A stretch of 64,000 nt of DNA from Oceanicola sp. 22II-s10i. GTDB taxonomy: Bacteria; Pseudomonadota; Alphaproteobacteria; Rhodobacterales; Rhodobacteraceae. The translations under genes were made by a program, and so were the position numbers. The DNA lies in contig NZ_AQQU01000005.1 of assembly GCF_002210105.1 (NCBI RefSeq), positions 248,001 to 312,000 of the forward strand. Reading direction: 5' to 3'. This document shows positions 1 through 64,000 of the stretch, piece by piece; within the stretch, counting starts at the first letter, position 1; each line of letters begins with the position of its first letter. Below the pieces are notes generated by a model that was not told the origin of the DNA, searched no databases, and worked only from the letters and a program-made list of their open reading frames with translations.

Positions 1-282
1 GCGCCAGCCCATGGAGGGGGCGCAGGGGCCGTGTTCCTCGATGAACCTGGCGGCGTGGGTGCCCGGCTCGGCATTCACGATGTAGGTGATGTCGCCCTGC
101 TGCCAGAGCTCGACATCCTTGCTGCGGTGACGGGCGACCTTCTTGTAGCCCATCTTGGCGAACAGGGTGCGCAGTTCCTCGGGGTCCGGATGCGCGAATT
201 CGACGAATTCGAAGCCGTCGGTCCCCGCGGGGTTCTCGGGCGTGATGGTGGATTGCGGGGCGTCGTGGGGGAAGGGTCCCAT
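1..282 (-). CDS. hppD: 4-hydroxyphenylpyruvate dioxygenase, N-terminal part (runs off the window)
   Basis: Only the first 94 codons are present; the gene continues past the left edge. The enzyme converts 4-hydroxyphenylpyruvate to homogentisate in cytoplasmic tyrosine catabolism, using Fe(II) and O2. The translation begins MGPFPHDAP and contains GTDGFEFVEFAHPDPEEL, then an ELWQQGDITYIVN stretch, the first vicinal-oxygen-chelate repeat typical of bacterial HPPD. The iron ligands lie further on and cannot be seen. The ATG at 282 has an AGGAG box six bases upstream. The gene is divergent from an Lrp/AsnC regulator 136 bp away, which is its likely regulator. Family assignment is firm; completeness is unknown. 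Confidence 0.88.
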   Translation of the reverse strand, partial: MGPFPHDAPQSTITPENPAGTDGFEFVEFAHPDPEELRTLFAKMGYKKVARHRSKDVELWQQGDITYIVNAEPGTHAARFIEEHGPCAPSMGWR

Positions 283-418
283 GGTCTGCTCCTGTGTGTT
301 GGGTGTCTGGCATCAGGATACGCCCGTTCACGCTGGAAATTCGCGCGTTCTGGAGGCAGGATAGAGCCCGAGACGCGGGAATCCCGCGCAAACCGGCATC
401 CAAACGCGGAAACCACGC

Positions 419-874
419 ATGATCGACGAGACAGACAAACGACTCCTTTCGGCCTTGCAGACCGACGCCCACCTGACCGCGCAGGATCTGGGCGACCGGC
501 TGAACCTCTCGGCCAGCCAGGCCGGGCGCAGGCGGCAGAAGCTGGAGGAGACCGGCATCATCCGGGGCTATCGTGCGCGCCTCGATCCGGAGCGGCTCGG
601 CCTGGCCATCCAGGCCTTCGTGCAGGTCCAGCTGGGCACCCACGGCCCCGAACAGAGCCGCGAGTTCGCGCGGCTCGTCTCCACCCGGCCCGAGATTGTC
701 AGCGCATGGACCCTGACCGGCGAGGCGGATTATCTGCTACGGGTCTATTGCGCCGACCTGCGTGCCCTGCACAGACTGATCCACGAGGTTCTGCTGCCGC
801 ACCGGGCGGTCACGCGGGTGCAGAGCCAGATCGTGATGGACCAGTTCAAGGAAGACGCGCCGCTGCCGATGTGA
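419..874 (+). CDS. Lrp/AsnC family transcriptional regulator
   Basis: A 151-residue protein of normal Lrp/AsnC length. It starts MIDETDKRLLSALQTD, the usual first helix of the winged HTH. The recognition region is near residues 28-45 (LNLSASQAGRRRQKLEE), followed by GIIRGYRARLD, the link to the ligand-binding RAM domain (about residues 60-145). Such proteins bind amino acids or related acids and regulate adjacent metabolic genes. It is divergent from hppD across a 136-bp gap that must hold both promoters, so control of tyrosine or phenylalanine catabolism is the natural inference. Its effector and sites cannot be read from the sequence. Confidence 0.9.
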   Translation: MIDETDKRLLSALQTDAHLTAQDLGDRLNLSASQAGRRRQKLEETGIIRGYRARLDPERLGLAIQAFVQVQLGTHGPEQSREFARLVSTRPEIVSAWTLTGEADYLLRVYCADLRALHRLIHEVLLPHRAVTRVQSQIVMDQFKEDAPLPM

Positions 875-901
875 GGGGCCGCGCGGCAGGAGGGCAAAGG
901 G

Positions 902-1843
902 ATGAAGATCGGTGTGATGGGCGCAGGCGCGCTTGGCGGGCTGTTCGGCGGCAGGCTGGCGGCGGACGGGCACGAGGTCTGGATGATCGCACGCGGGGCG
1001 CATCTGGCCGCGATGCAGGCGAACGGCCTGCGCATCCTCAGCCCAAAGGGCGACGCGCATCTGCCCGACATCCGCGCCACCGGCGACCCGGCCGAGGTCG
1101 GTGTCTGCGACGTTGTCATGTTCATGGTCAAGAACGGCGACGTGGAAACGGCGGCACAGGCGATCCGCCCGATGGTCGGGCCCGAAACGATGGTCGTCAC
1201 CTGCCAGAACGGTATCTCGGCCTGGGAGCGCCTCGGCGCGGTGATCGGGGCGGGGCATGTCGTCCCCGGCGTCGCCCGCACCCCCGGCGAGATCGCGGAG
1301 CCCGGCGTCATCCGCCACACCGCGATGCTCGACCGGCTTATCTTCGGCGAACCCGGCGGCGGCGGTTCCGCCCGCTGCGACCGGCTGGCCCAGGCGATGG
1401 CCGCCTCGGGGACGACGCCGATCGTTTCGCCCAACATCATGCACGAGCTCTGGTCCAAGTTCGTCGGCCAGTCCACGCTCGCCTCGATCACCGCGCTGAC
1501 CCGGCTCGACATCGGCCCGCTGCGCGAGAACCCGGTGTCGCGCAAGCTGTTCTACGACGCCACCGCCGAGGCCTATGCCGTCGGCCGCGCCGCCGTCCCG
1601 GACCTGCCCGAGGATACGGTCGCGCACAACTGGGCCTTCGTCGAACAGCTGCCCTACGAAATGCATGCCTCGATGCTCGACGACCTGCGGCGCGGCAAGC
1701 CGCTGGAGCATGAATACCTCTCCGGCGACGTGGTCCGGCTGGGCGAGAGGTTCGGCGTGCCGACACCGATCCACTCGGTGTTCTACGCCGCGCTTAAGCC
1801 CGTCGCGGACCGACTGGCCGAAGGGATTTCCGCGCCCGTGTGA
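902..1843 (+). CDS. 2-dehydropantoate 2-reductase-like NADP-dependent oxidoreductase (PanE/ApbA family)
   Basis: 313 residues, normal for the family. The N-terminal Rossmann motif GAGALGGLFGG spans about residues 7-17. The family's catalytic Lys is matched by K186 in ELWSKFVGQ, and the C-terminal acidic residue by E269 in KPLEHEYLSGD. PanE reduces ketopantoate to pantoate for coenzyme A synthesis in the cytoplasm. Many alphaproteobacterial paralogues act on other 2-oxo acids, so panE is not assigned. It lies 27 bp downstream of the Lrp/AsnC gene, so the two may be cotranscribed. An AGGAGGG-like box precedes the ATG. Family sure; substrate unsure. Confidence 0.85.
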   Translation: MKIGVMGAGALGGLFGGRLAADGHEVWMIARGAHLAAMQANGLRILSPKGDAHLPDIRATGDPAEVGVCDVVMFMVKNGDVETAAQAIRPMVGPETMVVTCQNGISAWERLGAVIGAGHVVPGVARTPGEIAEPGVIRHTAMLDRLIFGEPGGGGSARCDRLAQAMAASGTTPIVSPNIMHELWSKFVGQSTLASITALTRLDIGPLRENPVSRKLFYDATAEAYAVGRAAVPDLPEDTVAHNWAFVEQLPYEMHASMLDDLRRGKPLEHEYLSGDVVRLGERFGVPTPIHSVFYAALKPVADRLAEGISAPV

Positions 1844-1941
1844 ATTACCGCACATCCGGCGGGGTTTTCGGTGCCCTCGACGCTGGCATGCCCGTCCCCG
1901 CGTGATAGGCTGACGCAGGCGGGGCGCAAATACGGGCACAT

Positions 1942-3810
1942 ATGGACGGCTTTCTCTTTCAGGCATCAATCTACCTGCTGGCGGCGGTGATCGCCGTCCC
2001 GATCGCGGCTCGGCTCGGCCTCGGCTCGGTGCTGGGCTATCTGCTCGCCGGGATCGCGATCGGCCCCGCCCTTGGCCTCGTGGGGCAGGAGACCGAGGAC
2101 CTCCAGCACTTCGCCGAATTCGGCGTGGTGATGATGCTCTTCCTGATCGGGCTGGAGCTGGAACCGCGCGCGCTGTGGAACATGCGACACCGGCTGATCG
2201 GCCTCGGCGGGCTTCAGGTGACCGTGACGACACTGGTCATCATGGGGGCCGCCATCGCCTTCGGCATGGACTGGCGGACCGGGCTCGCCATCGGCCTGAT
2301 CTTTGCGCTGTCATCGACTGCCATCGTGCTGCAGACGCTCAGCGAAAAGGGGCTGATGCAGACCCACGGGGGGCGGTCCGCCTTCTCCGTCCTGCTGACG
2401 CAGGACATCGCGGTGATCCCGATCCTCGCGCTGCTGCCGCTGCTGGCCCTGTCGAACAGCCATGCGCTGCAGCCCGACGGCTCCATCGGTCACGCCGAGG
2501 AGGCGGGACACAGCTCCATGTCCATCGTCGAGGGGCTGCCGGGCTGGGGCGTCACCCTCGTCACCCTCGCCGCGGTGGCCATCGTGATCCTCGCCGGCGT
2601 CTACCTGACGCGGCCCGTGTTCCGCTACATCCACGCCGCTCGCCTGCGCGAGATGTATACCGCGCTGGCGTTGCTGATCGTGGTGGGCATCGCCTTCCTG
2701 ATGATGCTGGTCGGCCTCTCGCCCGCGCTCGGCACCTTCCTCGCCGGCGTCGTGCTGGCGAACAGCGAATTCCGGCACGAGCTGGAAACCGACATCGAGC
2801 CCTTCAAGGGACTTCTGCTGGGGCTCTTCTTCATCACCGTCGGGGCGGGGATCGACTTCGAGGTGCTCACCCGCGACCCCGCCACCATCCTCGGCCTTGC
2901 CCTCGCGATCATGCTGATCAAGGGCGTGATCCTCTTCGCCCTCGGCCAGGTCTTCAAGCTCAGGGGCCGGAACCTGATCCTCTTCACCCTCGCCCTCGCG
3001 CAGGCGGGGGAGTTCGGCTTCGTCCTCGTCTCATTCTCGCGCCAGACCGGTGTGCTGCCGCCGGGGATCAGCGAAACCGTCCTGCTGGCCATCGCCGTCA
3101 CCATGTTGCTGACCCCGCTGGGCTTCATTCTCTACGACCTGCTGTCGCGCCGCATGACCGAGGGCGGGCCCACGCCCGAACCCGACGAGATCGACGAGGA
3201 CGGGCCGGTCATCATCGCCGGCATCGGCCGCTTCGGCCAGGTTGTGAACCGGCTGGTCGTGTCCTCGGGCTTCAACACGGTCGTGCTGGACCACGACCCC
3301 GAGACGATCGACATCATGCGCCGCTTCGGGATGAAGGGGTATTTCGGCGACCCCACCCGCCCCGACATCCTGCGCGCTGCGGGGCTGGACAAGGCCCGCG
3401 TGCTGGTCGCCGCGATGGACAATGCCAACGACGTGACCCGCCTCGTCGAATATGCCCGCAAGCAGCGCCCCGACCTGCACATCGTCGCCCGCGCACGCGA
3501 CCGGACCCATGTCTACCGGCTCTACCGCGCCGGGGCGGACGACATCGTGCGCGAGATGTTCGACAGCTCGCTCCGTGCCGGGCGCTACGTGCTCGAGAAC
3601 ATCGGCCTGACCGAATACGAGGCGTCCGAGGCGGAAACCACGTTCTACCACCACGACCGCCACACGATGCGCGAACTGGCCGAGCTCTGGGATCCCGACA
3701 TCCCGACCGCAAAGAACGAGGAATACATCGCCCGCGCGAACGAGCTGGAAAAGGACCTCAAGACCGCCCTGCTCGCCCAGTTGATGACCGCCGACGAGGA
3801 CGCCGCCTGA
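1942..3810 (+). CDS. CPA2-family monovalent cation:proton antiporter with TrkA-N domain (KefB/KefC/YbaL-like)
   Basis: 622 residues. About residues 1-390 form a multi-span Na+/H+ exchanger domain with the conserved LFLIGLELEP and ALSSTAIVLQTLSEKG stretches of KefB/KefC proteins. From about residue 420 a TrkA-N (RCK) domain begins with the dinucleotide-binding motif GIGRFGQVVN. It should sit in the inner membrane and exchange K+ (or Na+) for H+, gated by nucleotide or glutathione adducts. No KefF/KefG-type quinone oxidoreductase partner is adjacent, so glutathione gating is not supported by context. The 98-bp upstream gap has no clear Shine-Dalgarno. Confidence 0.9.
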   Translation: MDGFLFQASIYLLAAVIAVPIAARLGLGSVLGYLLAGIAIGPALGLVGQETEDLQHFAEFGVVMMLFLIGLELEPRALWNMRHRLIGLGGLQVTVTTLVIMGAAIAFGMDWRTGLAIGLIFALSSTAIVLQTLSEKGLMQTHGGRSAFSVLLTQDIAVIPILALLPLLALSNSHALQPDGSIGHAEEAGHSSMSIVEGLPGWGVTLVTLAAVAIVILAGVYLTRPVFRYIHAARLREMYTALALLIVVGIAFLMMLVGLSPALGTFLAGVVLANSEFRHELETDIEPFKGLLLGLFFITVGAGIDFEVLTRDPATILGLALAIMLIKGVILFALGQVFKLRGRNLILFTLALAQAGEFGFVLVSFSRQTGVLPPGISETVLLAIAVTMLLTPLGFILYDLLSRRMTEGGPTPEPDEIDEDGPVIIAGIGRFGQVVNRLVVSSGFNTVVLDHDPETIDIMRRFGMKGYFGDPTRPDILRAAGLDKARVLVAAMDNANDVTRLVEYARKQRPDLHIVARARDRTHVYRLYRAGADDIVREMFDSSLRAGRYVLENIGLTEYEASEAETTFYHHDRHTMRELAELWDPDIPTAKNEEYIARANELEKDLKTALLAQLMTADEDAA

Positions 3811-3828
3811 CCGCCCCGGCATCAACGC

Positions 3829-3857
3829 TTGATTAACCGGACTCGTTCACGCTATGT
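3829..3857 (+). promoter_or_regulatory. Candidate sigma-70 promoter for the MT-A70 methyltransferase gene
   Basis: TTGATT at 3829-3834 and CTATGT at 3852-3857 are separated by 17 bp, a housekeeping-type arrangement about 40 bp upstream of the methyltransferase start. Support is by pattern only; the -10 is a weak match. Confidence 0.4.
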
Positions 3858-3898
3858 TCCAAACACTTCGATAGACACCCCGCGACGGCGCGCGCTAT

Positions 3899-4540
3899 AT
3901 GTTGGATATGTCCGGTTCACCCTCGCAAGACCTGCTGAATTTCCTCGATGGCGCCCGGTTCGGCACCGTCATGGCCGATCCGCCGTGGCGATTCACCAAC
4001 CGCACCGGCAAGGTGGCCCCGGAACACAAGCGCCTCAGCCGCTACCCGACCATGACGCTCGACGAGATCTGCGCCCTGCCGGTGGAACAGCACCTCGCCG
4101 ATCGCGCGCATTGCTACATGTGGGTTCCGAACGCGCTCCTGCCCGAGGGGCTTCAGGTGCTCTCGGCCTGGGGTTTCGAATACAAGTCCAACATCGTCTG
4201 GCACAAGATCCGCAAGGACGGCGGCTCCGACGGGCGCGGCGTCGGCTTCTACTTCCGCAACGTGACCGAGCTGCTGCTGTTCGGCACCCGCGGCAAGAAC
4301 GCCCGCACGCTCGACGCCGGCCGCCGCCAGGTCAACATGCTGCAGACCCGCAAGCGCGAACATTCCCGCAAGCCGGACGAGCAATACGACCTGATCGAAA
4401 GCTGCTCCTGGGGTCCCTACCTGGAACTCTTCGGCCGCGGTGTGCGCGAGAACTGGACCGTCTGGGGCAATCAGGCCGACGCCGATTACAAGCCCGGCTG
4501 GAAGACCTACGCCTACAATTCCTCGCTCGCCGCGGAATAA
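3899..4540 (+). CDS. MT-A70 family adenine-N6 DNA methyltransferase (putative modification enzyme of an R-M pair)
   Basis: 213 residues. The catalytic motif DPPW is at residues 27-30 (TVMADPPWRF), followed by a region typical of bacterial MT-A70 proteins: LPVEQHLADRAHCYMWV, then GFEYKSNIVWHK, then NVTELLLFGTRG. These enzymes transfer a methyl group from AdoMet to adenine N6 in DNA. The gene converges on a BglII/BstYI-like endonuclease gene 132 bp away, which makes a type II modification role the best reading. It could instead be a solitary or phage-type methylase. The start is ambiguous between ATG 3899 and ATG 3908, since neither has a good Shine-Dalgarno. Confidence 0.85.
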   Translation: MLDMSGSPSQDLLNFLDGARFGTVMADPPWRFTNRTGKVAPEHKRLSRYPTMTLDEICALPVEQHLADRAHCYMWVPNALLPEGLQVLSAWGFEYKSNIVWHKIRKDGGSDGRGVGFYFRNVTELLLFGTRGKNARTLDAGRRQVNMLQTRKREHSRKPDEQYDLIESCSWGPYLELFGRGVRENWTVWGNQADADYKPGWKTYAYNSSLAAE

Positions 4541-4581
4541 CGCCCCCCTGCTTCTTCTGGTTACAAATACTTCGGGGTGAA

Positions 4582-4652
4582 TTGCGCCGCAGGCGCAAGA
4601 GGGGCAGCGCCCCTGAAACGCACCGAAAGGCACATGCCGCCGCAGGCGGCAT
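4582..4652. terminator. Three consecutive hairpins between convergent genes (repeat-like bidirectional terminator)
   Basis: Three perfect inverted repeats with 3-nt loops: 4582-4598 (TTGCGCC-GCA-GGCGCAA), 4600-4614 (AGGGGC-AGC-GCCCCT) and 4634-4652 (ATGCCGCC-GCA-GGCGGCAT). Immediately upstream is the unusual stretch TTCTTCTGGTTACAAATAC followed by TTCGGGGTGA. From memory, similar sequence is scattered through Rhodobacterales genomes after genes. No U-tract follows, so factor-independent termination is not certain. It ends both converging transcripts by position. Confidence 0.55.
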
Positions 4653-4672
4653 TCCGTCAGATCAAACCCGCG

Positions 4673-5440
4673 TCAGATCAGCAAATCCTCCCGCGGCCCC
4701 TCCGGCGGCGCATCCGACAAAGCCGACATCGGCAGCCCGATCAGCACCAGCGGACAGGGGTTGCCCACCCCGCGCCGCACCCGGTCCTCCAGCTTGGTCC
4801 AGTGCGTCGTCGAGGGCCCGAACTTGTCCTGCACGAAGAACGAAGCGAAGGCCTCGTGAAACGGCACCCCCCGGCTCACCTGCCCCGCCACCCGCGCCTT
4901 CTGCCGCGCGGTGCGGTCCCCGATCCCGAGCCGTTCCAGATCGCCCTCCGACGACAGGTCGTGATCCCTGAGCCAGGCCGTGATCCTGTCCCGGAACCCG
5001 TCCTGCATGGAGGCCCCCCGCGTCACGATCACCCCGACCGAAATCGCCGACAGCGCATGCAGCCGCTGGAAATTCTCCAGATCGCGGTCAAAGAACGGGT
5101 CCTTGTTGTTCCACTCCACCTCCAGCGCCAGCGTCCCCGCACCGGCGAAGCGCACGTGATCGACCTCGTGGCTGATCCCCTCTCGCTCGATCCCGTCGAC
5201 GATCGTCTGCACGTGAAAGCTGTGCTTGCCCCACCCCGCCCCGTGCAGCGCGCGCCGCAGCCGCTGCGTCTGCCCGCTCTCGCCGCCGCCGCCGCCGATC
5301 AATTCGGCCATCGAGATGCGGAAGTCCGACAGGATATCGACCAGCCGCGCCGCCTCTTCCGAGAAATCATGGGTCAGGATGGCCGAGGCATGGTTCGTCA
5401 CCGCCAGATCGAACCCCGCCTCCGTCAGCTTCCCGAACAT
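4673..5440 (-). CDS. BglII/BstYI-like type II restriction endonuclease (putative)
   Basis: 255 residues from the chosen ATG at 5440. The core carries VDHVRFAGAG then LALEVEWNNKDPFFDRDL and ISVGVIVTRG. This matches my memory of BglII/BstYI-family endonucleases, whose active site is an Asp followed by Glu-x-Gln; here it reads Asp-x12-Glu-Val-Glu. Such enzymes cut GATC-centred sites such as RGATCY or AGATCT. The neighbouring convergent MT-A70 methylase fits as the protecting partner. The start at 5440 has AGGGGAG six bases upstream; ATGs at 5446 and 5494 are alternatives. It follows the thermonuclease-like gene with a short gap. Family call is good; specificity is not readable. Confidence 0.72.
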   Translation of the reverse strand: MFGKLTEAGFDLAVTNHASAILTHDFSEEAARLVDILSDFRISMAELIGGGGGESGQTQRLRRALHGAGWGKHSFHVQTIVDGIEREGISHEVDHVRFAGAGTLALEVEWNNKDPFFDRDLENFQRLHALSAISVGVIVTRGASMQDGFRDRITAWLRDHDLSSEGDLERLGIGDRTARQKARVAGQVSRGVPFHEAFASFFVQDKFGPSTTHWTKLEDRVRRGVGNPCPLVLIGLPMSALSDAPPEGPREDLLI

Positions 5441-5500
5441 CCGCATCTCCCCTTCACCGCGCCGCAGGTTTCCCGACAGCGGCGCGGATGACAAGGGCGC

Positions 5501-5989
5501 TCAGCCCCGCCAGCGCGCGCAGGTGCGGTCCGCGATCAGCATCTCGCCGATATCCCGCCCGTCCGCCAGAGCGCATGTGCCGACCTCGCGATCCCACGAC
5601 CGGCGGCCTTCGAGCCTGCAATTCAGCTCACCGCCCCCGACAAGCGCCCGCATCCGGCGGGTGGCCGCACGCCCGGCCGGGGTGTCGCGTTCGGCGCAGT
5701 CCAGGTTGGCGATACGGACCGGAACGCCCGACACCTCGATCGTGTCGCCGTCCCGGACATGCGTCACCCGGCCCTTCAGCGTCTCGCCACGCGCCCGCGA
5801 CGGCTGCTGCGGCTGCACGCTGTCCGGCACGACGCGTCTCAGCACCCTGTCGAGGTCAAGCGGCGGCAGATCCCTCACCAGAAAAGCTGCGGCAACCGGT
5901 ATGGCCAGGGCGATAACCGCATGCAAAGCACGGCGACGCCGCCGCCGGGATCTGAATGATTGCAGATTGACTAAATTGCGCGTGGTCAT
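5501..5989 (-). CDS. Membrane-anchored thermonuclease-like (SNase-fold) protein
   Basis: 162 residues. A basic start with six consecutive Arg residues is followed by one hydrophobic segment (about residues 22-39), so the protein is likely anchored or exported by an uncleaved signal. The nuclease domain runs from about residue 70: GRVTHVRDGDTIEV, VRIANLDCAERDTPAG and DREVGTC. These correspond to the Ca-binding Asp, the catalytic Arg/Glu pair and the second Arg of staphylococcal nuclease. It is short at the C-terminus compared with full SNase. It lies upstream of the endonuclease gene in the same orientation. Activity on DNA or RNA in the periplasm is inferred from the family. Confidence 0.8.
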   Translation of the reverse strand: MTTRNLVNLQSFRSRRRRRRALHAVIALAIPVAAAFLVRDLPPLDLDRVLRRVVPDSVQPQQPSRARGETLKGRVTHVRDGDTIEVSGVPVRIANLDCAERDTPAGRAATRRMRALVGGGELNCRLEGRRSWDREVGTCALADGRDIGEMLIADRTCARWRG

Positions 5990-6056
5990 GCATGGCGGAT
6001 AGCCCGCAAGAACGGCGGCATTTTGGCGGGGATCGGGCCGGTGCGGGCCCGTCCCC

Positions 6057-6512
6057 TCAGTCCAGGTCCAGCCGCATCGTCGCCGTCCCGTCGCGGCGCG
6101 ACATCTCCTCGTACCCGGCCGAGAGATAGGCGTTCAGCGCGGGGCCGTTGTCCAGCTCGCATTTCAGCGTGATCGTCAGCGCCCCCAGATCGCGGGCCGC
6201 GCGTTCGACGAAGCCGGCCAGTTCGGCCCCCGCGCCGCCGCGCGCTTCTTCAGCGACGTAGACATAGGTCAGGTGCCGGATTTCCGGGCCCGCCCCGACC
6301 CGCAGGGCAAAGAAACCCACTTCGCGCCCTCCGGCATCGAGGATGTAGAAACTCTCGTCATGCAGATCGCCCAGCCACTTCTCGCGCCATTCCAGCGGAT
6401 CGAACGGGTGGCCCGCGTTCGGGTTGACGAGGGCCAGCTCCTCGCTGTCGGTCAGCAGGTGCGAGAGCGGCTGCAGATCGCGCTCCCGGTTGTGGCGGAT
6501 GGTCAGGGTCAT
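6057..6512 (-). CDS. GNAT family N-acetyltransferase
   Basis: 151 residues from the ATG at 6512, chosen because GGAGGG sits four bases upstream; a longer frame to 6557 has no such signal. Motif A of the GNAT fold is visible as YVYVAEEARGGAGAELAGF (about residues 87-105), with the acetyl-CoA pyrophosphate loop RGGAGA. A C-terminal ALNAYLSAGYEE matches the usual FYxxxGF-type end. The substrate cannot be inferred: homologues acetylate amino acids, antibiotics or protein N-termini. It is upstream of the thermonuclease gene with a 67-bp gap. Confidence 0.85.
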   Translation of the reverse strand: MTLTIRHNRERDLQPLSHLLTDSEELALVNPNAGHPFDPLEWREKWLGDLHDESFYILDAGGREVGFFALRVGAGPEIRHLTYVYVAEEARGGAGAELAGFVERAARDLGALTITLKCELDNGPALNAYLSAGYEEMSRRDGTATMRLDLD

Positions 6513-6610
6513 CACTCCCTCCGTTGCTTGGGTTGCGTCGGGGCGCGCGCCTCGCATGGATCGCGTTTGCGGTTCAACCCCTTCCGCCCCGGAACCCGAG
6601 GTTGCGCGAA

Positions 6611-6643
6611 ACGCAAAACGGGCGCCCCGCCGGGACGCCCGCT
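6611..6643 (-). terminator. Rho-independent terminator after aspS
   Basis: Read on the minus strand: an 11-bp stem at 6618-6628 and 6632-6642 with one G-U pair and a GGC loop, followed by TTTTGCGTTT. It starts 26 bp past the aspS stop codon. Confidence 0.75.
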
Positions 6644-6668
6644 GTTCATTCCGAAATGGCGGTGCGGA

Positions 6669-8444
6669 TCACTCCTGCGGGATCACCCGCAGCGACAGTT
6701 CCATCAGCTGCTCCGGCAGCGGCTCGGACGGGGCGCCCATCATCAGGTCCTCGGCCCGCTGGTTCATCGGGAACAGCATGACCTCGCGGATATTGGCCTC
6801 GTCCGCCAGCAGCATGACGACCCGGTCGATCCCCGTGGCGCAGCCGCCGTGCGGGGGCGCGCCGTACTGGAACGCATTGACCATGCCGCCGAACCGCTTG
6901 ATGACCTCTTCGCGCGGGTAGCCCGCGATCTCGAAGGCCTTGAACATGATCTCGGGCTTGTGGTTCCGGATCGCGCCGGACACCAGTTCATAGCCGTTGC
7001 AGGCGAGGTCGTACTGGAACCCCTTCACCGCCAGCGGATCGCCCATGAGCGCGTCCAGCCCGCCCTGCGGCATCGAGAACGGGTTGTGCTCGAAGTCGAT
7101 CTTGCCGGTTTCGGCATCCTGTTCGTAGATCGGGAAATCCACGATCCAGGCAAACGCGAAGCGGTCCTTGTCGGTCAGACCCAGTTCGTCCCCGATCACC
7201 GTCCGGGCGCGGCCCGCGACGGGTTCGAAGGTCTTGGGCTTGCCGCCGAGGAAGAACGCCGCGTCGCCGACACCGAGGCCGAGCTGCTGGCGGATCGCCT
7301 CGGTCCGTTCGGGGCCGATGTTCTTGGCGAGCGGGCCGGCGGCCTCCATCTGGCCGTCCGTCTCGCGCCAGAAGATATAGCCCATGCCCGGCAGCCCCTG
7401 CTGCTGCGCGAAGGAGTTCATCCGGTCGCAGAACTTGCGCGACCCGCCGGTCGGCGCGGGGATGGCGCGGATCTCGGTCCCTTCCTGCTCCAGCAGTTTC
7501 GCGAAGATCGCGAAGCCGGAGCCCGCGAAATGCTCGGACACGACCTGCATCTCGATCGGGTTGCGGAGGTCCGGCTTGTCGGTGCCGTATTTCAGCGCCG
7601 CCTCGGCGTAGGAGATCTGCGGCCATTCCTGATCGACCTTCCGGCCGCCGCCGAATTCCTCGAACACGCCCTTCAGCACCGGCTGGATGGTGTCGAAAAC
7701 GTCCTGCTGGGTGACGAAGCTCATCTCCATGTCCAGCTGGTAGAAGTCGGTGGGCGAGCGGTCGGCGCGCGGGTCCTCGTCGCGGAAACAGGGCGCGATC
7801 TGGAAATACTTGTCGAAGCCCGACACCATCAGCAGCTGCTTGAACTGCTGCGGGGCCTGCGGCAGGGCGTAGAACTTGCCCGGATGCAGGCGCGACGGCA
7901 CGAGGAAGTCGCGCGCGCCCTCGGGGGACGACGCGGTGATGATCGGCGTCTGGTATTCGCGGAAGCCCTGCGCCCACATCCGTTTCCGCATCGACGCGAC
8001 GACGTCCGAGCGCAGCGTCATGTTCTTCTGCATCTCGGCCCGGCGCAGGTCGAGGTAGCGATACCGCAGGCGGGTTTCCTCGGGATATTCCTGATCGCCG
8101 AAGACCTGCAGCGGCAGTTCCTTCGCGGCGCCCAGCACTTCCATGTCGCGGATGTAGACCTCGATCTCGCCGGTCGGCAGCTTCGGGTTGATCAGGCTTT
8201 CGTCGCGGGCCTTCACGGTGCCGTCGATGCGGATGCACCATTCCGAACGCACCTTCTCGACCTCGTGAAACACCGGGCTGTCGCTGTCGCACAGCACCTG
8301 CGTCACGCCGTAGTGGTCGCGCAGGTCGATGAACAGCACGCCACCATGATCGCGCACCCGATGCACCCAGCCGGACAGGCGGACGGTGTCGCCCACGTTG
8401 GACTTGGTCAGATCGGCGCAGGAGTGGCTGCGATAGGCGTGCAT
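6669..8444 (-). CDS. aspS: Aspartate--tRNA ligase
   Basis: 591 residues, the length of bacterial-type AspRS with the inserted GAD domain. The N-terminal OB-fold anticodon-binding domain begins [12 protein letters not shown] and contains [23 protein letters not shown]. Class II motif 2 is seen in [19 protein letters not shown] and motif 3 in [13 protein letters not shown]. The enzyme charges tRNA-Asp, and in many alphaproteobacteria also tRNA-Asn when no AsnRS is present; which applies cannot be told here. It appears monocistronic, with its own terminator downstream. Identification is certain. Confidence 0.98.
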
Positions 8445-8766
8445 GATAGCCCCTTTCGGGTCAGGATTTCAGGTTCGCGCCGATACACCGCGCCGGGGTG
8501 GCAAAGTCAAGGGAACAACGGGTGTCATGGCCATATGCGGCAGGTTCACCGCACCGCCGGGCCGGTCCGGGTGACCGGCGCAAACCGGGGCGAGGTGGGA
8601 CTGTATCCGCATCGCCGGCGGGCACCGCGGATCGAGTGACAGCAACTTAAGGGAGAGTATTTGGGGAATATTATTCTGATAAATTGAAACTTTTGCCTGC
8701 GGATTTTCGTTCCTAGGGAACGTGCAGTCAGACTGGGTGGGACAACGAGACTGAGGAGGTACTCGT
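8445..8766. other. Intergenic region with AT-rich promoter-like tract
   Basis: 322 bp without a gene. Positions 8640-8700 are clearly AT-richer than their surroundings, and a perfect 15-bp palindrome CGTTCCTAGGGAACG lies at 8708-8722. It must hold the divergent promoters of aspS and the repeat protein. I could not settle on -35/-10 boxes. Confidence 0.5.
8708..8722. promoter_or_regulatory. 15-bp palindrome, possible operator
   Basis: CGTTCC-TAG-GGAACG is a perfect inverted repeat 44 bp upstream of the repeat-protein start, a plausible dimeric regulator site. The half-site GGAAC resembles alphaproteobacterial EcfG -35 elements, but no matching -10 (cGTT) lies 16-17 bp away. Confidence 0.3.
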
Positions 8767-9501
8767 ATGTCACGTACTGTCACATTGCTCACCACACTCT
8801 ACATCACGGCCGCCGCGGGCGCCGCGCAGGCAGAGATCGGGATCGGCGCCGATGTCGGCATCGGAGGCGAAAACGGCGTGTCGGTCGGCGCGGACGTGTC
8901 ACTGGGCGGAGGCTCCGTCGCGGATGCCGACGTCGGTGCGACCGTTGGCGGAGGCTCCGTCGCGGATGCCGACGTCGGTGCGACCGTCGGTGGAGGGTCC
9001 GTCGCTGATGCAGACGTCGGCGCCACCGTCGGCGGAGGGTCCGTCGCGGATGCGGACGTCGGCGCCACCGTCGGCGGCGGCTCTGTCGCGGATGCGGACG
9101 TCGGCGCCACCGTCGGCGGCGGCTCGGTTGCCGACGTGAATGGCTCGGCCACCGTCGGAGGTGGGTCTGTCGCCAGCGTCGATCTCGGCGGAACGACCGG
9201 AACCGGCTCAGGCAGTGGAAGCGGCAGCGGTGGCGGCTCCGGATCGACCGGGAACACCGGCGGCTCCGGCTCCGGCTCCGGAGGGGGGACGACCGGAGGA
9301 TCGACCAGCGGCACCGGCGGACCCAGCATCGTCGGAGAGCCACTGCTGACCAACGACGGGATGATGATCGGCGACATCACGCGGGTCACGCGGAACCTGA
9401 TCTGCACACAGCGGATCTGCGTGGACACCAAGACGAGGCCGGTGCTGACCGCCGAAGGTTTGGTCGTCAACGTCCCGAGCAGCGCCATCGCCATGCAGTG
9501 A
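8767..9501 (+). CDS. Secreted Gly-rich protein with seven tandem 14-residue repeats
   Basis: 244 residues. A signal peptide ends near AAAGAAQA. After a short GIGADVGIG-type segment, residues 47-144 contain seven units of 14 residues: five identical GGGSVADADVGATV, then two diverged. A Gly/Ser/Thr-rich linker follows (about residues 145-185), then a non-repetitive end with NDGMMIGDITRV, two Cys residues (ICTQRICVD) and DTKTRPVL. The period with alternating small and acidic residues suggests a beta-roll or adhesin-like stalk, but no known domain was recognised. A strong GAGGAGG box precedes the ATG. It is flanked by aspS and a PAP2 gene and is probably monocistronic. Confidence 0.8.
   Translation: MSRTVTLLTTLYITAAAGAAQAEIGIGADVGIGGENGVSVGADVSLGGGSVADADVGATVGGGSVADADVGATVGGGSVADADVGATVGGGSVADADVGATVGGGSVADADVGATVGGGSVADVNGSATVGGGSVASVDLGGTTGTGSGSGSGSGGGSGSTGNTGGSGSGSGGGTTGGSTSGTGGPSIVGEPLLTNDGMMIGDITRVTRNLICTQRICVDTKTRPVLTAEGLVVNVPSSAIAMQ
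8905..9198 (+). repeat. 42-bp in-frame tandem repeat, seven copies
   Basis: Units start at 8905, 8947, 8989, 9031, 9073, 9115 and 9157. The first five encode identical peptides yet differ by silent changes. The sixth and seventh diverge in protein sequence. The unit is a multiple of three, so copy-number change keeps the frame. Confidence 0.9.
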
Positions 9502-9507
9502 GACGCG

Positions 9508-9539
9508 ATTGACGGCTCCGGAAAGACGGGGCCGTCAAT
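9508..9539 (+). terminator. Stem-loop terminator after the repeat protein
   Basis: A 12-bp stem (9508-9519 with 9528-9539, one G-U pair) around an 8-nt loop, starting 6 bp past the stop codon. No T-tract follows, so termination strength is uncertain. Confidence 0.55.
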
Positions 9540-9615
9540 GACCACATTGCGACCGCAAAATGCGCCCATTTCCTGCTTAGGCCCCGGACAGGAGGACAAC
9601 CGAAAGGGGGCCTCT

Positions 9616-10593
9616 ATGCGACTTTGTCGCCCTTACATTTACGCGCTGGTGCTGCTGGCCGGTCTCGCAGTCGCGATCATGACCGCCCTGACACGTGCCG
9701 AGATCGCGCCGGATCAGCTGATGATCGGAATCACCGCGACGTGGAAGCTGGCCGCGATCTGGTTCCTGCTGCGCTGGCTGCGGCCACGCCTGACCCTGTC
9801 GGACCGGACCATGTCCGCGATATTCACGCTGGCCGAGGCGCTGTTCCTCGCCAACCTGCTGATCACCGTCCTGCGGCATCTGGACTATGCGTCCAAGGTG
9901 ATCGTCTTTCCCTATGCCGACAGGGTTCTGGCGAAGGCGGACCGCGCGCTCGGGCTGGACTGGCTGGCCTATTTCGGCTGGATCCACGACCAGCCCTGGC
10001 TGCACATGCCGATGATCACCGCCTACGATTACCTGAACTCGGCCATCGGGCTCTGCCTCTTCGGCCTGCTGGTCATGGGCCGCAGCGACCGGGCGCGGGC
10101 GATGGTCGAGGCGCTGGTGATCTGTTCGCTGATCTCAGTCTTTGTCGGCGCCTTCTTTCCCGCCCGCGCGGCGGTCGCGGCGCTGGTGCCGGACATGGCG
10201 GCCTTTCCCGACTACGCCTTCACCCCCGGCATCTACCATGTCCGTGCGCTGGAGCTGCTGCGCGCGCCTGACGGGCCCGTGGTGATCGGGGCGGAGAAAC
10301 TGGTCGGGCTGACCACCTTTCCGTCGCTCCACACGGCCATGGCGGTGCTGATCCTCCTCGCCGCGCGCGGCACGCCGCTGCTTGTTCCGGCCTGCCTCTA
10401 TGCGGCGCTGATGATTCCGGCCACGCCGATCTGGGGCGGGCACTATTTCGTCGACCTGATCGCAGGCGCGGCGATGGCCGTGGCGGTCTGGGCGCTGGTG
10501 CGGCGCAGCATGGCGCCCGCCGCCGACCGCGCCGCAACCGGCCCTCCGGCCGGCCAGGCTCTGCCGGTCGCCACCGAGGCAACCGGCCGCTGA
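9616..10593 (+). CDS. PAP2 superfamily membrane phosphatase / inositolphosphorylceramide-synthase-like protein
   Basis: 325 residues from the ATG at 9616, preceded by AAAGGGGG. Six or so hydrophobic segments indicate an inner-membrane protein. The PAP2 phosphatase motifs are in the C-terminal half: TTFPSLHTAMAVL (motif 2, catalytic His) and WGGHYFVDLIAGAAMA (motif 3, nucleophilic His and Asp). This layout resembles the PAP2_3 group with lipid phosphatase or phosphotransferase activity on isoprenyl, phosphatidyl or inositol phospholipids. Nothing nearby points to the substrate. It is separated from the repeat protein by a hairpin and from carB by 100 bp. Confidence 0.82.
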   Translation: MRLCRPYIYALVLLAGLAVAIMTALTRAEIAPDQLMIGITATWKLAAIWFLLRWLRPRLTLSDRTMSAIFTLAEALFLANLLITVLRHLDYASKVIVFPYADRVLAKADRALGLDWLAYFGWIHDQPWLHMPMITAYDYLNSAIGLCLFGLLVMGRSDRARAMVEALVICSLISVFVGAFFPARAAVAALVPDMAAFPDYAFTPGIYHVRALELLRAPDGPVVIGAEKLVGLTTFPSLHTAMAVLILLAARGTPLLVPACLYAALMIPATPIWGGHYFVDLIAGAAMAVAVWALVRRSMAPAADRAATGPPAGQALPVATEATGR

Positions 10594-10693
10594 CCGGATT
10601 CTTGACCGGGATCTCCCAACTCGCCCCTTGCGCTTAAGGATGCGGCGGCTATACCCCACGACGATTTGCGCGACTTGATCCGGGGGATGCGGC

Positions 10694-13963
<3,270 letters not shown>

Positions 13964-13979
13964 CCCGAGACGAAGAGAG

Positions 13980-13998
13980 CCGGGCGGCCTCCGCCCGG
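13980..13998 (+). terminator. Short stem-loop after carB
   Basis: A perfect 8-bp GC stem CCGGGCGG-CCT-CCGCCCGG, 17 bp after the carB stop codon. Only TT follows, so it may attenuate rather than fully end carB transcription before tdk. Confidence 0.45.
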
Positions 13999-14023
13999 TT
14001 GCGTGATCCGACCGGAGCGCAGC

Positions 14024-14614
14024 ATGGCCAAGCTCTATTTCCACTACTCGACAATGAACGCCGGCAAGTCGACCAGCCTGCTGCAGGCCGCGCACAACTA
14101 TGCCGAACGGGGAATGGAGACCCACCTGCTGACGGCCCGGCTGGACAATCGTGCCGGCGCGGGCCGGATCGCCAGTCGCATCGGCATCGGCGCCGAGGCG
14201 GACACATTCGCGCCCGAGGATGATCTGTCGGATCTCATCGCTGCGCGCCTGAACCGCGGACCGATCGCCTGCGTCTTCGTTGACGAGGCACAGTTCCTGA
14301 CCCGCGATCAGGTCTGGCAGCTGGCCCGTGCGGTCGACGATCTGAACCTGCCGGTAATGTGCTACGGACTGCGCGTCGACTTCCTCGGCAACCTGTTCGA
14401 GGGGTCCGCCACCCTGCTGGCGCTGGCCGACGAGATGCGCGAGGTGCGCACGATCTGCCATTGCGGCCGCAAGGCCACCATGGTCGTCCGGCGCGGCGCG
14501 GACGGGCGCGCGCTGCGCGCGGGGGCACAGGTGCAGATCGGCGGCAATGAAACCTATGTCTCGCTCTGCCGCCGCCACTGGCGCGAGGAAACCGGCGACC
14601 TGCCCAGGCCCTGA
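14024..14614 (+). CDS. tdk: Thymidine kinase
   Basis: 196 residues from the ATG at 14024 (CGGAG nine bases upstream). Features of the type II thymidine kinase family: P-loop STMNAGKST near residues 9-17, the Walker B-like IACVFVDEAQFL with the catalytic region, the GLRVDFLGNLFEGS lasso segment, and Zn-binding Cys residues in ICHCGRKA plus a later SLCRRH. It phosphorylates thymidine with ATP in nucleoside salvage. An upstream alternative start at 14003 would add seven residues. It follows carB, perhaps cotranscribed at low level. Confidence 0.95.
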   Translation: MAKLYFHYSTMNAGKSTSLLQAAHNYAERGMETHLLTARLDNRAGAGRIASRIGIGAEADTFAPEDDLSDLIAARLNRGPIACVFVDEAQFLTRDQVWQLARAVDDLNLPVMCYGLRVDFLGNLFEGSATLLALADEMREVRTICHCGRKATMVVRRGADGRALRAGAQVQIGGNETYVSLCRRHWREETGDLPRP

Positions 14615-14659
14615 CCGCTCATCGGGCCCTGACGCGCCCGCCTCGCCCGCGCGGGCCGT

Positions 14660-15613
14660 TCAGTTGACGAGGTTCGGCGGCGTCTCGCCGGCAAAGAAGG
14701 CGCGCAGGTTCTCGACCGCCATCAGCCCCATGGCCTCGCGTACTTCCAGCGCCGCGGTGCCCAGATGCGGCAGCAGGCTGACATTCTCCAGCTTGCGCAG
14801 CGCCTCGGGCACCGTGGGTTCGTTCTCGTAGACATCCAGCCCCGCGCCGGCGATCCGACCGGCCTTGAGCGCCGCGATCAGCGCCGCCTCGTCCACCACG
14901 TCGCCCCGCGCGATATTGACGAAGATCGCCTCGGGCCGCATCGCGGCAAAGAACGCCTCGTCCAGCAGATGCCGCGTATCGGCCCCGCCCGGCACCGCGA
15001 CGACGACGAAATCCGCCGCCCGCGCCAGCGCCTCCAGCGTGACCTGCCGCGCCGGGAAACCGACCGCCTTCTCGGAGCGGTTGGCATAGAGCACATCCAT
15101 CCCGAAGCCGTAGTGACACCGTTGCGCCACCGCCTGCCCGATCCGGCCCATGCCGACGATCCCCACCGTCTTGCCGGTCACGTGCCGCCCCAGCATCTGC
15201 GTCGGATGCCACCCGGTCCACTTGCCCGCACGCACCAGCCGCTCGCCCTCGCCCGCGCGGCGGGCGGTCATCAGCAGCAGCGTCATCGCAACGTCCGCCG
15301 TCGCATCCGTCACCGCGCCGGGCGTGTTCGTCACCGCGATCCCGGCCCCGCGTGCCGCCGCCACGTCGATGTGATTGTAGCCCACGCCGAAGTTGGCGAT
15401 TATCCGGCAGCGGGGGGCGTTGAATTCGGCAAAGGCCTGTTCGTCGAAAGCATCCCCAAGCGTCGCCAGCACCCCGTCATGCAGCACCAGCGCCGCGCGC
15501 AGCTGCGACCGCTTCATCGGGCCGTTCACGTCACGCACCTCGATCTCGAAATGCCTCTCCGCCTCGGCCAGAACGCGTGCCGGCAGCGGACGTGTCACCA
15601 GAACGCGGGTCAC
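14660..15613 (-). CDS. D-2-hydroxyacid dehydrogenase (glycerate/glyoxylate reductase-like)
   Basis: 317 residues from a GTG at 15613 that overlaps the csaA stop codon as GTGA, indicating translational coupling. The protein begins [14 protein letters not shown]. The NAD(P)-binding motif [15 protein letters not shown] is near residues 153-167. The substrate-binding Arg is in [10 protein letters not shown], and the catalytic Glu and His are in the VYENEP and [10 protein letters not shown] segments. The family reduces hydroxypyruvate or glyoxylate with NAD(P)H in the cytoplasm. The YANRS segment after the Rossmann motif (no Asp at the ribose-binding turn) suggests NADPH preference. Exact substrate unproven. 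Confidence 0.88.
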
Positions 15614-15948
15614 TGCATCCGCTCCCCCGCCGGCACGTCGTGGTCCGGCGACAGCAGCACGATGGCGCCGTCCGCATCGGCGAGGCCAAGAACCAGAACC
15701 TCGGACATGAAGGGACCGATCTGGCGCGGGGGGAAGTTCACGACGCCGATCACGGTCTTCCCGATCAGGCTTTCCGGCGTGTAATGCGCCGTCACCTGCG
15801 CCGAGCTTTTCCGCTCGCCGATCTCGGGGCCGAAGTCGATCCACATCTTGATCGCCGGTTTGCGCGCCTCGGGGAACGGTTCCGCCTTCAGCACCTTGCC
15901 CGCCCGGATGTCGACCTTGAGGAAATCGTCGAAGCTGATGTCAGCCAT
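15610..15948 (-). CDS. csaA: CsaA-like tRNA-binding domain protein
   Basis: 112 residues, the normal size of CsaA. It is a single EMAP/tRNA-binding OB-fold starting [20 protein letters not shown], with the family segments [39 protein letters not shown] and a C-terminal [12 protein letters not shown]. CsaA dimers bind tRNA and have chaperone-like activity linked to secretion in Bacillus. Its start overlaps the end of proC and its stop overlaps the start of the dehydrogenase, so the three form one operon read on the minus strand. Confidence 0.93.
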
Positions 15949-16756
15949 TGGCCAGTTCCTTCGACCGCTGCGCCGCCGCCGCCACGGCCCTGTCCAGCAG
16001 CGCCGGGAAGCCGTTCCGAGCGTCCATAAGCACCTCCAGAGCCGCCTGCGTGGTGCCGTTGGGGCTGGTGACGTTGACGCGCAGCTGGCCCGGCGTCTCG
16101 TCCGACTGTTCCGCCAATGCGCCCGCCCCCGCGACCGTCGCCCGCGCCAGCGCCAGCGCGAGATCGGGCGCCAGGCCCTGTGCCTCGCCCGCCGCCGCCA
16201 GCGTTTCGATCAGGTGGAACACGTAGGCCGGGCCCGAGCCGGACACGGCGGTCACGGCATCCATCTGGCCCTCGACCTCCAGCCGGACGACCTGCCCGAC
16301 CGCGCTCAGCAGCGCCTCGGTCAGGGCGAGGTCCGCCTCGGAGACCCGTGCGTTGCCGATGATCGCGGTGATCCCCCGACCGACAGCCGCCGGGGTGTTG
16401 GGCATGGCGCGGACGATCGGGGAGGCTTTGCCGAAGACCTCTTCGAACCTCGCGATCGGCGTGCCGGCGGCGATCGAGACGAACAGCGTTTCGCCGCCGC
16501 CCATGGCCGCCAGCGCGGGCAGCGCGTCGCCCATCATCTGCGGCTTGACGGCGATCAGCGCGATCGCGGGATGCTCCGGAAGGCTGCCGTTGACGTTGAC
16601 GCCGGTGCCATTCAGCCAGTCCGAGGGCTTGGGGTCGATCACGTGGACCGATGCGGGCGACAGGCCCCGATCCAGCCATCCGGCCAGCATCGCCCCGCCC
16701 ATCTTGCCGCAGCCCAGAAGCACCAGGCCGCGACGCTCAATCTCTTCGAATGCCAT
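15941..16756 (-). CDS. proC: Pyrroline-5-carboxylate reductase
   Basis: 271 residues, the normal size. The N-terminal Rossmann motif reads [18 protein letters not shown]. The substrate segments [17 protein letters not shown] (about residues 172-188) and [14 protein letters not shown] near the C-terminus are diagnostic. It performs the last step of proline synthesis, reducing pyrroline-5-carboxylate with NAD(P)H. The first gene of the three-gene proC-csaA-dehydrogenase unit; its last codons overlap csaA by 8 bp. The ybjN-like gene upstream, 33 bp away, may belong to the same transcript. Confidence 0.95.
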
Positions 16757-16789
16757 CTCTGTCCCCTGCTCTTCGACAGGGGTTCAGGT

Positions 16790-17290
16790 TTACGCGCGGC
16801 CGTAGGCCTCTGCAATGGCGACCTGCAGCGCATCGGCGGGAGTCCGATCACCCCAGGCCAGCAGCTGGAACGCCGGATAATACCGTTCCGAGCTGAGCAC
16901 GGCGGCGTTGATCAGCGTGTCGATCTGTTCCGCACTGGCGGTCTGCCCCCCGGCGAGGACGAGGCCGTAGCGATAGACCATCAGCTTCTGCTCGGCCCAC
17001 CAGGTGAAGCTGCCGGCCCAGCACTGGTCGTTCACATTGTTGAGCAGTTCGTAGAGCCGCGGGATCGAGTCCTCGGGCGGGTCCATCTCGAATGTGCAGA
17101 CCATGCGCAGGGTTTCGTCGTAGTTCGACCATGCGAGGGTGATGGAGTAGGTGCGCCACTGGCCTTCGACGGCCATGGCGATCTGGTCCTCGCCGATCCG
17201 GTCGAAATCCCAGTCATGATGTTCGGCCAGCGTTTCGACGATGTCGATCGGATGAATCTCGTCCTGGATATACTGCTCGGACAGGGCCAT
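16790..17290 (-). CDS. YbjN domain-containing protein
   Basis: 166 residues. It starts MALSEQYIQDEIHPIDIVET and shows YbjN-family features: WDFDRIGEDQIAMAVEGQW, then ITLAWSNYDETLRMVCTFEMD, then LYELLNNVNDQCWAGSFTWW. YbjN proteins adopt a chaperone-like fold. They have been linked to stress tolerance and motility in enterobacteria, but their molecular role is unknown. This alphaproteobacterial type usually precedes proC, as it does here, which suggests a conserved operon. AGGTGGC lies seven bases before the ATG. Confidence 0.88.
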   Translation of the reverse strand: MALSEQYIQDEIHPIDIVETLAEHHDWDFDRIGEDQIAMAVEGQWRTYSITLAWSNYDETLRMVCTFEMDPPEDSIPRLYELLNNVNDQCWAGSFTWWAEQKLMVYRYGLVLAGGQTASAEQIDTLINAAVLSSERYYPAFQLLAWGDRTPADALQVAIAEAYGRA

Positions 17291-17421
17291 GGCGCCACCT
17301 CATTGTTGTGTAGCGCGGAAGAGCGACAGCGCCCCCCAGCGCTAGGTGCCTTCTCCAGAGGCTGGGGGACTTCCCGGCCTCCTTACAAGATATGGTGAGG
17401 CGTGCGGTGAAGCCTGTAAAG

Positions 17422-17451
17422 CAATTTATTGGGGATAACCCCAATAAATTG
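17422..17451. repeat. Perfect 13-bp inverted repeat with ATAA loop
   Basis: CAATTTATTGGGG at 17422-17434 and its exact complement CCCCAATAAATTG at 17439-17451 are separated by ATAA. The AT-rich outer stem is very unlike the surrounding GC-rich DNA. It could be a terminator for either strand, a mobile-element end or a recombination site. No U-tract follows. Confidence 0.8.
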
Positions 17452-17548
17452 TGGGTATCCTGAATTGAGGCACATTGCGTTGCACGGGCACGGTGCGGTC
17501 GTGCCTGCGTCGGGCGAACGGGGTGTATGTACCAGCCGGACGATCTCT

Positions 17549-17725
17549 TCAGAGGTGTCCCCAGGCCCACTCACCAGCATCCCTGTCGCGACTGAGCCAT
17601 CGCGTCAGCGTTGAGAGTCCGATGCCCAGATCTTCTGCGATCTCGCGCCGTGTCCGGCCGCTTGTCAGCGCAAGCCTAACCGCTTCCCGCCGAAATTCCG
17701 GCGTCGGTCCGCTTCCATTTCCCAT
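17549..17725 (-). pseudogene. Truncated IS3-type transposase OrfA remnant
   Basis: A 58-codon frame beginning MGNGSGPTPEFRREAVRLAL and ending soon after an intact HTH (TRREIAEDLGIGLSTLTRWL). This is the N-terminal HTH domain of IS3-family OrfA proteins. The usual leucine-zipper part and the whole OrfB integrase are missing; the frame breaks after RDRDAG and stops seven codons later. It is a dead fragment that marks past insertion next to the island genes. Confidence 0.75.
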
Positions 17726-17853
17726 AGAACAGCTCCCGGCTCCGCAGTTGGTGCACGCCACTTTTTCCGGGCAAGTCCATATGGTACCCAGCCAGAGCAC
17801 TACGCGGTGCCCGAACTAGAACACGAATTCAAAGGCTAACTTGACTATGGTGG

Positions 17854-19479
17854 TTGGAGGTATCGGGGATATTCGAGCGCGACCGGTCCGATGCCGGTGC
17901 AGAACGGCCATCAGGGGCACCAGCTTCGATTACGCTAAATTTCTCTGATGTCTGGGCCGGAACATTGAGCGGTCTGAAGGTTACGGATTCCGAATGCGAG
18001 AAGGATGTCGCCGCTGTCGAAGATATCCTGTCCGTACTGCCAGAGCCGCCGGATCAAAGTGTTGCCGGCCGTGAGGCCTGGAAGCCGGAGGTCTGGATTG
18101 AGGTGCGAGGCAGCTTCCGGCCACTTGACCAGGAGGACGTCGAGAATTTCACGCGCAAACAGCGTTTGGACGAAGTGCTGGCGGCTTTGGGCAGTGAAGA
18201 TGAGCCGGTGGCTTTCGGCATCATGGGAAATGACCTCATCGTGCGGGTCGCGCCGCTGATAGAGGGAAAGACTGCCTTTGTCGCTCGAATCAACGATGAC
18301 GCGTTTACCGCCTTTCTTGCAGCACACTTTCCCGACCTGAGTTTGCCCGGCGCGCTGAGGCATCTGTTGCGTCTGCACCTTGTCGGCATCGGTCTCAAGG
18401 AAAGTGCGGAGCGCGATGGACGCAGCGTCGAGACGCGCAAGCGACAGTCGCAGCAGCTTCGCGCGGCGTTTCAGATCGACGATCTGGCCACCGTGGGTCG
18501 GCAAGTCTCGTCCGCGTTGGTGCTTGCACTCGATCACTACGTCGCACCGAAAGGGCCTTCGATCAGCCGTACGATCCAGTCCTATGTATCCCAATTCCTA
18601 CCGGTAGGCACCCGGTTGATCGGCCTGACCACTGCCGATGGCAGAACGTTTCCGGTAATCGACATGGGCCCGGCGACAGGGCGGCCGGTTCTGGTGCTGC
18701 ATCCGATGGCCCTACCGGACATCCGTCCGACAGACATCTCCCAAATGGAGCGATTGGGTCTCCGGCTGATCTGGCCGTTGCGTCACGGTACCTGTTCGCC
18801 GGGCACCAAGCCCTTGCCCCATCGCCAGCATCTCGATCATGCGGTGCATGGCGCTCTCCTGGCGCTTGGCGCGATGTGCGGCGGATACGCGACAGTTCTG
18901 GCCTTCGCCGCTGCGTCGCGGGTGGGGCTGGAACTTGCCGCGAAGGCCCCGAATGCGGTCGAGGCGCTTCACGTGGCGGGTGTCTGCCTGCGCGAGGGCC
19001 GGCCCGAGAGCGGACCGCGCCGGCTTGCGAAGGGCGTACTTGCCCTTGCGGCGCGCAACCCCGGCCTGCTGGATCCCATTCTCGTACAGATCGAAACGCA
19101 TCTGCGTCGACCCGGTGTTTTCGAGGATTTCTTACGCCGACAGTTTGCTGACAGCCCCGCTGACCTTGCCATTGTGGCGGAGGATCTCGCAGGGCCGCAT
19201 GGACCCGACCGGTTCCGTACCGCACTGCTCGACTCCGCCGCATCCGCCAGACACGACTTCCTATTCCAGCGGGATCTCGGCTGGGATCGGGTCCCGCCGG
19301 ATCTGGCGCTTCATCTACACCACGGCGCGCAGGACAGGATCCACCCGCTGGGCCTGATCCGGGACCTGGCAACCCGTTTGTCCGGTGCATGCCTGCACGT
19401 CCATCCCAATACGGGCCAGCTTTTTCATCACGATCACCTGACGAGAGTGCTGGAACGGGTCGCGGGCGTCAGGGCATAG
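17854..19479 (+). CDS. LuxR-like HTH / alpha-beta hydrolase fusion protein, possibly 5'-truncated
   Basis: 541 residues in the open frame. Residues 1-165 are not recognised. Residues about 168-225 look like a LuxR-type HTH (LRHLLRLHLVGIGLKESAER, then SVETRKRQSQQLRAAF). From about residue 250 an alpha/beta-hydrolase follows. Its nucleophile elbow reads LGAMCGGYATVL, so Cys stands where Ser is usual. Candidate Asp is in HHGAQDRIHPL and the His in HPNTGQLFHHDHLTRVLE. There is no in-frame ATG near the beginning and no Shine-Dalgarno; the only candidate is TTG at 17854, 12 bp after an in-frame stop. With a transposase remnant just upstream, a lost 5' end is possible. It is followed at 8 bp by an MFS gene. 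Confidence 0.6.
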   Translation: MEVSGIFERDRSDAGAERPSGAPASITLNFSDVWAGTLSGLKVTDSECEKDVAAVEDILSVLPEPPDQSVAGREAWKPEVWIEVRGSFRPLDQEDVENFTRKQRLDEVLAALGSEDEPVAFGIMGNDLIVRVAPLIEGKTAFVARINDDAFTAFLAAHFPDLSLPGALRHLLRLHLVGIGLKESAERDGRSVETRKRQSQQLRAAFQIDDLATVGRQVSSALVLALDHYVAPKGPSISRTIQSYVSQFLPVGTRLIGLTTADGRTFPVIDMGPATGRPVLVLHPMALPDIRPTDISQMERLGLRLIWPLRHGTCSPGTKPLPHRQHLDHAVHGALLALGAMCGGYATVLAFAAASRVGLELAAKAPNAVEALHVAGVCLREGRPESGPRRLAKGVLALAARNPGLLDPILVQIETHLRRPGVFEDFLRRQFADSPADLAIVAEDLAGPHGPDRFRTALLDSAASARHDFLFQRDLGWDRVPPDLALHLHHGAQDRIHPLGLIRDLATRLSGACLHVHPNTGQLFHHDHLTRVLERVAGVRA

Positions 19480-19487
19480 ACCGCAGG

Positions 19488-20792
19488 ATGTGGAAGACGC
19501 GTCTTGCATTCGGTAGCCCGGACCTAGCACTGTCGCTGCTATTCGCGACGATCAACGGTTGGTTGCTGTTCTATCTGGTGACCATCCTCGATATCCCGCC
19601 GCTCCTTGCGGGTGCCGCGTTCATCTTCGGGCGTGTGCTCGACGGGGTCCTAGACCCCATTATCGGTGACTGGGCGGATCGCCGGGCGCGCAAGCCGGTG
19701 ATCGGCTGGGCGCTACCCTTCGCGGCGGTCGGCTTTATCTCGCTTTGGATCGTGCCTGCGCTGTTCGTCACGCCGGGGTCGGCGGCAATGGCGACCGGAC
19801 TGGCCTTCGGGATCTTCGCGCTGGCCTACAGCTGCGTCTCGGTGCCGAGGCTGGCGCTATTGCCCGCCGTAGTGACCGGCTACGATGCGCGCACCGGACA
19901 GGCCAGTGTAGACATGGGATTCGTGTTCGTCGGTGTCCTTGTGGCTTCTGTCGCCTTCCCTGGGGCCATTGCCTCAGCTGGCGGAGGGACGCTTGCCGCT
20001 TCGGAACCAAGGGTTTGGATGGCAGCGGCCTTCGGGCTCGCGGCTCTCGCGGTTCTGGCCTATCTTCCCTTCCTCGTGCTGATCCGCGAGCCTGCACAGA
20101 CATCTTCTGCCAAACCACGCCCGAAACCTTGGGTCACGCTTGTCGACCTTGCCAGGACGAACGGGGCAGTTCCGACCTTGGTGCTCTTCGCCGGAACGGT
20201 TCTGACACTGGTAACCCTGCAATCCATCTTGCCATTCTGGCTCGACCGAGGGCCCGGTCTGTCGGCGGGAGGGCAGTCGCTTGTGTTGCTCATTGTGTTC
20301 GGTTCGACTATCGGCTCCCTTCCGCTCTGGTCGATGCTTGCGGGGCACTTGTGCAAGCTGCGGTGCCTTATGGTCGGTATCGCCGTTCTTCTTGCGGGTC
20401 TTGCGATCGCCATGACGCTGCCGGTCGGCTCGGGCCTTACGCAGGGACTGCTCGTTGCCGCAGCTTTCGCTGGCGCGGGCGCAGGAGCGCTCAGCATGTG
20501 CCCCTGGGCGATGATACCCGACGTGGCTGAAGCCCACGCCCGCAGGCTTGCGGCCGCCGTCGAAGGAACGGCATCGGCGGCGTTCACGATGACCAACAAG
20601 CTTGCGGTTGCCCTTGCGTTGTTCCTGAACTCCGTCTCCCTGAACGTCCTCGGCGATCAGGACAACCTATCGGCGGTTTGGCCCTTCCTTCTGCTTCCCG
20701 GGATTCTTGCCGCCGTGACACTGGGTCTGGCCGGGGCAATGCGGGTTTCGCGCCTCCCCGGTCTGGATCGGTCATCCGATACGTCCATTTGA
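19488..20792 (+). CDS. MFS transporter of the MelB/GPH (MFS_2) type
   Basis: 434 residues from the ATG at 19488, 8 bp after the hydrolase gene stop. About twelve hydrophobic segments. The family-typical segment DGVLDPIIGDWADRR follows helix 2, matching the GPH cation-symporter loop (D-P-x-x-G-x-x-x-D-R). A second-half PWAMIPDVAEAHARR resembles the MelB cytoplasmic loop. GPH carriers import sugars, or in related groups lipids or osmolytes, with Na+ or H+. The substrate here may be what the neighbouring hydrolase-regulator senses or cuts. The C-terminus ends in the cytoplasm with a short polar tail. Confidence 0.82.
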   Translation: MWKTRLAFGSPDLALSLLFATINGWLLFYLVTILDIPPLLAGAAFIFGRVLDGVLDPIIGDWADRRARKPVIGWALPFAAVGFISLWIVPALFVTPGSAAMATGLAFGIFALAYSCVSVPRLALLPAVVTGYDARTGQASVDMGFVFVGVLVASVAFPGAIASAGGGTLAASEPRVWMAAAFGLAALAVLAYLPFLVLIREPAQTSSAKPRPKPWVTLVDLARTNGAVPTLVLFAGTVLTLVTLQSILPFWLDRGPGLSAGGQSLVLLIVFGSTIGSLPLWSMLAGHLCKLRCLMVGIAVLLAGLAIAMTLPVGSGLTQGLLVAAAFAGAGAGALSMCPWAMIPDVAEAHARRLAAAVEGTASAAFTMTNKLAVALALFLNSVSLNVLGDQDNLSAVWPFLLLPGILAAVTLGLAGAMRVSRLPGLDRSSDTSI

Positions 20793-21138
20793 ACGGAGGG
20801 CGGAGCCGTGTGACATGTCGGTCGCTTCACGGATGACATGTAGCGGCAACCGCGTGGCAATCGGATGCATTGTCTCCGCCCGCTGCCCCGCCCATGAGTT
20901 CAGGTCAGCACCCATCCCACCTGGGGGGGATGCGCCGGAATTTCTCTTGCCACATGTTGGAGCCGAATGTCGGACAGGCGAGGCCGACTTCCTGCTTCAC
21001 GCGACCGTTTTCGCGTGAGCCGCGAAACCGGTCGGACGGGTGGCCCAGACACCCTTTACCGGTCCGTATCCTTGGGAAACGGGACGCTTGGAAGTCGATT
21101 TCGTTGCGGCATCAGACCCTGGAAAGGAAAGTGACAAG
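20793..21138. other. Intergenic region; imperfect stem-loop and repeated heptamer, no gene seen
   Basis: 346 bp. GACATGT occurs twice (near 20812 and 20835). A 14-bp imperfect inverted repeat with a TGAGC loop lies at 21002-21034 (one mismatch). I see no credible ORF. It ends with the leader of the small secreted protein at 21139. Confidence 0.45.
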
Positions 21139-21519
21139 ATGAATTTCTTCTACAAGTCCGCTATTGCGATGATCTGCGGCCTCATGGTGACTGGAAGCCC
21201 GACCTTCTCGATGGCGGACAGTTCGAACCGGATCAAATTTCAGAGGACCGTGTCTCTCAAAGTGGGGCAAGCAATGGTCATTCACGGCAGACGCGGTGAT
21301 TGCGGCTCGTTTCCCAGCAAGGCCGACTTGGCGAAAAGCAAGTCAGACCTGAACCGTGTTCTCAGCACCGGACACATCGTTTTCGGTAAGCCGGGCGTCC
21401 GGAAAAGCGGAAGCTGTAGCGGCTGGACCCCTGCCTACGAGACAATCTTCGTCGCCGATCGTCCGGGGCGGGAAACAGTCAAAATCCACGGCGACGCGGT
21501 CCGTATCACTGTCAGATAG
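21139..21519 (+). CDS. Small secreted protein, function unknown
   Basis: 126 residues from the ATG at 21139 (GGAAAGGAAA upstream). A clear signal peptide (MNFFYKSAIAMICGLMV, cleavage near SMA-DS) gives a mature protein of about 100 residues. It contains KVGQAMVIHGRRGDCGS and RKSGSCSGWTPAY, with exactly two Cys in the mature part, suggesting one disulfide in the periplasm. A C-terminal TVKIHGDAVRITVR has alternating beta-strand character. I do not recognise the family. Codon use is less GC3-biased than the flanking housekeeping genes. It sits between the MFS gene and another small secreted protein in the suspected island. Confidence 0.65.
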   Translation: MNFFYKSAIAMICGLMVTGSPTFSMADSSNRIKFQRTVSLKVGQAMVIHGRRGDCGSFPSKADLAKSKSDLNRVLSTGHIVFGKPGVRKSGSCSGWTPAYETIFVADRPGRETVKIHGDAVRITVR

Positions 21520-21759
21520 GGACTGCCTTAGATATTCCGCGCCTCGGTCCCGTTGGTCGTTGAGGAGATCAGGCACCATCTGCTCCGCCTCGAACGATCT
21601 TTGGCACCCGCGCGGAACACTCACCTGCCAGCCTTCGGAAGCGTCCCGCGCGTTCGCTCCGGGGCTGGCTTCGAGAGACCCGTCTTTCAGGAAGTCCGAG
21701 GGCAAATCGCATCGCGAATGCTCCGCGAGCGTAGTTCTTCTTCACGCGAGGATATCGAA

Positions 21760-22062
21760 ATGGATCGGTTCACAATGGCCCTTCTCACCGCGACCACATT
21801 AATGGGCGCCGCGACTTCAGTATCCGCGCAAATGATTGTGACTGACAACGGCTCCGGCACTTCTCAGCAGAGCGCCTATCAAAGCGCGATCTACAAGACC
21901 CGAGGCAAGGCGACAGCAATGTGTCGCGAGAGAGGGGGGTTGCCGATCTTCTTTCAAGGGGGGTGGCGAACCGATCCCAACGTAACCCGGAGAGGGTGCC
22001 GCGTGGTCCGCCGCTCGGGCAACCGTACTGTCTATTCGTGCAATGTAACCTACCGGCTATGA
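21760..22062 (+). CDS. Small secreted Cys-containing protein, function unknown
   Basis: 100 residues from the ATG at 21760 (CGAGG upstream); a longer frame to 21553 has poor coding character. The signal peptide MDRFTMALLTATTLMGAATS ends at VSAQ. The mature part has three Cys, in TAMCRERGG, RRGCRVV and VYSCNVTY, and a WRTDPNVTRRG motif. The pattern AYQSAIYKTRGKATAMC suggests one amphipathic helix followed by a small beta sheet. No family was recognised. The 240 bp upstream hold no other gene that I can support. Confidence 0.62.
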   Translation: MDRFTMALLTATTLMGAATSVSAQMIVTDNGSGTSQQSAYQSAIYKTRGKATAMCRERGGLPIFFQGGWRTDPNVTRRGCRVVRRSGNRTVYSCNVTYRL

Positions 22063-22232
22063 GGGCCATTCTGCACTGTCACGAGACTTTGCAGTGCCGC
22101 CACCCCTGGATTTACATCTTTCCTTCAATGCCTGCCGAGGTTGTCCGGCATTATCCGCGGCCTTCCGCCTTGACTGAAAGAACGGGGGGCAACGTACACG
22201 CGCACCCCAATATCACCGCGCCAAAGAATACG

Positions 22233-22257
22233 CCCTCCGGAACAGTGTTCCGAAGGG
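22233..22257 (-). terminator. Stem-loop downstream of ubiK
   Basis: Read on the minus strand, CCCTTCGGAAC-ACT-GTTCCGGAGGG forms an 11-bp stem with one G-U pair, about 70 bp past the ubiK stop codon. It is followed by CGTATTCTTTGG, a weak T-rich tail. Confidence 0.45.
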
Positions 22258-22327
22258 TCGCAATCCAAATCCGCTCAATCCGGCGGGAACGGGTCAGGTG
22301 GCGCCGCGCAGACGCCCGGCACGGGCG

Positions 22328-22573
22328 TCAGTCCGCCTTGGCCTCTAGCGCCTTGATCCGCGCTTCGAGCGCCGCGTTCTCCTCGCGCGCCTTCTGGGCC
22401 ATCGCGCGGACGGCATCGAACTCCTCGCGCGTGACGAGGTTGCGATCGGCCAGCCAGCGGTCGATCATCGAGTTGAAGGCCGTTTCGGCCTCGTCCTTGG
22501 CACCCTGGGCGACGCCCATGGCATTGGTCATCAGCTTCGACATGTCGTCGAAGAACTTGTTCCGGGTCTGCAT
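22328..22573 (-). CDS. ubiK: Accessory factor UbiK family protein (YqiC-like)
   Basis: 81 residues from the ATG at 22573, preceded by GGGAG seven bases away; an upstream frame to 22600 lacks this. The protein begins MQTRNKFFDDMSKLMTNAMG and ends with a coiled coil (AQKAREENAALEARIKALEA). This is the UbiK/YqiC (BMFP) pattern: a membrane-interacting N-terminus and trimeric C-terminal coiled coil. UbiK assists ubiquinone biosynthesis together with the UbiJ lipid-binding protein. It is divergent from lgt, with 93 bp between starts. Confidence 0.88.
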   Translation of the reverse strand: MQTRNKFFDDMSKLMTNAMGVAQGAKDEAETAFNSMIDRWLADRNLVTREEFDAVRAMAQKAREENAALEARIKALEAKAD

Positions 22574-22666
22574 CGGAAACTCCCGTTCTGCTTGGCACAT
22601 ATATGGCGACCCCGAGGGCGCGGGACAAGGTTGACTTCACCACGGCCCGCGGCAACAGATGCGGCC

Positions 22667-23563
22667 ATGCAGGCTGCCATTCCATTCCCCGACATCTCGC
22701 CCGAGATCGTGTCCATCACGGTCTTCGGCTTCGAGCTCGCCCTGCGCTGGTATGCGCTGTCCTATATCGTGGGCATCGGGCTGGCCTACCTGCTGGCCCG
22801 GCGCGCGCTGGCGCAGCCGGGGCTGTGGCCCGCCGCAACACCGCCGATGACGCGGACGCAGCTCGAAGACCTGATGTTCTGGCTGATCCTCGGTATCATC
22901 GCGGGCGGGCGGCTGGCCTTCGTCTTCATATACCAGCCCGGCTATTACCTGTCGCACCCGGCCGAGATCCCGATGCTGTGGAATGGCGGCATGGCGTTTC
23001 ACGGCGGGTTTGCCGGGGTCTGCGTGGCCACCCTTTTGTGGTGCCGTGCGCAGAACGTGCCCCTCGGGTCAGCCGCCGACGCTCTGGCGCTCGGCACACC
23101 GGTCGGGCTGATGCTGGGGCGGATCGCCAACTTCATCAACGCCGAACTATGGGGCCGCCCCACCGATGCGCCGTGGGGCGTGATCTTTCCCGGCGCCGCG
23201 GCACAGGATTGTCCCGGCGTCATCGGCCCCTGCGCGCGACATCCCTCGCAGCTCTACGAGGCGGGGCTGGAGGGGCTGCTGCTGGGGCTGATCCTGATCG
23301 TTGCCGTCTGGCGCTTCGGTGCGCTGAAACGGCGCTGGCTGGTGACGGGGATGTTCCTGACCGGCTACGGGCTCGGGCGGTTCGTGGTGGAATACTTCCG
23401 ACTGGCCGATCCGCAGTTCATCACCCCCGACAATCCCTTCGGCCATGTCCTGCGCCTGACCGACACGGTCGGGCTGACGATGGGCCAGATCCTGTCCCTG
23501 CCGATGGTCGCCATCGGCCTCGCCGTCATCGTCGCCGCGCGCAGGCGGCCGGTTCCGGCATGA
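22667..23563 (+). CDS. lgt: Phosphatidylglycerol--prolipoprotein diacylglyceryl transferase
   Basis: 298 residues from the ATG at 22667. An inner-membrane enzyme with about seven hydrophobic segments that transfers diacylglycerol from phosphatidylglycerol to the lipobox Cys of prolipoproteins. Diagnostic stretches are GGMAFHGGFAGV and the Lgt signature GRIANFINAELWGRPTDAPW (about residues 150-169), followed by HPSQLYEAGLEGLLL. Its stop overlaps the midA start as ATGA, and midA overlaps pgeF the same way, so lgt-midA-pgeF are translationally coupled. This order is common in Rhodobacterales. Confidence 0.96.
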   Translation: MQAAIPFPDISPEIVSITVFGFELALRWYALSYIVGIGLAYLLARRALAQPGLWPAATPPMTRTQLEDLMFWLILGIIAGGRLAFVFIYQPGYYLSHPAEIPMLWNGGMAFHGGFAGVCVATLLWCRAQNVPLGSAADALALGTPVGLMLGRIANFINAELWGRPTDAPWGVIFPGAAAQDCPGVIGPCARHPSQLYEAGLEGLLLGLILIVAVWRFGALKRRWLVTGMFLTGYGLGRFVVEYFRLADPQFITPDNPFGHVLRLTDTVGLTMGQILSLPMVAIGLAVIVAARRRPVPA

Positions 23564-24633
23564 ATCTGACCGAGCGCCTGCACCGCCGCATCGCCACGCA
23601 GGGGCCGATCACGCTGGCCGACTACATGACCGCCTGCCTCCTCGACCCGGCCGAGGGCTACTATACGACGCGCGATCCGCTGGGGGCCGCGGGCGATTTT
23701 ATCACCGCGCCCGAGGTCAGCCAGATGTTCGGCGAATTGCTGGGCCTCGCGCTGGCGCAGAGCTGGCTGGACCAGGGTGCTCCGGCACCGTTCCTGCTGG
23801 CGGAACCCGGACCGGGGCGCGGGACGCTGATGGCCGACATTCTGCGCGCCACCCGCGCGGTGCCCGGTTTCCACGACGCCGCGCGCCTGTGCCTGATCGA
23901 GGCCTCCCCGGCACTGCAGGCGGTTCAGGCCGCCACGCTGCGCGACCATGCGCCGTCCTGGGTGGACCGGATGGACGACATGCCCGACCTGCCGCTGTTC
24001 CTCGTCGCGAACGAATTCTTCGACGCCCTGCCCGTCCGCCAGTTCCGCCGCGACGGTCCGGCCTGGCGCGAGGTGATGATCGCCCTGCGCGATGACGCCC
24101 TGACCTTCGGTCTGGGTCCCTCAGCCCCCGTCGCGGCACTGGCGCACCGGCTGGAAGATACCGCCGAGGGCGACGTGGTCGAGATCTGCGCCCCCGCCGC
24201 CGCCATCGCCGCCGAGATCGGTCAACGGATCGAGACCCGCGGCGGCGTGGCGCTGATCTTCGACTATGGCGACTGGCGCTCGCTTGGGGACACGTTTCAG
24301 GCCATGCGCGGCCACGGCCATGCCGACCCGCTGGCCGATCCCGGCAAGGCGGACCTGACCGCCCATGTCGATTTCGAGGCGCTGGCCACCTCAACCCCGT
24401 CGGCGCACAGCCTGCTGACCCCGCAGGGCGTGGTGCTGGAACGTCTGGGCATCACCGCCCGCGCGCAGCGTCTTGCCGAAGGACTGACCGGCTCGGCGCG
24501 CGACGCGCATATCGCCGCGCATCGCCGCTTGACCCACCCCGCCGAAATGGGGAGTCTCTTCAAGGCACTGGCCTTCTATCCGCGCCGGGCCGCCCCTCCG
24601 CCGGGGTTCGAGGCTGCAGGGAATCGTCCATGA
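23560..24633 (+). CDS. MidA/NDUFAF7-like SAM-dependent methyltransferase
   Basis: 357 residues from the ATG at 23560, overlapping the lgt stop by four bases. The family signature is clear: RIATQGPITLADYMTACLLD, GYYTTRDPLGAAGDFITAPE, then an AdoMet-binding LLAEPGPGRGTLMADILRA and VANEFFDALPVRQF. The mitochondrial relative NDUFAF7 symmetrically dimethylates an Arg of the complex I NDUFS2 subunit. The bacterial role is probably similar (NuoD) but has not been shown from this sequence. It is cytoplasmic and the middle gene of the lgt operon. Confidence 0.92.
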   Translation: MNLTERLHRRIATQGPITLADYMTACLLDPAEGYYTTRDPLGAAGDFITAPEVSQMFGELLGLALAQSWLDQGAPAPFLLAEPGPGRGTLMADILRATRAVPGFHDAARLCLIEASPALQAVQAATLRDHAPSWVDRMDDMPDLPLFLVANEFFDALPVRQFRRDGPAWREVMIALRDDALTFGLGPSAPVAALAHRLEDTAEGDVVEICAPAAAIAAEIGQRIETRGGVALIFDYGDWRSLGDTFQAMRGHGHADPLADPGKADLTAHVDFEALATSTPSAHSLLTPQGVVLERLGITARAQRLAEGLTGSARDAHIAAHRRLTHPAEMGSLFKALAFYPRRAAPPPGFEAAGNRP

Positions 24634-25385
24634 CCTTGGAAATCATCACCTCCGATGCGCTAGGCCCCGTGACACACGGGTTCTTCACCCGTCGCGGCGG
24701 GGCATCCTCGGGAATCTTCCACGGGCTGAACTGCGGGCAGAGTTCGTCCGACCAGTCCGAAATCGTGGCGATCAACAGGTCGCGCGTGGCCTCGGCCATG
24801 GGCACCGACACCGAAGCGATGCGCGGCCTGCGCCAGGTCCATTCCGCCCGCGCCGTGATCGCGGACCCGGACCGGACCCCCGCGCCCGAAGCGGACGGCA
24901 TCGTCACCGACCGGCCCGGCCTGGTGCTGTCGGTGCTGACCGCCGACTGCCAGCCGGTGCTCTTTGCCGATCCCGAGGCCGGGGTGATCGGCGCCGCCCA
25001 TGCCGGGTGGCGCGGGGCGCTGGATGGCGTGCTCGAGGCGACGGTCGAGGCGATGGAGACGCTCGGCGCCGAACGCGGGCGGGTGAAGGCCGTGATCGGT
25101 CCGACGATCAGCCAGGCAGCCTACGAAGTCGGACCGGAGTTTCTGGACGCCTTCGTCAACGAGGATCCCGGCAATACCCGCTTTTTCGCCAATGGCGCGG
25201 GCGACCGCTACATGTTCGACCTGCCGGCCTACGGGCTGCACCGGTTGCGCAGTTTCGGGGTGGGTCATGCCGAATGGATGCGGCACTGCACCTATGCCGA
25301 TGCCGACCGGTTCTATTCCTACCGCCGCACAACGCATAACGGCGAAGCGGATTACGGACGGCTGATTTCGACGATCAGGCTCTGA
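24630..25385 (+). CDS. pgeF: Peptidoglycan editing factor PgeF / YfiH (multicopper polyphenol oxidase fold)
   Basis: 251 residues, starting within the midA stop (ATGA). The metal-binding residues of the YlmD/YfiH family are visible: GFFTRRGGASSG at the N-terminus, RQVHSARAVI, the TADCQPVLF Cys, AAHAGWRGALDGV with His, and MRHCTYADADRFYSYRR at the C-terminus. In E. coli the protein removes wrongly added Ser from peptidoglycan stems; other homologues act as laccases or purine nucleoside phosphorylases. Third gene of the lgt-midA-pgeF unit. Confidence 0.93.
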   Translation: MTLEIITSDALGPVTHGFFTRRGGASSGIFHGLNCGQSSSDQSEIVAINRSRVASAMGTDTEAMRGLRQVHSARAVIADPDRTPAPEADGIVTDRPGLVLSVLTADCQPVLFADPEAGVIGAAHAGWRGALDGVLEATVEAMETLGAERGRVKAVIGPTISQAAYEVGPEFLDAFVNEDPGNTRFFANGAGDRYMFDLPAYGLHRLRSFGVGHAEWMRHCTYADADRFYSYRRTTHNGEADYGRLISTIRL

Positions 25386-25659
25386 CGCCGATCCGGGCAG
25401 GGATGCGGCGGATTGCGCCTTGATCCCGCCTCATTAAGTGGCACGGATCTCAGGGGAACGCGATTTTATCCATATAAATCAATAAAATTGTCGTGACCTT
25501 CCCGAAGGCCCGGAGCCACGAAGATCATCCTCCGAAAACTCGCGATTCACGGAAATTAGCCATTTTCCGCCCTTCGCCCGCCCCAAACCGGAAGGAAACT
25601 GGAACCATCGCGCAGAACAGAATGCGGCTGCGTTAACCAGTTCAGAAGGGCGAAGCACC

Positions 25660-25800
25660 ATGAAGATCAAGCAGAAGCGTTGGATGAAATCCGTGATCGA
25701 AGCCTCCAGGACCGAAACCCCGGCCCTGCCCTTCGAACGCTCCAGCCGCAGGCCGCTGGCCATGCGCCGGGGGCAGGTGCCGGTCCGCAAGGCCGCCTGA
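25660..25800 (+). CDS. Small basic protein of 46 residues
   Basis: An ORF with start ATG at 25660 and stop at 25798-25800, preceded by GAAGGGCGAAG eight bases away. The product begins MKIKQKRWMKSVIEASRTET and ends VPVRKAA; about a quarter of the residues are Lys or Arg. From memory, similar short proteins with a W(M/V)KSVI-type start are common in Rhodobacteraceae, so I accept it as real. Function is unknown; nucleic-acid or membrane-surface binding is only a guess. A promoter-like AT-rich stretch (25466-25492) lies upstream. It is followed by a stem-loop and then the Hint gene. Confidence 0.6.
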   Translation: MKIKQKRWMKSVIEASRTETPALPFERSSRRPLAMRRGQVPVRKAA

Positions 25801-25825
25801 CCCCCGACGACAGACAAATGGGCAT

Positions 25826-25843
25826 GGGGCCGACTGTGGCCCC
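25826..25843 (+). terminator. Stem-loop after the 46-residue ORF
   Basis: GGGGCC-GACTGT-GGCCCC, a perfect 6-bp GC stem 26 bp past the small ORF. No T-tract; weak support. Confidence 0.35.
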
Positions 25844-26085
25844 GCCGCCCCGAGAGCGCCGGTGATTCGGCACGAGTGTGGCCGGAATGTGGCGCATTGT
25901 TCCGGCTGACCGCAACTAAGCGGGAGCGCAACTGGGGATTGATCCGCGGACCGTGGACAATGCCCTGTTATCTTTGACTTTGCGCCCATTTTTCGGCAAA
26001 TTCTTACCCAGATACGAACACTGTCCGTTCGTCGTTGCTGGTGGGGGCCAGCGCGAATGTGACACCCGAAGGACTGGGTAATCAC

Positions 26086-26847
26086 ATGACTATGCCGCCC
26101 CGCGACCTGGGCAAGGAACTCCTTGCCGCGACTCTCCAAACTGCCCGCCGCCGCGGTCCGCTTATGCGCCGCTACATGGTGTCCGTCATGGACGACGCCG
26201 GCCGCGAAAAGCTGACCGAGCACCTCGCCCCGGCCACGTCCGAGTTCGAGAACGCCTTCAACGCCTTCGCCCGCGGCACGATCATCAAGACCGCCGACGG
26301 CCCCTGCGCGATCGAGGACCTGCGCCCCGGCATGATGGTCGAGACGCTGGAACACGGCCCGCAACCCGTGCGCTGGATCGGGTCGATGACCATGGTCTCG
26401 ACCGCTCCTGTCGAGGATCCCGCGCAGTCGCGGCTGACCCGCGTCACGCCGGGCCGGTTCGGCTATGAGCGTCCGGCGACCGAGCTGATGGTCGGCCCCG
26501 GCGCACGCATCCTGCACCGCCCCGACGCGCTTCAGGACGATGATGTGCGCGGCCATGCCTATACCGCCGTCACCGATTTCGTCGATGGTGACAGCGTGTT
26601 CGAGGTCAGCCCGATGACCCCGGTCGAGACGTTCCACATCTGCCTTGACGAACACGCGACGATCCGGGCCAACGGCCTGCCGGTCGAGACCTACCATCCG
26701 GGTTACTACCTGCAGGACGGCATGGGCCCGAACAAGCTGGCGCTGTTCATGTCGCTGTTCCCGCACCTCACCGAAATCGCAGATTTCGGCGTCCTCGCAC
26801 ATCCCCGGATGTCGCTGGACACCTTGATAAGCCTCGACGCTGCCTGA
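26086..26847 (+). CDS. Hint-domain protein lacking the catalytic Cys
   Basis: 253 residues from the ATG at 26086 (GAAGG 13 bases upstream). About residues 60-215 form a Hint_2-type domain: AFARGTIIKTADGPCAIEDL, then GMMVETLEHGPQPVRWIG, a central block, and the late VETFHICLDEHATIRANGLP and YLQDGM segments. Classical members start CFxxGT; here the residue aligned with the nucleophilic Cys is Ala (AFARGT), so autoprocessing by the usual mechanism is not expected. There is no signal peptide. Hint_2 proteins are abundant in Rhodobacterales and their role is unclear. An MRRYMVSVMDD-type leader precedes the domain. Confidence 0.8.
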   Translation: MTMPPRDLGKELLAATLQTARRRGPLMRRYMVSVMDDAGREKLTEHLAPATSEFENAFNAFARGTIIKTADGPCAIEDLRPGMMVETLEHGPQPVRWIGSMTMVSTAPVEDPAQSRLTRVTPGRFGYERPATELMVGPGARILHRPDALQDDDVRGHAYTAVTDFVDGDSVFEVSPMTPVETFHICLDEHATIRANGLPVETYHPGYYLQDGMGPNKLALFMSLFPHLTEIADFGVLAHPRMSLDTLISLDAA

Positions 26848-26896
26848 CTCAGGGGAAGGCCGCACGTCGCGTAATTGATCTGCGTGGGAGGTTTAT

Positions 26897-26934
26897 GATG
26901 CGTCCGGTCGTTGGGGACCGGGCGCATCGCTTTT
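26897..26934 (+). terminator. Rho-independent terminator after the Hint gene
   Basis: A 13-bp stem (26897-26909 with 26916-26928, one G-U pair) with a six-base loop, followed by GCTTTT. It is placed about 50 bp after the stop codon and also lies just before the convergent FAH gene end. Confidence 0.75.
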
Positions 26935-26946
26935 GAGGGGGCGGGT

Positions 26947-27774
26947 TCAGTCCGCCAGAACCCGCTGCCGCTGACGGCCCAGGCCTTCGACGCTCAGTTC
27001 CATCACGTCGCCGGCCTTGAGGAACTGCGGCGGCTTCATGCCCGAACCGACGCCGGGCGGGGTGCCGGTGGCGATGATGTCGCCGGGATTGAGGCTCATC
27101 ATCTGGCTCAGGTAGCTGATGATATGCGCGACCGGGAAAATCATCGACGCGGTCGTCCCGCGCTGCCGCTTTTCGCCGTTCACGTCACAGCTCAGCGCCA
27201 GCGCCTGCGGGTCCGGCACCTCGTCCGCCGTCACCACCCAGGGGCCGACGGGGCCGAAGGTGTCGCAGCTCTTGCCCTTGGTCCACTGGCCGCCGCGTTC
27301 CGCCTGAAAGTGCCGTTCCGACACGTCGTTGACGATGGTGTAGCCCGCCACGTGGTCCAGCGCCTCGGCCTCGGTGACGTATTTCGCCCGCTTGCCGATC
27401 ACGACGCCCAGTTCGACCTCCCAGTCGCCCTTCTGCGCGCCGCGCGGCAGGACCACGTCGTCGTTCGGCCCGGTCAGCGCCGACAGCGCCTTCATGAAGA
27501 CGATGGGCTCGGACGGGATAGGCAGGCCGGCCTCCTTGGCGTGGTCGGAATAGTTCAGCCCGATGCAGACCATCTTGCCCACCCCCGCAACGGGGATCCC
27601 CAGACGCGGATCACCCTCGACCAGCGGCAGGCTTTCGACCGCGATCTCGGGCGGGCTGGCCAGCACCTCTCCGGTCAGGTCGGGCACCACGCCCGACAGG
27701 TCGCGGATACGGCCCTCGGCGTCCAGCACGCCCGGTTTCTCGGCGCCCGGCGCGCCGTAACGTAGGAATTTCAT
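26947..27774 (-). CDS. Fumarylacetoacetate hydrolase family protein
   Basis: 275 residues. The FAH catalytic core covers about residues 65-270: KMVCIGLNYSDHAKEAGLPI, FMKALSALTGPNDDVVLP, then the metal-binding Glu residues in DWEVELGVVIGK, and GYTIVNDVSERHFQ. The end has GDIIATGTPPGVGSGMKPP, typical of 2-keto-3-deoxy acid and acylpyruvate hydrolases. These enzymes cleave C-C bonds in 2,4-dioxo acids from sugar acid or aromatic degradation, using Mg2+ or Mn2+. The true substrate is unknown. The start region is unusual: a 26-bp tandem duplication repeats the Shine-Dalgarno and first codons (27766-27817). The selected ATG is the inner copy at 27774. Confidence 0.92.
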   Translation of the reverse strand: MKFLRYGAPGAEKPGVLDAEGRIRDLSGVVPDLTGEVLASPPEIAVESLPLVEGDPRLGIPVAGVGKMVCIGLNYSDHAKEAGLPIPSEPIVFMKALSALTGPNDDVVLPRGAQKGDWEVELGVVIGKRAKYVTEAEALDHVAGYTIVNDVSERHFQAERGGQWTKGKSCDTFGPVGPWVVTADEVPDPQALALSCDVNGEKRQRGTTASMIFPVAHIISYLSQMMSLNPGDIIATGTPPGVGSGMKPPQFLKAGDVMELSVEGLGRQRQRVLAD

Positions 27775-27817
27775 CTCTGCCTCCCTCGAATGAATTTCAT
27801 CTCTGCCTCCCTCGAAT
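27766..27817. repeat. 26-bp tandem duplication over the FAH gene start
   Basis: Positions 27766-27791 and 27792-27817 are identical 26-mers. Each contains, on the minus strand, GAGGGAGG followed by an ATG and AAATTC, so the ribosome-binding site, start codon and the next two codons occur twice. The two ATGs are 26 bp apart and so in different frames. Confidence 0.97.
27771..27800 (-). CDS. Possible 9-codon leader ORF created by the duplication
   Basis: From the outer ATG (27800) a minus-strand reading gives MKFIRGRQR then TGA, whose last two bases join the inner ATG as ATGA. The outer ATG keeps its own Shine-Dalgarno. It could couple translation to the FAH gene, or simply be a by-product of a duplication. 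No evidence of expression. Confidence 0.3.
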   Translation of the reverse strand: MKFIRGRQR

Positions 27818-27911
27818 GCCGGGCGAGCCTACCGCGATCCCGCGCGGTGACAAGGCCGGTTGCCTGAGCCGCCCCGCCGGGTCTAACATCCCGGCCGACC
27901 CGGAGATTTCG

Positions 27912-29519
27912 ATGCTGCGCCTTTTCGCCCTGCTGCTTTGCCTGATCGCGGCCCCGCTTGCCGCGCAGGAGCGTGTGGCGCTGGTCATCGGCAACAGCGC
28001 CTACCTGAACGCCAAGCAGCTGCCGAATGCCGGAAACGACGCCGCCGACATCGCCGGGATGCTGCGGCAGCATGGGTTCCGGGTGTTCGACGGGCTGGAC
28101 CTCGGACGGCTCGACACCCTGCGGCTGATCGACGAATTCAACCGCGCGCTCGGGCCGGACGACACGGCACTGTTCTACTTCGCGGGCCATGGCCTGCAGA
28201 TCGGGGCCGAGAACTGGCTCATGCCCGTCGATGCCGAACAGGGCGACGAACTGGCGATCACCTCGTCCTCCATCCGCCTGCAGACCGTGCTGAGGGGGAT
28301 GGAACTGCGGGCCGGCAACCGCATCGTCATCCTCGACGCCTGCCGCAACAACCCGTTCCTCGTCGCGGGCGCCAGCCGGTCTGCGGACGGCGGCGCGACG
28401 CGCGGCCTCAGCCGGGTCGAGGCCGGGGTCGGCAGCTACATCGCCTTTTCGACCCAGCCCGGCAACGTCGCGCTGGACGGGCGCGGCCGGAATTCTCCCT
28501 TCACCGAGGCGCTGCTGCGCCACCTCGCCACGCCCGAGCAGGACATCCACGCCGTGATGCGGGCGGTCCGGGCGGATGTCGTGAACGCCTCGGGCGGGAC
28601 GCAGGTGCCGTGGGAAAACTCGTCGCTCATCGACCCGCTGTTCCTTGTGCCGACCGCGGCGGAAACCGACGGGCGCAAGGGTGTCCGGCTGAAGCCGCGC
28701 GCCATGCCCGACACCAGCGCGATGGCCTCGGTCACCGCCACGACGCCCGCGCCGCGCGCGGCTCCGGCACCCGCATTCGACCATGCCGTGCAGGGGCTGA
28801 ACCCGCAGGACGACGGCTTTCTCGCCCTGCGCAGCGCGCCCGACACCAAGTCGACCATCCTGCTGAAACTGCTTGAAGGCACAAAGCTGCGGATCCTCGA
28901 CCAGGATGGACCGTGGCACATGGTCGAACTTGAGAACGGCCAGCGGGGATGGGCGCTTGGCAACTGGATCCGGCAGTCAGCCCCGGTGCCCGCAACCTCT
29001 GGTATCACCCAGCCCCCCGCCGCCATCGGCATCGGCGCGCCGCCGCCGCTGCCCGCCGGGCGGATGCGTCGCGCGGACGAAATCTGCAGCTCGCTTGGCA
29101 GCGGCATCACCCTCTGCGCCTCGTCGGTCCTGCCGGATTCCAAGTCGATCACTTACGGCACCGCCAACCTGTTCGACGGACAGTTCGAGACGGCATGGAT
29201 CGAGAACCATCCAGACGTAGGCGAAGGCGAATACCTGGCGTTTGACCTCGACGCACCGACAACTTTCCGCGAATTGCAGATCGTCAACGGGTATGCCAAA
29301 TCCTCGAGCCTTCATGCCAAGAACGGCCGGATCAAAATCCTGACTGTCACCGGATCGAACGGAAAGAGCCAGGATCTGCGGCTGGTAGACCACGGCAGCC
29401 TGCAGACCTTTGCCCTGACCGGCTTTGACGCGGTGACATGGCTGACCCTGACGATCACCTCGGCCAAGCGCGGTCGGAAATGGGCCGATACGGCGATTTC
29501 CGAGCTCCGCCTGCGCTAG
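27912..29519 (+). CDS. Secreted caspase-family protein with SH3 and discoidin-like domains
   Basis: 535 residues from the ATG at 27912 (CGGAGA upstream), with a signal peptide MLRLFALLLCLIAAPLAA. A peptidase C14 (caspase-like) domain spans about residues 20-250. The His is in FYFAGHGLQIG and the Cys in IVILDACRNNPF, so the catalytic dyad is intact. A linker follows, then a bacterial SH3 domain (about residues 325-385, FLALRSAPDTKSTILLKLL). The C-terminal 120 residues resemble the discoidin-like NADase-type glycan-binding domain (NLFDGQFETAWIENHP). It should act in the periplasm or be membrane bound. Family and domain order are clear; the protease target is unknown. It faces away from the FAH gene. 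Confidence 0.88.
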   Translation: MLRLFALLLCLIAAPLAAQERVALVIGNSAYLNAKQLPNAGNDAADIAGMLRQHGFRVFDGLDLGRLDTLRLIDEFNRALGPDDTALFYFAGHGLQIGAENWLMPVDAEQGDELAITSSSIRLQTVLRGMELRAGNRIVILDACRNNPFLVAGASRSADGGATRGLSRVEAGVGSYIAFSTQPGNVALDGRGRNSPFTEALLRHLATPEQDIHAVMRAVRADVVNASGGTQVPWENSSLIDPLFLVPTAAETDGRKGVRLKPRAMPDTSAMASVTATTPAPRAAPAPAFDHAVQGLNPQDDGFLALRSAPDTKSTILLKLLEGTKLRILDQDGPWHMVELENGQRGWALGNWIRQSAPVPATSGITQPPAAIGIGAPPPLPAGRMRRADEICSSLGSGITLCASSVLPDSKSITYGTANLFDGQFETAWIENHPDVGEGEYLAFDLDAPTTFRELQIVNGYAKSSSLHAKNGRIKILTVTGSNGKSQDLRLVDHGSLQTFALTGFDAVTWLTLTITSAKRGRKWADTAISELRLR

Positions 29520-29595
29520 GCCGGGCGCGCCAAGGGTTGAACCCGGCGCCACCCCCTGCATATCTGTTCAGCACCACGACAACAGGAGTCACCGC

Positions 29596-31416
29596 ATGTT
29601 CACCCTTCCCTTCCCGCTCCGCGACGCCAATGCCGGCTCTGGCGGAAAGGATCTGGGCGACCTGCCGGAATGGGACCTGACCGACCTCTATCCCGCGCCC
29701 GACGCGCCCGAGGTCAAGCGGGACCTCGACTGGCTGGAACAGGCCTGCCGCAGCTTCGCCGAGGATTACGAGGGCAAGCTCGACACGCTGGACGCCGATG
29801 CCTTCCTCGACTGCGTCAAGCGGAACGAACGGATCAGCACCGTTGCCGGGCGGCTCATGTCCTACGCGGGCCTGCGGTATTACCAGATCACCACCGACGC
29901 CGGACGCGCCAAGTTCATGTCCGACTGTCAGGACAAGGTGACGACCTACACCACGCCGCTGGTGTTCTTCACCCTCGAACTGAACCGCCTGCCCGATGAC
30001 CACCTCGGCGCGCTCTTCGTCGCGAACGAGGAACTGGCGCGCTACAAGCCCGTCTTCCACCGCATCCGCGCGATGAAGCCGCACCAGCTGTCCGACGAGC
30101 TGGAGCACTTCCTGCACGACCTCGGCGTGACCGGCGATGCGTGGGAAAAGCTGTTCGACGAGACCATCGCGGGCCTCGAGTTCAATGTCGACGGCGAGGA
30201 TCTCAACATCGAGGGCACGCTGAACCTGCTGACCGAGCAGGACCGCGCCAAGCGCGAGTCGGCGGCCCATGAACTGGCCCGCGTGTTCGAGGCCAACATC
30301 CGCACCTTCGCCCGCGTCCACAACACGCAGGCCAAGGAGAAGGAGATCATCGACCGCTGGCGCAAGATGCCGACGGCCCAGACCGCGCGCCACCTGTCGA
30401 ACGACGTGGAGCCCGAGGTGGTCGAGGCGCTGCGCGATGCCGTCGTCGCCGCCTACCCCAAGCTGTCGCACCGCTATTACGAGCTGAAGCGCAAGTGGCT
30501 GGGCCTCGACCGGATGCAGGTCTGGGACCGAAACGCACCGCTGCCCACCAAGGACACCCGCACCATCGGCTGGCAACAGGCGCGCGAGACGGTGATGAAC
30601 GCCTACAACGCCTTCGACCCTCGCATGGGCGAGATCGCGGAGCCGTTCTTTGACAAGGGCTGGATCGACGCGGCGGTGAAACCGGGCAAGGCCCCCGGCG
30701 CCTTCGCCCATCCGACGGTGACCGAGGTGCATCCCTACGTGATGCTGAACTACCTCGGCAAACCGCGCGACGTGATGACGCTGGCCCACGAACTGGGCCA
30801 CGGCGTGCACCAGGTGCTGGCCGCCGGTCAGGGCGAGATGCTGTCCTCCACGCCGCTCACGCTGGCCGAAACGGCATCGGTCTTCGGCGAGATGCTGACC
30901 TTCCGCCGCCTGCTCGACAACGCCAAGGACAACCGCGAGAAGAAGACCCTGCTCGCCGGCAAGGTCGAGGACATGATCAACACGGTCGTGCGCCAGATCG
31001 CTTTCTACGATTTCGAGTGCAAGCTGCACGCCGCACGGCGCGGCGGGGAACTGACCCCCGACGACATCAACGCGCTGTGGATGTCGGTGCAGGCCGAAAG
31101 CCTCGGGCCAGCGTTCGACTTCATGGACGGGTACGAAACCTTCTGGGCCTACATCCCGCACTTCATCCACTCGCCCTTCTACGTCTACGCCTATGCCTTC
31201 GGCGACGGCCTGGTGAACGCGCTCTACGCGGTCTACCGGGAGAGCCCGGACGGCTTCCAGGACAAGTATTTCGACATGCTCAAGGCGGGCGGGTCGAAGC
31301 ACCACAAGGAACTGCTCGCGCCCTTCGGCCTCGACGCCAGCGATCCGGCGTTTTGGGACAAGGGCCTGTCGATGATCTCGGGCATGATCGACGAGCTGGA
31401 GGCGATGGAGGATTGA
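29596..31416 (+). CDS. pepF: Oligoendopeptidase F (peptidase family M3)
   Basis: 606 residues, usual for PepF. The zinc-binding site is HELGH in TLAHELGHGVHQVLA (about residue 398), with the downstream Glu in LAETASVFGEML. A C-terminal VYAYAFGDGLVNALYAVYRE segment is typical of M3B peptidases. It degrades short peptides in the cytoplasm. ACAGGAG lies eleven bases before the ATG. The next gene starts inside its stop codon (TTGA overlap). Confidence 0.95.
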   Translation: MFTLPFPLRDANAGSGGKDLGDLPEWDLTDLYPAPDAPEVKRDLDWLEQACRSFAEDYEGKLDTLDADAFLDCVKRNERISTVAGRLMSYAGLRYYQITTDAGRAKFMSDCQDKVTTYTTPLVFFTLELNRLPDDHLGALFVANEELARYKPVFHRIRAMKPHQLSDELEHFLHDLGVTGDAWEKLFDETIAGLEFNVDGEDLNIEGTLNLLTEQDRAKRESAAHELARVFEANIRTFARVHNTQAKEKEIIDRWRKMPTAQTARHLSNDVEPEVVEALRDAVVAAYPKLSHRYYELKRKWLGLDRMQVWDRNAPLPTKDTRTIGWQQARETVMNAYNAFDPRMGEIAEPFFDKGWIDAAVKPGKAPGAFAHPTVTEVHPYVMLNYLGKPRDVMTLAHELGHGVHQVLAAGQGEMLSSTPLTLAETASVFGEMLTFRRLLDNAKDNREKKTLLAGKVEDMINTVVRQIAFYDFECKLHAARRGGELTPDDINALWMSVQAESLGPAFDFMDGYETFWAYIPHFIHSPFYVYAYAFGDGLVNALYAVYRESPDGFQDKYFDMLKAGGSKHHKELLAPFGLDASDPAFWDKGLSMISGMIDELEAMED

Positions 31417-31868
31417 TCCGCGCCGCCCTCCTCGCCATCGGTCTGGCCACGCCTGTCGCGGCGGCCGAGGCTTGGGAGGGCACGTGGGCCTGCGCCGTCG
31501 ACATGAACGATGGCGGCGTGCGCATGTCGCAGCGATCCACCGACACCTTCACGGCGACCCGCTGGGTTTCGGACGCCAAGATGCACGTGACGTCCGAAGG
31601 AACGGTGATCGACTACCGCGCGTTGACCACGTCCGACATCAACGTGACAAACGGCCTGCTGACCATGACACCGCGTTCCGCCCGGATCATCGACTTCAAC
31701 CGCGACGGCGTCTCTGCGCCCGGCGACCCAGCCATCGCGCCGCTGACCGCCGCGCTGTCGGACAGCGCGGGCTGGGAATTCCCGATCGCTTTCCCCGCGA
31801 CCGACCGGATGCTGATCGAGATCGACGGCGCGACCCAGACCTGCCAGCGCCTGTCCCCTCCGGCCTGA
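31413..31868 (+). CDS. Small secreted protein starting at TTG, overlapping pepF
   Basis: 151 residues from a TTG at 31413 that overlaps the pepF stop (TTGA); GGAGG lies just before it. No ATG is available at this end. The product begins MIRAALLAIGLATPVAAAEA, a good signal peptide, then EGTWACAVDMNDGG. Two Cys occur in the mature part (WACAV near the start, QTCQRL near the end), likely a disulfide linking the termini. The rest reads as a small beta-barrel, e.g. TFTATRWVSDAKMHVTSEG. Family not recognised. Translation is probably coupled to pepF. Confidence 0.6.
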   Translation: MIRAALLAIGLATPVAAAEAWEGTWACAVDMNDGGVRMSQRSTDTFTATRWVSDAKMHVTSEGTVIDYRALTTSDINVTNGLLTMTPRSARIIDFNRDGVSAPGDPAIAPLTAALSDSAGWEFPIAFPATDRMLIEIDGATQTCQRLSPPA

Positions 31869-31872
31869 CGCC

Positions 31873-32112
31873 ATGCCCGCCGCACACTCGTTCCGCACCC
31901 GCCTCCGCCGCTTTCAGGTGCAGGCCCGCAGGTCGATCCCGCCGGGGCTGCGGCTGGTCCTCGGCATCCTGCTGATCATCGGCGGCTTTCTCGGCTTCCT
32001 GCCGATCCTCGGCTTCTGGATGCTGCCCCTCGGCATCGCCATCGCCGCGCTGGACGTCGTGCCGGTCTGGCGTCGGATGGTCTCGCTCCGCCGTCCGCGC
32101 CGCCCGCGCTGA
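31873..32112 (+). CDS. Small two-helix membrane protein
   Basis: 79 residues, 4 bp after the preceding stop. A basic N-terminus (FRTRLRRFQVQARRS) is followed by two close hydrophobic segments (RLVLGILLIIGGFLGFLPIL and FWMLPLGIAIAALDVVPV) and a basic C-terminus. Similar short proteins occur widely in Rhodobacteraceae as unannotated membrane proteins. The positive ends place both termini in the cytoplasm. Probably the last gene of the pepF unit. Function unknown. Confidence 0.65.
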   Translation: MPAAHSFRTRLRRFQVQARRSIPPGLRLVLGILLIIGGFLGFLPILGFWMLPLGIAIAALDVVPVWRRMVSLRRPRRPR

Positions 32113-32182
32113 CGTCACGTCGCCGTGGTGCGGCGGCGCCGCGCCCCATAGGCTTGACGCAGACGTCAGGCCGGAGGACCTC

Positions 32183-33355
32183 ATGGGCATCGTCACGAAA
32201 TCGCTGGCCAGTCTGGCCGGGCTCGCCATCCTCGCCGTCGCCGGTGTCGCCCTGATCGTCCCGGCCAAGGTCGAAAGCGACCGGAACCCGGTCGAACCCC
32301 ACGCGCCCTACCCCGTATCTGAAGCCGCCCGGACGCTGCACGGCAACCTGACCGTCGCCGACTGGCACGCCGACAGCCTATTGTGGAAACGCGACCTGAC
32401 CGAGCGTGGCGACCGCGGGCAGGTCGATTTCCCGCGCCTGCGCGAGGGCGGATCGGCGATCCAGGTCTTCACCGCCGTCACGAAGAGCCCCGCGGGCCAG
32501 AACTACGACGAGAACGAAACCGGCGCGATGGACAACATCACGCTGCTGGCCATCGCCTCGCTGTGGCCGGTCCGGACCTGGCAGGACCTGACCGAACGCG
32601 CGCTCTATCAGGCGGAAAAGCTGCACGATTTCGCCGCCGACGACGGCAATGTCGCCATCATCCGGACCCGTGCAGACCTCGACACCGCGCTGGACGCGCA
32701 TCGCGCCGATCCGAACGCGCTCGGCGCCGTGCTGGGGATCGAAGGCTCGCATGCGCTGGAGGGCGATCTGGCCAACCTCGACCGGCTGGAGGCGGCGGGC
32801 TACCGCGTCATCGGCCTGCACCATTTCTTCGACAACGCCCTCGGCGGGTCGCTGCACGGGACCTCGAACGCCGGGCTGACTGACTTTGGCCGCGCGGTGG
32901 TGCGCGAGGTCGCGGAACGCGGCATGGTGCTGGACCTCGCCCATTCCAGCCCGCAGGTGGTGTCCGACACGCTCGACATGGTCGAGATGCCGGTCATCGT
33001 CAGCCACGGCGGCCTGCATTCCTTCTGCCCGGTCAAGCGCAACCTGCCGGACGAGCTGATGCTGCGCGTGGCCGAAACCGGCGGCGTGGTCGGGATGGGC
33101 TACTGGGGCGACGTGACCTGCGGCGATGTCACGCCCGCGGGGATCGCGGCGATGATCGCGCAGGCGGTCGAGGTCCTGGGCGAGGATCACGTCTCGCTCG
33201 GCTCGGACTACGACGGGTCGGTCGGCACCGGGTTCGACACGTCCGAACTGCCCGCGCTGACGCAGGCGCTGATGGACAAGGGGCTGAGCGACGCGCAGAT
33301 CGGCAAGGTCATGGGCGGCAACATCGTTCGCGTCCTGTCGGACCGGCTGCGCTAA
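32183..33355 (+). CDS. Membrane dipeptidase (peptidase family M19)
   Basis: 390 residues. An N-terminal hydrophobic segment (about residues 10-28) anchors the protein or acts as a signal. The M19 metal sites are recognisable: HAD in TVADWHADSLLWKRDL, the bridging Glu in VLGIEGSHALEGDL, then HHFFDNALGGSLHG, and the later His sites in LDLAHSSPQVV and VIVSHGGLHSFC. The GSDYDGSVGTG end matches the substrate pocket. It hydrolyses dipeptides, including D-amino-acid ones, with two Zn ions, and likely works in the periplasm. Its stop codon overlaps the end of a convergent capsule-type gene. Confidence 0.93.
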   Translation: MGIVTKSLASLAGLAILAVAGVALIVPAKVESDRNPVEPHAPYPVSEAARTLHGNLTVADWHADSLLWKRDLTERGDRGQVDFPRLREGGSAIQVFTAVTKSPAGQNYDENETGAMDNITLLAIASLWPVRTWQDLTERALYQAEKLHDFAADDGNVAIIRTRADLDTALDAHRADPNALGAVLGIEGSHALEGDLANLDRLEAAGYRVIGLHHFFDNALGGSLHGTSNAGLTDFGRAVVREVAERGMVLDLAHSSPQVVSDTLDMVEMPVIVSHGGLHSFCPVKRNLPDELMLRVAETGGVVGMGYWGDVTCGDVTPAGIAAMIAQAVEVLGEDHVSLGSDYDGSVGTGFDTSELPALTQALMDKGLSDAQIGKVMGGNIVRVLSDRLR

Positions 33356-34281
33356 TCCAGCGCCCGCACCCTTTCGAGAAAGCGGTCCGTCAGGTCCTTC
33401 GCCCCGGCGTTCAGGCAATTTTCATGGAAATACCAGTAGAGGTATTTCGCATAGCGCCGCTGCACGGCGTCTGACCGCAGCAGCCGGGCAAGGTCTTCGA
33501 CCGTCCCCGCCTCGTCCGCGATGTGTTGGAAATCGGTCTGGCCGCACAGGATCACCGGCTTGCGGTGCAGATAGGCCTCGATCCCGACGGCGGAGTTGAT
33601 CGTCACCACCCGTTCCGCCACCGCGAGGATGTCGTGGATGTTCGCGGTGCTGACGATCAGCGCCGGAAACTCCGCCTGCAGAGCCTCCAGCGTGTCCCCG
33701 GTGGCCGGGTCGAAATCCCTCGGATGCGGCTTGACGACCACCGGACGCCCTTCCGCATTCTCCAGACAGGCGCGCAGCATCGCCCAGCGGTCGAGCCACA
33801 GCGTCTCGCCCACGATCCGGTGCCCCTCGCTCTGCAGGAAGACGGCGATGCAGCCCTCGGGCACCGCCTCCACCGCCTCGGGCTGGTCGTAGCGCGAGGT
33901 GCGCGCCGTCACCAGCCGGTCGCGCAGGCGGCGGAAAAAGGCATTGGCGGCGGTGTCGTCCACCCGCGCGGGGCGGAACGGCTTGTCGCGGATCGAGGAA
34001 AACGCCCGGATCCCCTGCGGATCGAGGTGCCAGAACGGATAGACATAGGCCACGCCCGCCGACAGCACGGATGGATGCGGAAACCGCGCGTGGTTCAGGA
34101 TGTGGATGTCGCCATCCCCGACCTGATCCGCCAGCCGGTCGCGGTCCATCGGCACGCCGTCATGCGGGATCCCGCGCTCGGCCAGCCCGTCGAACAGCCG
34201 CCGGTAGAATGGCAGCATCGCGCTCCGGTCGCCCCTCAGCCAGTCCGGCGGCAGATGAAACCTGATCCTGCGCTGGCTCAC
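33352..34281 (-). CDS. Capsular polysaccharide synthesis/export-like protein
   Basis: 309 residues. The C-terminal half has the pattern of the Capsule_synth family (KpsC/KpsS-like): VFLQSEGHRIVGETLWLDRW, VVVKPHPRDFDPATG, ERVVTINSAVGIEAYLHRKP, VILCGQTDFQ. The KPHP and NSxxGxEA motifs are those of Kdo-transferase-type glycosyltransferases. The N-terminal half is less typical. It is 6 bp downstream of a sulfotransferase gene in the same direction, and together they may modify a surface polysaccharide. It is shorter than full KpsC. Function as glycosyltransferase is inferred. Confidence 0.7.
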   Translation of the reverse strand: MSQRRIRFHLPPDWLRGDRSAMLPFYRRLFDGLAERGIPHDGVPMDRDRLADQVGDGDIHILNHARFPHPSVLSAGVAYVYPFWHLDPQGIRAFSSIRDKPFRPARVDDTAANAFFRRLRDRLVTARTSRYDQPEAVEAVPEGCIAVFLQSEGHRIVGETLWLDRWAMLRACLENAEGRPVVVKPHPRDFDPATGDTLEALQAEFPALIVSTANIHDILAVAERVVTINSAVGIEAYLHRKPVILCGQTDFQHIADEAGTVEDLARLLRSDAVQRRYAKYLYWYFHENCLNAGAKDLTDRFLERVRALD

Positions 34282-34287
34282 CGCCCG

Positions 34288-35025
34288 TCAGGCCGCCGCG
34301 TCCTGCGCCAGCAGGTCATCGAACCACCGGCGGTCGGCCTCGTAACCCAGCGAGATCAGGATGTCGTGCATGACGGGGAAGCGGGTGAACTGGTCGACAA
34401 TCCGGGCCCGGTGCTCGGGCTGCTTCCACTTGGCCTGCCGGGTGGTTTCCAGTTCGCGCGTGCCGTTCATGGCCCGGTCGAGTTCGTAGGACATCTTCTG
34501 CCGGTGGAAATCGCGGAACGAACCCTCGAATTTCAGGTCCAGATCGCGGGCCAGCGTGGCCTGCACCGCGTCGGGATGGGCGACGAGGTCTTCGTATTTC
34601 AGGAAGAAGATGCCCTCGGGGAACAGCCCCGCCCGCGCCACGTCGAGGATCGCCTTGTGCACCGGCAGAAAGCCCGGCGCGGTCAGGGTCGGTGCGCGGT
34701 CGGGGTAGATGTGGTAGCACTTGTCCGCGCCGTAGAAGTAATCACCTTCGACCCGGCTGTGCCGGCTGGTCAGGATGTCGCGCGGGTCGCGCAGTGTGAC
34801 GATCAGGTCGACCTTCTTGCGGCCCTGCGCGGCGCGCAGGATCTGCTCAACCTCGAAGATGTCGAAGGGGCGCTTGGTGCAGACGTTGCCGGGATGGGCC
34901 AGCCACTGGATCGCCCGCGCCTCGTTCGGCGGCAGGTGAAAGCCGCGCAGCGCGTGGCGCATCATGTTGTAGAACAGCGTGCTGCCGGCACGGCCCTGTC
35001 CGGCGATCAGCAGGTGTCGGTCCAT
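34288..35025 (-). CDS. Sulfotransferase family protein
   Basis: 245 residues. The PAPS 5'-phosphosulfate loop reads LIAGQGRAGSTLFYNMM (about residues 6-22), and the 3'-phosphate motif reads VTLRDPRDILTSRHS (about residues 80-94). A KYEDLVAHPD segment and LEGxxR-like end follow, as in bacterial sulfotransferases. It transfers sulfate from PAPS to a sugar, lipid or protein acceptor. With the capsule-type gene 6 bp downstream, a sulfated surface glycan is the simplest inference. The 200-bp region upstream (35026-35225) holds only the rpoH terminator. Confidence 0.85.
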   Translation of the reverse strand: MDRHLLIAGQGRAGSTLFYNMMRHALRGFHLPPNEARAIQWLAHPGNVCTKRPFDIFEVEQILRAAQGRKKVDLIVTLRDPRDILTSRHSRVEGDYFYGADKCYHIYPDRAPTLTAPGFLPVHKAILDVARAGLFPEGIFFLKYEDLVAHPDAVQATLARDLDLKFEGSFRDFHRQKMSYELDRAMNGTRELETTRQAKWKQPEHRARIVDQFTRFPVMHDILISLGYEADRRWFDDLLAQDAAA

Positions 35026-35174
35026 ATCGGGTGCCCTCGTCTGATTCCTGGGACAGATATTGAAAGGCCGGGTTAACGCTGGGTTACGTCATTTCTGGGG
35101 CGAGGTGCGGTATGTTCGAACACCCAAGCGAAATTCAGACCGCCGCGATCCTCCACGCTCTCCCAAACGACAAT

Positions 35175-35198
35175 GCCCCCGCGGTTTCCCGCAGGGGC
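35175..35198 (-). terminator. Stem-loop terminator after rpoH
   Basis: On the minus strand GCCCCTGCGG-GAAA-CCGCGGGGGC forms a 10-bp stem (one mismatch) with a stable GAAA tetraloop, 28 bp past the rpoH stop. It is followed by ATTGTCGTTTGG. Confidence 0.65.
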
Positions 35199-35225
35199 GT
35201 CGCATGTCCAATCCGGCATAAGACC

Positions 35226-36122
35226 TCAGACGGCCGCCAGCATCCCCTTCTCCGCCGCAAGATCGCGCATCCGCTCCTGCAGCTTCTCGAAGGCCCGCAC
35301 CTCGATCTGGCGGATCCGCTCGCGGCTGACGCCGTATTCGGCCGACAGATCCTCGAGCGTGATGTTCTCCTCGCTCAGCCGACGCTTGGCGAGGATGTCC
35401 CGCTCGCGGTCGTTCAGGACCGACATCGCCTCGACCAGAAGTTCGCGGCGGGCGTCCAGCTCGTCCCGCTCGGCATAGTCTTCGGCCTGGTTGGCGTCTT
35501 CGTCCTCCAGCCAGTCCTGCCACTGCATGGACCCTTCGCCCTCCGCGCCGATCTGCGCGTTCAGCGAGGCGTCGCCGCCCGACATCCGGCGGTTCATGCT
35601 GATGACCTCGTCCTCGGTCACGCCCAGATCGTTGGCGATCTGCTTGACGTTGTCGGGGTGCAGGTCGCCCTCTTCCAGCGCGCCGATACGGGCCTTGGCC
35701 TTGCGCAGGTTGAAGAACAGCTTCTTCTGCGCCGAGGTCGTGCCGAGCTTCACCAGCGACCATGACCGCAGGATGTATTCCTGGATCGAAGCGCGGATCC
35801 ACCACATGGCATAGGTCGCCAAGCGGAAGCCCTTTTCGGGGTCGAAGCGTTTCACGGCCTGCATCAGGCCGACGTTCGCCTCGGAGATCACCTCGGCCTG
35901 CGGCAGCCCGTAGCCGCGATAGCCCATGGCGATCTTGGCGGCGAGCCGCAGGTGCGACGTCACCATCCGGTGCGCCGCCTGAGTGTCCTCCTGCTCGACC
36001 CAGCGTTTGGCGAGCATGTATTCTTCTTCGGGTTCCAGAAGCGGAAACTTCCGGATCTCCTGCAAGTAGCGGTTCAGGCCGCCTTCCGGCGTCGGGGCCG
36101 GCAGATTTGCGTAATTGCTCAC
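35226..36122 (-). CDS. rpoH: RNA polymerase sigma-32 factor RpoH
   Basis: 298 residues from a GTG at 36122, preceded by AAGGA seven bases away and giving MSNYANLPAPTPEGGLNRYL, the standard RpoH N-terminus; an ATG frame to 36224 adds an untypical leader. Region 2 is clear: LRLAAKIAMGYRGYGLPQAE and the -10 recognition LATYAMWWIRASIQEYIL. The RpoH box is visible as KLFFNLRKAKARIG. Region 4 has YGVSRERIRQIEVRAFEKL. It directs heat-shock and oxidative-stress transcription. A sigma-32-like promoter (36187-36215) lies just upstream, suggesting self-activation. Its upstream region is shared with a divergent DUF4386 gene. Confidence 0.96.
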   Translation of the reverse strand: MSNYANLPAPTPEGGLNRYLQEIRKFPLLEPEEEYMLAKRWVEQEDTQAAHRMVTSHLRLAAKIAMGYRGYGLPQAEVISEANVGLMQAVKRFDPEKGFRLATYAMWWIRASIQEYILRSWSLVKLGTTSAQKKLFFNLRKAKARIGALEEGDLHPDNVKQIANDLGVTEDEVISMNRRMSGGDASLNAQIGAEGEGSMQWQDWLEDEDANQAEDYAERDELDARRELLVEAMSVLNDRERDILAKRRLSEENITLEDLSAEYGVSRERIRQIEVRAFEKLQERMRDLAAEKGMLAAV

Positions 36123-36186
36123 ACCCTGTCCTTCTCGTCTCATATCCCAGTTTTCATGGGGCCCAATGTTTATGGGCTTAACATCC

Positions 36187-36215
36187 AGATAGGCACGCGG
36201 TCCCGGTCGTTCAAG
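36187..36215 (-). promoter_or_regulatory. Candidate sigma-32-dependent promoter of rpoH
   Basis: Read on the minus strand: CTTG (36215-36212), 18 bp, then CCTATCT (36193-36187). This fits the alphaproteobacterial RpoH consensus CTTG-N17/18-CyTATnT. It would give a leader of roughly 58 bases to the GTG start. Confidence 0.6.
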
Positions 36216-36443
36216 ACCTCGCACATATCCTTTAACGCATTGATACCGCCGGTCCGTTGCATTTGGGAATCCGCCTCACGCGCATGTGCGAAGCGTGACG
36301 GATTGCAGGAGCGCATGCGGGCAGCTCATGCATTTTCGCATGACATTGATATGCATTCTGGCAGTAAACGTGGAAACCCGAATGCTTTAAGCCCTCGTCA
36401 CATGACAACAGGTTTCAGACCAGTGACGGAAAGCGAGGGCCGC

Positions 36444-37109
36444 ATGACATACGCCACACAGAAAGACGTCTCCAGCCGAGCCCGACGGGCCGGCTTTCTG
36501 TATCTCGGGATCATCCTGTGCGGCATCACCGCCGAGGGTATCCTGCGCGGCAGCCTGATCGACCGGAGCGACGCGGCGGCGACCGCGCAGGCCATCGCGG
36601 CGCACATCGGGTTGTTCCGCCTGTCGATCCTGCTCGACGCCGCGATGGTGGCATTCGACGTGGCGCTGGCGATGACCTTCTACCGGATGCTGCGCGGGCT
36701 GGCGCCCCGGCTGATCCTGACGGCGACCGCGCTGCGGCTGATTCAGGCGGCGATGATTTCGGGCGGACTGTTCACGCTCTTCGCCGCCGCCCGCGCCGCG
36801 ACGTCTGGCGGGGATCCACTGCCCGCGCTGAATGCCCATGCCATGGGCTACGATCTGGGGCTGATCTTCTTTGGCGTGAACACGCTGATTATGGCACATC
36901 TGCTGGACCGGGCGGGGGCGCCCCGGCCGCTGGCCGCCGGACTGGCCGCCGCCGGGCTGGTCTATCTGACGGGTAGCCTGACCCGGATCGTCGCACCCGA
37001 GGTCAATGCCATCATGCAGCCCGCCTACCTCGTGCCCCTGATCGCCGAAACCGCGCTGATGCTGTGGCTGATCCTCGGCGCGCGCCCACGCCGGGCGGCG
37101 CGGGGCTAA
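36444..37109 (+). CDS. DUF4386 domain-containing membrane protein
   Basis: 221 residues from the ATG at 36444 (GAGGG four bases upstream). Six hydrophobic segments, e.g. FLYLGIILCGITAEGILR, MVAFDVALAMTFYRMLRGL and YDLGLIFFGVNTLIMAHLL, match the DUF4386 family of inner-membrane proteins. The segments GLFRLSILLDAAM and HAMGYDLGLIFFG are its conserved landmarks. No function is established for this family. It is divergent from rpoH, so it may share stress control, but no second sigma-32 site was seen on its strand. It overlaps the convergent rluA end by four bases. Confidence 0.83.
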   Translation: MTYATQKDVSSRARRAGFLYLGIILCGITAEGILRGSLIDRSDAAATAQAIAAHIGLFRLSILLDAAMVAFDVALAMTFYRMLRGLAPRLILTATALRLIQAAMISGGLFTLFAAARAATSGGDPLPALNAHAMGYDLGLIFFGVNTLIMAHLLDRAGAPRPLAAGLAAAGLVYLTGSLTRIVAPEVNAIMQPAYLVPLIAETALMLWLILGARPRRAARG

Positions 37110-38131
37110 GCGGCCCCGGCGCGGAGGGTCGAGACCAGAACCCGCATGTCGGCGGGCATCGGCGCCTCGAACCGCAGTGCATCGCCGCTGGCGGGATGGA
37201 CAAAGCCCAGAACCGCCGCGTGCAGCGCCTGACGGGGAAAGCGCGCGGCGGCTTCGGCGGCGGTCTGGCCGATCAGCTTGGCGGACAGACGGCGGTCGCC
37301 GCCATAGACGGGATCGCCGACCAGCCCGTGCCCGCAATAGGCCAGGTGCACGCGGATCTGGTGGGTGCGCCCGGTCTCCAGCCGGCATTCCACCAGCGCA
37401 GCGGCGTCGGAAAACGCCTCCTCCACCCGGACCCGCGTGACGGCGTGACGCCCGCCGGCCCAGCAGACCGCCTGTTTCTGCCGGTCCGTGCGGTGCCGCC
37501 CCAGCTGGGTGGTGATCTTGAGCACCCCGCCCGGCTCGAAACTGGCGCCCCGCATCCCGCGCAGGCGCGGATCGCCGGCATCCGGCACGCCGTGGCAGAC
37601 CGCCAGATAGGCCCGTTCCGCCGTATGCGCCGCGAACTGCGCCGACAGGCCCTGATGCGCGCGGTCGGATTTCGCCACCACCAGCAGGCCGCTGGTGTCC
37701 TTGTCGATCCGGTGCACGATCCCCGGCCGCTTCTCGCCGCCGACACCGATCAGCTGATCGCCGCAATGCGCCAGCAGCGCGTTCACCAGCGTGCCCCTCG
37801 GCGCGCCGGGCGCGGGATGCACCACCATGCCAGCAGGCTTCAACAGGACGATCAGGTCCTCGTCCTCGTAGCGGATGTCGAGCGGGATGTCCTCGGCCGC
37901 CATCTCGGTCTCGGCGGCCTCTTCCAGCGTGATCTGGACCAGATCGCCCTCGGCGACCACGGCCTTGGATTCCGTGACGGGCGTGCCATTGACCAGCACC
38001 GCGCCCTCGGCGATCAGCCGGGCGAGGCGGGTGCGCGACAGGACCGCCTCCTCTGGCACATCGCGGGCCAGCGCCTTATCAAGGCGGGCGGGCGGATCGG
38101 CGGCGATCCGGAAGATCAAGGTGTCAGTCAT
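37106..38131 (-). CDS. RluA family pseudouridine synthase
   Basis: 341 residues from the ATG at 38131. An N-terminal S4 domain (RLDKALARDVPEEAVLSRTR, then LARLIAEGAVLVNG) precedes the catalytic domain. The RluA catalytic motif is intact: PGIVHRIDKDTSGLLVVAKS, with the catalytic Asp in HRIDKDT. A C-terminal GRTHQIRVHLAYCGHGLVGD is typical of RluC/RluD. It converts uridines of 23S rRNA to pseudouridine; which site cannot be told. Its start codon overlaps that of an opposed gene (CATG at 38129-38132), leaving no intergenic space. Confidence 0.93.
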   Translation of the reverse strand: MTDTLIFRIAADPPARLDKALARDVPEEAVLSRTRLARLIAEGAVLVNGTPVTESKAVVAEGDLVQITLEEAAETEMAAEDIPLDIRYEDEDLIVLLKPAGMVVHPAPGAPRGTLVNALLAHCGDQLIGVGGEKRPGIVHRIDKDTSGLLVVAKSDRAHQGLSAQFAAHTAERAYLAVCHGVPDAGDPRLRGMRGASFEPGGVLKITTQLGRHRTDRQKQAVCWAGGRHAVTRVRVEEAFSDAAALVECRLETGRTHQIRVHLAYCGHGLVGDPVYGGDRRLSAKLIGQTAAEAAARFPRQALHAAVLGFVHPASGDALRFEAPMPADMRVLVSTLRAGAA

Positions 38132-38429
38132 GACCAATTCCGACGATGACGGGCCGGAACCGGCCAGCCTGCGGTTCCTGCGCAGACTGGTGACGGTGCT
38201 CACCGGCGTGATGCTGGCGGGCCTGATACTCATCATCGGACTGATTGTCACCCGGTTCCGCGACACCGCCCCGCCACTTCCTGCCGAAATTACCCTGCCC
38301 GACGGCGATACGGCGCGGGCCGTGACGCTGGCCGAGGGGATGGTGCTGGTCGTGGGCGAGGCCGGGCGGCTCTATATCTACGACCGCGTGACCGGGCGGC
38401 TGAAGCAGACGGTAGACCTTTCGGACTGA
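38130..38429 (+). CDS. DUF6476-like small single-span membrane protein
   Basis: 99 residues from the ATG at 38130 (AAGGTG six bases upstream). A short polar start (MTNSDDDGPEPASLRFLRRL) is followed by one transmembrane segment (TVLTGVMLAGLILIIGLIV) and a periplasmic tail (PPLPAEITLPDGD, VVGEAGRLYIYDRVTGRL). This matches, from memory, the small Rhodobacterales family DUF6476. The tail may be a tiny beta-domain. Its start overlaps the rluA start on the other strand. Function unknown. Confidence 0.75.
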   Translation: MTNSDDDGPEPASLRFLRRLVTVLTGVMLAGLILIIGLIVTRFRDTAPPLPAEITLPDGDTARAVTLAEGMVLVVGEAGRLYIYDRVTGRLKQTVDLSD

Positions 38430-38523
38430 CCCGCGCCCGCCACCAGCGTGCGAAATGCGCCCCGCAGCTCGGTCCTGCGCGGGGGCCGGGCCTACGCTCC
38501 TTCCAGCCGGAGAGGAGACAGCC

Positions 38524-40125
38524 ATGCACGGAGCCGCCAGCGCCCCCGAACCCGAAGCGGTCGACGCCGCCACCGAGATCCTCGCAGCCGGCGGCAATGC
38601 CGTCGACGCGGCCGTCGCCTGCGCCATGGTGCAGGGCGTGGTGGACCCGCCGATGTGCGGCATCGGCGGCTGGGGCACGCTGCAGGTCTATGCCCCCGAC
38701 CACGGCGCGCACACCTGCCTGGATTTCTACGCCACCGCCCCCGCCGCGTCCCGCCCGGATCAGTGGGCGAACCGCCTGACGGGCGAGACGCGCGACGGCT
38801 GGGGTTTCCTGGTCGAGAACCACGAGAACGAACTCGGGTGGCGCGCGGTCGCCACCCCCGGCTCGATGGCCGGACTGGGCGAGGTCCACGCCCGCTACGG
38901 CTCCATGCCGTGGTCCGAGCTGCTGCAGCCCGCCATCGCCTACGCCCGTGGCGGTTTCCCGGTGCGGCCGCATTTCTTCAATTTCCTCGTGGGCGAAGGC
39001 ACGCAGGGGCGGGCCGCGCAGCGCGACAAGATGCGGTTCTCGGAAACCGGGCGACGGCTCTACTATCGCCCCGACGGCTCCGCGCTGCCGGTCGGGTCGA
39101 TGGTGAAGAACCCCGACATCGCCGACACGCTGGACCGCCTTGCCCGGCACGGGGTCGCGGATTTCTACCGCGGCGACCTCGCCCGCGAGATGGCCGAGGA
39201 GTTCCGCAGGCAGGACGCCCTGATCACATTCGAGGATCTGGCGAATTACCGTGTCGTCGAACGCGAACCGGTGCGCACCCGCTATAGGGGTCTGGACCTG
39301 ACGACCAACTACGCGCCCGGCGGCGGGCTGGTGCTGGCGCTGATGCTGGGGATCCTCGAACGGTTCGACCTGTCCGCGCAGGAACACAACTCGGTCGATT
39401 ACATCTCGCTCATCTCCAGCGCGATGCGCTACGCCACGGCACAGAAGGACGGCCAGCTCGGCGACCCGGAGTTCTTCGATATCGACCCGGACGTCTTCCT
39501 GTCGCCCGAGGTCTTCGACGCGGTCGCGGCCCGCATCCGCGCGGGCGAGACCTTCCCCGTCGACCGGCTGGAGCCGGAAACCCTGAACACCACCCATTTC
39601 TCGATCATGGACGAACGCGGCATGTCCATCGGCATGACCCATTCGCTGGGCATGGTGTCGGGCGCGACGGTGCCCGGCATGGGGTTCATGTTCAACGGGG
39701 CCATGGGGGTCTTTGACCCGCGTCCGGGCAGGCCCGGTTCCATCGCGCCGGGCAAGCGGCGCTACACCTCGGCCTGCCCGACCATCGTGTTCCGCGACGG
39801 GCGGCCCGAGATCGTGGTCGGCGCGCCGGGCGCCGCGCATATCGCGGGGTCGGTGATGCAGACGCTGGTGAACATGATCGACTTCGGCATGACCGCGCAG
39901 GAGGCGGTGCAGGCGCCGCGCATCTCAGCCACGTCGAACGCCATCGACATCGTCAACCGCATTCCCCGCCGCGTGCAGCGCGGGCTGGAGGCGCGGGGCT
40001 ATACCGTGGTCCGCAACGCCCGCAGCCACACCTTCGCGCAGGTCCACTCGGTGATGCGTGATGCGCAGGGGCGGTGGTCGGGCGGGGCCGATCCGTCCTC
40101 GGACGGGGTTGTGCTGATGGCTTGA
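38524..40125 (+). CDS. Gamma-glutamyltransferase-like Ntn-hydrolase
   Basis: 533 residues from the ATG at 38524 (GGAGAGGAG upstream). The proenzyme pattern is present: AAGGNAVDAAVACAMVQGVV near the start and GIGGWGTLQVY. The autocleavage Thr is in LNTTHFSIMDERG, about residue 360. The late GLxxGATV-type loop reads THSLGMVSGATVPG, and SACPTIVFRDGRPEIVVGAPG is near the C-terminus. It lacks a signal peptide, so it resembles the cytoplasmic GGT/acylase-like group rather than periplasmic GGT. It would hydrolyse gamma-glutamyl or related amide bonds. A strong terminator follows. Confidence 0.85.
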   Translation: MHGAASAPEPEAVDAATEILAAGGNAVDAAVACAMVQGVVDPPMCGIGGWGTLQVYAPDHGAHTCLDFYATAPAASRPDQWANRLTGETRDGWGFLVENHENELGWRAVATPGSMAGLGEVHARYGSMPWSELLQPAIAYARGGFPVRPHFFNFLVGEGTQGRAAQRDKMRFSETGRRLYYRPDGSALPVGSMVKNPDIADTLDRLARHGVADFYRGDLAREMAEEFRRQDALITFEDLANYRVVEREPVRTRYRGLDLTTNYAPGGGLVLALMLGILERFDLSAQEHNSVDYISLISSAMRYATAQKDGQLGDPEFFDIDPDVFLSPEVFDAVAARIRAGETFPVDRLEPETLNTTHFSIMDERGMSIGMTHSLGMVSGATVPGMGFMFNGAMGVFDPRPGRPGSIAPGKRRYTSACPTIVFRDGRPEIVVGAPGAAHIAGSVMQTLVNMIDFGMTAQEAVQAPRISATSNAIDIVNRIPRRVQRGLEARGYTVVRNARSHTFAQVHSVMRDAQGRWSGGADPSSDGVVLMA

Positions 40126-40171
40126 GGGGTAGCCTGAGAGCTAACCGGCGGGCCGCCCTGCCGAACGCACA

Positions 40172-40203
40172 GGCCGGGCCGGAGGTCCCCCTCCGGTCCG
40201 GCC
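40172..40203 (+). terminator. Rho-independent-type terminator after the GGT-like gene
   Basis: A 14-bp stem (40172-40185 with 40190-40203, one G-U pair) with a TCCC loop, followed by GGTCTCTCTT. It may also serve the convergent cytochrome gene ending at 40237. Confidence 0.75.
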
Positions 40204-40236
40204 GGTCTCTCTTGCACCGCCCCGTCAACGGACGGA

Positions 40237-40872
40237 TCAGTCCGCCGCGCGCTTGCGGCCGTCGATCATCGCCCGCACGAGGTTCTCGCCATGCACGCGG
40301 CTGGCCCAGGCCACCCCGGCGAGGTGGAGCACGATCAGCAGCAGGGTCAGATTCGCCGCCACCTCGTGGATCTCCTTGAGCAGATCCCCGTCCTCGTCAT
40401 GCCCCTCCCGGTGCTCGTCCGCCTCAGACCGCACGGTTGTCACGGCCCGCGGCGTCTCCGGCGCGATGATCCCGGCCAGCGGGCCGCGCCCCTCTTCCAC
40501 CGCCAGCGTCGCCATGCCGGTCACGGCCGTGACGGACAGCGCCGCCAGCAGCGCGACGGTCATGGCCCCGCCCGCCGGGCTGTGGCCGATGTGACGCTCC
40601 GCCCGGCCCGCGATCAGATCGCGCAGATATCCGAAAACCCGCCCCGGCCCGGTGACGAAATCCGTGAACCGCGCCCGCCGGGGGCCGACCAGCCCCCAGA
40701 GGATCCGCAGCGCGACGGTCCCGGCGATGGCGTAGCCGGCCCAGGTGTGCAGCCATTCCGGCTCGCCCTCGGTCAGGTAGGCGGTGGCGAAGGCCACCAC
40801 CAGCACCCAGTGGCCCACGCGGATCAGGGGATCCCAGACCCGCACCATGGCCCCGTCCGACGCGCCGGACAT
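40237..40872 (-). CDS. b561-type diheme cytochrome b (DUF4405/YodB-like)
   Basis: 211 residues with about four transmembrane segments. Likely haem ligands are His residues in RVGHWVLVVAFATAY, LHTWAGYAIAGTVAL, ANLTLLLIVLHLAGV and ASRVHGENLVRAM, the usual pattern of bacterial cytochrome b561 proteins. A charged His/Glu/Asp-rich loop (DEHREGHDEDGD) lies between helices 3 and 4. It should move electrons across the inner membrane, as in Ni-Fe hydrogenase b or superoxide oxidase CybB. It shares one base with the upstream PepSY gene (TGATG), so the two are coupled. Confidence 0.87.
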   Translation of the reverse strand: MSGASDGAMVRVWDPLIRVGHWVLVVAFATAYLTEGEPEWLHTWAGYAIAGTVALRILWGLVGPRRARFTDFVTGPGRVFGYLRDLIAGRAERHIGHSPAGGAMTVALLAALSVTAVTGMATLAVEEGRGPLAGIIAPETPRAVTTVRSEADEHREGHDEDGDLLKEIHEVAANLTLLLIVLHLAGVAWASRVHGENLVRAMIDGRKRAAD

Positions 40873-41192
40873 CAGTCGTCGTCCCGGCCATAACGGCGGT
40901 CGTCATCGTCGCGGTAGGGCAGAACCTCGCCCGTGGCGGCGTCCAGCAGCGCCTCGACCCGCATGCCGCGCGCGTCGGTCATCTCGACATCGTAGAGACC
41001 GCGCTCCAGTTCGATCTCGTGCAGGGTGTAGCCCTGTCCTTCGAGCATCGTCGCGATCTCGACGATGCTCATCACGGCGCGCGGCGGCGCGGCGGGCTGA
41101 TCCGGCGCGGGGGTGGTGCGATCCTGCCCGACGGCGAAGGGGGCGGAAAGTGCGGTGACCAGAGCAGCGGTCAGGACGATTTGGCGTTTCAT
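40872..41192 (-). CDS. PepSY domain-containing periplasmic protein
   Basis: 106 residues. The signal peptide MKRQIVLTAALVTALSAPFA ends near AVG-QD. The PepSY-like domain (about residues 42-95) has EIATMLEGQGYTLHEIELER, VEMTDARGMRVEALLDAATG. A C-terminal Asp-rich tail (DDDDRRYGRDDD) may bind metal ions. It is transcribed with the cytochrome b gene and is divergent from another PepSY gene and a two-component system, 128 bp away. PepSY proteins often regulate or bind peptidases or metal-redox partners; the exact job is unknown. Confidence 0.85.
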   Translation of the reverse strand: MKRQIVLTAALVTALSAPFAVGQDRTTPAPDQPAAPPRAVMSIVEIATMLEGQGYTLHEIELERGLYDVEMTDARGMRVEALLDAATGEVLPYRDDDDRRYGRDDD

Positions 41193-41320
41193 GTCGTGTC
41201 TCCTTGTCCGGGGCGGCCCGATCGGCCGCCGGTGTCCCCTGTCTGCCCCGACTCGCCTGACGCCCTCCTGACCGGGGCCGTCAGCTTGCCGTCAGGTTCG
41301 CTGCGATAGAGAATGACCCC

Positions 41321-41620
41321 ATGCGCCCCCTTGCCCTCCTCCTGTGCTGCCTCGCCCTGCCCGTCCTTGCGGACGACAACGATCACGACCGCGCCCGCCG
41401 GGCCCTGCAGGCGGGCGAGATACTGCCCCTGTCCGAGATCCTGGAGCGCGCCGAAACCGCGCGCCCCGGCCGGGTGATCGAGGTCGAACTGGACCGCGAC
41501 GACGGCCGCTGGATATACGAGCTGGAGATGGTGACCGACACCGGGCGGCTCTACGAGATGGAGCTCGACGCCGCGACCGGCGCGATCCTCAAGATCGAGG
41601 CAGAAGAGGACGACGACTGA
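41321..41620 (+). CDS. PepSY domain-containing periplasmic protein
   Basis: 99 residues with a signal peptide (MRPLALLLCCLALPVLA-DD). The PepSY region reads ILPLSEILERAETARPGR, VIEVELDRDDGRWIYELEMV, MELDAATGAILKIEAEEDDD. It is followed after 1 bp by the response regulator gene, so it is very likely cotranscribed. A paralogue faces the other way 128 bp upstream. PepSY proteins encoded next to sensor kinases may bind the signal, which makes this protein a candidate input for the kinase. Confidence 0.85.
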   Translation: MRPLALLLCCLALPVLADDNDHDRARRALQAGEILPLSEILERAETARPGRVIEVELDRDDGRWIYELEMVTDTGRLYEMELDAATGAILKIEAEEDDD

Positions 41621-41621
41621 C

Positions 41622-42281
41622 ATGCGGGCCCTTGCGGTCGAGGACGACCCCCGTATCGCCGAAGACCTGCGCGCCGCCCTCGCCGCCGCCGGATTCCGGG
41701 TCGAGGTCACGGGTGACGGCACCGATGCGTGGTTCCTTGGCGATACCGAGGATTACGACCTCGTGGTTCTGGACCTCGGCCTGCCGGGTCTCGACGGCCT
41801 GGCGGTGCTGAAACGCTGGCGTGCGAACGGGCGGAGGATGCCGGTTCTGGTGCTGACCGCGCGCGGCACCTGGCAGGAACGGGTCGAGGGGATCGAGGCC
41901 GGGGCCGACGACTACCTGCCGAAACCCTTCCGCATGGAGGAACTGGTGGCCCGCGCCCGCGCGCTCGTCCGCCGCGCCGGCGGGCACGCGGCCCCGGTGC
42001 AGGAGGCCGGCGCGCTGAGCCTCGACACCAACCGGATGGAGGTCGCCCTGAACGGCGTGGCCGTGCCGGTGTCCGCGCTGGAATACCGCCTGCTGGCCTG
42101 CCTGATGCAGAACCGCGACCGGCCGGTCCCGCCGGGCGAGCTGCTGGAACAGCTTTACGGCGACGACGACGCGCGCGAGGCGAACGCGCTGGAGGCCGTC
42201 ATCGCGCGGCTGCGGCGCAAGCTCGGCCCCGGCGTGATCGGCACCCGCCGCGGTTTCGGCTACTACCTGGAGCAGACATGA
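41622..42281 (+). CDS. OmpR/PhoB-family response regulator
   Basis: 219 residues. The receiver domain has the acidic pair in VEDDPRIAEDL, the phospho-Asp in DLVVLDLGLPGLDGLAVL (about residue 51), Thr in VLVLTARGTWQERV and Lys in DDYLPKPFRMEEL. A winged-helix DNA-binding domain follows, with SALEYRLLACLMQNRDRPVP and EAVIARLRRKLGP. It belongs to the QseB/PhoP-like group that pairs with short-loop sensor kinases. Its stop overlaps the kinase start (ATGA). Likely target: the divergent PepSY-cytochrome b genes. Confidence 0.95.
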   Translation: MRALAVEDDPRIAEDLRAALAAAGFRVEVTGDGTDAWFLGDTEDYDLVVLDLGLPGLDGLAVLKRWRANGRRMPVLVLTARGTWQERVEGIEAGADDYLPKPFRMEELVARARALVRRAGGHAAPVQEAGALSLDTNRMEVALNGVAVPVSALEYRLLACLMQNRDRPVPPGELLEQLYGDDDAREANALEAVIARLRRKLGPGVIGTRRGFGYYLEQT

Positions 42282-43615
42282 GCCTGCGCCTGCGCCTTGC
42301 CGTCGTCGGGGCCCTCGCGATCCTGCTGGCCCTCGGGCTGACCGCGTTCGGGTTGTCGCAGCTGTTCGGCGCCCATGTCGAACGCCGCGCGGTGGCCGAG
42401 ATGGGGGTGCAGCTGGATCAGCTTCTGGCGGGTCTGGATCAGGGGGCGGACGGGCTGGACGTCGCCCGACCGCCCGCCGATCCCCGCTTCGAACAGCCCT
42501 ACGGCGGCGTCTACTGGCAGGTCGAGGCGGCCTCGGGCATCGACCGCTCGCGCTCGCTCTGGGACGCGGCGCTGGCGCTGCCGCAGGACCGGCCCGACGA
42601 CGGCGGCGTGCATGTCCACAGTCTGCCCGGACCACAGGACCGGCCCCTTCTGGTGCTCGAACGGATGGTTACCCTGCCCGTGCGGCTTGGCGGCGGATCG
42701 GTGCGGGCCGCCGTGGCGATGGACGCGAGCGAGCTCGAGGCGGCGCGCCGCGCCTTCCTGACCGACCTCGCCCCCTATCTCGTCCTGCTCGCCCTGACCC
42801 TGACCGCGGCGGGCTGGGCCCAGCTCTGGGTCGGGCTCAGACCGCTCGGCAGCCTCGGCGCACGGGTCGCGGCACTGCGCGCCGGTGCGGCGGACCGGCT
42901 GGGCGCCGACTGGCCGGTCGAAGTGCGCCCCGTGGCGGCCGAGATCGACGCCCTGCTGGCCGCGCGCGAGGCCGAGACCGCACGGGCCCGCACCCGCGCC
43001 GCCGACCTAGCCCACGGGCTAAAGACCCCGCTGCAGGCCCTGATGGGCGAGGCCGCACGCCTGCGCGCCGCCGGGGCCGCCTCTCAGGCTGCCGCGATCG
43101 AGGACACCGCCCGCGCCATGCGCCGCACCGTGGACCGCGAACTGGCCCGCGCCCGGACCGCCGCGCGATCCGCCGACGCGCGATCCGATGCGGCCGAGGT
43201 GGCAGAACGTGTCGCCGCCGTGCTGAAACGGACCCCGGACGGACCCCGGCTGGCGTGGCGGCAGACCATTCCGCGCGGCACCGCCGTGGCGCTCGACGAG
43301 GGCGATCTGGCCGAGGCCATCGGCGCACTGGCCGAAAACGCGGCCCGGCATGCGCGCGGGGCCGTCACGTTTTCGGCGCTCGTGCGGGGCGGTGCGGTGC
43401 ACGTGACCGTGGCCGACGACGGCCCCGGCATTCCGGAAGCGCAGCGCGCGGCGATGGTGCGCCGCACGGCACGCGCGGACGAAAGCGGCAGCGGTCTTGG
43501 GCTGTCGATCGCCGCCGGCATCGCCGAGGCGGCGGGCGGCGGTCTGGCGCTGGACGACGCTGAGCCGGGTCTGGCCGCGACGCTGATCCTGCCGCAGCCG
43601 GTCCGGCGCGCCTGA
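42278..43615 (+). CDS. Sensor histidine kinase
   Basis: 445 residues from the ATG at 42278, overlapping the regulator stop by four bases. Two transmembrane segments (about residues 7-27 and 161-181) enclose a periplasmic sensor of about 130 residues. The phospho-acceptor His is in LAHGLKTPLQALMG (about residue 247). The ATPase domain shows the N box LAENAARHARG, the G1 box VADDGPGIP and the G2 box ESGSGLGLSIAAGIAE. Its sensory loop has no clear family. With two PepSY proteins and a b-type cytochrome in the same locus, the signal may be a metal, redox or periplasmic stress cue. Confidence 0.93.
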   Translation: MSLRLRLAVVGALAILLALGLTAFGLSQLFGAHVERRAVAEMGVQLDQLLAGLDQGADGLDVARPPADPRFEQPYGGVYWQVEAASGIDRSRSLWDAALALPQDRPDDGGVHVHSLPGPQDRPLLVLERMVTLPVRLGGGSVRAAVAMDASELEAARRAFLTDLAPYLVLLALTLTAAGWAQLWVGLRPLGSLGARVAALRAGAADRLGADWPVEVRPVAAEIDALLAAREAETARARTRAADLAHGLKTPLQALMGEAARLRAAGAASQAAAIEDTARAMRRTVDRELARARTAARSADARSDAAEVAERVAAVLKRTPDGPRLAWRQTIPRGTAVALDEGDLAEAIGALAENAARHARGAVTFSALVRGGAVHVTVADDGPGIPEAQRAAMVRRTARADESGSGLGLSIAAGIAEAAGGGLALDDAEPGLAATLILPQPVRRA

Positions 43616-43632
43616 GCGCGGCGGTGTCGCAC

Positions 43633-43651
43633 CCGCCCCCGAAAGGGGCGG
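43633..43651. terminator. Bidirectional hairpin between the kinase and coxM
   Basis: CCGCCCC-CGAAA-GGGGCGG, a perfect 7-bp stem placed between two converging genes. No T-tract on either side. Confidence 0.5.
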
Positions 43652-43676
43652 ATGCCGTGTGTTGCCGGTTAACGGA

Positions 43677-44459
43677 TCAGCTGGCCGCGACGGCCCGCTT
43701 GGCCATCACCCGGATCAGGTTGGCGCGGTATTCGGCATCGCCGTGGATGTCCGACAGCAGGCCATCGGCAGACACGTCGACCCCGGCCACCGCATCCGGC
43801 GACCAGTTCGACGACAGCGCCGCCTCCAGCCCCGCGTGGCGGAAGACACCGTCCTCGCCCGCGCCGGTCACGGCGACACGCGCGCCGTTCGCCGTCTTGG
43901 CCACGAACACGCCGACCAGGCAGAAGCGCGAGGCGGGCTGCTTGAACTTGGCATAGCCCGCCTTCTCAACCGCCGGGAACTTGACCGCCGTGACGATCTC
44001 GCCCTCTTCCAGCGCCGTCATGAACAGGCCCTGGAAGTAGTCGTCCGCCGCGATCTCGCGCCGGTTCGTCACCACCGTGGCCCCCATGCCCAGTACCGCC
44101 GAGGGATAGTCCGCCGCCGGGTCGTTGTTGGCGATGGACCCGCCGATGGTGCCCGCGTTGCGGACCATCGGATCGCCGATCCCGCCCGCCAGCTTGGCGA
44201 GCGCCGGGTGCACGTCCTTGCTGGCGGCGACCTCGGCATGGACCGTGGTCGCGCCGATGGTGACACCGCCGCCCGAGGCGCTGATGCCCGACAGGCCCAG
44301 CCCCCGGATGTCGATCAGGTCGGAGGGCGAGGCGAGGTGCTGCTTCATCGTGGCGATCAGAGTCTGACCGCCCGCCAGCACCTTGGGATCCTCGCCCGAC
44401 CCGAGGGCCGCGACCGCCGCGTCGATGTCCGCGGGCTTGTGGTATTTCGTCGGATACAT
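43677..44459 (-). CDS. coxM: Carbon-monoxide-dehydrogenase-like medium (FAD) subunit
   Basis: 260 residues, shorter than typical CoxM (about 285). The FAD-binding segment LAGGQTLIATMKQHLASPSD and the family-typical GGSIANNDPAADYPSAVLG and TIGGSIANNDPA (in NAGTIGGS) are present. This is the flavin subunit of molybdenum hydroxylases; it takes electrons from the iron-sulfur subunit and passes them on. The last gene of the coxDE-SLM unit on this strand, with TAAGGAGGAAC before its ATG. Confidence 0.9.
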   Translation of the reverse strand: MYPTKYHKPADIDAAVAALGSGEDPKVLAGGQTLIATMKQHLASPSDLIDIRGLGLSGISASGGGVTIGATTVHAEVAASKDVHPALAKLAGGIGDPMVRNAGTIGGSIANNDPAADYPSAVLGMGATVVTNRREIAADDYFQGLFMTALEEGEIVTAVKFPAVEKAGYAKFKQPASRFCLVGVFVAKTANGARVAVTGAGEDGVFRHAGLEAALSSNWSPDAVAGVDVSADGLLSDIHGDAEYRANLIRVMAKRAVAAS

Positions 44460-44471
44460 GGGTGTTCCTCC

Positions 44472-46820
<2,349 letters not shown>

Positions 46821-46836
46821 CTCGTGCTCCTCCCGC

Positions 46837-47310
<474 letters not shown>

Positions 47311-47656
47311 AAAGTCCTCCCATCAGCGGCTCTGGCGGCCGCGTTCTTCGAAATTTCTAGGGCCGGAAGGGCCGGTCTGTCGGTGTCGCGGGATCGAAGG
47401 AGAGCCGTGCCGCGACCGGACCGAAGCCCGGTCCCCCGGCGGACGCGCCAAGTGTTTCGGTCGCATTGCGAAACGCGGCGCCACGGCCGGAATCAACGGC
47501 CTTCGCGGCCCTTGCCATGATGGCGGCAGGCGCAGCGCGCCGCTGCGCGAACGCCGCCCGGTCCTCCCCGGTCCAGTCCAAATCGACGCCCTCCCCGCGA
47601 CGAAATTGCACGTATCTGGATAAGACTCCCTGTTTCGATTCTTTGCAACCAACGAC
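47311..47656. other. Gap between coxS and coxE; possible promoter, weak ORF
   Basis: 346 bp. On the minus strand TTGCAA and TCTTAT are 17 bp apart (47648-47619), a possible promoter for coxSLM. A GTG-started frame of 84 codons (47611-47357) fills the space with 45-bp gaps at both ends, but has no convincing ribosome-binding site or family match, so I do not call it a gene. Confidence 0.35.
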
Positions 47657-48886
47657 TTAGCGGACCGGCTGCATTCCCCGGTCTGTCGCGAGCGCTCGGG
47701 TCAGGTCGGCGATGCTGTCCAGCGAGTGGCAGGCGCGGAAGCTGTCGACATGCGGCAGCAATGTCCGGATGCCCCCCGCCCGCGCCTCGAAGGCGTCCCA
47801 CCGCAGCAGCGGGTTCAGCCAGATCAGGCGGCGGCAGGACAGCGACAGACGCTCGGCCTCGCGGTCGAGTTCACCCAGATCGCCACGTTCCAGACCGTCG
47901 GTGATCAGCATCACCACCGCCCCCTGCCCCAGCACCCGGCGCGACCAGTCGCGGTTGAAGCTGCGCAGCGCCGCGCCGATCCGCGTGCCGCCTTCCCAGT
48001 CCGCCACCTCGCGGCCCAGCACGGCCAGTGCCTGATCCACGTCCTTGTGCGCCAGCGCGCGCGTGACGTTGGTCAGCCGCGTGCCGAAGGTGAAGGCATG
48101 CACGCGGCTCCAGCCGGAATTCGGCGTCCACGTCAGGGCGTGCAGGAAATGCATCATAATCCGGCTGTAGACGGACATCGACCCCGACACGTCGCACAGC
48201 ACCACCAGCGCGGGCGGGCGGGTGCCGGGACGGCGCAGCAGCAGGCGCTCGACCTCGCCCCCCTTGCGCATCGACCGGCGCAGCATCCGGCCCACGTCGG
48301 GCCGCCGCCCCTGCGGTGCGGAGACCGTGCGCCGGGTCCGCAGCGGCGGCGCGGGCAGCACGAGGCGGCGGATGGCGGCGGCGGCGGTCGTGATCTCGTC
48401 TGCCGTCATCTGCTCGAAGTCCTTGGAGCGTATCTGCTCCGCCCGGCTCCAGCTCAGCGAGGCGTCGAGTTCGAGGCTCTGACGCTCCTGCGCCGGGACG
48501 GTGTCGCGGTCGGGCCGGTCCTGCGCCAGCGCCTCCTGCGCCCGGCGTTCGGCGGCCTTGGGCGGGCCCTTGTCGGCGGACATCGTCTGCAGCACGGGCA
48601 GCATGATCTCCATCATCTTCTCGATGTAATCCGGCGTGCGCCAGAACATGCGGAAGAGCTGGTGGAAGGTCTCGAAATGCTCGGGCCGGGTGATCAGTGT
48701 CGCACGAAGAACCCAGTAGAAGTCCTCGCGCTGCGTGAACCCGGCCACCCGCACCGCCTGCAGAGCATTGTGCAGCTGCGATGTGCCGACCTTGACCCCC
48801 GCCCGCCGCAGGGCATGGACGAAATGCGTCACGTTCTCGGCCAGCCGCCCGCCCGGCGCGATCTTTGGTTCAGGCGGCGAGGCCAC
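47657..48886 (-). CDS. coxE: CoxE-like protein with von Willebrand factor A domain
   Basis: 409 residues. An N-terminal helical part starts LAENVTHFVHALRRAGVKVG. The C-terminal VWA domain has the MIDAS-type motif VVLCDVSGSMSVYSRI (about residues 230-245), with the Asp-x-Ser-x-Ser metal site, and VMLITDGLERGDLGELD. CoxE and the CoxD AAA ATPase are known in CO dehydrogenase maturation, building the copper-molybdenum cluster in Oligotropha. Here they work with a form II enzyme, so their exact job may differ. It overlaps coxD by 17 bp. Confidence 0.93.
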   Translation of the reverse strand: MASPPEPKIAPGGRLAENVTHFVHALRRAGVKVGTSQLHNALQAVRVAGFTQREDFYWVLRATLITRPEHFETFHQLFRMFWRTPDYIEKMMEIMLPVLQTMSADKGPPKAAERRAQEALAQDRPDRDTVPAQERQSLELDASLSWSRAEQIRSKDFEQMTADEITTAAAAIRRLVLPAPPLRTRRTVSAPQGRRPDVGRMLRRSMRKGGEVERLLLRRPGTRPPALVVLCDVSGSMSVYSRIMMHFLHALTWTPNSGWSRVHAFTFGTRLTNVTRALAHKDVDQALAVLGREVADWEGGTRIGAALRSFNRDWSRRVLGQGAVVMLITDGLERGDLGELDREAERLSLSCRRLIWLNPLLRWDAFEARAGGIRTLLPHVDSFRACHSLDSIADLTRALATDRGMQPVR

Positions 48887-49781
48887 GCCGCGCCTCTTCC
48901 AGAATCCGCGCCGCCTCGGACCCGGCGATCCGCGCGATGTCGTCCTGATACTTGAGCAGCGCCCCCAGCGTGCTGGACACCAGTTCCGGGCTGAGCGTCA
49001 GCGCGTCGAGCGCGATCAGGCATTGTGCCCAGTCGATCGTCTCGGCCACGCCGGGCTTCTTGAACAGGTCCTCGCTGCGCAGCCGGGTGACGAAGGCCAC
49101 CACCTCGCGCGACAGGTCGTCGGCGCAGTCGGGAATGCGGGCCCGCAGGATCGCGACCTCGGTGTCGAAATCCGGGTAATCCACCCAGTGATACAGGCAC
49201 CGCCGCTTGAGCGCGTCGTGCACCTCGCGCGTGCGGTTCGAGGTCAGGATGACCACCGGCGGTTCCTCGGCGCGGATCGTGCCGATCTCGGGGATCGTGA
49301 CCTGGAAATCGCTCAGCGCCTCCAGCAGGAACGCCTCGAACGGCTCGTCCGTGCGGTCGACCTCGTCGATCAGCAGCACCGGCGGGCCCTCGGGATGCGG
49401 CTCCAGCGCCTCCAGCAGGGGGCGTCGGATCAGGTATTCATCCGTGAACAACTCGTCCCGCAGCGCCTTGCGGTCGGCGGTGTGCGTCGCCTCGGCGGTG
49501 CGGATCGCGATCATCTGCGCCGAGAAGTTCCATTCGTAGATGGCCGAGGCCGCGTCCAGCCCCTCGTAGCACTGCAGCCGGATCAGCCGCCGCCCGAGGG
49601 CCGCCGCGATAGCCTTGGCGATCTCGGTCTTGCCCACGCCCGCCTCGCCCTCGAGGAACAGCGGCCGCCGGAGCTTGAGCGCCAGAAACGCCACCGTCCC
49701 GAGGTCGCGGCCACAGACATAGTCCTGGCCCCGGAGCAAGGCGACGGTGTCGTCGATGCTAGTAGGGATATCCCGTGTCAC
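48870..49781 (-). CDS. coxD: MoxR/CoxD-type AAA+ ATPase
   Basis: 303 residues. The Walker A is in FLEGEAGVGKTEIAKAIA (about residues 42-59), the Walker B in VLLIDEVDRTDEPFEAFL, and sensor 1 in VVILTSNRTREVHDALKRR. It is a cytoplasmic chaperone-type ATPase that acts with the VWA protein CoxE. It is the first gene of the minus-strand cox unit. Its upstream space (49782-49941) separates it from a divergent AraC gene. Confidence 0.92.
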   Translation of the reverse strand: MTRDIPTSIDDTVALLRGQDYVCGRDLGTVAFLALKLRRPLFLEGEAGVGKTEIAKAIAAALGRRLIRLQCYEGLDAASAIYEWNFSAQMIAIRTAEATHTADRKALRDELFTDEYLIRRPLLEALEPHPEGPPVLLIDEVDRTDEPFEAFLLEALSDFQVTIPEIGTIRAEEPPVVILTSNRTREVHDALKRRCLYHWVDYPDFDTEVAILRARIPDCADDLSREVVAFVTRLRSEDLFKKPGVAETIDWAQCLIALDALTLSPELVSSTLGALLKYQDDIARIAGSEAARILEEARRGLAA

Positions 49782-49941
49782 AGCGTCCTCCCCGCCTGCT
49801 GGCCCAGTTAATCATCGCGCCCTGCGGCTGTCCATGACCGGGCTTTCATAAGGGCTTGCCGGACCGCGCGGCCCGCAATACCGATTGCGTATCCCGAGGG
49901 AGCCCGGAACGTCCGGTGTTCCGGCCCAGAGGTATCCGCCC

Positions 49942-50955
49942 ATGCTCATGCCGATGTCCGGCCGACTTTCGCTGCGCTCCATGGACCGTCAGGACTTTGA
50001 CCGGATCCGAAGCCTCGTGCAGGGCAACATCCTTTTCGACCTCGATCCCCAGACGGACGGACCCGCGCATATCGAGATCGGCGCGCTGATGTTTCCCGAC
50101 CTGCTGGTGACGGATGTCGCGCTGGACAACGTGATGGCCACCCGTCGGCCGGATCACATCGCCGCCGACGGCAATGACGATGTGACCCTGAACATCCCGC
50201 TGCAGGGGTCCGGGCTGATGACCTTTCCGCAGCGCACCGGCCCCTCGGGGGCCTTCGCGCTGGAGCCGGACGGACGGGCGCTGGTCATGACAAACGACGA
50301 GCCCTACCGCGGCACCTGCAGCCATGTCAGGTCCATCGTGATCTCGATGCCGCAGGCGGTGCTGGCGCCGCTGTCGCTGGACTTGGACAGGTTGCGCGCC
50401 GAAGGCGTCGCCCGTACCGCCGCCGTCACCCTGCTGGCGGACTACGCGCAGCTCGTCTGTCGTCAGGTCGATGCGCTGGCGCCGAACCTGTCGCGCCTCG
50501 CCTCGGCCAACATGCAGTCCATGCTGCGGATGATCCTGCAGGATGCCGAAACCCCCGAGGTCGACACCGCGCGGCAGAACATCCGGCTGGACACGATCAA
50601 GGAAGACATCCGCGCGAACCTGAGTTTCCCCATGCTGACGCTCGACTGGCTGGCGCCGCGTCACAACCTGAAGCCGCGCCAGATCCAGAACCTGTTCTAC
50701 GGTCAGGGCGAAAGCTTTTCCCGCTTCGTCCTGCTGGCGCGGCTGGATATGGCGCGACGGATTCTGGAAAGCCAGTTTGCCGAGACCCGGTCGATCAGCG
50801 AGGTCGCCCTGTCGAGCGGGTTCAACGACATCTCCTACTTCAACAACTCGTTCAAGAAGCTCTACGGGCATACCCCGAAACGGGTGCGCGAACTAGCCGT
50901 CGCACGGCGCAGCGCCCTGCATGCTACGGACGAGCCGGAGCAGGAAGCGGAGTAA
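49942..50955 (+). CDS. AraC family transcriptional regulator
   Basis: 337 residues from the ATG at 49942 (AGAGG nine bases upstream). The N-terminal about 200 residues are an AraC-binding-like domain typical of AraC_binding_2 proteins (FPDLLVTDVALDNVMATRRP). The C-terminal HTH pair is clear: LDWLAPRHNLKPRQIQNLFY and ISEVALSSGFNDISYFNNSF, then KKLYGHTPKRVREL. It is divergent from coxD and upstream of the autotransporter, with 89 bp to its start. Either could be its target; the divergent position favours cox. Confidence 0.9.
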   Translation: MLMPMSGRLSLRSMDRQDFDRIRSLVQGNILFDLDPQTDGPAHIEIGALMFPDLLVTDVALDNVMATRRPDHIAADGNDDVTLNIPLQGSGLMTFPQRTGPSGAFALEPDGRALVMTNDEPYRGTCSHVRSIVISMPQAVLAPLSLDLDRLRAEGVARTAAVTLLADYAQLVCRQVDALAPNLSRLASANMQSMLRMILQDAETPEVDTARQNIRLDTIKEDIRANLSFPMLTLDWLAPRHNLKPRQIQNLFYGQGESFSRFVLLARLDMARRILESQFAETRSISEVALSSGFNDISYFNNSFKKLYGHTPKRVRELAVARRSALHATDEPEQEAE

Positions 50956-51044
50956 AATCCACCAACCGTCCCGCCCAAGACACCCCGAGCCCGCGCCTCC
51001 TATACAGGCGCGACGTTTCAACAGGCGACAGGGTCGGACGGGTT

Positions 51045-54000
51045 ATGGGTCACAGGTCATTCGCGGCACGCAACGCGGTGTCTTTGCAGGCGTTTCTTAC
51101 GGTTACGACGGCCCTGGCCGCCTTGCCGTCGTGCGTCATGGCACAAGAAATCTGGACGGGCGCGGTCAGCTCCGACCTGACGGTCGACGGCAACTGGCAG
51201 GACGGATCGACACCGGTGCCGCCGCCCGGCGGCACGACCTTCACCGTCGGCAATTCGACCGACGCCATCGGGAACATGCCGGTCGTCACGACGGGGCAGA
51301 GCTTCGTCAGCCGGGGGCTCTCGATGGGTGGCCGGCAGGACGCCACGCTCGACATCCGGTCGGGCGGCACGCTGCAACTGGGCTTCGCCGGCGCGTCGGG
51401 CCGACTGATCGTCGGCGACAACGCGGGCCCGCTCGGGACCGGGCAGACGGCCCGCGTCAACGTCGAGGGGCTGCTGGACATATCGCAGGGCGGAACGGGC
51501 GGCACCGTGACTGTCGGAAACCTCGCGGGCGCGCAGGCCGAGATCGACATCCGCAACGGCGGCGCGATGACGGCGGGTTCGCTGTGCGTGGCCTGCGGCG
51601 ACGGGCCCTTCGCCGGCACCGGCACCGTCACGATCAGCGGTGCCGGGTCGCGGCTGGACACGCTCGGCAACGCCGGCCTGCGGGTCAGCGGCGCAACGAC
51701 AACCTCGGGCACCGGTACGCTGCGGATCCTCGACGGCGCCGAATTCCAGGCGGCTGCGGCAAGCGGATCGACCCTCGGGCACAACGGCCGGATCGAGGCG
51801 CGCGGCGCGGGCAGCCTGTTCGACCTGAACAGCGCGCTGAACCTGACGGGCGGCGACCTGACCGTCGCGGACGGGGCACGCGCGAACATCCAGTTCCTGA
51901 ACATCTCGAACGCAGGCGCCTCGATCGCCGTCGAGAACGGTGGCGTCCTGGCCTCCACCACGGCTTCGAGCTGGCAGATCGGGCAGGACGTCAGCCTGCG
52001 GGTCGCAGGCGCGGGCAGCGAACTGCTCGTGCAGGGGTCCTTGTCGATCAATTCCAGCAACATCGGTGCCCCCGTGGCCGACGTGGTGATCGAGAACGGC
52101 GGGCGCGTCGTCTCCTCCTCAGCCCAGGACAGCGGGCTCGGCTTTGGCGAGGCGCGCCGCGTGCTGGTGCGCACCGGTGGCGAGCTGAGCCTTGGCGGCG
52201 GGCTGGTGATGAACACCGGCGCCCTCGAGGTCGAGGGCGGCACCGCCACCATCAACGGCGCCCTGACGATGGGCAGCTTCTTTTCCGGCAACAGCCTGAC
52301 GCTGATCGACAGCGATTTCACCGCGACCCGGATCATCACGGGTGGCGGCACCGGGCCGGCCAACGTCATCAACCTGGGCGGCACGGCAGGCGGCCCCGCC
52401 GGCGCGCTCGGCACATTCGCCGTGGACGAAGTGCGCCTGAATCCATCGGGCGGCGGCGTGCCGGGCGAGATGATCCTGAACCACACCGAGACCGACTATC
52501 GCCTGTCGGCCACGATCGGCGGGTCGCAGGGCGTCATCCGTCACATCGCGGGCGACACGATCTACGATGCGCCGTTCAATCCCGCGATCCTGCCGGTGTT
52601 CCGTGGGGAACTAGCGATCACCGGCGGCACCTTCACAGTCGATTCCACCTTCGGCGAATCCGCGGCCCTGACGACCGCCACGGTCGCCAACGGGGGCACG
52701 CTGGCCGGGGCCGGATCGCTGAACGCGCGCACCGTCGTCACCGACGGCCGCCTCGCGCCCGGCAGCGACGGGACCGGCACGCTTTCGCTGTTCGGCGACC
52801 TGTTCCTGGCCGCGCGCGCGCAGCTCGACTACCAGCTGGGCGCGCCGGGCGGCGTCGCCGGCGTGGACAGCGACCTGATCAACATCGGCACCGGTTTCAG
52901 CCTGACACTGGACGGCACGCTGAACCTCGCGGATGCGGGCGGCTTCGGGCCGGGGCTCTACCGGCTGATGAACTTCACCGGGCCGCTGACCGACAACGGC
53001 CTCGACCTCGGCACGCTTCCGGCGGGGTTTTCGGCCAGCGACATGGCGGTGCAAACCTCCGTCGCCAACCAGGTGAACCTGCTGGTCAACGCCCCGCCGC
53101 CCCCGCCCGCCACCGCGGGCTTCCTCTGGGACGGCATCAACACCACCGCGAACAACGTGGTCGACGGCGGCAGTGGCACCTGGACCGCGACCGGCACCAA
53201 CTGGACGATCCTGAACGGCACCGCCAACGGGGCCTATGACGACCGGCAGCTGCTGATCTTCGCCGCGCCGGGCGGCGCGGTGACGCTGGACCTCGGGACC
53301 GGGGCGCTGACCGTGGACGCGGGACTGCAGTTCGCGGCGGACGGCTATGTCCTGGCGGGGGCGGACCTTGCGATCACCGACGACATGGTCCTGCGGATCG
53401 GCGACGGCACGGCGGCAGGCGCGGGCATTGTCACCACCTTCGCAAACGGCTTCACCGGGGCCTTCGACATCGAAAAGACCGACCTCGGCACCGCCGTCTT
53501 CAACGGCACCGGATCGGGCACCGGCGCGCTCGAGATCAACGCAGGCCGCGTGATCGCCAACGGCGCGCTGACCAACACCGACACGCTGGTGCTGGGCGGC
53601 GGGACACTGGGCGGGACCGGCACGCTGGCGGGCGCCGTCGATGTCCGCGCGGGCGGCACACTCGGCGCGGGCGACCCGCTGGTCGCCGGGAACCGGATCG
53701 GGACGCTGACCGCCGACAGCGCAACCTTTGCCTCGGGCTCCGTCCTCGCGGTCGAGCTGAACGACGGCGGCGCCACCGCGGGCGTCAACAACGACATCCT
53801 GCGCACGCGGGCGGCGATCATCAACGGCGGCACCGTGCAGGTCCGCGCGGCGAACGGCACCGACGACGGCAGCACCTACACCGCCGGGACGCGCTACACG
53901 CTGGTCAACGCAACGGCGGGCGTCACGGGCACCTTCACCACCCTGGACGAGAACTTCGCCTTTCTCGATTTCGCCCTCAGCTACGACCCGAATAACGTCT

Positions 54001-55088
54001 TCCTGACCTCGGTCGCGCTGACGACGCCCGGCGGCGGGTTCTGCCTGCCGGGTTACACGTTCAACCAGTGTTCGACCGGGAACGGGGTCGGCTCGCTCGG
54101 GTCCGGCACGCTGTTCAGCGCCGTGCAGGGCCTGTCCGCCGCCGAAGCGCCGCGCGCGCTCGACGCGCTGTCCGGCGAAATCCACGCGACCCTGTCGACC
54201 GCGCTGACCGAGGACAGCCGCCACCTGCGCGAGGCCGCCCTGTCGGCGGCCCGCAACGACGAGGGCCGGCGCGCATGGGTGCAGGTCTACGGCTCGGACG
54301 GGCATATCGGATCGGACGGCAATGCGGCGCGGGCGGACACGCGGTCGGCAGGCCTGACCTTCGGCCTGCCGCTGGTCGCGGACGGGCAGACGACGATGGG
54401 GATCTTCGGCGGCTACGGCGCGTCCGAGCTGTCGATCGGCGACACCCGCGCATCGTCCTCGACAACCAAGAGCTGGCACATGGGCGTCTACGGCCGTCAC
54501 AGCTGGGGCGCGCTGAGCCTGTCGGGCGGGGCCAGCCAGTCGTGGCACAGCATTGACGTCACGCGGACCGCCGCCTTCACCGGCTTCAGCGACCGGCTGA
54601 CCTCCTCGATGAACGGCCGAACGACGCAGGTCTTCGCCGAAACGGCCTGGCGGATGGAGGGCAAGGACGGCTATGTCGAGCCCTTCGCAGGTCTCGCCTA
54701 TGTCCGCACCGCCATCGACGGCAGCGGCGAAAGCGGCGGCGCTGCGGCGCTCACCGTGGCGGGGAGCCGTCACGACCAGCTCTATTCCACGCTGGGCCTG
54801 CGCGGCGGCACCAGCTTCGGGAGCGGCACGGGGCGCGTGACGGTCGACGGCGGGATCGGCTGGCGGCACGCCTTCCTCGACGTGACGCCCGAAACCAGCC
54901 ACAGCTTCGCGGGCGGTTCGGCCTTCGCGATCCGCGGCGCGCCCGCGGCGCGCGACGCTTTGGTGATCCATGCGGGGGTGTCGGGCAAGCTGTCGGCCAA
55001 GACCGACTTCAATATCGGGTATTCCGGCGCCATCGCCTCGGGCAGTGCCGAGCACAAGCTGTCCGGTATGCTCAAGGTCTCGTTCTGA
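51045..55088 (+). CDS. Autotransporter (type Va) with a beta-helix passenger
   Basis: 1347 residues. The signal peptide ends at CVMA-QE. Residues about 30-1015 form a repetitive passenger rich in Gly, Asn and short beta strands (GGTLQLGFAG, EIDIRNGGAM, VVIENGGRVVSSS), typical of a right-handed beta-helix. The autotransporter beta-barrel starts near residue 1065 (RAWVQVYGSDGHIGSD) and ends KVSF with a terminal Phe, as needed for BAM insertion. A Cys pair (GGFCLPGYTFNQCSTGNG) lies just before the barrel. Possible adhesin or biofilm factor, but no specific function seen. Confidence 0.92.
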   Translation: MGHRSFAARNAVSLQAFLTVTTALAALPSCVMAQEIWTGAVSSDLTVDGNWQDGSTPVPPPGGTTFTVGNSTDAIGNMPVVTTGQSFVSRGLSMGGRQDATLDIRSGGTLQLGFAGASGRLIVGDNAGPLGTGQTARVNVEGLLDISQGGTGGTVTVGNLAGAQAEIDIRNGGAMTAGSLCVACGDGPFAGTGTVTISGAGSRLDTLGNAGLRVSGATTTSGTGTLRILDGAEFQAAAASGSTLGHNGRIEARGAGSLFDLNSALNLTGGDLTVADGARANIQFLNISNAGASIAVENGGVLASTTASSWQIGQDVSLRVAGAGSELLVQGSLSINSSNIGAPVADVVIENGGRVVSSSAQDSGLGFGEARRVLVRTGGELSLGGGLVMNTGALEVEGGTATINGALTMGSFFSGNSLTLIDSDFTATRIITGGGTGPANVINLGGTAGGPAGALGTFAVDEVRLNPSGGGVPGEMILNHTETDYRLSATIGGSQGVIRHIAGDTIYDAPFNPAILPVFRGELAITGGTFTVDSTFGESAALTTATVANGGTLAGAGSLNARTVVTDGRLAPGSDGTGTLSLFGDLFLAARAQLDYQLGAPGGVAGVDSDLINIGTGFSLTLDGTLNLADAGGFGPGLYRLMNFTGPLTDNGLDLGTLPAGFSASDMAVQTSVANQVNLLVNAPPPPPATAGFLWDGINTTANNVVDGGSGTWTATGTNWTILNGTANGAYDDRQLLIFAAPGGAVTLDLGTGALTVDAGLQFAADGYVLAGADLAITDDMVLRIGDGTAAGAGIVTTFANGFTGAFDIEKTDLGTAVFNGTGSGTGALEINAGRVIANGALTNTDTLVLGGGTLGGTGTLAGAVDVRAGGTLGAGDPLVAGNRIGTLTADSATFASGSVLAVELNDGGATAGVNNDILRTRAAIINGGTVQVRAANGTDDGSTYTAGTRYTLVNATAGVTGTFTTLDENFAFLDFALSYDPNNVFLTSVALTTPGGGFCLPGYTFNQCSTGNGVGSLGSGTLFSAVQGLSAAEAPRALDALSGEIHATLSTALTEDSRHLREAALSAARNDEGRRAWVQVYGSDGHIGSDGNAARADTRSAGLTFGLPLVADGQTTMGIFGGYGASELSIGDTRASSSTTKSWHMGVYGRHSWGALSLSGGASQSWHSIDVTRTAAFTGFSDRLTSSMNGRTTQVFAETAWRMEGKDGYVEPFAGLAYVRTAIDGSGESGGAAALTVAGSRHDQLYSTLGLRGGTSFGSGTGRVTVDGGIGWRHAFLDVTPETSHSFAGGSAFAIRGAPAARDALVIHAGVSGKLSAKTDFNIGYSGAIASGSAEHKLSGMLKVSF

Positions 55089-55133
55089 ACCCGTGTCGGC
55101 GGGCGGGGCTTCCCCTGCCCGCGGACCTCATAT

Positions 55134-55934
55134 TCATGCGTCTCCGCCGGGCAGGACCGCGACATAGTCCGCCGCCCCCTCTTCCAGATGCGCCGCCCCT
55201 GCCCGCTCGGTAACCGCGACCATCGCCCCGGTCACGCCCAGATCGGCCAGTTGCCACGACACGCCGCCGCTGAACTGCAGATGGCCCTTGCCGATGATCC
55301 CCACGACCAGCGGTCCGCCCACCTCGACCGCCCCGGCGATGCGGGTGGCAAAGCTGCGGTCCCAGACCTCCTGCGCGCGGATGAAGCGGGTGAACTCGGG
55401 CGACAAGGCATCCGCGCCGCGCCGCTCCTGCGGGACGCCACGGGCGAGGTCGAAGATGAACCGGCGGTAGGGCTCCGACGACGGGCGCGCGGGTGTCAGC
55501 CCCTCGCGATCCGCCTCGGGCACGCTGTCCCAACCGCCCTTACCGACCTCGCGGACGAGGCCCCGACGGCAGTTGAGGCCGATCATGCGGGTCCCGGTGT
55601 CCCGGCAGAACCGGAACAGCGGCAGGTAGAGTTCGGCCGGAAAGCCCCAGACCTCGCCCCATTCCGCACGCTCCAGAAACGCCTCTTCGGACAGCCGCCC
55701 GGCGACCCAGTCGGCCAGCACCGGGTCGAGCCGGGCCGGGAACATCTCGAACCCCAGCACCACCTCGCGCCGCGCCAGCAGGCCCGCCGCGACGTGCAGC
55801 TGCCAGCGGTGGATGTCGGCCCGGTCATGCGTTTCGCCCAGCAGGACCACCGGCGCCCGGGCCATTTCGGCCAGCACGACGGCGTGGGGGACCACGGCAT
55901 CGCCGCCGGGCCGGTACCAGTGCGGCGCGGTCAT
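55134..55934 (-). CDS. ChaN-family (iron-regulated) protein
   Basis: 266 residues from the ATG at 55934, overlapping the preceding stop as ATGA. The ChaN/haem-binding Cj0177-like domain is recognised by VVLLGETHDRADIHRWQLHV, LGFEMFPARLDPVLADWV, GLVREVGKGGWDSV and the GIIGKGHLQFSGGVS end. The conserved GETH and GKGH/GxGH are family landmarks. In Campylobacter ChaN binds haem as a surface lipoprotein; here there is no clear signal peptide or lipobox, so it may be cytoplasmic. Last gene of the four-gene unit with the TonB receptor. Confidence 0.83.
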   Translation of the reverse strand: MTAPHWYRPGGDAVVPHAVVLAEMARAPVVLLGETHDRADIHRWQLHVAAGLLARREVVLGFEMFPARLDPVLADWVAGRLSEEAFLERAEWGEVWGFPAELYLPLFRFCRDTGTRMIGLNCRRGLVREVGKGGWDSVPEADREGLTPARPSSEPYRRFIFDLARGVPQERRGADALSPEFTRFIRAQEVWDRSFATRIAGAVEVGGPLVVGIIGKGHLQFSGGVSWQLADLGVTGAMVAVTERAGAAHLEEGAADYVAVLPGGDA

Positions 55935-56641
55935 GCCGGGGTGGCCGGGACCACCGCGACCTGCAGCCCGGTCGGCGCGCCGTCGGCATCCAGCGCGACC
56001 CAGCCCTCGGGCGTCTCGCGCCAGTCCGCGACGGCCCCGGCCTTGAGATGCAGGTGGAAGTCGCCGGTCATCACGTTGGCAAAGCCCATGGCCGGGCGCA
56101 CCTCTTCGATCCGGCCCCGCCACGACTGTTCGCGCCCGTCGAGGGTCATGCGGATCTCGACCTCGGCCGCCCCGGCCCGCAGCCGGTCGAGCAGGACGAA
56201 ACCGGGATCCGCCGACATGTCGCCCGTATCGTCGGACATCGACGGCATGCGTCGCTCCTTGGGCGCGATCTCGACGCGCGTGCCGGTGTCGACGGCGGCC
56301 ACGAAGGCCTCGGCCCCTTCCATGGCGATGGCGCTGAACAGGACCTCGTCGCCGTCCTCCTGAAACTCGATGGCGGGATAGAACTTGCCCCGCATCTCGG
56401 AACTGGTGTCCAGCACGATCCGCCGCACCGCCGCCGGATCGACCCGCGCGGTGTGCACCGGCCCGCCGAGGGCGAAGCGGTCGCCGTCCGCCGCCACCGC
56501 GCCGACGGCGCCGATGCGTTCATGCGTCGCGCCGGCGTGGCGCAGGACGATCATCACCTTCTCCTGCCCCGCCAGCCGGCCGAGGACCTGCGCCGGATCG
56601 GCGCCTTCCAGATGCCAGCGGCCTTTCTCGATCTCGGTCAT
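55931..56641 (-). CDS. HemS/ChuX-like putative haem-handling protein
   Basis: 236 residues, smaller than two-repeat HemS/ChuS (about 340) but larger than ChuX (about 165). HemS-like features are VMIVLRHAGATHERIGAVGA, the ALGGPVHTARVDPAAVRRIV segment, then IEFQEDGDEVLFSAIAMEG and NVMTGDFHLHLKAGAVADW. I read one complete and one partial repeat of the haem-utilisation fold. Such proteins bind, traffic or degrade haem in the cytoplasm. Overlaps of four bases join it to both the ABC and ChaN genes. The family call is moderate; it could be a related binding protein with another ligand. Confidence 0.55.
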   Translation of the reverse strand: MTEIEKGRWHLEGADPAQVLGRLAGQEKVMIVLRHAGATHERIGAVGAVAADGDRFALGGPVHTARVDPAAVRRIVLDTSSEMRGKFYPAIEFQEDGDEVLFSAIAMEGAEAFVAAVDTGTRVEIAPKERRMPSMSDDTGDMSADPGFVLLDRLRAGAAEVEIRMTLDGREQSWRGRIEEVRPAMGFANVMTGDFHLHLKAGAVADWRETPEGWVALDADGAPTGLQVAVVPATPA

Positions 56642-58359
56642 GCGGTTTTCCTTTCGGTTTGTGGGACCTCTCCGATGGTCCAGACTCCGGTGTGGTCGAG
56701 CCCGACAGGCTCTCGGTGCGCGACACAGAGGATCGCTGCGGTCGGCAGGTCGCGGCGCAGGATCGCCAGAAGGTTCGCCTCGCTCGTCGCGTCCAGCGCC
56801 GAGGTCGCCTCGTCCAGCACCAGCCAGCCGGGGCGATGCAGCAGCACCCGCGCCAGGGCCAGACGCTGGCGTTCGCCCAGCGACAGCCCTTCGAGGGCGA
56901 CCTCGCTGTCGGCCTCCAGCGCCCCGAGGCGATGCGACAGGCCGACCCGTTCCAGCACTGCACGCAGGCGGGCGGGGTCGAAATCATCGGGACCGGAGGG
57001 ATAACAGGCGGCGGCGGCCAGACCGTCCGGGCAGAGGTAAGGACGCTGCGGCAGGACAAAGATCGGCGCCTCCGGCGTCTCGATCCGGCCCTCGCCGTAG
57101 CGCCATAGGCCCGACAGCGCGGTCAGCAGCGTCGTCTTGCCCTGCCCCGACGCACCCGAGATCCAGATGCGTTCGCCCCGGCGGATGGTCCGGTCGGGCA
57201 CCGGCGCCAGCCAGCGGCCCTGCGGCGTGGCCAGCCGCAGACCACGGACATGCAGTGCGTCGTCCGCGCTTGTCCCACGGTCGACAGCCGCCGCGACGCC
57301 GCCCACGGGTTCGGGATCGCCCGTCACGCGGAACAGGTCGTCCAGCCGGTGCGCGACGGCGGCCAGTTCGGCCAGATCGCGGTATTTGAAGATGAACCAC
57401 GACAGGGTCGTCGTGACTCGGCTGAAGGTGCTCGACAGCTGCATCAGCCCGCCGAAGGTGACGGACCCGGCGAAATAAGCGGGCAGCGCGAAGAACAGCG
57501 GGACGCGCAGGACGGTCTGGTAGTAGGGCCGCGTGAACAGCCCGAGGATCAGCTCGCGCCGGATCAGCCGCAACCAGTTGTGCCGGATGCCCTGAAACCG
57601 CGCGTCCAGCCGCCGCCGCTCGGCCGCCTCGCCCCCCGCCTGCGCGATCTCGGTCGCGTTGTCGCGCAGCTGGACGAGGGTGTGCCGGAAATCCGCCTCG
57701 CGCCGTTCGTGGCTGAAGTAGAGCGACTTGAGCGGCCAGCCGACCATGTGCGTGATCGCGCTGGATACGAGGACATAGAGAAAGGCCAGCCACACCATGT
57801 AGCGCGGGATCTCGATGTCGAAGCCGAGCGCTGTGAAGTGCAGCACGAAATCCGACAGCGTCCACAGGATGGCGACATAGGTCACGACTCCCGCGATCCG
57901 TCCGACGAGGTCCAGTGTCAGTTCCAGCAGCAGTTCGACGTAGCGGTCGCAATCCTCGGACACCCGCTGGTCGGGGTTGTCCACCGTTTCGGCTGACAGT
58001 CCGGGGCGCAGGTGCCAGTACGCCCGCCCCCCGGTCCATGCATCCAGCGCATCGCCCGTCAGCTTCTGCCGCCAGCGCAGCCACAGCCGTTTCCGCAGGT
58101 AGTCGCTGACCAGAAAGATCGCGGCGGAGCCTGTGACCAGCATGCCGAAGACGCCCAGTTCCCGCATGGCGGTATGCGCATCGAGCTGCTCCAGCGCGTC
58201 ATAGAACCGGCGGGTCCATGCGATCATCTGCACGTCGACCCAGAGATCGACGAGTATCAGCACCAGAACGATGGCGAACAGCGCGAACCCCACACCGGCG
58301 CCCGGTCCGAAGGCCGCGCGCCGGGTCAGGGCCCGGATGCGTCCGAGGGTGACACGCAT
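56638..58359 (-). CDS. SbmA/BacA-type ABC transporter with fused ATPase (YddA-like)
   Basis: 573 residues. Six transmembrane helices (about residues 1-310) match the ABC_membrane_2/SbmA-BacA fold: WVDVQMIAWTRRFYDALEQ, WRQKLTGDALDAWTGGRAYW, DNPDQRVSEDCDRYV, and the EEA-like READFRHTLVQLRDNATEIA (about residues 220-239). The ATPase domain has Walker A GASGQGKTTLL, the signature LSLGERQRLALAR, Walker B WLVLDEATSALD and the H-loop HRE. Most relatives are importers of peptides or vitamin B12 (Rv1819c). Here the gene touches a TonB receptor gene with no gap, so import is inferred. Inner membrane. Confidence 0.87.
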   Translation of the reverse strand: MRVTLGRIRALTRRAAFGPGAGVGFALFAIVLVLILVDLWVDVQMIAWTRRFYDALEQLDAHTAMRELGVFGMLVTGSAAIFLVSDYLRKRLWLRWRQKLTGDALDAWTGGRAYWHLRPGLSAETVDNPDQRVSEDCDRYVELLLELTLDLVGRIAGVVTYVAILWTLSDFVLHFTALGFDIEIPRYMVWLAFLYVLVSSAITHMVGWPLKSLYFSHERREADFRHTLVQLRDNATEIAQAGGEAAERRRLDARFQGIRHNWLRLIRRELILGLFTRPYYQTVLRVPLFFALPAYFAGSVTFGGLMQLSSTFSRVTTTLSWFIFKYRDLAELAAVAHRLDDLFRVTGDPEPVGGVAAAVDRGTSADDALHVRGLRLATPQGRWLAPVPDRTIRRGERIWISGASGQGKTTLLTALSGLWRYGEGRIETPEAPIFVLPQRPYLCPDGLAAAACYPSGPDDFDPARLRAVLERVGLSHRLGALEADSEVALEGLSLGERQRLALARVLLHRPGWLVLDEATSALDATSEANLLAILRRDLPTAAILCVAHREPVGLDHTGVWTIGEVPQTERKTA

Positions 58360-60606
58360 CTAGAACCTCATGTCGAAGCTGACGGCGAAGGTCCGACCCG
58401 GTCCGGTCTGCAATTCGATCGGATTGGTGCGGGCGACGCTCGCGCTGGCCGTCGCGCCATAGGTGGCGGCGTTGGCGGTGAAATAGCGGGTGTCGAAGAC
58501 GTTGTTCACGCCGAGGTTGAGGAAGCCGTCCGGGATCACCTCCCACTTGGCGTGCAGATCGAAGACGGCGTAGCTGCCCGGCTTGTAGTCGGTCGGGCTC
58601 GCCGTTTCCTTGACCGCCGCCGCAAAGGTGCCGACCCCTTCCAGCGTCAGGCCGTATTGCGGGATCTCGTGGGCCAGCGCGACGGTCGCGGTCAGCGGCG
58701 GCAGGGTGTGCGGCGTCTTGGCCGCCGTGGGGCTGCTGCGCTGTTCGCCCTTCTGCCATGCGGCGCTCAGGCTCATCGAGGTGTCGCGGCTCAGCGCCCA
58801 TCCGGCCGAGGCCTCGATCCCCCAGACGCTGACCTCGGAAATGTTGCGATAGGTGTAGTCGGTGGTGCCCGGCGGGTTGTAGAAGCTCTGGATGAAGTCG
58901 GTGTAATCGGCACGGAAGGCGTTGACCGCAACGAACCCGCGCTGTTCCTCGTAGCGCAGGCCAAGCTCATAGCTTTTGACCTCTTCCGGTCGCAGGTTCG
59001 GTGCCGGGACCAGATCGAAGGACGTGCCGGGCAGCGAGGTGAACAACTGCTGAGAGGTCGGCATCTTGAACCCCTCGCCGTATTTCGCCCAGACCGACCA
59101 GCGGTCGTCCAGCCGCCAGAGCGCGCCGAGGCTCTTCAACAGCGCCTGATCCTCGCGCACCCGCGGCTCCTGCCCCGGCACCGCCTGGTAGTCGCCGTCG
59201 GGCCGGGGGTCGATGTGATAGGTCGCGAACCGCAGGCCGGGGGTCAGTTCGAACCGGCCACCGCCAAGGGTGATCCGGTCCTCGATATAGACATCGGCGC
59301 GGCGCGTGGTGGCATTGGCAAAGTTGAACCCGCCCGCCCGCGTCTCGGTCACGGTGCCGGTGGTCAGGTTGGTTTCGACGTCCCGGCGGGAATAGTCCGT
59401 TCTGGCGATGTCCCCGTCGAAGCCGATGATCAGCCGGTGATCCGCCGCTCCGGTCGAAAAGCGGGCGGTCGCCTGCACGTCGAGTTCAAAGAAGTCCTCG
59501 GAGAATTTCAGCTCGTCCCGCGTGCGGATGCTGTCGCCCGCCGCCGAGGTCGACAGCTCCGTCCCGGTCCGGCGGTAGCCGTGCGGGGTATAGGCGAAGG
59601 TTGTGACGACCTCGTCGAACGGTCCGGCGTCCGGGGTCCATGTGTGTTCCACGCCGAAGCGGTTGCGGTAGAGGTCGAGATGCCGGTCCTTCTTGTTGAT
59701 CACTTCGCCCGTCGCGGCCCCCGTGATGGACGAATAGACCGGACCGAGCGTCGCGTTCTGGGCGACATCGGTGTCCCGGTCCAGCACGTCCGCGCTGAAT
59801 TCCAGCCGGTGGCGGCTGTCGGGCGTCCAGACCAGTTTCAGCAATCCGCGGGTGGATGTGCTGTCGGTCGGATCGAAGGACCCGCAGGGCGTCGCGCCCC
59901 AGGCGATATTCCGGGGACAGCCATAGATGCCGCCGTCGTCCCGCGCGTTCGACAGCTCCGGCTCGTGCCCGGTTTCCCGTGCGATGCCGGCCAGCACCGA
60001 AACGGTGTCCGACAGGCGCTGGCCAAAGCTCAACGTCACCCCTGTGCTGCGGTCGTAGCTGTCATACTTCGCCCGCGCGCGGACAGCCTGATCCTCGCCC
60101 ATCAGCAGGTCGTCGGGGTCGATCGTTTCGAACGCCACAAGCCCGCCGAGCGCATCCGCCCCCCACAGGACCGAGGACGGGCCGCGCACGATCTCGGCCT
60201 GCTTGGTGAAGTTCAGGTCGACGTAATCCCGCGTCCCGTCGATGATCCGCTCGGCCATGCGCGATCCGTCGACCTGCACCGCCACGCGGTTGCCGCCGAC
60301 GCCCCGGATGGTGAAACCGCCGAGCGTGCTGAACGGGTCGGCGCCCGAGCTCTGCCGGTTCACGGTCACGCCGGGCAGCCTGCGCACGAGTTCCTCGATA
60401 TCCGAGATCTGCCGGTCTTCGATCTCGTCCGCGCCGATTACCGTGATGTTCGACGGCACATCCAGCACCTCGGCCCCCGCGCGGTCGGTATTGACCACGA
60501 TCGGATCGAGCGTGACCGGTCCCTCCTGCGCGAAAACGGCGGCGGGGCAGAACACGGTGGCAAGCAGCGCAGCACGTATGCTGCGTGTCGGACGGGGATG
60601 GTGCAC
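58360..60606 (-). CDS. TonB-dependent outer-membrane receptor, haem/haemoglobin-receptor family
   Basis: 748 residues from a GTG at 60606 with TAGGAG seven bases upstream; the ATG at 60672 has no such site. Signal peptide to VFAQ. The plug domain starts PIVVNTDRAGAEVLDVPSNI with a TonB-box-like start. The 22-strand barrel contains GLKxxxxQ-type and a FRAP-like motif GEGFKMPTS followed by VPAPNLRPEEVKSYELGLR, the PNL box of haem receptors, and ends MRF with a terminal Phe. Unlike HemR/HmuR there is no His in the plug or between FRAP-like and PNL boxes, so haem coordination would differ. First gene of the unit. Confidence 0.9.
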   Translation of the reverse strand: MHHPRPTRSIRAALLATVFCPAAVFAQEGPVTLDPIVVNTDRAGAEVLDVPSNITVIGADEIEDRQISDIEELVRRLPGVTVNRQSSGADPFSTLGGFTIRGVGGNRVAVQVDGSRMAERIIDGTRDYVDLNFTKQAEIVRGPSSVLWGADALGGLVAFETIDPDDLLMGEDQAVRARAKYDSYDRSTGVTLSFGQRLSDTVSVLAGIARETGHEPELSNARDDGGIYGCPRNIAWGATPCGSFDPTDSTSTRGLLKLVWTPDSRHRLEFSADVLDRDTDVAQNATLGPVYSSITGAATGEVINKKDRHLDLYRNRFGVEHTWTPDAGPFDEVVTTFAYTPHGYRRTGTELSTSAAGDSIRTRDELKFSEDFFELDVQATARFSTGAADHRLIIGFDGDIARTDYSRRDVETNLTTGTVTETRAGGFNFANATTRRADVYIEDRITLGGGRFELTPGLRFATYHIDPRPDGDYQAVPGQEPRVREDQALLKSLGALWRLDDRWSVWAKYGEGFKMPTSQQLFTSLPGTSFDLVPAPNLRPEEVKSYELGLRYEEQRGFVAVNAFRADYTDFIQSFYNPPGTTDYTYRNISEVSVWGIEASAGWALSRDTSMSLSAAWQKGEQRSSPTAAKTPHTLPPLTATVALAHEIPQYGLTLEGVGTFAAAVKETASPTDYKPGSYAVFDLHAKWEVIPDGFLNLGVNNVFDTRYFTANAATYGATASASVARTNPIELQTGPGRTFAVSFDMRF

Positions 60607-60690
60607 GGGCAGGCTCCTACGGGTTGAGATCCGGAAGCTTGCGTCGTGGCTGGCATCGGTTGGGTCGGCCATATCTCGCCGACGTGTGGG

Positions 60691-60719
60691 GTTATCTTTA
60701 AGTTGATAGTTTCAGTCAA
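60691..60719 (-). promoter_or_regulatory. Promoter with iron-Rhodo-box-like palindrome of the TonB receptor operon
   Basis: On the minus strand TTGACT (60719-60714), 17 bp, GATAAC (60696-60691). The -35 overlaps a palindrome TTGA-N9-TCAA (60703-60719), the form TGA-N9-TCA known as the iron-Rhodo-box, bound by RirA-type regulators in Rhodobacterales. Position and overlap suggest repression when iron is plentiful. Confidence 0.65.
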
Positions 60720-60839
60720 GATATTTTTTCAACGCCCTTTCAAGGGCCGACCGGCCCCTCCCGACTTGCAAAACCGGGCCGGAGCAGGCGCTATCGGCGC
60801 AAGGGCCACGGCCCGCGACGTCACCTGAGAGGAGCAGGC

Positions 60840-61469
60840 ATGAAACTTTACGACTTCAAATTCGCGCCGAACTGTCGACGCGTCCGCTTTTTCGCCGCCG
60901 AGAAGGGGGTCGCGCTGGACTACGTGCCGGTCGACATGATGACCGACGAACAGCTCAGCGCGGACTACGCGCAGGTCAACGCGCGCCGCACGATCCCGCT
61001 GCTGGAACTGGACGACGGCACGCGGCTGAGCGAATCCGTCGCGATCTGCCGTTACCTCGACGCGCTGAACCCCGAACCGCCGCTGTTCGGCACGGGCCCC
61101 ATGGGGGTCGCGCTGGTCGAGATGTGGCACCGCCGGGTGGAGCTTGAGGGGCTGATGGCCGTGGCCGAGGCGCTGCGCAACGGCGTCGACCGGTTCAAGG
61201 ACCGAGCGATTCCCGGTCCGCACAACTTCGAACAGATCCCGGCCCTTGCCGAACGCGGGCACCGGCGGCTGGACAGCTTCTACGACATGCTGGAGGCGCG
61301 GCTGGCGGAGAGCCCCTACCTTGCGGGCGAGGACTATTCGATCGCCGACATCCTCGGCGTCGTGACCGTGGATTTCGCCCGCGCGGTCAAGAAGCGGATC
61401 CCCGAGACGCACGAGAACCTCGCGCGGTGGCACGCCGGGATTTCGGCCCGTCCGGCCGCAGCCGCCTGA
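60840..61469 (+). CDS. Glutathione S-transferase family protein
   Basis: 209 residues. The N-terminal thioredoxin-like domain (MKLYDFKFAPNCRRVRFFAA, cis-Pro in RTIPLLELDDG, then LSESVAICRYL) binds glutathione; the C-terminal helical domain contains YLAGEDYSIADILGVVTVDF. The residue at the usual Ser/Cys/Tyr site is in FAPNCRR. It detoxifies electrophiles or acts in a catabolic step with glutathione. It is divergent from the TonB receptor and only 93 bp from its start, so it might also respond to iron, but no separate promoter was resolved. GAGAGGAG precedes the ATG. Confidence 0.9.
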   Translation: MKLYDFKFAPNCRRVRFFAAEKGVALDYVPVDMMTDEQLSADYAQVNARRTIPLLELDDGTRLSESVAICRYLDALNPEPPLFGTGPMGVALVEMWHRRVELEGLMAVAEALRNGVDRFKDRAIPGPHNFEQIPALAERGHRRLDSFYDMLEARLAESPYLAGEDYSIADILGVVTVDFARAVKKRIPETHENLARWHAGISARPAAAA

Positions 61470-61499
61470 CCGGGCCGCGCGGGCGATCCGGGCCGGGGC

Positions 61500-62603
61500 T
61501 CAGCGCCAGCCGCGCTTGGCCCGGTTCGCCAGCCAGTATTTCTGCTGGTCCGGCAGCAGGTCGAAGGGCGCCTCTTCGCCCAGGGCCACGGCGGCGTGGA
61601 ACGGCCAGTTCGGTTCGTTCTGCACCCCGCGCCCGACCGCGATCAGGTCGGCGTCGCCGGTCTGGAGGATCTCCTCGGCATGTTCGGGATCGAAGATCAG
61701 CCCGACCGCCATCGTCATGATCCCCGCCTCGCGCTTGAGCGCCGAGGCATAGGGCACCTGATAGCCCACCTCCAGCGGCGGCCCGCCCTGCGTGCGCCCG
61801 ATCCCGCCCGAGGAGCAGTCGACCACGTCGACGCCCAGTTCCTTCAGCCGCTTGCTGAGCGCGATGCTGTCCTCGACCGTCCAGTTGGCGTGATCCTCGA
61901 CCGACAGCCGCACGAACAGCGGCTTGTCGTCGGGCCAGATGCCGCGCACGCCCTCGACGATCTCGCAGAGAAAGCGGGTCCGGTTCTCGAAACTGCCGCC
62001 ATATTCGTCGGTCCGCTGGTTGGCGACGTCCGACAGGAACTGGTTCACGAGGTAGCCATGCGCGCCGTGGATCTCGAGCACGTCAAAGCCCGCGTCCCGC
62101 GCCCGCACCGCAGCGGCGACCCAGTTGGCGACCATCTGGCGGACGCCTTCGGTGTCCGGCGCCTCGGGCGTCTCGTAGCCGTTGCCCTGCGCGATGGCGC
62201 TCGGACCGACGATGCGCCAGGTGGGGTCCTCGGCCTCGGGCCCGGTCAGGGCATGGCCGCCCTCCCACGGGCGGAACCGCTTGGCCTTGCGGCCGGAATG
62301 GCCCAGCTGGATGCCGGGCACCGCGCCGCACCGGCGGATGAAGCTGGCCAGCCGCGTCATGCCGGGCACGAACTTGTCGTCCCACAGGCCCAGATCGCCC
62401 ACGGTTCCCGCGCCCCGCCGTTCGACCTTGGTGCTTTCGACAAAGAACAGGCCCGGCCCGCCCGCCGCGAACCGGCCCGCGTTCATCATCGTCCAGTCCG
62501 ACACGTGGCCGTCGTCCGCCGCATACTGGTGCATCGGCGGGATCACGATGCGGTTCCGCAGGCGGACGCCGCGCAGGTCGATCGGGGTGAAAAGCTTGCT
62601 CAT
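61500..62603 (-). CDS. NADH:flavin oxidoreductase / Old Yellow Enzyme family (YqjM-like)
   Basis: 367 residues from the ATG at 62603 (AGAGG five bases upstream). An FMN-dependent TIM barrel starting LFTPIDLRGVRLRNRIVIPP with the FMN-site MHQYAADDGHVSDW; His pair in LEIHGAHGYLVNQFLSDVAN and Tyr-Gly-Gly in RTDEYGGSFENRTRF; then ADLIAVGRGVQNEPNW. YqjM-type enzymes reduce activated alkenes, such as enones, with NADPH, often under oxidative stress. The Cys of YqjM at the flavin is Met or Pro-Met here (IPPMHQY). It faces the GST gene end-to-end, 30 bp apart. Confidence 0.92.
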   Translation of the reverse strand: MSKLFTPIDLRGVRLRNRIVIPPMHQYAADDGHVSDWTMMNAGRFAAGGPGLFFVESTKVERRGAGTVGDLGLWDDKFVPGMTRLASFIRRCGAVPGIQLGHSGRKAKRFRPWEGGHALTGPEAEDPTWRIVGPSAIAQGNGYETPEAPDTEGVRQMVANWVAAAVRARDAGFDVLEIHGAHGYLVNQFLSDVANQRTDEYGGSFENRTRFLCEIVEGVRGIWPDDKPLFVRLSVEDHANWTVEDSIALSKRLKELGVDVVDCSSGGIGRTQGGPPLEVGYQVPYASALKREAGIMTMAVGLIFDPEHAEEILQTGDADLIAVGRGVQNEPNWPFHAAVALGEEAPFDLLPDQQKYWLANRAKRGWR

Positions 62604-62728
62604 CTGTGCCTCTTTCGCGGTCTGGACGGATCCCGGCCTTGATAGGCGGGACCGCGCCCGCGACCAAGGCGCGAGCGGTCCGGTGCCCGAAAGCTCCACA
62701 TCCTTGTGAGAAACCGGAGGCGCGCGCC

Positions 62729-63385
62729 TCAGACCAGGCCGCCGAGCGTGTGGACCGACACCGCCGCGAAGAACAAGCCGGTGCCGACCAGCACGAAGAC
62801 GTGCCAGATCGTGTAGTGGAACGGCAGCCGGTCGAAGAGGTAGAACACCACGCCGAACGTGTAGACGATGCCACCCGCCAGCATCAGCGTCAGGACCGGC
62901 CCGGACAGTTCCGCCAGCAGCCCGCGATCCGCCACCATGACCGCCCAGCCCATGCAGAGATACAGCGCGACGGCCAGCAGCCGGTAGCGGTTCGGCGCCA
63001 CGAACTTCATGAACGCGCCGAACGCGGCGGTGCCCCAGAGGCCGGCCAGCAGGGTCGACGGCTGCGCCCCGGTGGTCAGCACGAAGGGCGTGTAGGTGCC
63101 CGCGATCTTGAAGTAGATCCCGCTGTGGTCGAAGCGTTTCAGCAGACCCTTCCACCGGATGCTGTCGATCATGTTGTAGAGCGCCGAGAAGGTCAGCATG
63201 GCGACCAGCGTCGCGCCGTAGATGCCCGTGGCCCAGACCATCCGCGCGTCACCGCCCGCGACGGTGAAGCCGATCAGCAGCGGCACCGAGATCAGCGCAA
63301 GGGCCACGCCCATGACATGCACGACACCGTCGCTGAAGCGTTCGGCGCGGCTGTAGGCGGGTCTGATTCCGGGGCGGAGTAGCAT
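62729..63385 (-). CDS. PAQR/TrhA haemolysin III family membrane protein
   Basis: 218 residues with seven transmembrane segments. Family landmarks: RAERFSDGVVHVMGVALALI, LTFSALYNMIDSIRWKG, FDHSGIYFKIAGTYTPFVL, and YTFGVVFYLFDRLPFHYTIW then HVFVLVGTGLFFAAVSVHTL. The His and Ser/Asp residues in FSDGVVH, FDHSGIY and YTIWHVFVL form the metal site of PAQR proteins. TrhA homologues are linked to membrane fluidity homeostasis in bacteria. GGAG lies 14 bases before the ATG. No operon partner. Confidence 0.92.
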   Translation of the reverse strand: MLLRPGIRPAYSRAERFSDGVVHVMGVALALISVPLLIGFTVAGGDARMVWATGIYGATLVAMLTFSALYNMIDSIRWKGLLKRFDHSGIYFKIAGTYTPFVLTTGAQPSTLLAGLWGTAAFGAFMKFVAPNRYRLLAVALYLCMGWAVMVADRGLLAELSGPVLTLMLAGGIVYTFGVVFYLFDRLPFHYTIWHVFVLVGTGLFFAAVSVHTLGGLV

Positions 63386-63634
63386 GGTTCTGATCTATAG
63401 CTCCGCGAGATGACGGAACAACGAACAAGACCGTCATCGCGCGGTTGCCCTTGCGGCAGCGGGCGCTCTGCCGCTCATGCCGCCCGTTTCGTGATCGCCG
63501 CGCCAGGGGGCACGCGGACCGGTGCATGCATGAAGGACTTGCCAACCCGCCGCCGCGGTGCGTTGTCTGTGACCTGTGCGATGCGCCGGGCCCCGCCCGC
63601 GCGGGCCATCCGCACCGACAGTCAGGGACCGAAG
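63386..63634. other. Divergent intergenic region
   Basis: 249 bp between the TrhA gene and the aminotransferase gene; it must contain both promoters. Apart from a GATCTATAGCT-like AT patch near 63393-63402, no clear site was seen, and no ORF there is supported. Confidence 0.4.
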
Positions 63635-64000
63635 ATGAAAAGCCACGTCTTTCACCGCACGCCCGAAAAGCCCCTTGTCGCCGTCAGCGCCAAGGGGCTC
63701 GAGATCACCGATGCCGAGGGCCGGGTCTACCTCGACGGTTCGGGCGGCGCGGCGGTCAGCTGCATCGGTCACGGCGATCCGCGCGTGATCGAGGCGATGA
63801 CCCGGCAGGCCATGACGGTGGACTACGCCCACACCGGGGCCTTCACCTCGGAACCCGCCGAGGCGCTGGCGGCGACGCTCTGCGCCGCGACCACCGCGCC
63901 GCTGGACAAGGCGTTCATCGTGGGCAGCGGGTCCGAGGCGGTCGAGACGGCGGTCAAGATGGCGCGCGGCTATCACCTCGCGCGCGGGGACACCGGGCGG
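63635..64000 (+). CDS. Class III (PLP-dependent) aminotransferase, N-terminal part (runs off the window)
   Basis: 122 codons are visible and remain open at the right edge. It starts MKSHVFHRTPEKPLVAVSAK, preceded by CAGGGACC seven bases before the ATG. The GLEITDAEGRVYLDGSGGAA strand and CIGHGDPRVIEAMTRQ fit class III transaminases, and FIVGSGSEAVETAVKMARGY is the SGSEAxExAxKxAR phosphate-binding motif. The PLP lysine is beyond the edge. These enzymes act on omega-amino acids, 4-aminobutyrate or similar amines; substrate unknown. Confidence 0.9.
   Translation, partial: MKSHVFHRTPEKPLVAVSAKGLEITDAEGRVYLDGSGGAAVSCIGHGDPRVIEAMTRQAMTVDYAHTGAFTSEPAEALAATLCAATTAPLDKAFIVGSGSEAVETAVKMARGYHLARGDTGR

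Follow-up and report, generated by a model that had tools for sequence, protein, structure and literature searches.

We describe a minus-strand operon of Oceanicola sp. 22II-s10i that we read, with a probability of roughly 0.6, as an iron-responsive, HmuP-boosted haem uptake operon whose ABC importer would need no dedicated binding protein. Inner-membrane haem import is normally assigned to HmuTUV-type transporters that are fed by a periplasmic binding protein, and the operon points to an undescribed route for haem across this membrane. On this reading the route can stand alone and differs from described haem uptake in its exporter-fold importer and in the lack of a binding protein. The analysed window comprises 64,000 nt of contig NZ_AQQU01000005.1 (248,001-312,000, forward strand; assembly GCF_002210105.1), in which a TonB receptor, an ABC transporter, a HemS-like and a ChaN-like gene form a run of four in the region 55134-60719 (Table 1).

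Table 1. Coordinates of the operon features within the window.
Feature	Position	Strand	Remarks
Iron-box-like palindrome TTGA-N9-TCAA, TTGACTGAAACTATCAA	60703..60719 (60719-60703)	-	from sequence
Twin leader motif GCCAGC (60654-60649) + GCAAGC (60642-60637)	60637..60654	-	HmuP-responsive-element-like
PhuR-like TonB-dependent haem receptor	58360..60606	-	likely start GTG 60606; listed frame from ATG 60672
ABC transporter gene, Rv1819c/SbmA fold, 573 aa	56638..58359	-	one chain: membrane + ATPase domains
Compact HemS-like gene, 236 aa	55931..56641	-	
ChaN-like gene, 266 aa, without visible signal peptide	55134..55934	-	PF04187, 183 bits (cut-off 27.7); C. jejuni ChaN 2G5G matched at 3.7e-6 (family profile)

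The preliminary description had claimed that the four genes touch or overlap and that no binding-protein or HmuUV gene lies at the locus, and both points were borne out. The receptor stop (58362-58360) adjoins the ABC ATG (58359) with 0 nt between them, and ATGA overlaps join the ABC gene to the HemS-like gene (56641-56638) and the HemS-like gene to the ChaN-like gene (55934-55931). Gene calls and domain profiles revealed no binding-protein, HmuT, HmuU or HmuV gene within the four-gene run. The order receptor-ABC-HemS-like-ChaN-like recurred in 13 of 15 loci with an ABC identity of at least 54% and was identical in all four plasmid loci opened (ABC identity of at least 47%); it was found in Rhodobacterales and in Stappiaceae, Devosiaceae and Rhizobiaceae. 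Two loci have no HemS-like gene: one carries a HmuQ-like gene nearby and the other a PNPOx-fold gene, the solved relatives of which include haem-binding proteins.

Because the listed receptor ATG sits 5′ of the conserved leader motif, and because an AGGAG (60618-60614) ahead of GTG 60606 and, judged by eye, a plain signal-peptide-like start behind it both fit, this GTG is the likelier receptor start. The receptor scored 340.3 bits against TIGR01786 (cut-off 323.75), and six of the seven receptors scored from the ABC clade described below passed the cut-off of TIGR01785 or TIGR01786. PhuR (8THE) was its only solved relative below 1e-30; in the region of the FRAP and NPNL boxes, GFKMPT and APNLRPE of the receptor align with GFRTPT and NPNLKPE of PhuR, and no histidine was seen by eye in between. 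A B12 operon was considered and rejected, as the best models of the receptor are haem-type.

The promoter had previously been said to overlap an iron-box palindrome. Such a palindrome is present and overlaps a -35-like TTGACT (60719-60714), with a weak -10-like AGATAA/GATAAC downstream, but it is conserved only in part, being exact in 2 of 15 leaders and carrying a single mismatch in three more; the TTGAC half-site was seen by eye in several further leaders. A consensus promoter scan detected no sigma-70-type site at the receptor promoter region. TTGA-N9-TCAA has its sole match in the window here, and because 23 of 100 window shuffles also contain at least one match somewhere, it is the promoter position that makes the palindrome notable. 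An Iron-Rhodo-box of the IscR regulon has been described (excerpt of PMC4618611), for which the window palindrome is a candidate.

The twin leader motif occurred in 14 of 19 receptor leaders after start adjustment, for which the starts of the window receptor, L180, L181, L182, L187 and others were moved, and before adjustment in 10 of 14 leaders versus 1.0% of random 120-base windows. In L227 the two copies lie 26 bases apart. In a separate leader comparison, the twins of L213, L214 and L208 fell shortly after the listed start codons and would count as leader motifs only with later true starts. The motif was also found in an hmuR leader, and the window copy resembles the HmuP-responsive element published for haem receptor genes, an element that is not strictly haem-specific in that one precedes a siderophore receptor gene (both from an excerpt of PMC9131926). 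A hemP gene is present in the window's own genome (63 bits) and in all 12 same-family operon genomes versus 30 of 50 others (p = 0.005); its use as a specific operon marker was rejected, since it occurs in 57 of 120 relatives and in 22 of 22 members of the genus. With a leader element and hemP in one genome, the receptor gene displays both sequence hallmarks of an HmuP-controlled haem receptor gene, and such control is predicted for it. An Rfam scan of 60400-60900 returned one match, far below the gathering score, and we do not claim a shared leader hairpin that had been suspected by eye, as the leader alignment was too loose for pair testing.

The ABC protein matches PF06472, PF05992 and PF00005 in one chain (PF00005 at residues 391-520), which is the arrangement of Rv1819c-type (BacA-related) transporters, in which an SbmA/BacA-type membrane domain and a complete ATPase domain are fused. 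It carries GASGQGKT, LSLGERQ, LVLDEATS and a candidate H-loop histidine, which we take to be the Walker A, signature, Walker B and H-loop elements, respectively. Of the earlier SbmA/BacA-type label, the SbmA-fold membrane domain therefore stands, but SbmA/BacA proper was rejected because of the fused ATPase domain, and the nearest solved relative by sequence was Rv1819c (2.1e-161; 31% identity in the structural alignment), with the cobalamin transporter ABCD4 ranking fourth to sixth (from 4.2e-75).

On the tree, the receptor-linked ABC proteins grouped in a single clade that comprises 19 of the 57 rows and has a support of 96/89, and a TonB receptor was located in the flank of all 19 clade rows versus none of the 38 other rows, the latter count referring to fetched flanks, some of them short where contigs end. 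L191 and L050 were left out of the tree as short, the ABC gene of L191 being split over two frames, and the out-group loci came from a contig scan with a generic ATPase motif, the best being about 37% identical among the matches listed. L189 and L020 had been labelled as linked before the tree was built, and the L189 receptor was found only afterwards. This L189 receptor belongs to another type, and its gene converges with the ABC gene. Residues specific to the clade include W115, C137, Y161 and F324. Given 19/19 versus 0/38, chance adjacency of the ABC gene and the receptor was rejected, and the anticipated co-occurrence of this ABC clade with haem-type TonB receptors was supported.

The same linkage bears on the idea that peptides or a ferric siderophore are what the ABC protein imports, its haem-like neighbours being incidental or serving a haem-peptide or siderophore. 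The membrane domain PF05992 of SbmA/BacA and the existence of the exporter-fold siderophore importers YbtPQ and IrtAB (excerpt of PMC10967856) are consistent with this idea, but the tight gene junctions, the clade-wide linkage to haem-type receptors and the finding that none of the 38 related ABC loci from outside the clade has such neighbours render it very unlikely. The tie of the clade to haem-type receptors, the HmuP-type leader motif and the HmuQ-like and PNPOx-fold neighbours together make a haem-like cargo well supported.

The HemS-like protein matched PF05171 with 28.1 bits at residues 8-58 only; its profile matches fall in two stretches, as expected of two tandem HemS domains, and 214 of the 236 residues of its predicted model could be aligned with HemS. 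The invariant histidine of HmuS is a haem ligand. It was present in 9 of 9 HmuS proteins, whereas all 13 HemS-like proteins compared lack the segment around it, some 50 alignment columns long, and have a different invariant histidine. The HemS-like assignment thus holds for the fold but not for this segment and, because the segment is missing throughout, haem handling by the HemS-like protein should, judging from the alignment, differ from that by HmuS. For the ChaN-like protein, no signal sequence was visible by eye in a 12-protein alignment, and the lipoprotein or outer-location feature of ChaN was not found.

The exchanged histidine could also mean that the receptor and the ABC protein import another tetrapyrrole, be it a corrinoid, a free porphyrin or a metalloporphyrin other than haem, to which the HemS-like and ChaN-like proteins would be adapted. 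Such a cargo would agree with the fact that Rv1819c and ABCD4, the closest transporters of solved structure, carry cobalamin (excerpt of PMC3603451), and with the frequent coexistence of the operon with a complete hmu system in the same genome. We nevertheless consider it unlikely, given that clade receptors score on haem models, that HmuQ-like and PNPOx-fold genes are neighbours and that the HmuP-type leader motif is common to hmuR.

The preliminary description had expected the four-gene order to be conserved without hmuTUV elsewhere and had named hmuTUV in most operon genomes as evidence against its proposal. The order was conserved, but of the 16 genomes that carry this ABC clade, 11 had HmuT at another place, which taken literally is that adverse outcome, and in five it was not found. 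Because of this count we do not regard the operon as a simple replacement for hmuTUV, a view that we also rejected on account of the full two-domain HmuS, which is if anything commoner with the operon (8 of 12 same-family operon genomes versus 14 of 50 same-family genomes outside the genus, two different draws; p = 0.019). In the five HmuT-negative genomes, the window's own included, neither HmuT nor full HmuS was matched, and HmuQ was above the cut-off in three of them (G426, G306 and G294). Across the window's whole own genome HmuT gave no match at 1e-5; the PF05171 search at E 1e-3 missed even the operon's own HemS-like gene and is therefore informative on full HmuS only. This genome has other FecCD systems, one of them next to a receptor that scores best on TIGR01785 (182 bits, under the cut-off), and it yielded no HmuQ or DUF2470 match, so that it has no haem-degrading enzyme recognised by these models, which do not include classical haem oxygenase (PF01126). 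The operon looks like an additional haem route able to stand alone rather than a general substitute for hmuTUV.

The HmuT count also touches the possibility of detoxification, in which the ABC protein would expel haem or one of its breakdown products while haem enters via another inner-membrane system. Export would suit the exporter fold, the haem-exporting CydDC (excerpt of PMC13337084) at rank 37 among the structural matches and hmuT in 11 of 16 genomes. It is improbable in our view, as the five genomes without HmuT leave the ABC protein as the receptor's gene-order partner and the receptor linkage on 19 of 19 clade rows fits import better. Of the original proposal that the ABC protein is the inner-membrane step for a haem-like ligand, the haem-like cargo and the clade-receptor tie stand, while the 11 HmuT-positive genomes weigh against it and import itself is what we infer.

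In the preferred reading as a haem uptake operon, expression would be under iron-responsive, HmuP-boosted control, and the PhuR-like receptor with TonB would move haem into the periplasm. The Rv1819c-type ABC protein, with its exporter fold, would act as a homodimer that accepts haem there without a dedicated binding protein and imports it with ATP, and the cytoplasmic HemS-like and signal-less ChaN-like proteins may receive, buffer or help degrade it. We see even odds that a whole clade of haem importers with an exporter fold and no need of a binding protein is founded by this ABC protein, the homodimer filling the HmuTUV role alongside a reduced HemS without the usual histidine and providing the sole recognised haem route in some genomes, including that of the window. 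If true, haem would be added to the short list of exporter-fold importer cargoes, a cargo would be assigned to some members of a large ABC family whose annotation is peptide transport, and haem use would be explained in Alphaproteobacteria that look haem-transport-negative in hmuTUV-based surveys.

No SbmA- or Rv1819c-type haem importer was described by title in the literature searched, with most subscription journals outside its coverage. The operon shares with HmuRSTUV and PhuR-PhuSTUVW a haem-type receptor, a HemS-family protein, an iron-responsive promoter (putative here) and an HmuP-type leader motif, and PhuW is the ChaN-like gene of the Phu system. Unlike these systems, it has no HmuT, HmuU or HmuV but one exporter-fold half-transporter, and its HemS is shortened and without the HmuS histidine. 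YbtPQ and IrtAB each consist of two different half-transporters. They resemble the proposed importer as type IV exporter-fold importers of an iron compound (excerpt of PMC10967856) and differ in their siderophore cargo, whereas the SbmA/BacA importers have no ATPase domain (excerpt of PMC3603451) and carry peptides. Rv1819c and ABCD4 do not lie in receptor operons and carry cobalamin, but they are the nearest solved relatives and likewise have fused membrane and ATPase domains, and Rv1819c, the vitamin B12 importer of M. tuberculosis, imports without a known binding protein (excerpt of PMC3603451).

Four closely packed minus-strand genes, encoding a TonB receptor, an ABC protein with the Rv1819c/SbmA fold, a HemS-like protein and a ChaN-like protein, form an operon that would be a new variant of haem uptake. 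As the preliminary description had observed, these genes touch or overlap: the ABC start directly abuts the receptor stop, and the remaining two junctions are ATGA overlaps. Of 12 related loci in which each of the four genes was measured, nine show a -4 overlap at one or more of the last two junctions and four show it at both, other values being partly due to our script taking the earliest start codon.

A search for the ABC protein gave matches at 1e-20 in 12 of 120 relatives. Across the family, 16 of 394 genomes, almost every one from a different genus, matched at 1e-60. At 15 loci including the window (three in the genus and 12 elsewhere in the family) ABC identity was at least 54%, and the receptor-ABC-HemS-like-ChaN-like order was kept in 13. 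The remaining two loci are instructive. At L190 (genome G377), the receptor and ABC genes are accompanied by convergent genes for ChaN-like, HmuQ-like (121.5 bits versus a cut-off of 130) and siderophore-interacting proteins. In L189 (genome G341, 73% complete), the ABC gene is convergent with a receptor gene of the haem-type model TIGR01785 (339.9 bits), itself preceded by a PNPOx-fold gene whose best solved relative is uncharacterised and whose lower-ranked ones include haem-binding proteins.

The ABC protein matched 265 plasmid records, five of them with at least 47% identity; the four of these that were opened (Pannonibacter, Paracoccus, Devosia and Rhizobium) carry all four genes, and the cassette was absent from two opened plasmids with at most 40% identity (Azospirillum and Rhodobacter). 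Because cassettes L225-L228 lie on large plasmids and that of Paracoccus aminophilus pAMI4 directly adjoins repABC, horizontal spread is suggested. The Pannonibacter cassette has directly upstream an autotransporter related to the 1347-residue one convergent to our operon (35-37% identity over two stretches); a functional tie between autotransporter and cassette is possible. In genome G435, the cassette adjoins a second TonB receptor as well as genes for ABC import (FecCD by match, others by eye), and this region is a putative iron-acquisition island.

In a tree of 57 ABC proteins, the 19 with a flanking TonB receptor gene lay on one side of a branch with support of 96/89, and none of 500 label shuffles scored as low as this real grouping. 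When open frames in the flanks fetched were searched with profiles, the receptor turned up for all 19 (the window's by annotation) and for none of the other 38, and HemS-like or ChaN-like proteins among the linked proteins only. Six of seven clade receptors scored passed a haem-receptor cut-off, the seventh (L228) falling below. Because the most distant linked protein, L020 (G103, from a different family in the class), is accompanied by a receptor only, the receptor-ABC pair may have come first in evolution. Cys252, Cys263, His343 and Met537 (window receptor, numbered from ATG 60672) are invariant in 14 aligned cassette receptors, Met537 being the Met of the FRAP-like box, FKMP.

We aligned nine canonical HmuS with 13 HemS-like proteins. 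All nine HmuS share an invariant histidine, which we take to be the haem ligand known from HemS and PhuS, within a stretch of roughly 50 columns that is absent from all 13 HemS-like proteins. In the same alignment, His196 (in FHLHL) is invariant in all 13, and HmuS has Asn or Asp there. We expect the HemS-like protein either to bind haem in another way or to bind a related molecule.

Features of the operon and related loci (window numbering unless a locus is named)
Feature	Position	Strand	Remark
Four-gene operon	55134-60719	minus	
AraC-type regulator and autotransporter	49885-55088		convergent to operon
Iron-box-like palindrome TTGACTGAAACTATCAA	60719-60703	minus	TTGA-N9-TCAA, only such match in window; overlaps -35-like TTGACT
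Twin GC[ACT]AGC motif	60637-60654	minus	receptor 5' leader; HmuP-responsive-element-like; also in leaders of L014, L180, L181, L183-L188, L190, L225-L227
Pannonibacter autotransporter	L225 1-3405		plasmid
G435 cassette region	L186 197-14240		
Own-genome receptor with FecCD genes	L197 4496-9189		contig C4

The promoter palindrome noted previously was recovered, exact in 2 of 15 leaders and with one mismatch in three more. Judged by sequence, it would fit in kind, with only partial conservation among leaders, the 19-bp Iron-Rhodo-box that is bound by IscR and overlaps promoters in Rhodobacteraceae without RirA (PMC4618611). The receptor start is probably GTG 60606 instead of the listed ATG 60672; GTG 60606 has AGGAG just upstream and a normal-looking signal peptide after it, and a motif conserved among leaders stands between the two codons. 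Two copies of this motif, GC[ACT]AGC, preceded the start in 14 of 19 leaders after start adjustment, and before it in 10 of 14, versus 1.0% of random 120-base windows. The twin matches a published HmuP-responsive element. Among 23 other receptors in the fetched loci, a twin stood near the listed start in three of seven beside hmuS and one of 16 others, clearly upstream only in the hmuR of L210. The published element, of a haem receptor gene, is printed as CCCGCAAGCCAGCCGACAGCCAGCCAGCG and credited to Amarelle et al. 2019, and another is reported to precede a siderophore receptor gene (PMC9131926). HemP/HmuP genes occur in all 16 operon-clade genomes and in 57 of the 120 relatives.

The preliminary interpretation, in which an SbmA-fold ABC protein carries a haem-like ligand across the inner membrane, was partly supported and sharpened. 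Of the 16 genomes with the ABC clade, 11 encode HmuT (1.8e-31 or better). HmuT was not found at 1e-5 in the own genome, G306 or G294, and matched only weakly in G011 (2e-7) and G426 (7e-8). Full two-domain HmuS occurs in 10 of the 16; the HmuS, T, U and V genes stand together in the fetched loci except where a contig ends (L218), and G170 has HmuTUV-like genes without HmuS. HmuQ was found in eight of the 16, G426, G306 and G294 among them; G011 and the own genome gave none. No depletion of HmuS in operon genomes was seen either in the family outside the genus (8/12 versus 14/50 others, p = 0.019) or within the genus (1/3 versus 13/19, p = 0.53). Given these distributions, most of the 16 genomes have the operon as an additional route, and in a few it is apparently the sole one recognised for haem. 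A caveat for the own genome is that further FecCD systems occur in it; beside one of them lies a receptor for which TIGR01785 is the best model (182 bits, below the cut-off). Next to this receptor are genes for an ATPase, a pair of FecCD permeases and, by eye, ExbD/TonB-like proteins, which together may be a second route for an iron compound.

Where HmuT is missing, gene order makes the ABC protein the receptor's partner on offer. The ligand would enter through the TonB-driven receptor, an ATP-driven importer of exporter fold would capture it with no binding protein involved, and it would then pass to the HemS-like and ChaN-like proteins; import direction, haem as cargo and the handover are what we infer. 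The odds that the ABC protein is a truly new kind of haem importer are about even. Roseobacter haem uptake has been described via hmuTUV, and the excerpted text of that paper does not mention the arrangement described here (PMC5225302). Precedents for the proposed exporter-fold importer are Rv1819c, which takes up B12 (PMC3603451), and YbtPQ and IrtAB, whose cargo is siderophores (PMC10967856).
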